Positions 1-37,324 of a stretch of DNA of 37,324 nucleotides are shown here, piece after piece. Source of the stretch: an uncultured Mycoplasmatota bacterium (GTDB lineage: Bacteria; Bacillota_I; Bacilli_A; RF39; UBA660); the NCBI GenBank assembly GCA_945919295.1, contig CAMEJC010000008.1, forward strand, positions 1 through 37,324, in the 5' to 3' direction. The notes under the pieces are model-generated. The model made no database searches and was not told the origin of the DNA. It saw nothing but the letters and a program-made list of their open reading frames with translations. The position numbers and the translations under genes were made by a program. Each line of letters begins with the position of its first letter. The first letter of the stretch is position 1.

Positions 1-325
1 TATTATTACTTGCTTTTTTTATTCTATTACCATAAATATTGTTATTTTTCACATCTCTCCATTCTAAATTAGAAACATTATTATTTAAAGGATTTTCATC
101 TTTATGGTTTATACATTTTTTATTTTCAAAATTTAATATAAATGCTTCTGCTACTAATCTGTGAATACAAACGAATTTTCTTTTACCATTCTTATCTCTT
201 AACATTACTCTTGGATAACCACTTTTATCTAATCGTTGTTTTAACACTTTTCCCTTTTGATTGCATATTCTTCCTTGTGTGCTTATAAAGTAAGTATTAT
301 AACCCCATGAAGTATTTAATTTTCT
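1..325 (-). CDS. HNH homing endonuclease (NUMOD4/HNH_3-like), partial at window edge, no start codon
   Basis: Reading the minus strand from 325 to the window edge gives about 108 residues of an HNH homing endonuclease. NUMOD4-like features come first (WGYNTYFISTQGRICN), then HRLVAEAFI, then the HNH core INHKDENPLNNNVSNLEW. It is clearly related to the HNH protein inside the tape-measure intron (HRLIAEAFIPNPENKTTVDHKDGNRLNNS). The 3' end lies outside the window. Between the in-frame stop at 328-326 and the conserved tryptophan there is no ATG, GTG or TTG, so the start is lost, non-standard, or reached by a -1 shift from the MazG-like gene, which it overlaps by 10 bases. Family certain; integrity doubtful. 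Confidence 0.7.
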
Positions 326-627
326 TTATTTATCCTTTCTAACTGTCTATCAATTTTAAATTTCATTGTTTCTTCTATTTGTTTATTTTCAATTCCATAA
401 TATAATTGAAATTGATTTAACATAACATAACAATCTGCTATTTCTTCTGCTATGTGTTCTTTACATTTATCTATATGTATTCTGCTACATCCAATATTTT
501 CACATGCTTGTTTTTGTGCATCATATTGAAATATTGCCTCGGTTAATTCAAATACTTCACTATTGAAATGTTTTAATTGTGGAAATACACCATAGTGATT
601 AATTATTTTTAATAAGTTTTCTTTCAT
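316..627 (-). CDS. MazG-like nucleotide pyrophosphohydrolase family protein
   Basis: A 103-residue protein with the small MazG-like pattern: a first helix with SEVFELTEAI and a second with KEHIAEEIADCYVMLNQFQ, which would supply the acidic residues that bind metal and nucleotide triphosphate. Phage MazG-like proteins hydrolyse nucleotides or alarmones and are thought to adjust the cell's nucleotide pool; the exact substrate cannot be read here. A paralogue lies at 35304-35606 with the same HYGV.PQLK.F.SEVFEL opening. The ATG overlaps the TAA of the upstream gene (TAATG), so translation is coupled. It ends inside the damaged HNH reading frame. Confidence 0.75.
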   Translation of the reverse strand: MKENLLKIINHYGVFPQLKHFNSEVFELTEAIFQYDAQKQACENIGCSRIHIDKCKEHIAEEIADCYVMLNQFQLYYGIENKQIEETMKFKIDRQLERINKEN

Positions 628-983
628 TATTCATCATCTCCTAACCTATATTCCATACTAGAAAACATCTCCTTTGTTACTATTGATTTAATCATTTCAT
701 TTGTAATATCGTAACCATGCGTTATTAAACATTTAATTGTTTCATCGCATTTTAGTTTTATATCAATAACTTCTCTACCATTAACATAATCTCCTACTTT
801 AATTAAATCAATGATGTCATAACTGGCTTTAACTACATTTTCTTTTGTATATTCACCTTGATAGATACTGCCATTATTTTCAGTTAATATAGTTGTTTCA
901 AATACATTTGCAATTTTATTTATAACAACTATATCTTCAACATCATTTACCAGTCTTACATACATTCCAACTTCTAATTTCAT
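627..983 (-). CDS. Hypothetical early phage protein (118 aa)
   Basis: Not recognised as a named family. The predicted fold is mostly beta: two short beta-rich halves each contain a V-G-hydrophobic turn (EVGMYVRLVND near residue 4 and KVGDYVNGREVIDIK near residue 62), suggesting small SH3-like barrels. The tail IVTKEMFSSMEYRLGDDE resembles the ends of many uncharacterised Firmicute phage proteins. A clear Shine-Dalgarno site (AGGAGATAATAA before ATG) and one-base overlaps with both neighbours place it in the early operon. Confidence 0.7.
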   Translation of the reverse strand: MKLEVGMYVRLVNDVEDIVVINKIANVFETTILTENNGSIYQGEYTKENVVKASYDIIDLIKVGDYVNGREVIDIKLKCDETIKCLITHGYDITNEMIKSIVTKEMFSSMEYRLGDDE

Positions 984-1345
984 TATTTATTATCTCCTGT
1001 TATTTCTTTATATTTTGATAAAACATCTTTTACTCTAACTACTGAAAATATGTCGTTTTCATTGTCTAACATATTTTCTAAATAATCTATAAACTCTTTT
1101 TGTTGATTTTCTTCTAATGCTTTTTTATATTCCAACATTGGTTTACTTGCTTTTAATAAAATTATATTTTCTTGTGCTTCTTCAAGTTGTTTTTTTAATT
1201 CTTGATTTTCTTGTTGTAACTCTCTTATAGCGTGAGTAATTTTTGCATGAGGGAAATTATCTATACAATTTAATTCGTTACAATCACTACAATAACCTTT
1301 ATCAATTAAATCTATGTATTTATTTAATATTTCTTCTTTATCCAT
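983..1345 (-). CDS. Hypothetical coiled-coil protein with Cys cluster; mosaic relative of right-edge genes
   Basis: A 120-residue protein with an N-terminal cysteine cluster (CSDCNELNC, residues about 19-27), then NFPHAKITHAIRELQQEN and a long charged coiled coil. The stretch encoding NFPHAKITHAIRELQQEN is identical over 55 bases (1205-1259) to the gene cut by the right edge of the window. The C-terminal part (NQQKEFIDYLEN...LSKYKEITG) matches the end of the 36107-36631 protein, with 25 identical bases at 1086-1110 and 36249-36273. The gene thus looks assembled from modules shared with other early genes. Function unknown. Confidence 0.7.
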   Translation of the reverse strand: MDKEEILNKYIDLIDKGYCSDCNELNCIDNFPHAKITHAIRELQQENQELKKQLEEAQENIILLKASKPMLEYKKALEENQQKEFIDYLENMLDNENDIFSVVRVKDVLSKYKEITGDNK

Positions 1346-1606
1346 TTATTCCACCTCTTTTAAAATATCTAACATTTCTTGTTTAGTTTCATTACATATT
1401 TCCCAATGAGGATAAATAATATCTTCTTTAGGTTTATCTTCACAAGTTTTTAGTGAATTGATTTTATTATTTAATTTATCAATTACTTCTTTGTATTTAT
1501 CTCTTTCTTGTTCTAAATCTTCTATCATCTTTAAAAGTTCTGGTGTTCTAAGTACTCTACCAAATTTATTTATTTGTTTAATAATTAACATATTTTCTTC
1601 ACTCAT
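1346..1606 (-). CDS. Hypothetical coiled-coil protein (86 aa)
   Basis: A short, strongly charged protein, with a predicted coiled coil over about residues 20-55 (MIEDLEQERDKYKEVIDKLN), ending in a less helical acidic tail. No catalytic motif is visible and no family is recognised. The ATG overlaps the stop of the 47-residue gene upstream (TAATG), and the next gene starts one base after its own stop, so it is translationally coupled on both sides within the early operon. Confidence 0.65.
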   Translation of the reverse strand: MSEENMLIIKQINKFGRVLRTPELLKMIEDLEQERDKYKEVIDKLNNKINSLKTCEDKPKEDIIYPHWEICNETKQEMLDILKEVE

Positions 1607-1749
1607 TATTTCACTTCTTTACAATAAGACATAGCATATTCTAATTGCTTATTTGTCATATTAAATTTTCTGTTTGCATACATTGTTAATGTATATTGCC
1701 TACCTTTTTCTTTTAACATTTTCTTTAAATCTTTATTTTTTATCATCAT
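1606..1749 (-). CDS. Small hypothetical protein (47 aa)
   Basis: Reads MMIKNKDLKKMLKEKG...EYAMSYCKEVK and stop. The ATG overlaps the TGA of the upstream gene (ATGA) and its TAA overlaps the next ATG (TAATG), so it exactly fills an otherwise empty 139-base gap and is coupled at both ends. It is basic and mainly helical. Function unknown. The perfect junctions are the main reason to believe it is a gene. Confidence 0.55.
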   Translation of the reverse strand: MMIKNKDLKKMLKEKGRQYTLTMYANRKFNMTNKQLEYAMSYCKEVK

Positions 1750-2012
1750 TTGTTTTTTCTATTCCTCTCCCTATGATTGGCATTATTTGATATTCTTTTT
1801 CTATCTGCTTTTGTAATTTTAGGTGTATAGTAACTAGGACATAAAGAACATCCGTATTTTTCAATTTGATAATTAGTTATCATAACTACAAGTTCGTTCA
1901 AATATTCAAAATTGCCATATTGCTTTATAAATTCACTTTTAAATATTTTAGTACTTTTAAATGGTTTATCTTTTAACATTTCAAAATAAAATTGTAATTT
2001 AAAATCATTCAT
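1746..2012 (-). CDS. Hypothetical early protein with CxxC (about 88 aa)
   Basis: Reads MNDFKLQFYFEMLKDKPFK..., has a single CSLC pair near the middle and ends in a basic tail (KADRKRISNNANHRERNRKNK) that could bind nucleic acid. A longer frame begins at 2024, but the ATG at 2012 has the better site (GAGG, then CTAAAA, then ATG), the same layout as the replication-initiator start. It overlaps the upstream DUF1492 gene by eight bases. No family recognised. Confidence 0.6.
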   Translation of the reverse strand: MNDFKLQFYFEMLKDKPFKSTKIFKSEFIKQYGNFEYLNELVVMITNYQIEKYGCSLCPSYYTPKITKADRKRISNNANHRERNRKNK

Positions 2013-2388
2013 TTTTAGCCTCATTAATATATTTATTTAATTTTCTATAGCAAACACTTCTATCTTGGCTCATATCTTTGCCTATTTCTTCCCATTTTTT
2101 ATTTTGAATAAATCTTTTTCTAGCAATTAATCTTATTTCAGGCTCATCTATTAAGTCTATAAACTTTTCTATTCTATCTAGTTCATCAATATATTTTTCA
2201 AGTTTATTTTGTAGTTTATCAATTAATCTTTGTTTTTTTAGTAAGTACTGCTCTGTAGGATTACTTATACCTACTGAGTGAGGCATACCAGTTAATTCAG
2301 TTGAACTAATTACTGATAGATTATTTATTTCATTTTTTAATTCATCTATTTCTATTTTTAAATAATATAATTTATTTAACCCTTTCAT
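2005..2388 (-). CDS. DUF1492-type phage transcriptional regulator (sigma-70 region 4-like, RinA/ArpU group)
   Basis: A 127-residue protein with an N-terminal helical hairpin (KIEIDELKNEINNL), the family signature around SNPTEQYLLKKQRLIDKLQNK, and a C-terminal helix-turn-helix like sigma region 4: IRLIARKRFIQNKKWEEIGKDMSQDRSVCYRKLNKYI. Proteins of this group sit at the end of the early operon in Firmicute phages and are thought to switch on late transcription, so this is the best candidate to act at the late leader near 34.4 kb. AGGTGAGAAT precedes the ATG. Family assignment is from the pattern; the target is inference. Confidence 0.72.
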   Translation of the reverse strand: MKGLNKLYYLKIEIDELKNEINNLSVISSTELTGMPHSVGISNPTEQYLLKKQRLIDKLQNKLEKYIDELDRIEKFIDLIDEPEIRLIARKRFIQNKKWEEIGKDMSQDRSVCYRKLNKYINEAKNE

Positions 2389-2392
2389 ATTC

Positions 2393-3136
2393 TCACCTAT
2401 AACATTCTAACAACTTTTCAAGTTCTTCTTTTTCTTGATTTGATACAATTTCTTTTTTAATTTCTTTATCTAACCATTCAGGCATACTTTCTTCTTTCAT
2501 AGAATATTCATCTTTCCAACATCTATTATTAAACCAAGTAGAACCATCTTTAGGACTATACCAAGTATTTTGTTTTATATATTTAAGATATTTTTCTAGT
2601 CCATTTAATACTTCTTCATAAGTACAATACTCATCTTTATTTTTAGAAGTTCTATATTTCTTATATTTAGTAAATGATTTATCTTTTCCTGATTTTTTGG
2701 GATACATCTTCCATAACTTTTCAAATTCTTCTTTTAATATTTCATCTTCTTTTTTAGGAGGAGGAGAGTATATATTTATACTTTCTTCATCCTCATCTAC
2801 ATCATCATCTACATCATCATCTACATCTACATTAAGGTTTTCGTTAGGTTTATTTTGGGTTTCATTTAGGTTTATGTTAGGTTTTTTTAGGTTTTCATTT
2901 TTTTTTGGTCTACCACCTTTTTTACCATTTTCTACACTTGCATTATATCTTTTAGTTGCATTATCAATATTAGGCTTAATTAATATAAATATTGCATTTG
3001 CTATTGGTGATAATTCCAAAATTCTATCATTCAAAGAATATTCTGATATAGCATTATATATTTCTAATTGAATATCTTTATCTAGACCTTTTATGCTTTC
3101 ATAAAAACTTCTGTAAAAGACAAAACTATCTTTCAT
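2393..3136 (-). CDS. Phage replication initiator / replisome organiser (DUF6291-like), with internal iterons
   Basis: A 247-residue protein of the type that opens the phage origin and recruits host replisome proteins. The N-terminal domain (SFYESIKGLDKDIQLEIYNAI...NATKRYNASVENGKKGGRP) is the usual Firmicute phage domain. A low-complexity linker follows (NLKKPNINLNETQNKPNENLN, then an acidic VD repeat), and a C-terminal helical domain contains LWKMYPKKSGK and the tryptophan motif STWFNNRCWKDEY. The linker DNA is an 11-bp iteron array (2835-2899), fitting an origin inside the gene. A frame from 3145 uses a GTG lying in the ribosome-binding site GAGGTG; the ATG at 3136 is the better start. Confidence 0.78.
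   Translation of the reverse strand: MKDSFVFYRSFYESIKGLDKDIQLEIYNAISEYSLNDRILELSPIANAIFILIKPNIDNATKRYNASVENGKKGGRPKKNENLKKPNINLNETQNKPNENLNVDVDDDVDDDVDEDEESINIYSPPPKKEDEILKEEFEKLWKMYPKKSGKDKSFTKYKKYRTSKNKDEYCTYEEVLNGLEKYLKYIKQNTWYSPKDGSTWFNNRCWKDEYSMKEESMPEWLDKEIKKEIVSNQEKEELEKLLECYR
2797..2899. repeat. Iteron-like array inside the initiator gene: candidate replication origin
   Basis: On the plus strand there are four CTACAT units (2797, 2809, 2821, 2827), then six tandem copies of an AGGTTTNNNTT-type unit starting at 2835, 2846, 2857, 2868, 2879 and 2889. Spacing is 11 bases, except one 10-base copy. Regular one-helical-turn spacing is typical of initiator-binding iterons, and several Gram-positive phages keep their origin inside the initiator gene. 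The same two-part layout recurs at 11615-11711 outside any gene. Repeats are directly visible; origin function is inferred. Confidence 0.6.
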
Positions 3137-3161
3137 TTTTAGCACCTCTCTTTTTGTTTTT

Positions 3162-3320
3162 TTATTTTAATTCTTTATTTACTGGTACTAACACTATCTT
3201 ATCTTTATAAACCTCCATATAATAAGAACTTCCCCATTTATCAATAAATTTTTTTGGCAACATAATTCTATTCATCACTTTATCAGCATTCTTTTGATAA
3301 ATTAATATTGGCTTTTCCAT
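3162..3320 (-). CDS. Small AbrB/SpoVT-like DNA-binding protein (52 aa)
   Basis: Reads MEKPILIYQKNADKVMNRIMLPKKFIDKWGSSYYMEVYKDKIVLVPVNKELK in overlapping parts. The I.LPKKFID.WG...MEVY.DKIVLVPV pattern is that of the swapped-hairpin AbrB fold, a dimeric DNA-binding domain. It fills the gap just upstream of the replication initiator and is the first gene behind a promoter-like sequence at 3374-3346. A role as local transcription regulator is inferred from fold and place. Confidence 0.6.
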   Translation of the reverse strand: MEKPILIYQKNADKVMNRIMLPKKFIDKWGSSYYMEVYKDKIVLVPVNKELK

Positions 3321-3345
3321 ATCGTTACACCCACTTTCTACATTA

Positions 3346-3374
3346 AATATACCATATTTTTACACTAAAAGGAA
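3346..3374 (-). promoter_or_regulatory. Internal early promoter with extended -10
   Basis: On the minus strand TATATT (3351-3346) is preceded by TGG, an extended -10. A 17-base spacer leads to a weak -35 (TTCCTT, 3374-3369). The 16 bases GTAAAAATATGGTATA are identical to those in the main early promoter near 9470, which supports a real and co-regulated site. It would drive the AbrB-like, initiator and DUF1492 genes separately. Confidence 0.5.
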
Positions 3375-3401
3375 GAGTAAAATGCAATTTTTTTTATTTT
3401 T

Positions 3402-3418
3402 CTTGAATTTAATTCAAG
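3402..3418. promoter_or_regulatory. 17-bp palindrome, candidate operator (copy 1 of 3)
   Basis: CTTGAATTTAATTCAAG is a perfect inverted repeat apart from its central base. It lies directly after the stop of the DUF1064 gene and about 28 bases upstream of the -35 of the internal early promoter. Its 15-base core recurs at 6712-6726 and 8817-8831. There is no U-tract in the reading direction, so a terminator is unlikely. Confidence 0.45.
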
Positions 3419-3805
3419 TTATATTTCATCTAATTTTAAATCAGGATATTTAAACTCAAATAATTTCTTCTTCAACTTATAAACTTCTGTTTTCATTCCT
3501 TTAACATCTTCTACTACATATCTTTTTAAATGATTATCATAATAATAGAAATCTGCTTTATATGTAATCTTTCTATATGTCTTTCCATTTTTTTTAAAAG
3601 AGGGCTGAAGTATGAATTCTTTTTGCAGTTCTATATCTTTAATTAGCCCTGCTTTCTCTAATATTTTTAATTCTTCATACCTCTTACCCTCTCTGATACT
3701 ATCAAACTTAATTCCATCTATAATTATTTTTTTACTATGATATTTAGATGTAGTTCCTACCATATCTTTTAATAAAATCTTCTTTACTTTTACCATAAAA
3801 TTCAC
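3419..3805 (-). CDS. DUF1064 family protein (putative phage endonuclease of PD-(D/E)XK type)
   Basis: A 128-residue protein with the DUF1064 pattern: TSKYHSKKIIIDGIKFDSIREGKRYEEL, then EKAGLIKDIELQKEFILQP, then YKADFYYYDNHLKRYVVEDVKG and a lysine-rich end. The E (REGKRYEEL), D (ADF) and DVKG residues fit a PD-(D/E)XK nuclease core, and the family is usually described as a putative Holliday-junction or recombination endonuclease. It lies among recombination genes. An ATG at 3796 is an alternative start; this one overlaps the HNH-like gene upstream. Confidence 0.68.
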   Translation of the reverse strand: MNFMVKVKKILLKDMVGTTSKYHSKKIIIDGIKFDSIREGKRYEELKILEKAGLIKDIELQKEFILQPSFKKNGKTYRKITYKADFYYYDNHLKRYVVEDVKGMKTEVYKLKKKLFEFKYPDLKLDEI

Positions 3806-4040
3806 ACCACCTTTTTTCTGCTATTTTCTTTACTTCTAACCAAAATTCATAGTCATTATGAATAGCATTTTTTCCTGTTCTATGTCTTTCAGGAGTTAAA
3901 AATATAACCAGTCCATCTTCTATTGATTTTTTTCTATTGCCTGTCCTACCCTCAAATACTTCATGTCTTTCACTTCCTGCAAATCTAAATGTAGAATATA
4001 AATTACTTGGAGGCATTATGCAAAATTCGTTATTACTCAT
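3744..4040 (-). CDS. HNH-like phage protein (recombination region)
   Basis: About 98 residues. The core RHEVFEGRTGNRKKSIEDGLVIFLTPERHRTGKNAIH, read in parts, has the HEVF...GLVI.L.PE.H order seen in a common Firmicute phage family with a degenerate HNH/zinc-type fold. It ends in the family's typical EFYGKSKEDFIKRYGRNYI. Such genes sit near NinB-like and DUF1064 genes, as here, suggesting work on recombination intermediates; activity is unproved. The frame opens with GTG at 4049, but the ATG at 4040 overlapping the upstream stop is equally likely. Confidence 0.6.
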   Translation of the reverse strand: MSNNEFCIMPPSNLYSTFRFAGSERHEVFEGRTGNRKKSIEDGLVIFLTPERHRTGKNAIHNDYEFWLEVKKIAEKRWCEFYGKSKEDFIKRYGRNYI

Positions 4041-4332
4041 TATCTTCACATTTTAATATTTTTCTTGTTTCTTTATCACCTAATATCAATAAATTTGTAG
4101 TGGCATTACTATATTCCATTGAACCAACATCATATAATTTACTCAACTCTTTATTGTATTTTATTCCTTCATCTATTTTTTCCCTTAAGTCTTTATTTTC
4201 AGTTACTAAATCGTTCAAATATTTTCTCCATTCACTAGGATTATGAACATAGTCTATTTTATGACCTAGAAAATAAAATTCTTTTGTTTCATTGTTCCAT
4301 TGATAAAGTATAAAATTTTTTTCTTCTCTCAT
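4033..4332 (-). CDS. Hypothetical early protein with coiled coil (99 aa)
   Basis: The N-terminal third is beta-like and aromatic (NFILYQWNNETKEFYFLGHKI). A coiled coil follows (LNDLVTENKDLREKIDEGIK), then a short polar tail. Not recognised as a named family. Start supported by GGAGGATTTAAT before the ATG. It sits between the small zinc-finger gene and the HNH-like gene, overlapping the latter. Confidence 0.6.
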   Translation of the reverse strand: MREEKNFILYQWNNETKEFYFLGHKIDYVHNPSEWRKYLNDLVTENKDLREKIDEGIKYNKELSKLYDVGSMEYSNATTNLLILGDKETRKILKCEDNE

Positions 4333-4352
4333 ATTAAATCCTCCTCTGACAA

Positions 4353-4517
4353 TTAAACTGAAACTTTGGCATTTTTCAGTTTATCTTTTTCTTCACAATA
4401 TTTTATAAAACATTCATCACTACAAAATAATATAAAATATTTTCTTCTATTTTTAGGTTTGATTTTAAATGTTTTTTTACAATAAGGACATTTATATATT
4501 GTTAATGGTGTATTCAT
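4353..4517 (-). CDS. Small zinc-finger-like protein (54 aa)
   Basis: Reads MNTPLTIYKCPYCKKTFKI...FILFCSDECFIKYCEEK... and stop. CPYC and CSDEC form a four-cysteine zinc-binding pattern, like the small C-x2-C zinc ribbons of phage recombination regions. The ATG overlaps the TGA of the NinB-like gene upstream (ATGA), so it is coupled to it. It fills most of the gap before the next gene. Nucleic-acid or protein binding is inferred. Confidence 0.6.
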   Translation of the reverse strand: MNTPLTIYKCPYCKKTFKIKPKNRRKYFILFCSDECFIKYCEEKDKLKNAKVSV

Positions 4518-4951
4518 ATAAAATCATCCTCTGTTGGTATTCCTAATTCAGCACACATTTGAAATACTATCTCTAATAATTCATTCATTTCAGCAGTATT
4601 CATTTTAGAACTACCTATAAATACTTTATATACATAACATTCTTTATTATTTACTTCTTGCTTTCTTATGAACTTAACACCTCGAAATGATTTCCTTAAA
4701 CTATCTTCAATATCTGTTGCAGTTATTACATAATCGCTTTTAGCATCTGCTCTTTCCAATGCAGTACAATAAATTGTATTATCATCTTGATATGTTGCCT
4801 TTGCTATCTTATGGACTAAAAGCCAAAGGAGTTTATTTTGTTCTAAACTCCTCTTACTCTTTGGCTCTTTTATTTCTGCTACATACAACTTGTCCATATC
4901 TAACTTAAGAAGTTCAGGTACTATATCTTGTACTTTCCCATATATTTTCAT
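4514..4951 (-). CDS. NinB-like recombination protein
   Basis: A 145-residue protein with the NinB/phage recombination signature KSKRSLEQNKLLWLLVHKIAKA near residue 32, an acidic middle and a helical end (MNTAEMNELLEIVFQMCAELGIPTEDD). Lambda NinB (Orf) binds single-stranded DNA and can replace host RecFOR functions; this protein likely plays a similar part with the nearby SSB and ERF proteins. AGGTGTAATT precedes the ATG. Family assignment rests mainly on the SLEQN..LW motif and gene context. Confidence 0.65.
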   Translation of the reverse strand: MKIYGKVQDIVPELLKLDMDKLYVAEIKEPKSKRSLEQNKLLWLLVHKIAKATYQDDNTIYCTALERADAKSDYVITATDIEDSLRKSFRGVKFIRKQEVNNKECYVYKVFIGSSKMNTAEMNELLEIVFQMCAELGIPTEDDFI

Positions 4952-4963
4952 AATTACACCTAA

Positions 4964-5398
4964 TTAAAAAGGAAGTTCACTATCATCAATTTCTAACTGT
5001 ATATCATTATTAGCAAAAGGATCTATTTCTTCTTTAGATGCATCTTTGCTACTTGAATATTCTTTAGACGCATAATCTTGTTTTTTTGTCTCTAAGAAGT
5101 CTATATTAGTAACAATTACTTCAGTTACATATACATTTCTACCTTCACTATTTGTATAATTTCTTACTTGAAGTCTACCTTCTACTGCAAGTTTATCTCC
5201 CTTTTTAACATAATTATTTATTGTTTCAGCAAGTTTTCTATATGCAACACAATTAATAAAATCTGCCTCATACTCTCCATCTTCATTTTTGAAATCTCTA
5301 TTTACTGCCAAACTGAAACTTGCTACTGCTATACCAGATGTTGTATATCTTAGTTCTATATCTCTAGTAGTTCTACCTATTAAAATTATTTTGTTGAT
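4964..5398 (-). CDS. ssb: Single-stranded DNA-binding protein 1, without a standard start codon
   Basis: A classic SSB: the OB-fold opens INKIILIGRTTRDIELRYT and continues through SFSLAVNRDFKNEDGEYEADFI, KGDKLAVEGRLQ and VIVTNIDFLE. An acidic linker and the conserved C-terminal DDSELPF tip follow, which recruits replication and repair partners. Standard start rules give only a TTG at 5311 and would remove strands 1 and 2. The full N-terminus runs in frame to ATC at 5398-5396, just downstream of a strong AGAGGTGATGA, with a stop two codons further up. Initiation at ATC (or CTT), or a one-base change, must be assumed. Identity certain, start uncertain. Confidence 0.85.
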   Translation of the reverse strand: MNKIILIGRTTRDIELRYTTSGIAVASFSLAVNRDFKNEDGEYEADFINCVAYRKLAETINNYVKKGDKLAVEGRLQVRNYTNSEGRNVYVTEVIVTNIDFLETKKQDYASKEYSSSKDASKEEIDPFANNDIQLEIDDSELPF

Positions 5399-5589
5399 AA
5401 GTCATCACCTCTTTCTTCTTCAATACCATCTAAAGACTTTATAATAATGTCTATATCTTCTTTGTTTAATAATGTATGATTATCAACATATAATCTTAAA
5501 TATCTTTTTAATATTAAATATTTACTTTCTATAACTTTATATTGGTCTATTGTCTTTTGACTTAATAAATCTGAAACTGTATTTATCAT
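5386..5589 (-). CDS. Hypothetical helical protein (67 aa)
   Basis: A short, mostly helical protein (SDLLSQKTIDQYKVIESKYLILKRYLRLYV...) with an acidic end. Not recognised. AGGATTAGTTAAA precedes its ATG. Its last codons contain the Shine-Dalgarno site of the SSB gene and overlap that reading frame, so SSB translation probably depends on it. Confidence 0.6.
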   Translation of the reverse strand: MINTVSDLLSQKTIDQYKVIESKYLILKRYLRLYVDNHTLLNKEDIDIIIKSLDGIEEERGDDLSTK

Positions 5590-5594
5590 TTTAA

Positions 5595-5848
5595 CTAATC
5601 CTCCATTTTTTTATTAATAACATTTTTTAATTCATTTAATAATTCTTCTACATTCATAAATGCTTGTTTAAAAACATCTTCTAAAATTTTTTTGTCAATA
5701 TCTTCTGATAATGTTCTAGTTAATACAGAATAGCAAGTTAATATATCTGGAGTTTTTCCAATCATTCCTACTCCTTTATCTGTTGCTATTAACATACATT
5801 TTGCATCTTTTAATAAATTTTCAATATTTTTCTATTTTCTTTAATCAT
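5595..5848 (-). pseudogene. Small phage protein with a one-base frame disruption near its start
   Basis: The 66-residue frame from the ATG at 5795 lacks a good ribosome site, but in the same frame upstream the codons read NIENLLKDAKC before reaching M-L-I-A. A different frame starts at 5848 with ATGA coupling to the gene above and reads MIKENRK. The two join cleanly if one A is added to the A-run near 5827-5831, giving an 84-residue protein beginning MIKENRKNIENLLKDAKC. The body (LIATDKGVGMIGKTPDILTCYSVL) is intact. This could be a real frameshift, polymerase or ribosome slippage, or a sequencing error in a homopolymer. Function unknown. Confidence 0.55.
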
Positions 5849-6045
5849 CTTAATTTCCTTCTTTCTTTTATTTTTTCAATTATAAATTGTATAGGTTTAA
5901 CAAAAACCAATTTAAATATTAAATAATATGGATAAATAATCATATAATAAATAATTGTTGCAAATAAATGCTCTCCTACTGATGATGATGTACTTATATA
6001 ACTATTTCTACCTATTCTATTAATTGTTCTAACTCTTGCTCTCAT
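5845..6045 (-). CDS. Small membrane-associated hypothetical protein (66 aa)
   Basis: The basic N-terminus (MRARVRTINRIGR) is followed by one long hydrophobic stretch (FATIIYYMIIYPYYLIFKLVF) that could span or lie along the membrane, and a basic tail (EKIKERRKLR). No family recognised. The ATG overlaps the stop of the nuclease gene above (ATGA), and its own TGA overlaps the ATG of the next gene. Confidence 0.58.
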   Translation of the reverse strand: MRARVRTINRIGRNSYISTSSSVGEHLFATIIYYMIIYPYYLIFKLVFVKPIQFIIEKIKERRKLR

Positions 6046-6695
6046 AAATTATCCTTCTCTAAATATTCATTTACTAATTTATTAGCCATTTCTTCATTTA
6101 CTGGCAACTTTGTAAACTTCCTTACTTCTTTTCTTAAATGTGTTCCTGCTACAAAAGATGTTTCTATATCATAACTTTGATAAAGTCCTATTCTATAAAA
6201 ATTAGTTTGCATACATACATATTCTTTATCAAATACACTTGTTCTTTTAAGGTCGTTTACACCATTTTCACCTTCAATTTGTATTAACTGGTCTAATCTA
6301 CCACAAGCAATAGGAACTCCAATACCTTTTTCAATTTCTTCTTTTGTAGCAAACCTTTTTTCTTCATAATTCCAAAAGATAATTATAGGTAACTCACTAT
6401 ACAATACTTTCCATTTATAGTGCTTTTTTAAAAACTTGTAATTAGAAAGTTCTCTATCTCCTATATCATCAATATTATCTTCTTCATAACCTTGTATTCT
6501 TTGGTGCATACTAGTACCAAGTTCTGATGCATTTTTTAGTACTTCTTCATCTATACCATTATATTTATTACCAAACTTAACTTTCATAATTTGCGTTATA
6601 GAAGGTAATATTTGACCTTCATAGATATAAGTATGACAACTATCTATATATTCAAGAGTACAACCTTTTATCTTCCAAGTTTCTATTTCTTGCAA
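6042..6695 (-). CDS. PD-(D/E)XK nuclease (Cas4/RecB-like phage exonuclease)
   Basis: A 217-residue protein with the RecB-nuclease order of motifs: GTSMHQRIQGYEED (the histidine motif, about residue 61), YSELPIIIF, CGRLDQLIQIEG (motif D) and VNDLKRTSVF (D-x-K) followed by QTNFYRIGLYQ (the Q/Y motif). Proteins of this kind resect or process DNA ends in phage recombination; its partners here are the ERF annealase and SSBs. The start is TTG at 6695, supported by GAGGTG six bases upstream. Nuclease fold likely; polarity and substrate cannot be read. Confidence 0.72.
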   Translation of the reverse strand: MQEIETWKIKGCTLEYIDSCHTYIYEGQILPSITQIMKVKFGNKYNGIDEEVLKNASELGTSMHQRIQGYEEDNIDDIGDRELSNYKFLKKHYKWKVLYSELPIIIFWNYEEKRFATKEEIEKGIGVPIACGRLDQLIQIEGENGVNDLKRTSVFDKEYVCMQTNFYRIGLYQSYDIETSFVAGTHLRKEVRKFTKLPVNEEMANKLVNEYLEKDNL

Positions 6696-6711
6696 TTTAA
6701 CACCTCATTTC

Positions 6712-6726
6712 TGAATTAAATTCAAG
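6712..6726. promoter_or_regulatory. Palindromic 15-mer, candidate operator (copy 2 of 3)
   Basis: TGAATTAAATTCAAG lies right after the stop of the 26-residue membrane peptide and 17 bases above the TTG start of the nuclease gene, next to its ribosome-binding site. It is identical to the core of the palindrome at 3402-3418 and to the copy at 8817-8831. Confidence 0.4.
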
Positions 6727-6727
6727 T

Positions 6728-6808
6728 TTACTTTTTACTAGATTTACTCATTTTATATATAGTAATTAATGTTCCACAAATTATTAATGTAATTATTATT
6801 CCTGTCAT
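6728..6808 (-). CDS. Single-pass membrane micropeptide (26 aa)
   Basis: Reads MTGIIITLIICGTLITIYKM and then SKSSKK. One hydrophobic helix of about 17 residues is followed by a basic tail, so it should insert with the tail in the cytoplasm. The Shine-Dalgarno site is excellent (AAAGGAGAATTAATT before ATG) and overlaps the end of the upstream gene. Function unknown; similar micropeptides are easily missed in phage early regions. Confidence 0.5.
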   Translation of the reverse strand: MTGIIITLIICGTLITIYKMSKSSKK

Positions 6809-6810
6809 AA

Positions 6811-7182
6811 TTAATTCTCCTTTACTAAATCTTTAATTTTATCTAGTGTTTTTTCTTCTTCAGATTTATCTTTTACTTTAATAGTTATAGAGCCTTTTAC
6901 TGGAGATATTTTTACATAAGTGTCATATATCTCAGGCAACTCTTCTTTTAATGTTTTAGTATCTAAACTTTCTCTTGTAGTAGGTGCCTTTCTTGTTATA
7001 GTTAATTCAGGAATATCTATTTTTAGTATGTCATTATCTTCCATAGCCTTTAGTAATTGCTCTTTGTAATTATCTTGCATCTCTTTTAATTTCTTAATTT
7101 CATTTTCAATACTAGTTATAGTATTAACTGTATCTTTAACTAGTCCATATTCTCCATTATCTAATTTAATTAAATCGTTCAT
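6811..7182 (-). CDS. Hypothetical recombination-region protein (123 aa)
   Basis: The N-terminal half is a coiled coil (SIENEIKKLKEMQDNYKEQL). The second half is beta-like with ELTITRKAPTTRESLDTK and VKGSITIKVKDK. The layout (coiled coil, then a strand-rich tail) recalls Gp157-type siphovirus proteins, but I do not see enough to name it. It lies in the recombination cluster below ERF, with GGAGGTAATAAATA before the ATG and a one-base junction with the gene above. Confidence 0.6.
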   Translation of the reverse strand: MNDLIKLDNGEYGLVKDTVNTITSIENEIKKLKEMQDNYKEQLLKAMEDNDILKIDIPELTITRKAPTTRESLDTKTLKEELPEIYDTYVKISPVKGSITIKVKDKSEEEKTLDKIKDLVKEN

Positions 7183-7394
7183 TATTTATTACCTCCGACA
7201 CTTAACTTAATTAATTCAATTGCTAACTCTTTTGTAAACCCTTCTTTTTCAAATTCATCAATCATTATTTTCATCATTTTAGCACTCTTACTTGCACTTT
7301 TTCTGTATTCTTCTAGTTCTTCCTGTAATTCATCTGTTTGATATAATTGCTCTTCTAATTCTTCAATTTTTTCTATTATTTCTTCTCTAGTCAT
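7182..7394 (-). CDS. Small coiled-coil protein (70 aa)
   Basis: Almost entirely helical. An acidic coiled coil (EEIIEKIEELEEQLYQTDEL) is followed by MMKIMIDEFEKEGFTKELAIELIKLS, which resembles the small helical subdomains of phage accessory proteins. AGAGGAGTAAT precedes the ATG; it starts one base after ERF ends. Function unknown. Confidence 0.6.
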   Translation of the reverse strand: MTREEIIEKIEELEEQLYQTDELQEELEEYRKSASKSAKMMKIMIDEFEKEGFTKELAIELIKLSVGGNK

Positions 7395-7395
7395 A

Positions 7396-8085
7396 TTACT
7401 CCTCTTCTTTCTTCTTACTCATAATTGCACTAATTAATTTACTTGCTTTTTCTAGTGGCATATCTTCTAATTTTTCAAGTTTATTTGTTTCTAGTAATTT
7501 TGTTAGGTTATCATCTTTATAATATTTATTTAATATTTCTAATTGTTTTGGTGTAATTTTAACTTCTTCCTTTTGTGATTTTTTATAACCATTTTCAGGA
7601 CTAGGGTCTTTATCGGGGTCATCTCCAGTACTTAACTTATATGCTTTCATAAGTGCATACTTATCTGCATAAGTCATTGCTTTTCCTGGTGCTTTATCTC
7701 CAGTATCAACACCATCTCCATAAACTGTTGTTTCTATGTATTCATCAGGTTTATCTATATTTACAAATCTATAAGTAGTTTCTATTCTCATAAATAATGA
7801 GTTAGTTCTTGTTACTGTTGTATTATCAGTTCTACTATCAGTAAATTCAGTTTCTTTTACTAATACATCTTTATCTATAATTTCTCTTTTTGCTGGATAA
7901 CTATAAACTCTATATTTTTTTTCAATAGGTTTAACATTATCAAGTACATCTCTTTCACTTACTGCTTTATAACTTGCATTTTTATTTACTTGAACATTTA
8001 AGTTTTTTTCAATAATTCCAATTTCATCAGTAATTAAAGATAACTTTTCATATATGTTTAGACCTTTTATTTGTTCTTCTGTCAT
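7396..8085 (-). CDS. erf: ERF family single-strand annealing recombinase
   Basis: A 229-residue protein with the ERF core: YKAVSERDVLDNVKPI near residue 39, RIETTYRFVN, and the hallmark GDGVDTGDKAPGK followed by AMTYADKYALMKAYKLSTGDDPD at about residues 123-157. ERF proteins pair complementary single strands and act with an exonuclease and SSB, all present nearby. The C-terminal region (KITPKQLEILNKYY...) is a separate helical module. AAAGGAGAATAAATA precedes the ATG. High certainty for family. Confidence 0.88.
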   Translation of the reverse strand: MTEEQIKGLNIYEKLSLITDEIGIIEKNLNVQVNKNASYKAVSERDVLDNVKPIEKKYRVYSYPAKREIIDKDVLVKETEFTDSRTDNTTVTRTNSLFMRIETTYRFVNIDKPDEYIETTVYGDGVDTGDKAPGKAMTYADKYALMKAYKLSTGDDPDKDPSPENGYKKSQKEEVKITPKQLEILNKYYKDDNLTKLLETNKLEKLEDMPLEKASKLISAIMSKKKEEE

Positions 8086-8088
8086 TAT

Positions 8089-8268
8089 TTATTCTCCTTT
8101 TTCTAATATATATTTTTCTTTTAATTCACTATAATTTTTTATTATTTCTAAATATTGTTCTTTTGTTAATCTTGCTTCTTTACTAGCATATAACATTTCA
8201 GTTATCATATTATACTTTCCACTTAATCTAACCTTTTCATATCTTAAAAATTGTTCTTTAGTTATCAT
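8089..8268 (-). CDS. Small hypothetical protein (59 aa)
   Basis: Reads MITKEQFLRYEKVRLSG...KEQYLEIIKNYSELKEK and ends ILEKGE. It is charged and helical throughout. Its ATG overlaps the TGA of the second SSB gene (ATGA) and it ends three bases before the ERF start, so it exactly fills the gap. The KEQFLRYE and KEQYLEI repeats hint at a tandem helix-loop motif. No family recognised. Confidence 0.55.
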   Translation of the reverse strand: MITKEQFLRYEKVRLSGKYNMITEMLYASKEARLTKEQYLEIIKNYSELKEKYILEKGE

Positions 8269-8582
8269 TGTTCTTCACTCTTACTTGATGCTTTACTTGA
8301 TAAAAATGTAACTTTTTCAGCAATTACTTGAATTTTATCAACTGATGATTGAATTCTTCCTTTGATACCAATTAAATCTCCTTTTTTGCAATATTCACTT
8401 GTATTACTTGCTATTACTTCCCAAAGTATTACTGGAATAAAATCATTATCATATAATCCTTCTGAATTTTTAAAACTTCTAGGTACTGCTAAAGTAATTG
8501 TACTTACCTTTCTTCCATTTTCATTTTCTTCAACTATTGGTTTTTCTACTAGTCTACCAACTAAAACTATTTGATTTAACAT
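8265..8582 (-). CDS. ssb: Single-stranded DNA-binding protein 2 (short paralogue)
   Basis: A 105-residue OB-fold protein: MLNQIVLVGRLVEKP, STITLAVPRSFKNSEG, NDFIPVILWEVIA, KGDLIGIKGRIQ and IAEKVTFLSS. It lacks the acidic DDxLPF tip of the first SSB and ends SKSEEQ, so it may coat DNA without recruiting the same partners. It is next to ERF, whereas the first SSB sits with NinB-like and DUF1064 genes, so the two may serve recombination and replication separately. That split is inference; the SSB fold is clear. Confidence 0.82.
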   Translation of the reverse strand: MLNQIVLVGRLVEKPIVEENENGRKVSTITLAVPRSFKNSEGLYDNDFIPVILWEVIASNTSEYCKKGDLIGIKGRIQSSVDKIQVIAEKVTFLSSKASSKSEEQ

Positions 8583-8725
8583 AATTTCTCTTTCTCCTTT
8601 TCTAATTTTTTTGTTTCTTCTTTGGTATAAAATAATTCTTTATTTTTAAATATACTATTGCAAACATCATATAACTTTGTTAAGTCATCTTTTTTTGGTT
8701 TATTAGGTCTATTTACTTTGTCCAT
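8576..8725 (-). CDS. Small charged hypothetical protein (49 aa)
   Basis: Reads MDKVNRPNKPKKDDLTKLYD...ELFYTKEETKKLEKEKEKLC. It is rich in lysine and glutamate with a coiled-coil end. It overlaps the start of the second SSB gene by seven bases and carries that gene's ribosome-binding site (AAAAGGAGAAAGAG). Its own AAAAGGG site is rather far from the ATG, so confidence is moderate. Confidence 0.45.
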   Translation of the reverse strand: MDKVNRPNKPKKDDLTKLYDVCNSIFKNKELFYTKEETKKLEKEKEKLC

Positions 8726-8813
8726 ATATCATATTTCCCTTTTAATTATTTCTATGTATTATATGATTAACTTCCAATATTTTACTCAAATATAATTCAA
8801 TATTTTTATCAAT

Positions 8814-9041
8814 TTATGAATTAAATTCAAGTTTTGTACCAAAGAATATGTCTAAATAATCTTGACTAGATAAATGTAATTTATCTTTGATTAATAGACT
8901 TTCTGCTATGGAAAAATCCGACTTGTCATTGATTTTTCTTCTTAGACTTGTTTCACAAATACCAATCTCTGTTGATAAAGCCTTTAAAGTGTAACCATTT
9001 TCTGTAATTTTTCCTTTAAGTTTGTTTACGTTTTGTACCAT
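8814..9041 (-). CDS. Cro-like / DUF739-type helix-turn-helix regulator
   Basis: A 75-residue protein with the DUF739 pattern: VNKLKGKITENGYTLKALSTEIGICETSLRRKINDKSDFSIAESLLIKDKLHLSSQDYLDIFFG, read in parts. It is a small helix-turn-helix domain, second in the leftward early operon, where phages usually keep Cro or an antirepressor. It probably opposes the XRE repressor encoded on the other strand. Its last codons (KLEFNS) are encoded by one copy of the recurring 15-base palindrome. Confidence 0.72.
   Translation of the reverse strand: MVQNVNKLKGKITENGYTLKALSTEIGICETSLRRKINDKSDFSIAESLLIKDKLHLSSQDYLDIFFGTKLEFNS
8817..8831. promoter_or_regulatory. Palindromic 15-mer, candidate operator (copy 3 of 3)
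   Basis: TGAATTAAATTCAAG overlaps the final codons of the Cro-like gene. It is identical to 6712-6726 and to the core of 3402-3418. All three copies lie within the early operon at the 3' ends of genes. Confidence 0.4.
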
Positions 9042-9121
9042 ATTTCAGCCTCCATTCTCTATGCTCTGCCTTTTTCAATTGGACTTGCAACCAACTTTGG
9101 TGGCATTATAGAAGAAGATTA

Positions 9122-9418
9122 TTAATAAACATAATATTCTTTTTTGTAATAATCAACATAGTCAAAACATTTTTGATTTTTATAATAGAACTTTTCATGC
9201 CATTCAATAATCAATGGTACTTTTCCTACTTCATATAGTTCAATGTGATTAAGATTAATTTCAACAATTTCTCCATCTTCTAAATATTCTGTACCTTCTG
9301 TAGTAATTTTTAAATCATCAAAATAATCTTCAATTTTATCTGAATACAATCTGCCAAAATATTCACTTGCTTTTTTTCCTATATATTCTCCTATTTCTTC
9401 ATAATTTATTTTTTTCAT
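9122..9418 (-). CDS. Acidic hypothetical protein, first gene of the early operon (98 aa)
   Basis: A strongly acidic and aromatic protein (YFDDLKITTEGTEYLEDGEIVEIN and CFDYVDYYKKEYYVY) with a charge pattern that could mimic DNA or bind a regulator. It is the first gene after the leftward early promoter (AGAAAGGAATTAAAA before ATG). That position is often used for anti-host or antirepressor proteins in temperate phages. No family recognised, and the suggestion is from position and charge only. Confidence 0.55.
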   Translation of the reverse strand: MKKINYEEIGEYIGKKASEYFGRLYSDKIEDYFDDLKITTEGTEYLEDGEIVEINLNHIELYEVGKVPLIIEWHEKFYYKNQKCFDYVDYYKKEYYVY

Positions 9419-9467
9419 TTTTAATTCCTTTCTTTGTCGAACTGGTGTTCCTTTTGATTACACATAA

Positions 9468-9496
9468 ACTATACCATATTTTTACCATATTGTAAA
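9468..9496 (-). promoter_or_regulatory. Main leftward early promoter
   Basis: On the minus strand TTTACA (9496-9491), a 17-base spacer and TATAGT (9473-9468), with TGG directly before the -10, make a strong sigma-A-type extended -10 promoter. Two ACCATATT repeats on the plus strand overlap the spacer and the -10 and may be repressor sites. Transcription would start near 9461 and enter the acidic first gene. Confidence 0.7.
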
Positions 9497-9620
9497 TAGT
9501 TTTTTATCATTTTTTAGTATTTTTTTACTTTTTTTATATCATTTTTTACCTTTTTTTAATAATAATTTCTTTTTTTGATTAAATATTCTAACAACTTTTA
9601 TTCAATTTTTATTAAAAAAC

Positions 9621-9649
9621 TTGCATATTATTCATAAATGTATTACTAT
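9621..9649 (+). promoter_or_regulatory. Repressor/integrase promoter
   Basis: TTGCAT (9621-9626), a 17-base spacer and TACTAT (9644-9649) face rightwards, about 30 bases before the repressor start. TATAAA a few bases further is an alternative -10 at wider spacing. The stretch between this and the early promoter (9497-9620) is almost pure A/T with repeated ATCATTTTTTA-like runs and holds no gene. Confidence 0.5.
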
Positions 9650-9679
9650 AAAAATATAAAAAACTAAAGGAGTGATAAT

Positions 9680-10033
9680 TTGCTTAACTACAAAGAAATA
9701 GGAGCAAAAATCAAACAAAAGAGAAAATCACTAAGTTTAACACAACTAGAATTAGCAGATAAGGTAGGTCTTACTGAAAGTAGCATATCAAGATATGAAA
9801 GTGGAAAAATATCTACAATGCCAACATCTACAGTAAACAAGATTTGCAAAGTACTAAATATAGAACCTGCAGAACTATTAGGAATTACACCTGAGAACTC
9901 ATTTGAATACGATTTAAAAGACATTTTGACATTAGTTGATGATTTACCATTAGAAATAAAAAAAGACATACTAGAGCAGTTTAAAGCCCAAATAAACTTG
10001 TATTGGAGGGTTTATAAATGCCAAAGAGAATAG
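9680..10033 (+). CDS. XRE-family phage repressor (short CI-like)
   Basis: A 117-residue protein with a textbook HTH_3 domain: YKEIGAKIKQKRKSLSLTQLELADKVGLTESSISRYESG at about residues 4-42, then TVNKICKVLNIEPAELLG and a short helical dimerisation tail. There is no LexA-type peptidase domain, so induction would need an antirepressor or another route rather than self-cleavage. The start is TTG at 9680 behind AAAGGAGTGATAAT. It is divergent from the early operon and overlaps the integrase start by 16 bases, so both are expressed together. It likely holds the early promoter off during lysogeny. Confidence 0.8.
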   Translation: MLNYKEIGAKIKQKRKSLSLTQLELADKVGLTESSISRYESGKISTMPTSTVNKICKVLNIEPAELLGITPENSFEYDLKDILTLVDDLPLEIKKDILEQFKAQINLYWRVYKCQRE

Positions 10034-11547
10034 AATACCTTAGAAAATCAAGAACAGACAGTCAATTTGAAAGTGTTGAGGAAGTTCTAGAAAGACATGA
10101 GAAAATGCTACAAGACTTTTGTATTAGAGCATTTGGAGAGCCTATACATCAACAAAATATTTATCGTGAAGTGGTGTCTGGAGAAACAATAAGTGAAAGA
10201 CCTATGATGCTAAAACTACTTGAAGATATAGAAAAAGGCGATATTGATGCAGTTGTAGTAGTAGAACCTCAAAGACTTTCAAGAGGTAGTTTTGGAGATA
10301 TAGACAGAATAGTAAATACTTTTAAATACACTAATACTAAAATAATAACTCCTACTAAAACTTATGATCTAAATGAAAAGTTTGATAGAAAATACTTTGA
10401 ACAAGAACTTTTAAGAGGAAATGACTACTTAGAATATGTTAAAGAAATACTTGTTAGAGGAAGAAAAAGAAGTGTCGAAGATGGACTTTATATTGGCTCA
10501 ATTAGTCCTTATGGCTATGATAAAATGAAACTTCCTAAAAAAGGTTACACTCTTACACCAAATGAAGACGCTGAAAATGTTAAGTATATTTTTGATAAAT
10601 TTATTAATGGACTAGGTACTACTAATTTAGCAAAACATTTAATAGAAATGGGAATAAAAAGTCAAACTGGGAAACAATGGACACCTGCAATGGTAAGAAA
10701 TATCTTAACTAACAAAATATATATAGGAATAGTTACTTATGGTAGGAGAGAAACTAAAAAAACTATGAAAAACTCAGAGATAATAAAAACTAGACCTATA
10801 AATGATGATTACATAGAGACAAAAGGATTACACATGCCAATTATAGATAAAGAAGTATTTGATAAAGCACAAGAACTTTTAAAATCATCACCTTCTAAAA
10901 ATATTAGAGGAGATAAAACAATTAAAAATCCTTTAGCAGGACTAGTTAAATGTAAATATTGTGGTAACAATATGTTTAGAAGACCTTATGACAAAAGAGA
11001 TATGCCAACATTAATATGTAAGACTATTGGCTGTAAATGTGTATCATCAGACTTAAACTTAGTAGAAAATAGGGTTATAGAATTACTAAAGGTAGAATTA
11101 AAAGACTATAAATATTATGTTTCTAATTATGAAACTGAATATAAATCTAATAGTAAAGAATTTGAAAAAAAAGTAAAAAAAATTGATGCTGAATTAAAAT
11201 CTTTAAAAGAAGATTTACAAAATGCCTTAATTAAATACAATAAAAATAAGATTTCAGAGGCAGAATATACTTTTTTGAGGAATTATACCTTAGAAGAAGA
11301 AAGTCGCTTAAATAGGCTTAAAATGGCTTTAAATGAGAAGTTAAAAAATGAAGAATTAGAACATAAAAGAAAAGCAATACCTATTTTAGAAAAATGCATA
11401 CATGAATACTATAATTTATCAGTAGAAGATAGACATAAACTATTGACTGCTATAATTGATAAGATAATTTATGAAAAGTCAAAAGGTGGCAGATGGGATG
11501 AGGATGCTCGTTCAAGTTTTGTACTTGAACTTTTTTTGAAAATATAA
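10018..11547 (+). CDS. int: Large serine recombinase (phage integrase)
   Basis: A 509-residue large serine integrase. The catalytic domain opens MPKRIEYLRKSRTDSQ, with Ser11 the likely nucleophile, and holds VVSGETISERPMMLKLL and VVVVEPQRLSRG. The recombinase domain follows (YGYDK...GLGTTNLAKHLIEMGIKSQTG and WTPAMVRNILTNKIYIG), then the zinc ribbon (KCKYCGNNMFRR and CKTIGCKC) and a long coiled coil. Such enzymes integrate phage DNA at short att sites without host factors and need a separate directionality factor to reverse. GGAGGG precedes the ATG. Its last codons contain a terminator-like hairpin. Confidence 0.92.
   Translation: MPKRIEYLRKSRTDSQFESVEEVLERHEKMLQDFCIRAFGEPIHQQNIYREVVSGETISERPMMLKLLEDIEKGDIDAVVVVEPQRLSRGSFGDIDRIVNTFKYTNTKIITPTKTYDLNEKFDRKYFEQELLRGNDYLEYVKEILVRGRKRSVEDGLYIGSISPYGYDKMKLPKKGYTLTPNEDAENVKYIFDKFINGLGTTNLAKHLIEMGIKSQTGKQWTPAMVRNILTNKIYIGIVTYGRRETKKTMKNSEIIKTRPINDDYIETKGLHMPIIDKEVFDKAQELLKSSPSKNIRGDKTIKNPLAGLVKCKYCGNNMFRRPYDKRDMPTLICKTIGCKCVSSDLNLVENRVIELLKVELKDYKYYVSNYETEYKSNSKEFEKKVKKIDAELKSLKEDLQNALIKYNKNKISEAEYTFLRNYTLEEESRLNRLKMALNEKLKNEELEHKRKAIPILEKCIHEYYNLSVEDRHKLLTAIIDKIIYEKSKGGRWDEDARSSFVLELFLKI
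11510..11537 (+). terminator. Weak terminator-like hairpin in the integrase 3' end
   Basis: GTTCAAG, a 7-base loop, CTTGAAC and then seven T lie within the last codons of the integrase. The stem is AT-rich, so it may only attenuate. Transcription reading through would meet the stronger hairpin near 11722. Confidence 0.35.
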
Positions 11548-11614
11548 CAGATATGTTTTTTGTTCGTACGAATAGGTACATAAATGATGTATATATATTA
11601 ATTAACATTATAAT
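11548..11614. other. Candidate attP region
   Basis: The intergenic stretch directly after the integrase holds the palindrome TTCGTACGAA (11563-11572) and an imperfect TACAT/ATGTA inverted repeat around 11577-11592. Serine-integrase attP sites are short imperfect palindromes next to the gene, and this is the only non-coding DNA beside it, because the 5' side overlaps the repressor. The exact crossover cannot be read. Confidence 0.35.
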
Positions 11615-11711
11615 ATACATATACATCTACATATACATATACATAAAGGTTTCAATTAGGTTTCGGTTAGGTTTTAGTTAGGTTTTGGTTAGGTTTTTTT
11701 AGGTTTTTTAA
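11615..11711. repeat. Second iteron-like array between integrase and lysis genes
   Basis: There are five perfect 6-base units ATACAT/CTACAT at 11615-11644, then AGGTTTNNNTT-type units starting at 11647, 11658, 11669, 11680, 11691 and 11701. Spacing is 11 bases for the first four. This repeats the layout of the array inside the replication initiator (2797-2899), including a shared GTTAGGTTTTTTTAGGTTTT. It is free of coding constraint, so it is likely a second origin-type or initiator-binding site. Function inferred. Confidence 0.6.
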
Positions 11712-11721
11712 AACAAAAAAT

Positions 11722-11747
11722 AGGAGGCTTTTTTTAGCCTCCTTTTA
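11722..11747. terminator. Bidirectional intrinsic terminator between integrase and endolysin
   Basis: AGGAGGCT, a T-rich loop and AGCCTCCT form a perfect 8-bp stem. On the plus strand it is followed by TTTTATTA. On the minus strand it is followed by ATTTTTTGTTTT. It therefore can end both the rightward integrase transcript and the long leftward late operon, which converge here. Confidence 0.8.
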
Positions 11748-12569
11748 TTATCTTAACATACTATTTACTCTGTCTTGAACTTGTCTATAGTTATAGCCTT
11801 CTGCCTCAAGTCTTTTTTGCCTTTCAGGTTGATTTCCATACTTGCCTTTAATTACTTCTCTAGCAACTTCATCAATAGACTTAGTATTAGTATTAACTAT
11901 GCAACTATCATTAATCCATCCAATATTACCATTATCAAGTAAATAAGGATTTCTAGCACCTTCAATTATTCTTGTTATAGTTCCTCTAGTAATAGCAGGA
12001 TTTAATTTATTAGTACTATCTGATGAAACATAAACACCATTTATAGTAACTACATCTCCTACTTTTCTATTATTATTTATTACATTATCTTTTAAGTACT
12101 TTAAATAAGGTAATTTGCCATGCTTTTGCCATCTACCTGCATAAATACCATTTCTACTTCTTGCACCATTTGTACTAATATTAGAGTAAAGGACTTTTCT
12201 TTCCCATGCACCAGTACATTCAACAACTTGTCTATTACCAACATAAACTCCTACATGTCCTTCCATCCAAAGAAGTTCTCCAATTTCTATATTATTAAAG
12301 TTTGAAGAAACATCAAAACATCTATTTATAATTTGCTCTGTAGTATCATCATATACACCATTTGAGCCATAAATTGCCCCACCATGAAGAGCATTCTTTT
12401 TTTCACACCAACCCCACAATACTGCTTTAACTAAAATAACACAATCAAAATTCCAACTTTTTCCGTTCCATCTAGCCCAGTCTCCACCACTAACACTATA
12501 ATATGTAGTTGGTAAATTTGCTATATGTTTTAATTTTTCTACAAATTGTTTATTATTCATTACTTCCAT
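11748..12569 (-). CDS. Endolysin: NlpC/P60-type peptidase with SH3-like and Cpl-7 wall-binding domains
   Basis: A 273-residue lysin. The N-terminal cysteine peptidase domain shows the expected triad: Cys43 in WNFDCVILVKAVLWGW, His105 in WMEGHVGVYVG and Glu117 in VVECTG. The middle (residues about 166-227, KVGDVVTINGVYV...NGNIGWINDSC) looks like an SH3-type wall-binding domain. The C-terminus (SIDEVAREVIKGKYGNQPERQKRLEAEGYNY, in parts) is a Cpl-7 (CW_7) repeat. It would cut peptidoglycan after the holin opens the membrane. Last gene of the late operon, overlapping the holin by 17 bases. Confidence 0.85.
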   Translation of the reverse strand: MEVMNNKQFVEKLKHIANLPTTYYSVSGGDWARWNGKSWNFDCVILVKAVLWGWCEKKNALHGGAIYGSNGVYDDTTEQIINRCFDVSSNFNNIEIGELLWMEGHVGVYVGNRQVVECTGAWERKVLYSNISTNGARSRNGIYAGRWQKHGKLPYLKYLKDNVINNNRKVGDVVTINGVYVSSDSTNKLNPAITRGTITRIIEGARNPYLLDNGNIGWINDSCIVNTNTKSIDEVAREVIKGKYGNQPERQKRLEAEGYNYRQVQDRVNSMLR

Positions 12570-12744
12570 TTTTATCGTCTCCTTTATCTTTCTTATTAAA
12601 ATAGTATGTAAATACCATACCTATAACCATAGTTGTTGTTTCTATTGGCAATTTGTTTGATACTGATAAATATACAAATACACCAGTAATTGCAAGAGTA
12701 ATAATTGTCTTAACCTTTAACAGATTAATAAAAGCATTTTTCAT
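12553..12744 (-). CDS. Holin-like protein (63 aa, two membrane helices)
   Basis: Two hydrophobic segments (VKTIITLAITGVFVYLSV and TTTMVIGMVFTYYF) are separated by a short turn and followed by a charged tail (NKKDKGDDKNGSNE). This, with the place directly upstream of the endolysin, is typical of small phage holins that form the membrane lesion timing lysis. AAAGGAAATGATAATAA precedes the ATG. Assignment from topology and context. Confidence 0.75.
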   Translation of the reverse strand: MKNAFINLLKVKTIITLAITGVFVYLSVSNKLPIETTTMVIGMVFTYYFNKKDKGDDKNGSNE

Positions 12745-12770
12745 TTATTATCATTTCCTTTCTTTAATTT

Positions 12771-13091
12771 TCATAACTTACCTTCTTTTTTTAATTTTTC
12801 CCATTTATCATGAATATAAGAGTTACCACCTTTTTTACAATATTTATCATAAAGTTCATGAGCATTTAAACTTTGTTCTTTACTTATATTTCCAGTCTCT
12901 GCAAGACACATAAAATTTACCAAATCAGTTTTTATATAACTTAATTCTAAATCATCTATTTTTTTATTAATTGGTATCAATGTATTATTAATAGATTTAA
13001 CTAAAATCTTTTTTAAATATACAATAGAACTAATTAAAGCAACTATAAATGCAAGTCCTTTTGCTATTTCTCCTAAAGTGATATTTTCCAT
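12771..13091 (-). CDS. XhlA/holin-associated membrane protein (106 aa)
   Basis: The N-terminal membrane segment (GLAFIVALISSIVYLKKIL, residues about 12-30) is followed by a coiled coil and an amphipathic C-terminal part ending LYDKYCKKGGNSYIHDKWEKLKKEGKL, a tail common in Firmicute phage lysis cassettes. It precedes the holin and endolysin, so it is probably a lysis accessory or second holin. No enzyme motif is visible. Confidence 0.65.
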   Translation of the reverse strand: MENITLGEIAKGLAFIVALISSIVYLKKILVKSINNTLIPINKKIDDLELSYIKTDLVNFMCLAETGNISKEQSLNAHELYDKYCKKGGNSYIHDKWEKLKKEGKL

Positions 13092-13102
13092 TTCATCACC
13101 AC

Positions 13103-14878
13103 CTAACTAGCCTCATACCAACCTGATGCTCCAATTACAAAGTAACCTTGTCCACTTCCTGCACTTGTTTTTAAAACTGAAGCACCTGAACCATTTGAGG
13201 TCTGTATTCTTATTGCTTGACTATTAATTCCCATTGTTAAATCACTTGTATTTGTTGTCAGATTATATATAACTCCAATAGGAAATGATTGTTCTCCCAT
13301 ATTATAATCTTTTGCAGTAAATGGAAGTCCTTTAATACAACCATAATTATTAGTACCATTTAATTTAGTTACTTCTCCTCTTAAATAAAAATCAATCCAA
13401 ACCATCTTACCAATTTTTGTATAACTTCCTCTTTGTGCTGTATAAGTAACAGTAGGATCACTTTCATTTAATGCACTAATTATAGGTGTCCAAGTACCTG
13501 TTTCCATTCCAAACATTTGCTTTCCATTTTCTTCAATACTTTTTTCGTTTTTAGGGAAACCATTTATTCCAACACTATTTTTTAATCTATCAAAAAATAT
13601 AATAGGCATACCTCTATCAAGTACTAAATTATAAGTTGTTTGTCCTATTCTATCAGTTATTACTACTGATATATTCCATTGATATTCATTATCTAAACTA
13701 ACTGTTGTTTCAACATTATCTTCAAGATTATAAAATTCTGAAAAATTCTTATCAGATACTTTTTTATATTGATATTGAATACCCATTGAATTTTTACCAT
13801 TTAAACTTGAATATGAACCATCAACTTTTATATAAGTTTCACTATAATAGTTATTTTTCCTTTTTACTGATATTAAAGCAGTAGGTAACACCCAGTCATC
13901 AATTATAATAGTTATGTTTTTTGTAGCAGTATTTCCTCTACTATCAGTTACTTTTAGTGTAGCATTTGCATTATTAGATAAGTTAATATTTCCAAAGTCT
14001 AAATCTCCTGCAGATGTTCTTGATTTTGTTACACCATTAAATGTAATTTCATATTTACTTATTGTTGCACTATTTTTTGCAGTAGCACTTCCAATAGTGA
14101 ATAATAAATTGCTATTATTTCTTATTATTCTTTGATTATTTTCACTTATTTCAGTAGTTACTGAATTACTATCTTTATAAGTAAATGTTCCAACTGTCGG
14201 ATTAGAATTTGTTACATTTGCAGTAAAAGAACAAGTTTTTGTTCCTATTAATGTACTTCCATTATAAGTTTTACAAGTAATAGTACCAGTACCACTATTT
14301 TCATTAGGTATTTGAGTGTAAAAAGATGTAGGAATAGTCCAAGTATAAGATGTACCAACACCAGTTGCTATTGTTCCTGATAAACTTCCAAAAGCATATT
14401 CTAGTGTATGAGTAAATGAACTACTTGCTCTACTTATATTAATTGTTGTCGTTCCACCAATATTGCCAGAACCACCACTAACAGAACTTGCTCTTGGAAT
14501 AGTAGGTAAACTCCAACTACCACTTCCAGTTGAGTTATAAGAACCATAATAAAAGAAAGCACCACCTGCACTTGCTGAAAAAGAACCAGTACCATCAGCA
14601 TTATGATATATTCTTGCAGTTCCACTAAAAGGCGTTGTTCCATTATAAGTGTGTTGCTCTGATGCATTACTTTGAGTACTTCCATTTACTGTTACATATT
14701 TTTCTTTAACTATTGTAAAATTACCACTACTATTATCACCATCTCCGTATAATTTCCAACTAATGTCTGAATAATTTCCTTCTATACTTTGACTTACTAA
14801 AGACCAACTAAAGACATAGCGGTCTGGAAAACCATAATCGCTATAACCATAAGTTCTAAAACTTCCACTTGTAGCCAT
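13103..14878 (-). CDS. DUF859-family siphovirus tail/receptor-binding protein
   Basis: A 591-residue, Ser/Thr/Asn/Gly-rich protein. It opens MATSGSFRTYGYSDYGFPDR and has beta-sandwich-like repeats (GTGSFSASAGGAFFYYGSY, WSLPTIPRAS), features of DUF859 proteins of siphovirus tail tips. The C-terminal part (MFGMETGTWTPIISALNESDPTVTYTAQRGSYTKIGKMVWI, in parts) resembles the sheet-rich modules of phage tail fibres that fold as trimers. It lies between the tail-endopeptidase-like protein and the lysis genes, so it is the likely host-receptor binding or fibre component. Confidence 0.75.
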   Translation of the reverse strand: MATSGSFRTYGYSDYGFPDRYVFSWSLVSQSIEGNYSDISWKLYGDGDNSSGNFTIVKEKYVTVNGSTQSNASEQHTYNGTTPFSGTARIYHNADGTGSFSASAGGAFFYYGSYNSTGSGSWSLPTIPRASSVSGGSGNIGGTTTINISRASSSFTHTLEYAFGSLSGTIATGVGTSYTWTIPTSFYTQIPNENSGTGTITCKTYNGSTLIGTKTCSFTANVTNSNPTVGTFTYKDSNSVTTEISENNQRIIRNNSNLLFTIGSATAKNSATISKYEITFNGVTKSRTSAGDLDFGNINLSNNANATLKVTDSRGNTATKNITIIIDDWVLPTALISVKRKNNYYSETYIKVDGSYSSLNGKNSMGIQYQYKKVSDKNFSEFYNLEDNVETTVSLDNEYQWNISVVITDRIGQTTYNLVLDRGMPIIFFDRLKNSVGINGFPKNEKSIEENGKQMFGMETGTWTPIISALNESDPTVTYTAQRGSYTKIGKMVWIDFYLRGEVTKLNGTNNYGCIKGLPFTAKDYNMGEQSFPIGVIYNLTTNTSDLTMGINSQAIRIQTSNGSGASVLKTSAGSGQGYFVIGASGWYEAS

Positions 14879-14889
14879 ATAATCTCCTC

Positions 14890-16560
14890 CTAGTTAGATG
14901 TAGAAACAAGACCAATTCCATCATTAATCATATTTCCATCATCATCATAAATTGTAATAGGAATAAACCTCATCTTATTGCAAAGAGTTATTTCTTCTTC
15001 TACTACTGATTTCTTCATATGGAATTCATCTTTATCTACCCAATAAATCTTATTATCATTTTTATCATAACCTGCAAAACCAACTTCATTATTAATCATT
15101 ACATAAGAGCCATCTTGACCATACATTTTGATACCATTTTTATCATAAATACCAATTAAAGTATTAGCCTCATCATATATTTCGATAGTTCCATATTCAT
15201 TTAAGTTAGATCCTAATTTTAAAGTTCCACCTTTAATCATATCTGCAACTAAATTAATAACATTGACATTTTGCATATTTAAAGTTCCATCAATAGACCA
15301 AGCACTATTAAAATCTCCATTAATACCATTTTGACTAAATGCTATACCACCACCATTAATTAATATACAATTTGTTGCATCTTCCTTTGGTAGTTTATCT
15401 ACTACAAGAATTTTATCTCCATCATAAATAACGTAAGAACTTCCCATAGCACCCCATATTTGAGATTGTGCTAAAGCAAGTTCTTCACTTAATTTAACTG
15501 ATAATTCTTGACCTTTTTTTTCAATTTTTTCTTCAGTAGTAGATGTTATATTATTTACAAGTCCTGACAATTTATTTTTAAAGTTTCCGAATTCTATTTC
15601 GGTGTATTTACCTAAAATGCAGTCATAATCAAAAGAGATAACATTTGTAAGAAGTTCTATCTTTAATCTTTCATCAAAAACATGAACTATATCTCCTACA
15701 TCTGTTACCTTTTCAAGATTTGCTTTTATTGTATAATTTATTTTAGGATACTTATTCTCGTTTAAGTAGTCATTTGCTTGTGCTTTTAAGTCATTTATTA
15801 GAGCAGTTTGATATTCTTCTTCTTTTAGATTACCATTTTCATCTTTATAATCATCTTCATCAATATTTTGATTAAATGATATAGTTTTGGTATATGGTAT
15901 ATTATACTGAATATCAGAAGTTAAATATAACTCATCTAAAAGTAGTCCATCTTTTCCTACTGGCAATATTTTTGTTACTACATTAGACCAATACTCTTTA
16001 CAAGTAATGTCTTTTAGATTTTTCTTATATCTAACTGTTACTCCTACATCTTGTCCTATTTGATTTCTAATTTCTATTTTAAAATTATCTCTAACAAGAT
16101 GACCTCCCCATCTGTTAAGAACTTCTGATACTGCCTCATATAAAGAGTTTCTAACACATCTATAACTTGCCATTGTAGGAACATCACTAATAGTAGTAAA
16201 TGGACTAGTATTATCAGTAGCACTATTCAAATGGTCTAGAGCATCATTACAATTTTTATATACTACATAACTATCAGCAATTAGATAATTTTCACTATCA
16301 TAATAAACATGCCAACCTCTTACTGATATCTTGTTTTTCTTTTTTTCAGGACTATCAAGTCTAAATGCTTGTTCTCCAGTAGGAGTAGGAGCAACCACAA
16401 TATTATCTTGAACTAAATAATCTATATATTCAATTCCTGCCTCAATATCAATATAATAATCTCCATTATCTTCTTTATGAACTTTTGCTTTTGTAGGCTT
16501 TAAAATCTTATTACCATTATTTGAGAATACTTTATCGGTACTACTAAATATCTTAATCAT
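14890..16560 (-). CDS. Tail-associated protein, prophage endopeptidase tail (Tal) type
   Basis: A 556-residue protein. Its N-terminal two thirds follow the gp27-like tail-hub pattern of Tal proteins (KAKVHKEDNGDYYIDIEAG, QAFRLDSPEKKKNKISVRGWHVYYDSENYL in parts, LPVGKDGLL). The rest is a coiled coil (TEEKIEKKGQELSVKLSEELA) and beta-helix-like repeats (YVIYDGDKILVVDKL, GTIEIYDEANTLIGIYDKNG). It should form the baseplate hub beneath Dit. No peptidase motif is obvious, so lytic activity is unproved. AATGGAGGCTTATTAA precedes the ATG. Confidence 0.75.
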   Translation of the reverse strand: MIKIFSSTDKVFSNNGNKILKPTKAKVHKEDNGDYYIDIEAGIEYIDYLVQDNIVVAPTPTGEQAFRLDSPEKKKNKISVRGWHVYYDSENYLIADSYVVYKNCNDALDHLNSATDNTSPFTTISDVPTMASYRCVRNSLYEAVSEVLNRWGGHLVRDNFKIEIRNQIGQDVGVTVRYKKNLKDITCKEYWSNVVTKILPVGKDGLLLDELYLTSDIQYNIPYTKTISFNQNIDEDDYKDENGNLKEEEYQTALINDLKAQANDYLNENKYPKINYTIKANLEKVTDVGDIVHVFDERLKIELLTNVISFDYDCILGKYTEIEFGNFKNKLSGLVNNITSTTEEKIEKKGQELSVKLSEELALAQSQIWGAMGSSYVIYDGDKILVVDKLPKEDATNCILINGGGIAFSQNGINGDFNSAWSIDGTLNMQNVNVINLVADMIKGGTLKLGSNLNEYGTIEIYDEANTLIGIYDKNGIKMYGQDGSYVMINNEVGFAGYDKNDNKIYWVDKDEFHMKKSVVEEEITLCNKMRFIPITIYDDDGNMINDGIGLVSTSN

Positions 16561-16576
16561 TTAATAAGCCTCCATT

Positions 16577-17281
16577 TTAACTTTCATCTATCCAAGTTAA
16601 AGTTCCGTTTACATTTTTTAATACTTGTGTTTTGGCACTATCGTATCCTGTTAATCTTGGGAAAATCATTTCAGTTAAAGTCCAAACATTATAAATTTCC
16701 GTTACTGTATTTTCATATTTGTTTATAGACATTTCCATAGTTGTAAATATATCAGCATAATAAAGAATAAAAATAAAAGACGCTACAGAACTTGACTTAT
16801 TATAACTTTGAACACAAATATAGATATTATTATAATGACTACTATCAGACCTATAAAACAAAGGTTTTATCAAATTGCCAGTTCCACTATCATAGCAACT
16901 TAATGCTTTCTGTATTTTTATCTCATCATCATCTGTATTAAGAATTATAGTACATCCATCTTCTCCAGTATCTCCCTTTGGTCCTTGAGGTCCTTGAGGT
17001 CCTTGAATACCTTGTGGGCCAGTATCTCCCTTGTCTCCTTTGTCGCCTTTTTCACCCTTTAAACTTGCAAGTTGTTCTTCTGTAAAATCTGAATATGTAA
17101 AGGCATCTCCCTTATCGCCTTTATCTCCTTTTTCGCCTTGAATACCTTGTATTCCAGTATCTCCTTTATCTCCCTTATCGCCTTTATCTCCTTTTTCACC
17201 TTTAGCAACTATAATACTAACAAGAGTATCTTTATTTTCAATATTAGCATCATAATTTTGAGTTATTACTTTTACTTCCAT
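16577..17281 (-). CDS. Collagen-like (G-x-y repeat) phage tail fibre protein
   Basis: A 234-residue protein. A short N-terminal strand domain is followed by two blocks of Gly-x-y triplets (GEKGDKGDKGDKGDTGIQG and GPQGIQGPQGPQGPKGDTG) separated by TYSDFTEEQLASLK, then a globular C-terminal domain. Such repeats form trimeric rods in phage fibres, and the TEEQLASLKG insert is common in gut-phage fibre proteins. It likely projects a binding domain from the baseplate. The repeat DNA is internally repetitive and may vary in length between isolates. Confidence 0.82.
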   Translation of the reverse strand: MEVKVITQNYDANIENKDTLVSIIVAKGEKGDKGDKGDKGDTGIQGIQGEKGDKGDKGDAFTYSDFTEEQLASLKGEKGDKGDKGDTGPQGIQGPQGPQGPKGDTGEDGCTIILNTDDDEIKIQKALSCYDSGTGNLIKPLFYRSDSSHYNNIYICVQSYNKSSSVASFIFILYYADIFTTMEMSINKYENTVTEIYNVWTLTEMIFPRLTGYDSAKTQVLKNVNGTLTWIDES

Positions 17282-17282
17282 T

Positions 17283-17621
17283 TTAATTACCTCCTGAAGA
17301 TATTGTAATATCTTGTTCTAACACTAATTTACCTTTCAATATAGTAAATATATCAGAGCCAATTCCTAACTCTAAATCATAATAATAAGTACCTGCCTCT
17401 AAAGATGCAGTATCTTCTGGAGCAATTCTTACTTGATATATCCCAGTTTCTAATTTAGTTATTCCATTTGATAAAGACTTTTGAAAACTATAATTTGTAC
17501 TATCATCTTCACTTTCTTTACAAGAAAAATAAGCACTTGCTAAATCATCAGTAAGTCCACTTACTTCAAAAGAAAATGAAAAGGTATCACCTTTAACAAA
17601 ATTTAAATCTAATTTTTTCAT
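17283..17621 (-). CDS. Baseplate/BppU-like N-terminal domain protein (112 aa)
   Basis: Reads MKKLDLNFVKGDTFSFSFEVSGL...YSFQKSLSNGITKLETGIYQVRIAPEDTASL, in parts. The beta-sandwich pattern (KGDTF...F...TGIYQVRI.PEDT..L..GTYYYDLEL) matches the small N-terminal domains of baseplate upper proteins that dock fibres to the tail. A frame from 17642 is possible, but the ATG at 17621 follows AAGGAGGGATAAG and is the better start. It precedes the collagen-like gene by one base, so it may be its docking partner. Confidence 0.65.
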   Translation of the reverse strand: MKKLDLNFVKGDTFSFSFEVSGLTDDLASAYFSCKESEDDSTNYSFQKSLSNGITKLETGIYQVRIAPEDTASLEAGTYYYDLELGIGSDIFTILKGKLVLEQDITISSGGN

Positions 17622-17632
17622 CTTATCCCTCC

Positions 17633-18337
17633 TTAAATCCATCTTGAATATTTAGACACAATAATTTTTGTAACTGTGCCAGTAAATGAGATTATATTCT
17701 TTCCTGCTTTTAATCTAAAATTATCATAATTACCAGTAACTAATCTATTCTTTAATACTAGTCCTTTATATGCCTCTAATTTATCAGTATCAATAGTTAC
17801 ATATTCTTCATCTTCTCCTAAATTAATTATAAATAACTGCTCTCCATTTAAACTTAAATTAATAGTTCCAGTACCATAAATAGTAACAATAGGCTTAGAA
17901 TAAACATTTCCATTATTTCTTACTTGAACTTCCGTTTCTGTAGTTATATTAAAAGTCTTATCTCTTTCTTCATTGCTAAATTTAAAAGGCTGAATATGAA
18001 AAGTAACTTTTGCAGTCTTAAATCTAATAAGTCTTTCAAAGTCTATTTGATTTACTATTTTATATTTATAGTATTTTGTAGGCTCATTACTAAATATAAC
18101 TATACCTTCACTATCAAAGTATTCTATAACTTCATCAACATCATAATTGTAAGTTAGTCCTATTTCTATATCTTTATCATAAGCACTATAACCAATTTCT
18201 GTTATATTATCTCCATCTACACCATCTATTTCTTCAACATTAACTCTTTTCTGTGGCTTTGAAATAGGTGGTAAAGAGCAAATCATTAATCCTTTTATAT
18301 CAGTACTTGATTTTCCATTTAATATTATATAATTCAT
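17633..18337 (-). CDS. Distal tail protein (Dit-like)
   Basis: A 234-residue protein starting MNYIILNGKSSTDIKGLMICSLPPISKPQKRV, in parts. This is the standard opening of siphovirus Dit proteins (g-x-dS..ikGL....lP). DIEIGLTYN, the YYKYKIVNQIDFERLIRF region and QPFKFS follow, then a beta-rich end. Dit forms the hexameric ring joining the tail tube to the baseplate hub; its place between tape measure and Tal is the usual one. Confidence is from motif and order. Confidence 0.8.
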   Translation of the reverse strand: MNYIILNGKSSTDIKGLMICSLPPISKPQKRVNVEEIDGVDGDNITEIGYSAYDKDIEIGLTYNYDVDEVIEYFDSEGIVIFSNEPTKYYKYKIVNQIDFERLIRFKTAKVTFHIQPFKFSNEERDKTFNITTETEVQVRNNGNVYSKPIVTIYGTGTINLSLNGEQLFIINLGEDEEYVTIDTDKLEAYKGLVLKNRLVTGNYDNFRLKAGKNIISFTGTVTKIIVSKYSRWI

Positions 18338-18352
18338 CTATTACCACCCTTT

Positions 18353-19687
18353 CTATGTATAAATTAAATCTGTAACAGTATTTTCAACAAATCTACCTGC
18401 TACCTCATCATCTAATTCAATTTTCATTTGTGATAGTGCCTCTTTAAATGCACTAACCATATTGTCATAATTTGATACTTTTGAACTTGCTACATTTGAA
18501 CCAACATTTATATTGGTATCAAATTCAGTAGGTATAGCATTAGCCATTTCATTTGAAACATCACTCATAGTATCGCTAAATCCTTCTCCAATACCTAGTG
18601 CTAAGTTAGTACCAATTTCTTCTTTAAATAATTTTGAAGGAGAACTTATACCAAATAATTTTTTAATAAATTTAGTAACACTTCCTACCCATCCTTTAAT
18701 CTTATCTTTAATCCATTGTAAACTTCCTGATATACCTTGCCAAATACCTTGGACTAAATATTTACCAGTATTCTTAATTTCACTAAATCCATTCTTTATG
18801 CCATTAACAATAGTACTTATTATTTTAGGTGCTTGCATTAGTAATTCTCCTAATGCTCCGACTAAACCTACTGCTAATTTCCCAATTAACTGACCTCCTG
18901 CTTGTACTATTTTAGGGAAGTTCCTAATAATAGCATCAACTAATTTTTGTATAATAATTGGTGCTTTTTCAATTAATTTAGGTATAGCCTCTATAAGACC
19001 ATCTGCTAGTCCAATTATTAATTGAATACCTGCATCTACAAGCATATCTATATTATCAATTAAAGTGTCAACAATTAATAATACTGCATCTATTATTGCA
19101 GGAATTAACTCTGGTAGACTTTCTCCTATTCCTTGAACTAATGCTATTATTAACTGAATACCTGCATTTATTATTGTAGGTAGATTTTCAACTATAAATG
19201 TAGCAAGACTAGTTATTATTTGAACTACTACTGGAAGTAATTGAGGTATCATTGAAGTTATGCCATCCATTATTGATTGTAATAAACTCATTCCAGTTTC
19301 CATTAATTGTGGTAGATATTCAACTAATTTTTCTGATAAACTAAGTACTAATTGAACTATTCCTTGAATTATAATTTCAACTCTAGGAAGTATATTTTCT
19401 CCTACTGTTACAATACTATCAACAAAATTATCAATTAATCCTTGAAAATTAACATTATCATTTGCAATTCCTGTAAGTAAGTTTTGCCAAGCACTTTTCA
19501 TTGATGCTACTGAACCTTGAATAGTTGTACTTGCCTCTTTTGCAGTTGTTCCAGTTATTCCAAGTTCTCCTTGTATAACATGAATAGCCTCATATACATC
19601 ATTTAAACTACTAATATCATATTCTACACCACTTATAGCAGTAGCATCAGCAAGTAACCTTTCCATTTCACTTTTAGTTCCACCATA
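18353..19687 (-). CDS. Tail tape-measure protein, exon 2
   Basis: This is the C-terminal 444 residues of the tape-measure protein after intron removal, starting YGGTKSEMERLLADATAISG. It has long hydrophobic repeats (VDAGIQLIIGLADGLIEAIPKLIEKAP and similar units spaced about 32 residues apart) that could enter the membrane when DNA is injected, and a C-terminal region with WVGSVTKFIKKLFGISSPSKLF, a conserved motif of these proteins. A conventional call would start at an ATG at 19699, but the first four residues (MNIM) come from the intron. Joined to exon 1 it gives a 729-residue protein that sets tail length. Confidence 0.85.
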   Translation of the reverse strand, partial: YGGTKSEMERLLADATAISGVEYDISSLNDVYEAIHVIQGELGITGTTAKEASTTIQGSVASMKSAWQNLLTGIANDNVNFQGLIDNFVDSIVTVGENILPRVEIIIQGIVQLVLSLSEKLVEYLPQLMETGMSLLQSIMDGITSMIPQLLPVVVQIITSLATFIVENLPTIINAGIQLIIALVQGIGESLPELIPAIIDAVLLIVDTLIDNIDMLVDAGIQLIIGLADGLIEAIPKLIEKAPIIIQKLVDAIIRNFPKIVQAGGQLIGKLAVGLVGALGELLMQAPKIISTIVNGIKNGFSEIKNTGKYLVQGIWQGISGSLQWIKDKIKGWVGSVTKFIKKLFGISSPSKLFKEEIGTNLALGIGEGFSDTMSDVSNEMANAIPTEFDTNINVGSNVASSKVSNYDNMVSAFKEALSQMKIELDDEVAGRFVENTVTDLIYT

Positions 19688-20551
19688 CATAATATTCATA
19701 TAAGTTCGTTACTCTTATATCGTTCTCTTATGAACTGCTATATATTTCTATATAGATTAGACTATATCTTTATCTCTTTCGAGATACCTCGCACTTCCAT
19801 TCACTTGAATGTACTCTACTCCATTAAGAAAGACACCCTTTTGGATGCCTTCTTTGTTTCGATAGTCGTTACACATTTATAAAATTACAACTATTTTTTA
19901 TATTCAAATTTATAATATCTTGTTATACCTCTTTTGCCATAAGTTCCCTTCTTTAACATTTGAGATATATTAGATATTGTTGTATCAAAATATTCTGCTA
20001 CATCAGTTATTCTATTAAATTCTAATATTTCACCATTTATGTGAGTAACAATTACTTTTTCACTTCTAATACCATAAGTATTAAATCTTGAATTTTGCTC
20101 ACTATATGTTGCCCATCTAAGATTATCTAACGAATTATTTAATCTATTTCCATCCTTATGGTCAACTGTTGTCTTATTTTCTGGATTAGGTATAAATGCC
20201 TCTGCTATCAATCTATGTAAAGCATATTTTTTGCATTTATTATTTTTCCATAAGTCTACATATTTATAACCATTTTGCTTATTTATAAATGGTGTGAGAA
20301 TTTTATTTGTCTTATCATTTCTCACTTCTCCTACTTCGTTAATAGAATAATTATCATTTGTTTTTATTTTCTTCCAATTCACAATATTTCCTCTTTCTTA
20401 CAATACCTCGTTATTGCTAATTTAAGTATAGCATAAAAAGGGAGAAATTGTCAATATTTGTAATTTTATTTTAGTTCGGTATTATCTACAACATTACTTG
20501 TTTAGATTTCCACCGAGTTCACGAGGTTTATACTGAGCAATGGTGTAGTTT
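19688..20551 (-). mobile_element. Group I intron (IA-like) in the tape-measure gene, 864 nt
   Basis: The core can be drawn from the sequence. P1 pairs exon end CUGGGU (20557-20552) with GCUCAG (20538-20533), giving the required U-G pair at the splice site. P10 pairs exon-2 AUGGUG (19686-19681) with CACCAU (20545-20540). P3 pairs ACCUCGU (20527-20521) with GCGAGGU (19792-19786). P8 is AUCUC-GAAA-GAGAU (19785-19772). P7 pairs GACUAU (near 19867-19862) with AUAGUC in the classic AAGAUAUAGUC (19770-19760). The intron ends with G at 19688. Removing it joins LKLG to YGGTK, restoring the normal tape-measure sequence. An HNH gene lies inside. Confidence 0.9.
19891..20382 (-). CDS. Intron-encoded HNH homing endonuclease (NUMOD4-HNH_3-NUMOD1)
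   Basis: A 163-residue protein inside the tape-measure intron. A NUMOD4-like start (MNWKKIKTNDNYSINEVGEVRN) is followed by HRLIAEAFIPNPENKTTVDHKDGNRLNN with the HNH residues, NLRWATYSEQNSRF, and a NUMOD1-like helix-turn-helix end (FNRITDVAEYFDTTISNISQMLKKG) for target recognition. It would cut intron-less tape-measure alleles and drive intron spread. The start is GTG at 20382 behind AGAGGAAATATT. A relative lies at the left edge of the window. Confidence 0.88.
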   Translation of the reverse strand: MNWKKIKTNDNYSINEVGEVRNDKTNKILTPFINKQNGYKYVDLWKNNKCKKYALHRLIAEAFIPNPENKTTVDHKDGNRLNNSLDNLRWATYSEQNSRFNTYGIRSEKVIVTHINGEILEFNRITDVAEYFDTTISNISQMLKKGTYGKRGITRYYKFEYKK

Positions 20552-21406
20552 ACCCAGTTTTAAGTTGTCTAACATAGTATAATTAGATTTTGCAAAACCT
20601 TGATAAGCATTTTGTATGCTTTCCATAGAAGTACCCATTTTATTAGCATTATCAGCCATATCAGTAATAGCCATATCAGCAACTTCTGCACTTTTTGCAG
20701 TATCTCCATTTAAACTTTGTAATAAACTAGCACTAAATGATGTTACTGTTTCCATATACTCATTAGCAGATAGTCCAGCAGTCTTATAAGCATTATTTGC
20801 ATAATCACTTACTATTCCCGAACTATCTTTGAATAATGTTTCTACACCACCAATTAACTGCTCATAATTTGCATAACTATCTAATGCTTGTTTACCAATA
20901 TCAACAAATGCTTTTCCAACTTCTAATACTGCACTTCCTAATTTCTTTAAGCCTCCAACTATTACATCACCTAATATGTTCGCTTTAAGTATATCTCCAA
21001 ATTTTAAAGCACCACTTCCTGCATCATCAAAGCCAGTTTTCATATCTTTTAATTCTTTAGTTGATTTATCAGTTGCATCTTCCATTTGCCTTAATTGATT
21101 TTCTGCATTATTAAGTTTTGTTTTAAATTCAACTACCTTTTCATTATCACTTCCATATTGCTTTTCTAATTTTGCTAATTCTTCTCTGAAAGCATTAACT
21201 TTTGTTTTTTGGTCTTGCAATGTTTTATTCATGTTATCATAAGATATTTTTGTCTGTTTAATAGTTTTATCTCCATTTGAGAATTCAGTAGTAGTCAATT
21301 TTAACTCACTTGACATTAGTTTTAAATTTGAAGTAATATCTTTTAGAGCCTTTCTATATTCACTCTCTCCTTGAAGTTTAATTGTTCCACCAAAACTTGT
21401 AGCCAT
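20552..21406 (-). CDS. Tail tape-measure protein, exon 1
   Basis: The N-terminal 285 residues of the tape-measure protein: MATSFGGTIKLQGESEYRKALKDITSNLK, in parts, then a long coiled coil (KTKVNAFREELAKLEKQYGSDNEKV), a Gly/Ala-rich stretch (LGSAVLEVGKAFVDIGKQAL) and the phage tail TMP core YANYEQLIGGVETLFKDSS...QNAYQGFAKSNYTMLDNLKLG. Without splicing the frame runs seven more codons (KLHHCSV) to a stop at 20528. GGAGGGATAAT precedes the ATG. See exon 2 for the remainder. Confidence 0.87.
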
Positions 21407-21421
21407 ATTATCCCTCCTTCC

Positions 21422-21658
21422 TCAGAACCATTCTTCATTTTCCATTTTCTTTTCTTCTAATTCTTGATATGTCATATTAGACCTTTTTAATATAATTTCA
21501 TTATCAAAATCATCTTTATAGCATTGATATAATTTATTGAAAGTTCTTAAGGTAAGCCTTCCAACTTCTTTAAAAGTTAATCCTAATTTATTTCTTCCTA
21601 TAAAATAAAACCAAGTGAAGTCTATAGGATCATCATCAACTTCATCTTGGACTATGCG
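21422..21658 (-). CDS. Tail assembly chaperone frameshift extension (gpGT-type, T part)
   Basis: In the -1 frame after the slippery site AAAAAAC (21664-21658) the minus strand encodes 78 residues without a stop: RIVQDEVDDDPIDFTWFYFIG, in parts, then GLTFKEVGRLTLRTFNKLYQCYKDDFD and a charged end. The frame has no proper start of its own and runs to TGA at 21422. It is conserved in position with the T part of lambda gpGT and its Firmicute analogues, which hold the tape measure during tail assembly. The fused product would be 193 residues. Confidence 0.8.
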   Translation of the reverse strand, partial: RIVQDEVDDDPIDFTWFYFIGRNKLGLTFKEVGRLTLRTFNKLYQCYKDDFDNEIILKRSNMTYQELEEKKMENEEWF

Positions 21659-22002
21659 TTTTTTACATCACTTTTAGTTCCTTCAACAATAGCCTCATTT
21701 AATTTTTTAGCACTCTTTTCTATTCCTGCTTTTGTTATAATTCTTCCAACTTGCTTTTGAGTTAAGAAAGGTTCATTTAATCCTTCTTCATCATTTTTGA
21801 TATCTATTGCCTCATTCATCATAAGAGCAAGACCAAATATTAATGCCTTAACATTTACTTCTCCTGATTTTCCATCAGTTAATTCTCCCCATTTTTCAAG
21901 AGTTCCATATTCCTCTTGTATATCTTGCATTACATTTAAATTGAATATTAATTGATACTTTTTATCTTCTACTTCTAAATCGAATTTATAATCTTTAATC
22001 AT
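21652..22002 (-). CDS. Tail assembly chaperone (gpG-type)
   Basis: A 116-residue helical protein (MIKDYKFDLEVEDKKYQLIFNLNVMQDIQEEYGTLEKW, in parts) in the standard place between the major tail protein and tape measure. It matches the small tail chaperones of siphoviruses. Close to its stop (VKNA) the sequence GTA AAA AAC contains the canonical -1 slippery heptamer A AAA AAC in the correct phase, so a minority of ribosomes should shift to make a longer GT-type product. AAAGAGGTAAAAAA precedes the ATG. Confidence 0.82.
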   Translation of the reverse strand: MIKDYKFDLEVEDKKYQLIFNLNVMQDIQEEYGTLEKWGELTDGKSGEVNVKALIFGLALMMNEAIDIKNDEEGLNEPFLTQKQVGRIITKAGIEKSAKKLNEAIVEGTKSDVKNA

Positions 22003-22024
22003 TTTTTTACCTCTTTTCTTATAT

Positions 22025-22058
22025 AAAAAAAATGGAGTTAAGCATTGTGCCTAACTCC
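22025..22058 (-). terminator. Intrinsic terminator behind the major tail protein gene
   Basis: On the minus strand GGAGTTAGGC and GCTTAACTCC form a 10-bp stem (one G-U pair) with loop ACAAT, followed by A and eight U. It ends part of the transcripts after the major tail gene, which must be made in large excess over the tail chaperones and tape measure downstream. Confidence 0.82.
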
Positions 22059-22123
22059 TTCTAGCAGATTATTTCACTCTTTCTTCGGAATTTATTATTA
22101 ATTAGTTGATTTTTTCTATTAAA

Positions 22124-22690
22124 CTATTTAGTTGATGATTCTGACATCATTCCATTTAAGAAAGCAACTGCCTCTTCTTTTGTATTAAATGTTTTTGATG
22201 AAGACCAAATTCCACTTGATAATTTATTTACAGTTCCTTCAATAGTAGGAGTTTTAAACTCTATACTATCTCCTTTAGTTTGCTCTTCTTGTGAAGGCTC
22301 TGAAAATTTAACTTTTGGTAAGAATTCAACTTTGTATTTATATACTCCATTTACTATCTTAGTTAATATTCTACCAACACCAACATAAGGAGCAATATCT
22401 GTGTCTTTTCTTAACATTTCTCCAGTTTCAGCATTTACTTCATGTCCTAGTAATTCAGCAAATACAGTATCATCATCTTCATCAACTGTTAATGATATTG
22501 TACCTTTTTTGAAAGTATAATCACTTTCTGCTAAACTATCATCTGCATATAATTCAGCAGAATATTTTTCTATTGATACTTTACAATCAATAGCCTTTCC
22601 TAGTGATTTAGGACCTGCATAACTTGTAGTTCCATCTTCTGCCTCAGTTAGAATTGAATACTTAAAGTTATTTAATCCAATTTTAGCCAT
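22124..22690 (-). CDS. Major tail protein (phi13-type)
   Basis: A 188-residue protein opening MAKIGLNNFKYSILTEAEDGTTSY, in parts, typical of the phi13 family of major tail subunits. A SLGKAIDCKVSIEKYSAELYADDSLAE core and TISLTVDEDDDTVFAELLGHE follow. It polymerises into the tail tube. It overlaps the tail-terminator gene by eight bases and is followed by a strong terminator, as expected for a highly expressed structural gene. The end KTFNTKEEAVAFLNGMM is a small extra helix. Confidence 0.85.
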   Translation of the reverse strand: MAKIGLNNFKYSILTEAEDGTTSYAGPKSLGKAIDCKVSIEKYSAELYADDSLAESDYTFKKGTISLTVDEDDDTVFAELLGHEVNAETGEMLRKDTDIAPYVGVGRILTKIVNGVYKYKVEFLPKVKFSEPSQEEQTKGDSIEFKTPTIEGTVNKLSSGIWSSSKTFNTKEEAVAFLNGMMSESSTK

Positions 22691-23033
22691 TATCTATAAA
22701 CCTCTCTTTCTCAAATGTTATGGTCTTATGATATAGTTCTGTATCTTCTTCATACATCTCTTCACTATCTTCAACCCATAACCAGTTATTATTTTTCATT
22801 AATTTTTTTACTTCTTTTATAATATCTAAATAATTACCATCACTAAAAACATCTATATCTACTTTAACTTCACTATACAAATAATCATCATTAGCACTTA
22901 AACTTGGAACTTCACTAATTATAGTCCAAGTAACAAATGTCTTTGATTTGCCTTTATACCTTAAATGCTCTACTGGAATACTTTTATTATTGACTTTAAA
23001 GTTAGTAAAAATAGTTTTTAATTCTTTTTCCAT
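22683..23033 (-). CDS. Tail terminator / minor tail protein (DUF3168-like)
   Basis: A 116-residue alpha/beta protein (MEKELKTIFTNFKVNNKSIPVEHLRYKG, in parts; TFVTWTIISE; VKVDIDVFSDGNYLDIIKEVKKLM). The TYVTW..., D-x-D-x-F and late hydrophobic-strand pattern and the position just before the major tail gene match tail-terminator proteins that cap the tube and join it to the head. Family named from position and pattern, not from an active site. Confidence 0.68.
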   Translation of the reverse strand: MEKELKTIFTNFKVNNKSIPVEHLRYKGKSKTFVTWTIISEVPSLSANDDYLYSEVKVDIDVFSDGNYLDIIKEVKKLMKNNNWLWVEDSEEMYEEDTELYHKTITFEKERFIDNG

Positions 23034-23441
23034 TTAATCACCTTTTATATATTTATCTTGAACTGACTTCATAGCCTGTTCTATTTCTTTCTTTTTAAAA
23101 GACTTTCTAAGAAAAGGCTTTTTAGCCTCTCCTCTTGAAGTACCATACTCCCTAGCCATTGCTTTTAATGGAATAGGAACTCCTTTTTCATCATATCCAT
23201 AGAAACCTATATGAACATTAATACCATCATCACTAGGAGTTTTATAAACTTTAGTTATTTTTAAGCCTTTATCTAATGACTTTGTAGTTTTAAAAGCACT
23301 TGACATATTACTTTTGATATTTTTATAAACAACTTCTGCTCCTGCTTTAGTCATTTCTCCAAATATTTTTTCAGTATCATTTCCTATACTTTCAAGTTCT
23401 TTTATTAATTCATTTGGTAATTCACTTTGAAATTTAGCCAT
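23034..23441 (-). CDS. HK97 gp10-like tail completion / neck protein
   Basis: A 135-residue basic protein with the HK97-gp10 pattern: an N-terminal helix (ELIKELESIGNDTEKIFGEMTKAGAEVVYKNIKSNM), then LKITKVYKTPSDDGINVHIGFYG, and the conserved PLKAMAREYGTSRGEAKKPFLRKSFKKKE, read in parts. It takes part in building the head-tail neck. It starts on the stop of the head-closure gene (one-base overlap). Confidence 0.78.
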   Translation of the reverse strand: MAKFQSELPNELIKELESIGNDTEKIFGEMTKAGAEVVYKNIKSNMSSAFKTTKSLDKGLKITKVYKTPSDDGINVHIGFYGYDEKGVPIPLKAMAREYGTSRGEAKKPFLRKSFKKKEIEQAMKSVQDKYIKGD

Positions 23442-23767
23442 TATTTATCAACTACTTTTGCTTGAATTTCTAATTCTATATTAGCCTCATCAACATTATT
23501 TAAGTATTCTATTGAATAAGTCTTACCATTATATTCAATTAACATATCTCTAGTAATATTTACTTTAGGATATCTAATTGTAAAATTAGTATAAGCCTTT
23601 TCAAAGTCAGTATTATTTGCTATTAGTGTAAATCCTTTTGTAGTTTTTACTTTAGCATAAGTAGAAAGGATGACACTTTTAGTTTTAGTTTTAAAACCTG
23701 CATCATCCTCACTTATAACTATTTTATATATAGATATTTTTCTATTATAATCTCCTGCATTTATCAT
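23441..23767 (-). CDS. Head-tail adaptor / head closure protein (SPP1 gp16-like)
   Basis: A 108-residue beta-barrel-like protein. INAGDYNRKISIYKIV is the usual start of the phage head-tail joining family (x-G-x-l-n-rRI-x-i), followed by strands TYAKVKTTKGFTLI, TNFTIRYPKVNITRDMLIEYNGKTYSI and NIELEIQAKVV. It plugs the portal/connector after packaging. ATGA-type overlap with the connector gene. Confidence 0.78.
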   Translation of the reverse strand: MINAGDYNRKISIYKIVISEDDAGFKTKTKSVILSTYAKVKTTKGFTLIANNTDFEKAYTNFTIRYPKVNITRDMLIEYNGKTYSIEYLNNVDEANIELEIQAKVVDK

Positions 23768-24072
23768 AAATTATTCCTTGTGTGCATATCTAATATAGTC
23801 TGCACTACTTTATTTATGTTTGAACTATCTACATACATAGCCCTATTATCATACATATCTTGACATAAGATATAAACTACAATAATAAAATCTGAGTAAG
23901 TATCAAGAGTTTCTACTCCTTCAACTTCACTAGTTTCAGGTATGCCTGTATAGTTTGAAATATAATTTTTAGCAATTTTTAGATATGTATCTAACTCATT
24001 ATCATCATAGTCATCTAATCTGATATAGTTAGCAATTTCTAAAGAAGTAATATCACTTACTTTTTCTATCAT
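23764..24072 (-). CDS. Head-tail connector protein (HK97 gp6-like)
   Basis: A 102-residue helical protein: IEKVSDITSLEIANYIRLDDYDDNELDTYLKIAKNYISNYTG, in parts, is the standard gp6-like opening (a DD.D...l..yl..A...i..yTG pattern), followed by a helix with VVYILCQDMYDNRAM. Rings of this protein dock under the portal. AGGAGGTTAAA precedes the ATG. Confidence 0.82.
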   Translation of the reverse strand: MIEKVSDITSLEIANYIRLDDYDDNELDTYLKIAKNYISNYTGIPETSEVEGVETLDTYSDFIIVVYILCQDMYDNRAMYVDSSNINKVVQTILDMHTRNNL

Positions 24073-24113
24073 TTTAACCTCCTTCTTTGGAGTGCCTTAA
24101 CAATTTATTTTAA

Positions 24114-25277
24114 TTAAGCATCTGCTGAGCCACTTACTGCAACTGCAAGTTTTTGAGTGTCTTCAACTTTAGCATCAATTTCACCCCAAGCAACAACTCC
24201 AATTGCGTGTTGTGCTGCAAATAATTCATTAAGAATTTGAATTTCAGATGTTTCACTTTCTTTAACTGCTAATCCACTAAAATCACCATATATAATAACT
24301 GGTTTAGATGCAGTTCCTAAAGCAGTTAAATTATCAGAACAATATACATCTTTTCCTAGTAATGTATAACCCCATTTAGCAGATAAATCTCTATTTAATA
24401 GATAATTTCCATCACTATCTTTTAATTTTCTAATAGCAGTTCTAGTTTTCTTATTCATAACGAATATAGCATCTGCTTGATATACATCTGGAATTAATTC
24501 TTGTAAGTCAATTAATTCATCAGCAGTAATACTTGACTTTTTAGCAAGAGCAAGTTTCATATTTGTACTATCATAAGAACCTATAATACCAGATACTTTG
24601 CTAGTAGTACCATTTAACAATTCACCTTCAATAAATTTAGCAATTTTCTTTGCCATTTTATTAATTACCCAATTAGTTAAATTAAAATCACTATTTCTTA
24701 ATAATGATTTAGATATTTTAGTCAATGCTCCATATAGATAACCAGTTAATTCAATAGTAGCAAATTTGTTACTATGTGAAGTTAAATCAGTAAACTCTGT
24801 AGCATAAGCAACAGTAATGCTATCTGAACTTTCATCTTCTTTAGGAACATTTACAGTACCTGCAATATTATATTTAGTAGCAAGTCTATAAACTGGAGAT
24901 ATTTCTTCTACTTTTTCAATAATTTTATTGATAATAGTTTTAGGAATAACTGCTCCATTATCTCCTTTAGTTAATTGAGTTTCTGCTCTATTTTCAATAC
25001 CAGTAACTTGACTTCTGATATAACCTGCAAATGCCTTAATATCTCTTTCTTCTTCTGTCATTTCTACATCTTTTTTGATTTCTTTTTCTTCCATATTATC
25101 CATTTTATCCTCCCTTTCAATAGTAGCATCTATATTTTGAATTTCTTTTTCTAATTCATCAAACTTAGATACTTCTTCATCAGTCATTGCTCTTTCTTCT
25201 TTTTTAGAAGTTTCAAGTAATGCACTCATTTGACTTTTTAAGTCATTTCTTTTTTCTTCTAATCCTTTTCTATTCAT
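24114..25277 (-). CDS. Major capsid protein (HK97 fold)
   Basis: A 387-residue protein. Residues about 1-95 form a charged coiled coil (the delta/scaffold domain normally removed by the prohead protease). The rest has HK97-fold features: NGAVIPKTIINKIIEKVEEISPVYRLAT, ATIELTGYLYGALTKISKSLLRNSDFNL and NWVINKMAKKIAKFIEGELLNG, read in parts, then KWGYTLLGKDVYCSDNL and IYGDFSGLAVKESETSEIQIL. GGAAGGAAGAAC precedes the ATG. It lies just after protease and portal, the usual order. Confidence 0.9.
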   Translation of the reverse strand: MNRKGLEEKRNDLKSQMSALLETSKKEERAMTDEEVSKFDELEKEIQNIDATIEREDKMDNMEEKEIKKDVEMTEEERDIKAFAGYIRSQVTGIENRAETQLTKGDNGAVIPKTIINKIIEKVEEISPVYRLATKYNIAGTVNVPKEDESSDSITVAYATEFTDLTSHSNKFATIELTGYLYGALTKISKSLLRNSDFNLTNWVINKMAKKIAKFIEGELLNGTTSKVSGIIGSYDSTNMKLALAKKSSITADELIDLQELIPDVYQADAIFVMNKKTRTAIRKLKDSDGNYLLNRDLSAKWGYTLLGKDVYCSDNLTALGTASKPVIIYGDFSGLAVKESETSEIQILNELFAAQHAIGVVAWGEIDAKVEDTQKLAVAVSGSADA

Positions 25278-25318
25278 GTTCTTCCTTCCTTTCTATCTTA
25301 AACAATTTCTTGTTAAGG

Positions 25319-26113
25319 CTATAATTTATTAATTCTCTCTTCATAAGATGAGTAATCTATTTCTCTTTTCTTTTCTTCTTCATCTTTTTTATTGCCACAT
25401 GCTTTCATTTCTTCTTCAACTGGATTATTAGGTATTGTCTCTTTTTCACCAGTACCCATTTTTTCAAGAATTTTATTAACAACTTTTTCAACAATTAATT
25501 CAAGTTCTGCCTCTTTTTTTTCTTCTTCTATCTGTTGGTGTAATTTATCAGTCATTTTATAAACTTCTTCGTGTTTTTCCATAGCATCTTCTTGAATTTC
25601 TTCAATAGTTGCTCTATATTCCATAACCTTTTCACCTTCACTTCTTGCCTCTATGCTTGTACCATAGTAAGCAGGTGATTTAGTATCATCCAATATTGAT
25701 ACTTCTTGCAAATCAATATCAAGTAAAGTTCTTGTTTCAGTTTCTCCTTCTGTTCCAAGTTCATCAGAATTAGGATAAAAGCCAAAACTCCAACCTACTA
25801 ACTTTCCATCTCTTGCTTTTTCAACTACTTCTTTATCAGTAATAGTAACTTCTGCCCTTAAACCAATATTATCTTCTTCAAGTTTTGCAGAACCATCTTT
25901 AGTAGTTGCTAAAACTCTGTTTTTATCGTGATTAAGTAAAACTTTTACATCATCATTTCTTTTTAATGCAGTTCTAAATACTCCTGCCTTAATTCTTTCA
26001 ATAAAAGTTCTAATTTTACCATGCAAAGACTCTTTTATAGGTTTAGAATACCTTTCAATTGCATTGACATATCCTGAGATAAATACGCTATCTTCTCTAA
26101 CTTCTACTTTCAT
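25319..26113 (-). CDS. Prohead protease (HK97 family, U35 type)
   Basis: 264 residues from the ATG at 26113, which follows a strong AGGGGGTGAG; a frame from 26167 would start inside the portal gene. Motifs: FISGYVNAIERYSKPI, RIKAGVFRTALKRNDDVKVLLNHDKNRVLATT (with the catalytic His), ARDGKLVGWSFGFYP (with the Ser) and LLDIDLQEVSILDDTKSPAYYGTSIEAR, read in parts. The C-terminal third is a charged helical extension that may act as scaffold. It matures the capsid by removing the delta domain. Overlaps the portal end by 17 bases. Confidence 0.85.
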   Translation of the reverse strand: MKVEVREDSVFISGYVNAIERYSKPIKESLHGKIRTFIERIKAGVFRTALKRNDDVKVLLNHDKNRVLATTKDGSAKLEEDNIGLRAEVTITDKEVVEKARDGKLVGWSFGFYPNSDELGTEGETETRTLLDIDLQEVSILDDTKSPAYYGTSIEARSEGEKVMEYRATIEEIQEDAMEKHEEVYKMTDKLHQQIEEEKKEAELELIVEKVVNKILEKMGTGEKETIPNNPVEEEMKACGNKKDEEEKKREIDYSSYEERINKL

Positions 26114-27422
26114 TTTTCTCACCCCCTTTTTTGGCATCATTTTCTTCGATTTTAGCGACTTTTTCATTTCCTAATGTATTTATACCTTTTTGACTTAAAT
26201 CTTCTGTATTTTTAAAATTTTGCACATTTTCTTGTGAATTTTGTGCATTTTCTGTATAATTTTCACCCATTTTTACTAATTTATTAGTATTTGGTGTGTA
26301 TATTTCACCAGTTTCAGCATTTAAAAGTACATCTCCTAGACCTAAATTAATCATATCTAAACCTTTAATAGCATCATCATCTTCCATATATCTAATTTCA
26401 TTTCTAGTTTTGAAACCATTTTTAATGGCAATTTGATATGCCTCATATCTCTCTTTTAGACTTCCTTTAAATAATTCTTTAGTATCTGGAGCAAAATAAT
26501 AGGACTTCTTCTCTTTTTCAAGTAAGAAATCCCTATTTAAAGCAGTAGCAAAAGCAGTTGCTATTGGCATTATTGAATTTTTTATAAAATCATCATAACT
26601 ATTTCCAATATGGAATATATCTTTTATTTCACTATTGAAAGTTATGTTCTTCTCATTAATTTCATTTTCTCTTGATGTATTACTTGCCTCTTGGAACTCC
26701 ATCCCATCATTTAAAACAACTGTGTTAGCAGTACCACTATAATAATTCTCCCAAGCAGTTTTTAGTTTTTCTATTCCTTTTTCATCTAATTTCTTATTAG
26801 TTTTAATAAAACCTTTTCTACTTCCTCCTGTTACTGCTAAGTCATAGTCATAGAGAAGTCTTTTATAAGCAGTTTGCAATGCTCTTGATATTTCATTTGT
26901 AAGTCCTATACCACTAGCACCATCTTTAGTATTTCTAAGTAATTTTATAAATTGATAGTCTTTATAAGTATTACCATTTACTAAAATATCATAACTTTTA
27001 TAGATAGGATCATTATTCTTATTGATAGTTATATACTTATCTTCTGTATAAAATAAGCCTTTAAAATTATTTCCTATTTTTTTTATGTAAGCATAACCAC
27101 CCTTACCTAAAAGATAATCTTCACATATTGCTTTTTTAAACTGGAAGCCATCTAATTTATCAGTAGTATCATCATTGATAATTCTTACTCTATCATCATC
27201 AACTTCTTTTGTAACTTTTTTGTCATCATTAGTTGTTTCTTCATACAATTTAAAAGGTATCATAGCAAAAGTATTACAAATTAAATCAACAGAACTACTT
27301 ACAACTGGAATTTCTAGTGCTGATTTTCTATCTATCTCTGAATAACCTATTATTGCTCTTAATAGTGGGTCTTCGATTGATTTTTCATCAATAATAACTT
27401 CTCTTTTCTTAAATATTCCCAT
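26097..27422 (-). CDS. Phage portal protein (HK97-type)
   Basis: A 441-residue portal. The opening MGIFKKREVIIDE and SALEIPVVSSSVDLICNTFAMIPFKLYE, KAICEDYLLGKGGYAYIKK, GLTNEISRALQTAYKRLLYDYDLAVTGGSRKGFI (in parts), and the FHIGNSYDDFIKNSIMPIATAFATALNRDFLLEKEKKSYYFA region with KNGFKTRNEIRYMEDDD are all characteristic. The C-terminal 45 residues are a polar tail rich in Asn/Gln. It forms the dodecameric ring through which DNA is packaged. AAGGAGGTGAAAAA precedes the ATG. Confidence 0.9.
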   Translation of the reverse strand: MGIFKKREVIIDEKSIEDPLLRAIIGYSEIDRKSALEIPVVSSSVDLICNTFAMIPFKLYEETTNDDKKVTKEVDDDRVRIINDDTTDKLDGFQFKKAICEDYLLGKGGYAYIKKIGNNFKGLFYTEDKYITINKNNDPIYKSYDILVNGNTYKDYQFIKLLRNTKDGASGIGLTNEISRALQTAYKRLLYDYDLAVTGGSRKGFIKTNKKLDEKGIEKLKTAWENYYSGTANTVVLNDGMEFQEASNTSRENEINEKNITFNSEIKDIFHIGNSYDDFIKNSIMPIATAFATALNRDFLLEKEKKSYYFAPDTKELFKGSLKERYEAYQIAIKNGFKTRNEIRYMEDDDAIKGLDMINLGLGDVLLNAETGEIYTPNTNKLVKMGENYTENAQNSQENVQNFKNTEDLSQKGINTLGNEKVAKIEENDAKKGGEKNESRS

Positions 27423-27434
27423 TTTTTCACCTCC

Positions 27435-29126
27435 TTAAAATGTTTGACATATAAATCCATCTTCAAATATTATGTCTTGTTGCAATAAATAAGTAGCATT
27501 TATTAAACTTACTACCATATCAACTTTTCCATTTGATTTTTTCTTTGTAACATACCTATTCATATTAGTATCATAAGTACATCTAGCATTTTCAAAATTA
27601 ATTTCTAATAATTTATTTTCTTCATACTCAAATTCTTTATTTACTATTTTTTCATATAATAGTTTAGTTGGTGGATGTAATGTATCACTATGTTGTCTTA
27701 TTTGAATACAATTAATTCCTTCATATTTTCCACCATCTCCATTTTCCCATTTTTGAGCCGAACTTAAAGCATTATATCTATCGTAGCCAAGTGCTTTAAT
27801 ATGAACTCCATATTTTTCTTCTATATGAAATACAAAATCTTCTATAACTCCATAATCAACAGTTTTATTACCACAAGCAATACACTTCATAGCATTTATA
27901 AAACTTCTATAATCAACTTTTTCAAATTGACTTTTCTCATCAATTCTACCTTCAGGAATAAATGCAATAGCCTCTGCTAGTATCTTACCTTCATCTTCTG
28001 CAACCATGCCAACAGAGCAATTATCATTTGTCATTGATAAGTCTACTCCTAAATATACATCTCTATCAGTCCAGTCAATATGATTAACTTTACATTGTAG
28101 CAAGTCATTTATATCAACAAAAGCCTCTGTTCCCATTCCTTGATAAATTATGTTACAATGCTTTGTTAAGAAGTTCTCTCTAGCACTTTCAATAGCAATT
28201 GCTCTCGCTCTTTTCTTTAGTAAGTCTTCCCATATTTCAGGTATTTCTAAAGCAACTGGATTACTTTGTTTTAATATTAAATCATCAGTAGTCCAATTCT
28301 TTGTATCATCAGGCTCATATAGTAGAGCAAAGATTGTTTCATCTTTTTCAAGCCCATCAAGTACCCTTTTAGCATATTTAACTTCATCTTCAAAAGGATT
28401 ATTAATTGTAGGATATTTAGTTGATATTATACATCCTAATTTATTTAAGATATTTAATTGTCCTGACCTCATAGCCTCAATAGCATAAGGATTAGGTAAT
28501 GCTCCAACTTCATCTGCTAAAAATACATTTGGTAGTCTACCATCCATCCTACTATTTGAATAACTTAAAGGTATCATTATAGTATCTTTTAATTTAAAAG
28601 TTATACTATCTCTCAAAATCTTAAATCTAGGCTCTGCATTATGTATGTAAATCAAAGGACTAGACTTTAATGTTTCTTCAATAGCAGTTTTAACTTCTTT
28701 TGATAATGCTCCATCAGGAGCAACTGAGAAAAATCTACTAAACTTAGGTTCTAGTAAAAACAATAATATAAATAATGTTGCTATTGTATAAGTCTTGAAG
28801 TTTTTTCTTGCTATTTCTAGTATTGCAGTTTCATATCTTCTTTTATCAGAATTATCTCTATATACTACTGCTAAAATTGACATATAAAAAAGCCATTGAT
28901 AACCACAAGTACATTCATAAAGACTTTTACCTGCCTTTAGTCCTTTTGGCATATTCAATAACTTTAATATATTCTCTATTTGATTTACTTTTTCTTGATT
29001 AAGATAATACTTTTCATCTTTTCCATCTGCTATTTTGATGAACTCTCTACATTGTTTTTTAACATATTTGGGAACTTCTTTTGTTCGCCATTTTTTAGCA
29101 TATTTATATGCTTTATTATCTAACAT
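27435..29126 (-). CDS. terL: Terminase large subunit
   Basis: A 563-residue packaging motor. The ATPase domain has an ARKNFKT Walker A-type loop (residues about 106-112), NVFLADEVGAL as Walker B (about 200-210) and GCIISTKYPT as coupling motif. The nuclease domain has DVYLGVDLSMTNDN (first acidic residue near 362), VIEDFVFH and a C-terminal NGKVDMVVSLINATYLLQ. It belongs to the Terminase_1/YmfN-like branch found with P27 small subunits. Overlaps the small subunit by seven bases. Confidence 0.92.
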   Translation of the reverse strand: MLDNKAYKYAKKWRTKEVPKYVKKQCREFIKIADGKDEKYYLNQEKVNQIENILKLLNMPKGLKAGKSLYECTCGYQWLFYMSILAVVYRDNSDKRRYETAILEIARKNFKTYTIATLFILLFLLEPKFSRFFSVAPDGALSKEVKTAIEETLKSSPLIYIHNAEPRFKILRDSITFKLKDTIMIPLSYSNSRMDGRLPNVFLADEVGALPNPYAIEAMRSGQLNILNKLGCIISTKYPTINNPFEDEVKYAKRVLDGLEKDETIFALLYEPDDTKNWTTDDLILKQSNPVALEIPEIWEDLLKKRARAIAIESARENFLTKHCNIIYQGMGTEAFVDINDLLQCKVNHIDWTDRDVYLGVDLSMTNDNCSVGMVAEDEGKILAEAIAFIPEGRIDEKSQFEKVDYRSFINAMKCIACGNKTVDYGVIEDFVFHIEEKYGVHIKALGYDRYNALSSAQKWENGDGGKYEGINCIQIRQHSDTLHPPTKLLYEKIVNKEFEYEENKLLEINFENARCTYDTNMNRYVTKKKSNGKVDMVVSLINATYLLQQDIIFEDGFICQTF

Positions 29127-29479
29127 TTAATACCAAGAGCATTAAGGAGTTCATCATCACTCTCAGAACCATCATCATCATTTCTTAGTGATTTTATAAT
29201 CTTGATGAGTGTTGCTACTGTTTGGTTAGCAGATGTACTTGTCTTGTTGTATTCTCCAATAGCAGGATGAGTATATAAATTACCTCTGCCTTTTACATAT
29301 TCTTTGGTCACTAGTGTACCATCTTCATTTATCTTTTTTTCCAATTCATTTAAAATACTAATTTGAACTTGGTATCTTTTAAATGTTGTAATAAAAAAGA
29401 AATTTTGCTCGACACCATGTTCTTCAGCAATTCTTAATATTTCTTGTGCCTGTTCTTTTAAACTCATTTTTTCTTTCAT
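29120..29479 (-). CDS. terS: Terminase small subunit (P27 family)
   Basis: A 119-residue protein with the P27 pattern: a helical N-terminus (EQAQEILRIAEEHG), FKRYQVQISILNELEKKINEDGTLVT, the HPAIGEYNKTSTSANQTVATLIKII region, and an acidic C-terminus (NDDDGSESDDELLNALGI). P27 proteins recognise the packaging site and recruit the large subunit. GGTGATAAT precedes the ATG; the tRNA-like element lies 19 bases upstream. Confidence 0.85.
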   Translation of the reverse strand: MKEKMSLKEQAQEILRIAEEHGVEQNFFFITTFKRYQVQISILNELEKKINEDGTLVTKEYVKGRGNLYTHPAIGEYNKTSTSANQTVATLIKIIKSLRNDDDGSESDDELLNALGIKC

Positions 29480-29497
29480 ATTATCACCTTTTTTATT

Positions 29498-29557
29498 TGG
29501 TGTGACTAGCAGAATCGAACTGCATCTATTACTTGTTTTACCTTAAACTATCATCAC
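29498..29557 (-). ncRNA. tRNA-like element lacking an anticodon arm
   Basis: The minus-strand 60-mer has GTGATGA (29557-29551) pairing with TAGTCAC (29508-29502) except for one G-A mismatch. A perfect D-arm follows (TAGTTTAAGGTAAAACA; stem GTTT/AAAC around AAGGTA). A T-arm GCAG-TTCGATT-CTGC (29523-29509) and an encoded A-CCA end complete it. Only about 11 bases lie between the D- and T-arms, too few for an anticodon arm, and the T-stem has four pairs rather than five. The 5' half overlaps the last codons of the Mom-like gene. It could be a decayed tRNA or a functional tRNA mimic. Confidence 0.5.
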
Positions 29558-30290
29558 ATTTATTATTTCTTTCTTTATATGTTATTTTTTCCCCTTTATA
29601 CATTCTTGCACCAATTTCATCAATTTTACTAAAAGGAATTATTGGAACAGTTAATTTATCTTTACAAGATTTATCTATAAAATATATATATCTTAATTGA
29701 TAACCTGTAATTCTTTTTGCACCACTTAATTCAATCCATTTTTTTATTGAATAAGTTCCACCACTTACATCATATAAGCACTTGCCATTTAATTCTGGTC
29801 TTGGCTGTTTTGGACTACTTTGCAATGTTAATTGATGTATTACTTCACCATTTGGTAATCTGAATAATGCCTCATTCGGTTTTATTGCAGTTAATACAAA
29901 ATTACTTGCTCTATATATTGTACCATCACCACATTGACACCCATCAGCAAATGATATAATCCATTTAATATGAGGTGCATTCTTTTTAATTAATTTTATA
30001 CTTTGACTTATTGCCCTACTTTCACTATTTCTAGGAAGTGCATCATCAAAAGCCATTCTATTTAATTCTAAAAATTCATTCCATTTCGTTTCTTTAACCA
30101 ATCCTATTATTTTAGATTTATCTAAACTAGAACCATAACTCATTACTCCATGTAATCTACCATCTAAAAATACACCAAAATGTAATTTACTATTATTGAC
30201 TACTTTACCACTATAATGATGTTTTTTTATAAATTCATTAGCAATTTTACTTGGTATTACTTTTACAATAATTTCTTTTGCTCTGCCCAT
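29538..30290 (-). CDS. Mom-family DNA adenine modification protein
   Basis: A 250-residue protein of the Mom type, GNAT-fold enzymes that modify adenine in phage DNA and protect it from restriction (known from phage Mu). Supporting stretches: IANEFIKKHHYSGKVV, LHFGVFLDGRLHGVMSYG, ELNRMAFDDALPRNSESRAIS, and PHIKWIISFADGCQCGDGTIYRASNFVLT read in parts. It follows and overlaps a ParB-like gene and precedes terminase, where many phages place a DNA methylase. Family call is from pattern memory; chemistry is known for Mu Mom only. The stop lies within a tRNA-like element. Confidence 0.7.
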   Translation of the reverse strand: MGRAKEIIVKVIPSKIANEFIKKHHYSGKVVNNSKLHFGVFLDGRLHGVMSYGSSLDKSKIIGLVKETKWNEFLELNRMAFDDALPRNSESRAISQSIKLIKKNAPHIKWIISFADGCQCGDGTIYRASNFVLTAIKPNEALFRLPNGEVIHQLTLQSSPKQPRPELNGKCLYDVSGGTYSIKKWIELSGAKRITGYQLRYIYFIDKSCKDKLTVPIIPFSKIDEIGARMYKGEKITYKERNNKCDDSLR

Positions 30291-30862
30291 AAATATACAA
30301 CTTCAAATAATGCATTACTTTTTTTATTTGCATTGTTATAATCATGAGCAATTAAACCATTGTCAGTTATATAATCAATACATTTCATTGCTATTTCATA
30401 TTGTTCTTCTGCTAATGATAAAGTAATTGTTCTAGTTTGTGGCTTGTCATCATTCGGCAATTCAAAATCAGTACCAAGTGCATCTATATCAATATCTGGT
30501 ATTTCAAAATTAAATTGCTCCATATCTATATTTATTATTTCTGCAAGTTCACTATCTAAAATATTAAAATCAAATCCTGTATTCATAGTTAATTTATTAT
30601 GAACTAGAATATATGCTCTTTTTTGTTCTTCTGTTAAATGAGATAATCTTATACATTCAACTTCTTTATATTTTAATTGCTTTAATGCCTCATATCTCCC
30701 ATGACCTTCTATAATAATATTATTTTCATCTATCGCTATTGGATCATTATTCCCAAATTCTAAAATAGATTTTTTTATTTGGTCTATTTGGTCTTGTGGA
30801 TGTAATTTAGCATTATTTTCATAAGGTTTTATATCTTCAATTCTAACTTTGGTTATTTCCAT
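30263..30862 (-). CDS. ParB-like nuclease-domain protein (ParB/Srx)
   Basis: A 199-residue protein whose first 95 residues form a ParB N-terminal domain: VRIEDIKPYENNAKLHPQDQIDQIKKSILEFG (in parts), DPIAIDENNIIIEGHGRYEALKQL with the GHGR box, then LTEEQKRAYILVHNKL. The C-terminal half is different and acidic. In phages this domain often pairs with a DNA-modifying enzyme just before terminase; here the partner is Mom-like. It may bind nucleotide (CTP or ATP) through the GHGR box. AAAGGAGTATTC precedes the ATG. Confidence 0.78.
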   Translation of the reverse strand: MEITKVRIEDIKPYENNAKLHPQDQIDQIKKSILEFGNNDPIAIDENNIIIEGHGRYEALKQLKYKEVECIRLSHLTEEQKRAYILVHNKLTMNTGFDFNILDSELAEIINIDMEQFNFEIPDIDIDALGTDFELPNDDKPQTRTITLSLAEEQYEIAMKCIDYITDNGLIAHDYNNANKKSNALFEVVYLWAEQKKLL

Positions 30863-30894
30863 GAATACTCCTTTCCAAAAAAACTATGTATTTT

Positions 30895-30975
30895 TATAAT
30901 TTTTGTGAATAGAGGGGCGAGGTAGGGTCTACAACCTCAAAATATTTTTTATTTGAAATATAGGGGGGATTAATA
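30895..30975. other. GC-rich non-coding patch above ParB/terminase; candidate cos site
   Basis: The gap holds the most G/C-rich stretch noticed in the window (GAGGGGCGAGGTAGGGTC near 30912-30929) and a run of six G at 30963-30968, set in A/T-rich DNA. HK97-like phages with an HNH protein beside P27 terminase usually have a cohesive-end site in this neighbourhood. Nothing here proves cutting; a pac mechanism is the alternative. Confidence 0.35.
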
Positions 30976-31095
30976 TTATTTAAACATTTTATATATTTCT
31001 TCCCATATCTCTTCTTTATGTATAGTTAATAGTATTAGTATAGTAGTTGTTATAATTGCTATTAATAAAATAATTATTGTTAGTAATAGTTCCAT
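30976..31095 (-). CDS. Small membrane protein (39 aa)
   Basis: Reads MELLLTIIILLIAIITTTIL, ILLTIHKEEIWEEIYKMFK and stop. One very hydrophobic helix of about 22 residues is followed by a short amphipathic, charged tail. GGAGTGGGCAAT precedes the ATG, 12 bases after the upstream gene ends. Its place at the head of the packaging genes is unusual for a membrane peptide. Function unknown. Confidence 0.5.
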   Translation of the reverse strand: MELLLTIIILLIAIITTTILILLTIHKEEIWEEIYKMFK

Positions 31096-31107
31096 ATTGC
31101 CCACTCC

Positions 31108-31506
31108 TTATCTATATACTCTATCTAAATATCTTTTTTTAATTAGTACATTACCTTTTTTAGTTTTATCTTCTAGATGTCTATCTTCAAACTCCATTAA
31201 TAACTCGTTTATATTTTTTATATTATTAATATCAAGATATCCTTTTATATTCATGTCTATCATCTCACTAGTTAGATAGCAGAATATATCATAGTCTTTA
31301 CACTCTATTAGATGTAAATAAGGATGAGAAGTATTACCACATAATATAGCACCATTTTCTCTTACATATTTCCCACCATTTCTATTAGGTATTATTAAGT
31401 GATGAAAGGTATATATATCTCCCTTTTGTAGACTATATCCTAAGAAGTCATAACCTAACTCTTTAATTCTAAATTCCTTTATCATTTGTTTTGTTATATC
31501 CTTCAT
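31108..31506 (-). CDS. HNH-like phage protein near terminase (132 aa)
   Basis: The core YTFHHLIIPNRNGGKYVRENGAILCGNTSHPYLHLIE, read in parts, has HH, IP, NGA.LC and a later H in the order of an HNH/His-Me fold, though the last metal ligand is altered. This is a common but uncharacterised Firmicute phage family next to terminase. The longer frame begins with TTG at 31518; the ATG at 31506 has GGGTGATATT in front and is preferred. A nuclease role is inferred. Confidence 0.55.
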   Translation of the reverse strand: MKDITKQMIKEFRIKELGYDFLGYSLQKGDIYTFHHLIIPNRNGGKYVRENGAILCGNTSHPYLHLIECKDYDIFCYLTSEMIDMNIKGYLDINNIKNINELLMEFEDRHLEDKTKKGNVLIKKRYLDRVYR

Positions 31507-31538
31507 AATATCACCCAATAAAATAAGACCAGTATATA

Positions 31539-32234
31539 CTAGCCTTTCATGTCTCTCTTATTAACTAATTCAAATAACTCTTCTCTAGGTATATCGCCTT
31601 TCTCTGCATAAACCCAACTATAACCACCTGCAGTCTTTCTTTTGCCTTTGCAACATTGAAAGATGTGTGAACAGTTTGTGTTTGTTTCCCTACTTGCTTG
31701 AAGTCCACTATCAAATGTTTTATTGAGTTCTATGCACTTTATTCTTCTCTTTTTTGTGGAGTTCTCGCTCATTCTTTTTCTTGTTTCTTGACTTATTGTT
31801 CTGCCCTTTAATTTCTCACTTAACTTTCTTTTTGTTTCTTCTGTCAAAGGCTTACCTTTTCTGTTGCTTGGTTTCCCTGTCCTGTCTATGCTTAATGCTT
31901 TCCTGCTCTCTTCACTCCATTTGCACCCATTAGCACCACCCTCACCACCTATACTGTTGTTATAGCCATACTCTCTATCATTGCTTTTATATTTACTTAT
32001 TAAAGCCTTTTCTTTTTCGTATGCCTCATCAGGTGTTAAGTTCTCATATAAGATTTCGTGCTTTATGTTATTCCACCCATATTTTTGAATGGCATTATAA
32101 AAGTGCTTATTGTTCTTGTATTTGCTACCATCTTTGCCCCATCTACTACAAAGCCTTTGTTTTGTAATGCCTATGTAAACTTTGTTATTCGGGCAAGTGT
32201 GCTTGTACACACAATAGTTATTTTCTATCTCCAT
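31539..32234 (-). CDS. GIY-YIG homing endonuclease (NUMOD3/NUMOD1), with a captured HNH-gene tail
   Basis: A 231-residue protein. The GIY-YIG domain reads YCVYKHTCPNNKVYIGITKQ and FYNAIQKYGWNNIKHEILYE. NUMOD3 repeats follow (GKPLTEETKRKLSEKLKG, ISQETRKRMSE), then a NUMOD1-like region (FDSGLQASRETNTNCSHIFQCCKGKRKTAGGYSW). After the normal end at YSWVY it continues AEKGDIPREELFELVN, which closely matches the end of the upstream HNH protein (AEDGEIPREELLELVEN). It overlaps that gene by 17 bases, suggesting insertion within the HNH 3' end with the old tail fused on. Confidence 0.88.
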   Translation of the reverse strand: MEIENNYCVYKHTCPNNKVYIGITKQRLCSRWGKDGSKYKNNKHFYNAIQKYGWNNIKHEILYENLTPDEAYEKEKALISKYKSNDREYGYNNSIGGEGGANGCKWSEESRKALSIDRTGKPSNRKGKPLTEETKRKLSEKLKGRTISQETRKRMSENSTKKRRIKCIELNKTFDSGLQASRETNTNCSHIFQCCKGKRKTAGGYSWVYAEKGDIPREELFELVNKRDMKG

Positions 32235-32604
32235 ATTTGTTTTCTACCAACTCTAAAAGTTCTTCTCTTGGGATTTCCCCATCTTCTGCCATTTTGTGAT
32301 GATAAGAACATAATGTAATAAGATTTCTTTCATCTAACCTTTTATTGTAATCTTCTGCTAATGGGATAATATGATGCACAGACAATTTATCATAATTAAA
32401 GGTGTTTATTGTATGGTATTTGCCTGTCATACAAACTGCACACAAATACAAATCTCTTTTTCTTACTGCTAGGCTCTTATTAGTCCATGCTTTAGTTTTT
32501 CTAAACTTATCAGCCTTACTATCTTTATTTTTCTTTTTATAGTGCCTATATTTGCAAATATGATTTTCCTCGACAATTCCACAATGACTACAAGTTTTTA
32601 ACAT
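32218..32604 (-). CDS. HNH endonuclease (terminase-associated)
   Basis: A 128-residue protein. N-terminal zinc pair CSHCGIVEENHIC, then SLAVRKRDLYLCAVCMTG, and the HNH core LSVHHIIPLAEDYNKRLDERNLITLCSYHHKMAE, read in parts. Phage HNH proteins of this type (HK97 gp74-like) sit beside terminase and help genome cutting at packaging. The 3' end (GEIPREELLELVENKYGDRK) is duplicated in diverged form at the end of the GIY-YIG gene. AGGGAATTACA precedes the ATG. Confidence 0.85.
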   Translation of the reverse strand: MLKTCSHCGIVEENHICKYRHYKKKNKDSKADKFRKTKAWTNKSLAVRKRDLYLCAVCMTGKYHTINTFNYDKLSVHHIIPLAEDYNKRLDERNLITLCSYHHKMAEDGEIPREELLELVENKYGDRK

Positions 32605-32813
32605 TGTAATTCCCTATCTATTTCTTCTTCAATATATAATTCATTTAATTTACTATCATCAAAATTATCTGCTAAAAATATAATTGATGTATAATAAGGT
32701 TTATGTTCTTCTTCTGTTTCAGTAGCAGGTACATATACATCATTAATATCTCGTATGTGTTTATTTTCATCTGCTATTAATATTTTTTTAGTTCCATATT
32801 TTCTGATTTCCAT
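32598..32813 (-). CDS. Hypothetical protein (71 aa)
   Basis: A short acidic protein (KKILIADENKHIRDINDVYVPATETEEEHKPYYTSIIFLADNFDD in parts). The KKILIADENKHIRDINDVY part resembles small proteins that accompany phage fibre genes. A strong AGGAGGTGTAATT precedes the ATG, and it overlaps the HNH gene by seven bases. Function not recognised. Confidence 0.65.
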   Translation of the reverse strand: MEIRKYGTKKILIADENKHIRDINDVYVPATETEEEHKPYYTSIIFLADNFDDSKLNELYIEEEIDRELQC

Positions 32814-32824
32814 AATTACACCTC

Positions 32825-33958
32825 CTAACTAATAGTCCAACCTTTAGCAGTAGCATTTGTTAAGGCTGTCTGTCCTTCTTCGCTTGTTAATTTTGCTAAA
32901 TTATTACTTCCTAATACTACTTGTTGAGTATTACAACCTTTTGTTTTTATATCATAAAGATTATTTAATATATTTATTAATGACTGCTCAGTTAATAAAA
33001 CACTATCAGATAAATTTAATTTATAAGCACTATAATTTGATGATTTGTTAGTAAGATAAGAATTTCCTAAATTAATCAATCCGTTAAACGTGGTTAAACT
33101 TACACATCCATTAAATGCATTATTTAAATCTCCAATTTTTATTGCATCTAATTCTGGTATAGTAGTTAAACTTTTACATCCATTAAAAGTATAAGATAAA
33201 CTTGTTGCTTTACTAGTATTAAAGTTTTTTATGTTAAGATTTTTTAGTTTATTACAATTATAGAACATATATGTTAAATAAGTAGTTGATGAAGTGTCAA
33301 AATTTTCTAAATTTATTGTTTCTAATCCTTTGCAACTATGAAACATTGAGCCAGTATTTACTGGATTAATAGGATTGAAACTACTTAAATCTAATTGAGT
33401 TAATTTATTACAATTACTAAACATATTAGAAAAATATTCTACTTTTGAAACATCAAAACTACTAAAATTTATATTTTCTAATTTTCCACAGCTTAAGAAC
33501 ATATTCGACATATTAACAACATTACTAGTATCAAAACTTCTTAAATCTAAATTAGTCAAATTGGAACACGTCCTAAACATATCGCTCATATTTGTAATAT
33601 TTGAAGTATCTAATTTTTTTACTTCATCATCTAATTCTGTTCCTGTATAATTTTGAAAACTTATTGTTCTAGGTGCATATTTATTACCAATAAAATTACC
33701 AACTACTCCTAAAATTTCAATGCCTTCTTTTATATTTTCTTCTTTTATATTTTCATCAATTGTGCTATCTACTTTTTTTATAAATACATTATCATAGCCA
33801 TATTTTCCTTCATGATTAAATTCTTGGTTTTCAGTACTAGGTATTACTTCAAGATTTATTAATTCAGGCTCAACAATAATAGTTCCAATATTTAATTCAC
33901 CATTTAAATTTCCAACTTGATTTATATTTCCTTCTAAACTTTGTACTGCCTCTATCAT
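32825..33958 (-). CDS. BspA-like leucine-rich-repeat (DUF285) phage surface protein
   Basis: A 377-residue protein. The N-terminal 110 residues look like a phage fibre docking region (NQVGNLNGELNIGTIIVEPE; IKEGIEILGVVGNFIG). Eight or so DUF285/BspA repeats follow (LDTSNITNMSDMFRTC, FDTSNVVNMSNMFLSC, FDVSKVEYFSNMFSNC and so on, about 23 residues each). The end, LGSNNLAKLTSEEGQTALTNATAKGW in parts, is a cap seen in gut-phage fibres. BspA repeats bind host or matrix proteins in bacteria; here they may serve receptor or mucus binding. ATGA overlap with the gene above. Confidence 0.82.
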   Translation of the reverse strand: MIEAVQSLEGNINQVGNLNGELNIGTIIVEPELINLEVIPSTENQEFNHEGKYGYDNVFIKKVDSTIDENIKEENIKEGIEILGVVGNFIGNKYAPRTISFQNYTGTELDDEVKKLDTSNITNMSDMFRTCSNLTNLDLRSFDTSNVVNMSNMFLSCGKLENINFSSFDVSKVEYFSNMFSNCNKLTQLDLSSFNPINPVNTGSMFHSCKGLETINLENFDTSSTTYLTYMFYNCNKLKNLNIKNFNTSKATSLSYTFNGCKSLTTIPELDAIKIGDLNNAFNGCVSLTTFNGLINLGNSYLTNKSSNYSAYKLNLSDSVLLTEQSLINILNNLYDIKTKGCNTQQVVLGSNNLAKLTSEEGQTALTNATAKGWTIS

Positions 33959-34353
33959 TCCTTATCATCACCTTCTGGAAGTAACTTGAATATTTTTTCT
34001 AAAGGCTTACCAGTTTCTTTGCTTATTTCATAACCTACAATTGTTTGAGGACTAGTTTCAGGGTTAAGTTCTATCTCATACCAATAATCAGTATCTTTAT
34101 TTATGATATCTCCTATTTTGGTATCTTCTTTAGTTAAGTTTATATTAACAGAAGTTCCTTCTTCTGATACTTCTGTATCTTTTTGAAGTACTACACAATG
34201 ACATTTTTTCTTTTCAAACACTTTAAATCTAACTATATCTCCAACTTTGAAAGTATAATCTGTTCCATCATCATTTTTAGCACTTAATTTTATACAAGCA
34301 ATATCTCCTCTAGTTAAATCTATTTGCTTAGTAGTAGTATTAATTCTAAACAT
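33955..34353 (-). CDS. Baseplate/BppU-like small protein (132 aa), first late gene
   Basis: Reads MFRINTTTKQIDLTRGDIACIKLSAKNDDGTDYTF, in parts, then VGDIVRFKVFEKKKCHCVVLQKD and NKDTDYWYEIELNPETSPQTIVGYE. The TRGD, VRFKVFEKK and YWYEIELNPET pattern is that of small beta-sandwich baseplate or fibre-docking proteins of gut Firmicute phages. A frame from 34386 would begin inside a terminator hairpin; the ATG at 34353 follows AGAGGTGAATAT and is correct. Probably docks the BspA-like fibre with which it overlaps. Confidence 0.68.
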   Translation of the reverse strand: MFRINTTTKQIDLTRGDIACIKLSAKNDDGTDYTFKVGDIVRFKVFEKKKCHCVVLQKDTEVSEEGTSVNINLTKEDTKIGDIINKDTDYWYEIELNPETSPQTIVGYEISKETGKPLEKIFKLLPEGDDKE

Positions 34354-34374
34354 ATATTCACCTCTTTTTTGCAT

Positions 34375-34403
34375 AAAAAAGAACATCTATTTCTTTAGAT
34401 GTT
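34375..34403 (-). terminator. Intrinsic terminator in the late-operon leader
   Basis: On the minus strand AACATCTA, loop AAGAAA, TAGATGTT, then C and six U. It stands only about 20 bases before the first late start codon and some 20 bases beyond the late promoter -10. It can block early readthrough and, unless overridden, late transcription itself. Confidence 0.75.
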
Positions 34404-34425
34404 TTTCAAATATTTCCATAATACT

Positions 34426-34458
34426 ATTATATCACTTAATTTTGTGTTTTTTGTGCAA
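34426..34458 (-). promoter_or_regulatory. Candidate late promoter
   Basis: On the minus strand a perfect TATAAT (34431-34426) with TGA directly before it forms an extended -10. TTGCAC at 34458-34453 is the best -35 but 21 bases away, too far for unaided use. This suggests dependence on an activator such as the DUF1492 protein. Located between the last early gene and the late terminator. Confidence 0.5.
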
Positions 34459-34466
34459 ATTGCGTT

Positions 34467-34700
34467 TTATAGAATAATTTTCATTCCTAGTATGTAATAA
34501 TCTTTATCAACTTTTTTTATTAGACTAGAGTTATAATTTAATATTTCATAATAAGAATTAATTTTCATTTTAACATATTTGGGATATGATCCTTTTAGAT
34601 GAGTAATCATTTCTGTCTTTCTTAATATTTCATTTAGTAGGCTATTAGTATATTTATAATCAAATCTATCTACAAATACTGTTTCTTTAGTTTCTATCAT
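34467..34700 (-). CDS. Hypothetical early protein (77 aa)
   Basis: A small basic alpha/beta protein (ETVFVDRFDYKYTNSLLNEILRKTEMITHLKGSYPKYVKMKI in parts) ending KDYYILGMKIIL. No family recognised. AGAGGTTAGAAA precedes the ATG. It is the last gene before the late leader, overlapping the gene above by 14 bases. Confidence 0.62.
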   Translation of the reverse strand: MIETKETVFVDRFDYKYTNSLLNEILRKTEMITHLKGSYPKYVKMKINSYYEILNYNSSLIKKVDKDYYILGMKIIL

Positions 34701-35064
34701 TTTCTAACCTCTCTATTATCTTCTTTTGATTTCTTATAATTTTCTTTATTGCTAATTCATATCTAGTTAAAGTATCTGCTAATTCATCTATTTGTGCTTG
34801 TTTCCAATAATCACACGAAAAATCCATATAAACACTTTTTTCTTCAATATCTTCAAATTCTTCTTCATCTAGTATTTCTACTTCATCATTTAATATTAAG
34901 AAACAATAACCACTCCACATACATTTTGTATCATATTCTTCATAATATGAACAATCATTATATTTGTTATATATGTATATTCGGTTATGCCATTTTATCT
35001 TCTTTGGTACTTCTTCCCCATTTGCTATTTTATTTAATAAATCTATTATTTTAATTGTTTTCAT
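34687..35064 (-). CDS. Hypothetical early protein (125 aa)
   Basis: Opens MKTIKIIDLLNKIANGEEVPKKIKW, a start shared by many uncharacterised Firmicute phage proteins. An aromatic middle (NRIYIYNKYNDCSYYEEYDTKCMW), NDEVEILDEEEFEDIEEK and a helical end (IDELADTLTRYELAIKKIIRNQKKIIERLE) follow. Function unknown, probably an accessory early protein. GGAGAAGTAA precedes the ATG. Confidence 0.66.
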   Translation of the reverse strand: MKTIKIIDLLNKIANGEEVPKKIKWHNRIYIYNKYNDCSYYEEYDTKCMWSGYCFLILNDEVEILDEEEFEDIEEKSVYMDFSCDYWKQAQIDELADTLTRYELAIKKIIRNQKKIIERLENDRN

Positions 35065-35320
35065 TTACTTCTCCTTTGTTTACTTCTGCTAATACATTTT
35101 CTTCTTCATACATTGTTAATATCTTTCTTATTTCTTTTAAAATATTATAATATGGCTTCTGTTTTTTATTTAATTTTTTATCTATATATTCAACTGCTTT
35201 TTTATTCCTCCTGAAGGCATTGTCCTCTTCTCTTATTAAGCAAAGATTTAATCTTTCATGTAATCTATATCTTTTATATAGTTCATGATTTCTTTTTAAT
35301 AATCTAGTTGTTAATTTCAT
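35051..35320 (-). CDS. Hypothetical helical basic protein (89 aa)
   Basis: Mostly helical and Arg/Lys-rich at the N-terminus (TTRLLKRNHELYKRYRLHERLNL), turning acidic at the end (TMYEEENVLAEVNKGEVNENN). It could bind nucleic acid, but no motif proves it. It overlaps its neighbours on both sides by 14-17 bases. Not recognised. Confidence 0.6.
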   Translation of the reverse strand: MKLTTRLLKRNHELYKRYRLHERLNLCLIREEDNAFRRNKKAVEYIDKKLNKKQKPYYNILKEIRKILTMYEEENVLAEVNKGEVNENN

Positions 35321-35606
35321 TCTTGATCCTTTCTAATTGCCTTTTGCCTTTAAACCTCATTACTTCTTCTATTTCTTCATCTTTTATTCCATACCAACTT
35401 TGAAATTGTAATAGCATAAATCTTACATCACCAATTTCTTCTGCTATATGTTTTTTATTTGATTTATCAACTTCTTCGTAATAATTGAACTCATCATTCT
35501 CAGCACATATAATTGCTTCATTCAATTCAAATACTTCACTTTGAAAATATTTTAATTGTGGCATCACTCCATAATGCTCTATTATCTCTATTGCATCACT
35601 CTTCAC
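35304..35606 (-). CDS. MazG-like nucleotide pyrophosphohydrolase (second copy)
   Basis: A 100-residue paralogue of the 316-627 protein with the same opening (IIEHYGVMPQLKYFQSEVFELNEAI) and the second acidic motif HIAEEIGDVRFMLLQFQ, here more complete (EEIGD). It is therefore the better candidate for an active enzyme. The start is GTG at 35606 with GGAGGTAAAA before it. Two MazG-like genes in one phage suggest duplication or selection for different nucleotide substrates. Confidence 0.78.
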   Translation of the reverse strand: MKSDAIEIIEHYGVMPQLKYFQSEVFELNEAIICAENDEFNYYEEVDKSNKKHIAEEIGDVRFMLLQFQSWYGIKDEEIEEVMRFKGKRQLERIKNEINN

Positions 35607-35615
35607 TTTTACCTC

Positions 35616-35894
35616 CTAAGCGTAACCTTTTGTTATTCCATATAATCTCCAACATTTTTCATTAGGATAATTACCAAATTCGTATATGTAACCATTTAAA
35701 CCACTATCACTTATTACTCGTATAAATAGTCCATTTAATTGTTCTTTTATTTCTTTTAAAGTTAGATAATCTTCTTCTGCTTTATGCCATTTTAGTTCTT
35801 TGTTATGTATTATTGCTTTTGGAATTATCGATAATATTGTACAATTAGTTTCAAAAATAATTGTATTTTCGTCTACTACACTATTTAATTTCAT
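35616..35894 (-). CDS. Hypothetical early protein (92 aa)
   Basis: Beta-rich protein (DENTIIFETNCTILSIIPKAII; LNGLFIRVISDSGLNGYIYEFG) with a central LTLKEIKEQL helix, ending CWRLYGITKGYA. The layout resembles small phage accessory proteins, but no family is recognised. AGGAGGTAAAG precedes the ATG. Confidence 0.62.
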   Translation of the reverse strand: MKLNSVVDENTIIFETNCTILSIIPKAIIHNKELKWHKAEEDYLTLKEIKEQLNGLFIRVISDSGLNGYIYEFGNYPNEKCWRLYGITKGYA

Positions 35895-35903
35895 CTTTAC
35901 CTC

Positions 35904-36110
35904 CTAATCTAAATAATATCTTTTGTGATTATGTATAACATACTCACCTTTTTTTTCTTTTCTTATTTTTAATTCTCTAAGTGGTGTGCTATCTCTTTCC
36001 CCGTTATATTCATCATAAAAACTACATCTTAATTTTTGATATAATAAATTCTTAGTTTCATCATAAACATTCGTATAACCAAATATAGTTGCATATAATT
36101 GTAGTTTCAT
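35904..36110 (-). CDS. Hypothetical early protein (68 aa)
   Basis: A small basic, tyrosine-rich protein (MKLQLYATIFGYTNVYDE; LREL KIRKEKKGEYVIHNHKRYYLD). The end KKGEYVIHNHKRYYLD recalls a common phage C-terminus made of two strands. The function is unknown. AGGAGGTAAAGA precedes the ATG and it overlaps the gene above by four bases. Confidence 0.62.
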   Translation of the reverse strand: MKLQLYATIFGYTNVYDETKNLLYQKLRCSFYDEYNGERDSTPLRELKIRKEKKGEYVIHNHKRYYLD

Positions 36111-36631
36111 TCTTTACCTCCTATTATACTTTTATATTTTGATAATGCACTTACCAATAATTCTTCTGCTGGTGGTTCTTCCAATTCATATTCATAAGTA
36201 TTACTATCGTAATTGTAATGCCATTTACTTATTTCTTCTTCAAGGTATTCTATAAACTCTTTTTGTTGATTTTTCATAGAATAATATCTTCTATAAACTT
36301 CTTCAGCATCAGGCATAATTCCAGCATAATCTCTATTAGGATTTTTCTTTTTATCTTCATCATCATATTCTTTGTCAAATTTATGTATTAAATTTCTTTT
36401 TTGCCTTAAACCAACTATAAATTCTACTTCTTCAAGTTGTTTCTTTAATTCTTGTAGTTCACTCATTGTTGTTTCATAATCTGCTACTGCATTTAAGTAT
36501 TTTTGATTTAATTCTTTGCTTTCTTTTCTCCAATTAACCATTTCATCAAATAACTCATTAAATACATCTTTTGGTATTAAATAGTGGTCTGAACCTTGTA
36601 TGTAATATTTAAAATAATCTTCTTTAGTCAT
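36107..36631 (-). CDS. Hypothetical coiled-coil protein (174 aa), modular
   Basis: Three parts can be seen: an N-terminal domain (DYFKYYIQGSDHYLIPKDVFNELFDEMVNW), a coiled coil (ADYETTMSELQELKKQLEEVEF), and a C-terminal module (NQQKEFIEYLEEEISKW...LLVSALSKYKSIIGGK) that is also the end of the 983-1345 protein. The shared DNA includes 25 identical bases. Such early coiled-coil proteins may be adaptors, but the function is unknown. ATG overlaps the stop of the 34-residue gene above. Confidence 0.64.
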   Translation of the reverse strand: MTKEDYFKYYIQGSDHYLIPKDVFNELFDEMVNWRKESKELNQKYLNAVADYETTMSELQELKKQLEEVEFIVGLRQKRNLIHKFDKEYDDEDKKKNPNRDYAGIMPDAEEVYRRYYSMKNQQKEFIEYLEEEISKWHYNYDSNTYEYELEEPPAEELLVSALSKYKSIIGGKE

Positions 36632-36728
36632 TTATTCCACTTCCTTGTTCCTTTAATAACTTTATAAATTCATTTAAAGAATCTATACCTTGTTGTTGTA
36701 TATCTATTTCTTCTACACATGGGCTCAT
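36624..36728 (-). CDS. Small hypothetical protein (34 aa)
   Basis: Reads MSPCVEEIDIQQQGIDSLNE, FIKLLKEQGSGIND and stop. GGAGATAAATA precedes the ATG, which overlaps the stop of the gene above (TAATG), and it runs into the next start. It contains a short amphipathic helix. The precise junctions support it; function unknown. Confidence 0.5.
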   Translation of the reverse strand: MSPCVEEIDIQQQGIDSLNEFIKLLKEQGSGIND

Positions 36729-37105
36729 TATTTATCTCCTAATATTTTCATTATTTTTTCTAATTCGTTTGTATCTGCCATTGTATAACATTTATATCCT
36801 ACTTCTTTTGATATTTTTTCATTTACACAATGCTTATTTATATAATCCCTTACTTTTCTTTTTTCTTCTTTTAGTTGCTTGTTTTCTTTCTTTAACAACT
36901 GATTTCCCCAATTGACTTTATCAGCTACTTTGTCATTATTTTCTGCATTTTCTTTTAAGATTTTATTTTCTTGTTGTAAATTAATTATGTAATCTCTTAT
37001 TTTATTTATATTATTTACTTGTTCTTCAAGTTCACTAATTTCATACATATTTTCTAATTCTTCTAATATTTCTTTTATTTCTGCTTTTAAATTTAATAGT
37101 TTCAT
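36728..37105 (-). CDS. Hypothetical coiled-coil protein (125 aa)
   Basis: Nearly all coiled coil (LKAEIKEILEELENMYEISELEEQVNNINKIRDYIINLQQENKILKE in parts) up to about residue 85, then a short globular end with two cysteines (HCVNEKISKEVGYKCYTMADTNELEKIMKILG). The LQQEN segment resembles that in the neighbouring partial gene and in 983-1345. No family recognised. Confidence 0.62.
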   Translation of the reverse strand: MKLLNLKAEIKEILEELENMYEISELEEQVNNINKIRDYIINLQQENKILKENAENNDKVADKVNWGNQLLKKENKQLKEEKRKVRDYINKHCVNEKISKEVGYKCYTMADTNELEKIMKILGDK

Positions 37106-37324
37106 TCTGACACCTCTTTTAATATATCATTTGAACCGCTTAACTCATCTTGTATAATTTCTAACTTAAAATTAAACTGTTTCATTGCTATAATAGTATT
37201 TTTATTAACTGCATCAATTATTTCTTGTATATCATTTACAGCTTTATCAATTACTTCTTTTTGCTTTTTATTTTCTTGTTGTAACTCTCTTATAGCGTGA
37301 GTAATTTTTGCATGAGGGAAATTA
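37102..37324 (-). CDS. Partial coiled-coil protein cut by the right edge
   Basis: Begins outside the window and reads NFPHAKITHAIRELQQENKK, then QKEVIDKAVNDIQEIIDAVNKNTIIAMKQ and ends SNDILKEVSE at a TGA overlapping the next ATG. Its first 18 residues are encoded by a 55-base stretch identical to 1205-1259. The window ends flush with that repeat. It is a paralogue of the 983-1345 gene with a different C-terminal part. Confidence 0.62.
   Translation of the reverse strand, partial: NFPHAKITHAIRELQQENKKQKEVIDKAVNDIQEIIDAVNKNTIIAMKQFNFKLEIIQDELSGSNDILKEVSE
37270..37324. repeat. 55-bp exact direct repeat of 1205-1259 at the right edge
   Basis: Bases 37270-37324 are identical and co-oriented with 1205-1259; the base before the repeat differs. 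It ends exactly with the window. It encodes the shared NFPHAKITHAIRELQQEN segment of two early genes. Confidence 0.85.

Follow-up and report, generated by a model that had tools for sequence, protein, structure and literature searches.

The window analysed here is a complete contig of 37,324 bases, one of the 77 contigs that make up a 1.27-Mb genome. It carries integrase, terminase, portal, capsid, tail and lysis genes, and hence derives from a temperate siphophage or a prophage fragment; a search for a direct repeat of the contig ends found none. In the gene for a tail assembly chaperone (21421-22002) there is a canonical A-AAA-AAC slippery site at 21664 with the -1 frame open to 21421, which makes a programmed frameshift probable. 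A second homing endonuclease candidate (31539-32234; phrog_314, with a match to the GIY-YIG family too) is located near the terminase region, and at 29538-30862 a Mom-like DNA modification gene, beside a ParB-like gene, adjoins the large terminase gene.

Two open reading frames on the minus strand, 21406-20528 and 19699-18353, are parts of a single tape-measure gene. Both match PHROG tape-measure families and cover consecutive parts of the same profiles: the upstream frame spans positions 4-176 of phrog_3981 and 76-485 of phrog_991, and the downstream frame positions 175-492 and 484-724, respectively. The gene is interrupted as follows:

20552-21406, minus strand: tape-measure exon 1, 285 codons, ending in LDNLKLG with U as its final base; PHROG matches, junction in agreement with intronless relatives
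19688-20551, minus strand: group IA intron of 864 nt, starting AAACUACACC and with G as its last base; RF00028 match, fold, covariation among relatives
18353-19687, minus strand: tape-measure exon 2, stop codon included, beginning YGGTKSEM; PHROG matches, aligned to the intact proteins of L183, L008 and L012-L015

Joining 21406-20552 to 19687-18353 yields a protein of 729 amino acids with LDNLKLG/YGGTKSEM at the seam, in keeping with the original prediction that splicing would connect LKLG to YGGTK and restore a frame of 729 residues. The junction agrees with the intact tape measures of L183, L008 and L012-L015, and the ends of the insert match the intronless relatives to the base, so that the splice sites proposed earlier (20551-19688) are upheld. 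The nearest of these relatives, L183, is a Bacilli metagenome-assembled genome (MAG) that comes, by its title, from a deer rectum sample; here LKLGYGGTK is uninterrupted, and the flanks are 117/150 and 81/100 amino acids identical on either side (~78-81%). The site is intact in 78 of the 80 best IMG/VR tape-measure relatives, 79 being listed when L183 is included.

Fold and covariation of the intron

The intron has a G+C content of 27%. Its fold was computed with the endonuclease reading frame cut out and a short loop in its place, and was compared with 100 shuffles. The minimum-energy core fold, at -77 kcal/mol, comprises P1, P3, P4, P5, P6a, P7.1, P7.2, P8 and P9 (z=-5.1), and none of the 100 shuffles was equally stable. 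The 3' domain (19888-19738) matches Rfam Intron_gpI (RF00028) with 39.4 bits and E=2.5e-8 in a small-region E-value scan, whereas a default Rfam scan at the gathering threshold found nothing, because this score lies below the Intron_gpI gathering score of 50; the covariance search suggested with the original prediction thus gave a match, albeit one under the family cut-off. Fold and match together display the conserved P3-P4-P6-P7-P8 core of group I introns, the final U of exon 1 pairs with a G of the guide, and the intron ends in G in the window and in the listed relatives. The elements are:

20552-20557, minus strand: P1 5' strand, exon CUGGGU; pairs with the guide in 30/30 intron sequences
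20540-20545, minus strand: P10 guide CACCAU; pairs with exon-2 AUGGUG (19686-19681), supported in part of the family
20533-20538, minus strand: internal guide sequence GCUCAG, P1 3' strand; varies with the exon Leu/Gly codons
20521-20526, minus strand: P3 5' strand CCUCGU; P3 occurs in 8 distinct versions, with pairing in 47/48 cells
20511-20516, minus strand: P4 5' strand UCGGUG, with 3' strand UACCGA at 20481-20476; fold
20458-20468, minus strand: P6a 5' strand UAAAAUUACAA, a perfect 11-bp complement of 19890-19880; fold; closes the loop in which the HNH gene and its promoter-like site lie
19880-19890, minus strand: P6a 3' strand UUGUAAUUUUA, immediately after the HNH stop codon; fold
19862-19867, minus strand: P7 5' strand GACUAU; kept by the aligned relatives, save a few with GACUAC or GGCUAU
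19826-19854, minus strand: P7.1 hairpin, a hallmark of subgroup IA; fold
19798-19811, minus strand: P7.2 hairpin CAUUC-AAGU-GAAUG, a hallmark of subgroup IA; 5/5 pairs with compensatory changes
19787-19792, minus strand: P3 3' strand GCGAGG; P3 covariation
19772-19785, minus strand: P8 with GAAA loop; fold, compensatory changes
19760-19765, minus strand: P7 3' strand AUAGUC, within AAGAUAUAGUC; conserved in all aligned relatives
19738-19755, minus strand: P9 hairpin with GAAA loop; fold, compensatory changes

All five pairings put forward in the original prediction (P1, P3, P7, P8 and P10) are present. Subgroup IA is defined by P7.1 and P7.2 hairpins between the P7 5' strand and the P3 3' strand, and the core of the T4 td intron is of this type. 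Both hairpins occur in the fold and P7.2 covaries; the intron therefore belongs to subgroup IA.

The related introns preserve this structure through sequence change, which, with the Rfam match and the stability of the fold, bears out the earlier assignment to group I. The comparison covered 30 distinct intron sequences inserted at this codon boundary, drawn from nine homologous introns of annotated phages, from IMG/VR loci and from the window. Compensatory changes among them occur in P1, P3, P7.2, P8, P9, P9.1 and P9.2, and in part in P10, where, for example, the exon AUGCCG of L028 is accompanied by intron CGGCAU. U.G occupies the splice site in every P1 helix; the guide tracks the exon Leu/Gly codons, with CUG, CUC, CUA and UUG set against GCUCAG, GCCGAG, GCCUAG and GCUCAA or GCCCAA, respectively. 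In the intron 3' domain 24/34 pairs have changed on both sides with pairing kept; it should be emphasized that these compensatory counts refer to cells in related sequences, not to independent events. The P3 pairing was equalled by 1/5000 shuffles. An alternative P3, in which the 5' strand would pair with its complement ACGAGG in the HNH leader as a regulatory refold, was rejected as the leader motif ignores changes in P3: L036 has the P3 5' strand CCACGT yet retains ACGAGGT. The motif, ACGAGGT or ACGTGGT in the relatives, looks like a Shine-Dalgarno sequence.

The endonuclease gene and its promoter-like element

Two further features occupy the P6a loop:

20425-20454, minus strand: TTGACA-18-TATACT, resembling a promoter and with TG preceding the -10, located in L6a ahead of the HNH gene; the best-scoring of 47 sites in 6 kb
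19891-20382, minus strand: NUMOD4-HNH endonuclease gene, 163 amino acids, GTG start; Pfam and PHROG matches, similarity to I-HmuI (1u3e, E=3e-15)

The HNH gene that had been predicted in the intron is clearly recognizable, as the frame 20382-19891 matches Pfam HNH_3 (1e-14) and NUMOD4 (7e-9), both above the cut-offs, and this domain pair, with the similarity to 1u3e, places the protein among the I-HmuI-like NUMOD4-HNH endonucleases.

A promoter-like site comparable to that in L6a is present in the short HNH leader of most relatives. When each leader was shuffled separately, p<=0.02 was obtained in 19/27 leaders, several of them near-duplicates, and the test returned nothing notable for the leaders of L017, L040 and L041. 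L042, whose HNH gene runs against the direction of the tail operon, keeps an 11/12 site. A promoter of its own in L6a probably serves the HNH gene.

An intron lineage at one codon boundary

The window intron shares its insertion point and a homologous core with a lineage found at LKLG/YGGT in Lactococcus r1t-like phages (r1t, proPhi7, 28201 and others) and in Streptococcus phages. The tape-measure halves are annotated as separate open reading frames in r1t, proPhi7, 28201 and Javan520, the HNH gene in the Javan271 record bears the note 'Phage intron', and the MissG1 record has an ncRNA feature over the intron; on splicing of the r1t intron, no text was found in the open literature searched. 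Similar to the window, r1t, proPhi7, 28201 and Streptococcus Javan520 have the LKLG/YGGT insertion, an IA core ~86-87% identical in the aligned 3' part, and in the P6a loop a NUMOD4-HNH gene that is 65-67% identical. In contrast, their tape-measure proteins are only 46-59% identical to that of the window near the junction, P7.1 and the loop sequences differ, and the HNH proteins contain an extra segment of ~16-20 amino acids. In the case of r1t the 3' core is ~87% identical, compared with 49-56% for the flanking tape-measure protein, as expected if the intron moved by homing. The introns of MissG1, IPP23 and 33888, and the second intron of Javan271, have the same site and core but lack an endonuclease gene and are 275-298 nt long; that of IPP23 (64.3 bits) passes the Rfam cut-off, which the window intron does not reach.

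The endonuclease clade is equally tied to this site. The 23 closest IMG/VR relatives of the HNH protein (L023-L045; ~53% identity or more across most of the protein) all lie in introns at LKLG/YGGT, 22 having been placed by a scripted motif test and L042, with its reversed HNH gene, added separately. By the same test none of the more distant IMG/VR HNH relatives is at this site. C41431 has a different reading frame in the same insertion site, and the HNH-less introns of L002, L018, L020 and L022 have the same core. An endonuclease present, replaced or lost at a single site is the pattern of gain, replacement and loss expected of homing. The L042 intron (L042:2700-3800, ~865 nt) carries its HNH gene antisense to the tape measure, with a TTGACA-17-TAAAAT site of its own.

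A short stretch of the tape-measure gene has three insertion points, the two extra ones being within ~24 nt of the main site. In Javan271 (L018:2078-3290) the Met codon of FTMLDNLKLG is itself broken by an insert of 893 nt, which precedes the LKLG intron; the two flank a 22-nt exon, joining restores FTMLDNLKLG, and Rfam reports only the second insert. In L196 (1501-1770) a short, HNH-less related intron follows LD (LD/NLKLG), 12 nt upstream of the main site, and its guide fits the shifted exon. A search of 193 host-family and 395 class genomes with a model of the intron 3' domain found, besides the window, only this L196 intron in a tape measure, and the LKLG/YGGT site was occupied only in the window among the host-family genomes searched. 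The HNH search of 392 phylum genomes gave one other match, which was partial. Introns with similar 3' domains were also seen in L188, L190-L195 and L204, loci of that family or class; the genes that hold them look terminase-like or reductase-like, or are of other or unclear types.

The view that phage introns are less usual in tape-measure genes does not survive these comparisons, because the same intron is known in Lactococcus and Streptococcus phages, all 23 closest HNH relatives are at the site, and the literature describes the tape measure as 'another frequently interrupted gene' (PMC10448857). In Vibrio phage ICP1 the tape measure has three introns, whose splicing was demonstrated by RNA-seq and RT-PCR (PMC10448857). 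Similar to the window, ICP1 has an HNH-3 endonuclease gene within a tape-measure intron (PMC10448857), although this phage is unrelated, has three introns in the gene and is likened here by description, not by sequence. I-HmuI of Bacillus phage SPO1 (PDB 1u3e) has an N-terminal NUMOD4/HNH region homologous to the window protein and is likewise encoded by a group I intron; in SPO1, however, the intron interrupts DNA polymerase and has its reading frame in P8 (PMC3073962), rather than in P6a of a tape-measure intron. The T4 td intron resembles the window in holding its endonuclease gene, I-TevI, in the P6 loop (PMC3073962), but the enzyme is a GIY-YIG nuclease, the host gene encodes thymidylate synthase and the td reading frame overlaps the core (PMC3073962), whereas that of the window ends just before the P6a 3' strand.

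Predicted splicing and homing, and a resource for the family

Almost certainly, a temperate siphophage's tape-measure gene holds here a mobile, self-spliced group IA intron with an I-HmuI-type homing endonuclease. Once transcribed the intron would fold, the end of exon 1 pairing with the guide in P1, and two guanosine-initiated transesterifications would excise the 864 nt, ligating CUGGGU to UAUGGUGG and restoring the 729-residue tape measure. The product of the P6a-loop gene, a NUMOD4-HNH protein, is predicted to be an endonuclease of the I-HmuI type; near LKLG/YGGT it would cut or nick tape-measure alleles that have no intron, and repair of the cut allele would copy the intron in.

It could be argued that the intron is spliced but carries an inactive or passenger endonuclease and is no longer mobile, as the HNH gene starts with GTG and some relatives have lost it entirely. 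This is unlikely, however, given that the HNH frame is full length and retains the DH-DGNR-NN-NLRWAT block common to I-HmuI and its relatives, and that the HNH clade stays tied to one target site. Far less probable is gene decay, or a gene in pieces, in which insertion of an HNH gene left the two halves of the tape measure to be made as separate proteins, without splicing. The downstream piece does start with an ATG in frame (19699), and in r1t, proPhi7 and others the annotation gives each half a gene of its own, but this reading fits poorly with the base-exact boundaries of the insert, with complementarity kept through sequence change, intron-exon pairings included, and with the HNH-less introns that share site and core. 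A group II intron or an intein, either of which also interrupts and then restores a gene, has next to no chance of being correct: the frame continuing from exon 1 hits a stop inside the intron (20528), which rules out an intein, and the exon-final U, intron-final G, P3/P7/P8 core and Intron_gpI match are group I features, with no reverse transcriptase among the reading frames of the region.

With the mobile group IA intron as the preferred reading, a broader proposal can be offered tentatively. The LKLG/YGGT introns may represent one long-lived, site-specific homing lineage in which the endonuclease, expressed from its own intronic sigma-A-type promoter, is independent of the late tail operon; it would be produced during lysogeny or at an early stage of infection, and would cut the tape-measure gene of intronless phages that enter the cell. 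If the gene does use its own promoter in this way, the endonuclease would be a competition or exclusion factor, more than a passenger.

The mechanism in the original prediction is right and the rarity of the host gene is wrong. The lineage is seen at this codon boundary in many tape measures from phages of Gram-positive bacteria, and the window intron is a well-supported, ordinary addition to it. With exact splice sites in hand, the split tape-measure gene can be annotated as one. The tape-measure intron family of dairy and streptococcal phages gains a further host lineage: the phage contig falls in the bin of a small-genome MAG of Bacilli type, a host group inferred from L183, the closest relative with a name. 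The guide that tracks the exon leucine codon provides a clean natural record of RNA-exon coevolution. A clade in which endonuclease genes are present, lost, replaced or inverted at one site would lend itself well to tests of the homing cycle and of the competition role that has been reported for an intron endonuclease of phage PhiPA3 (PMC11620839).
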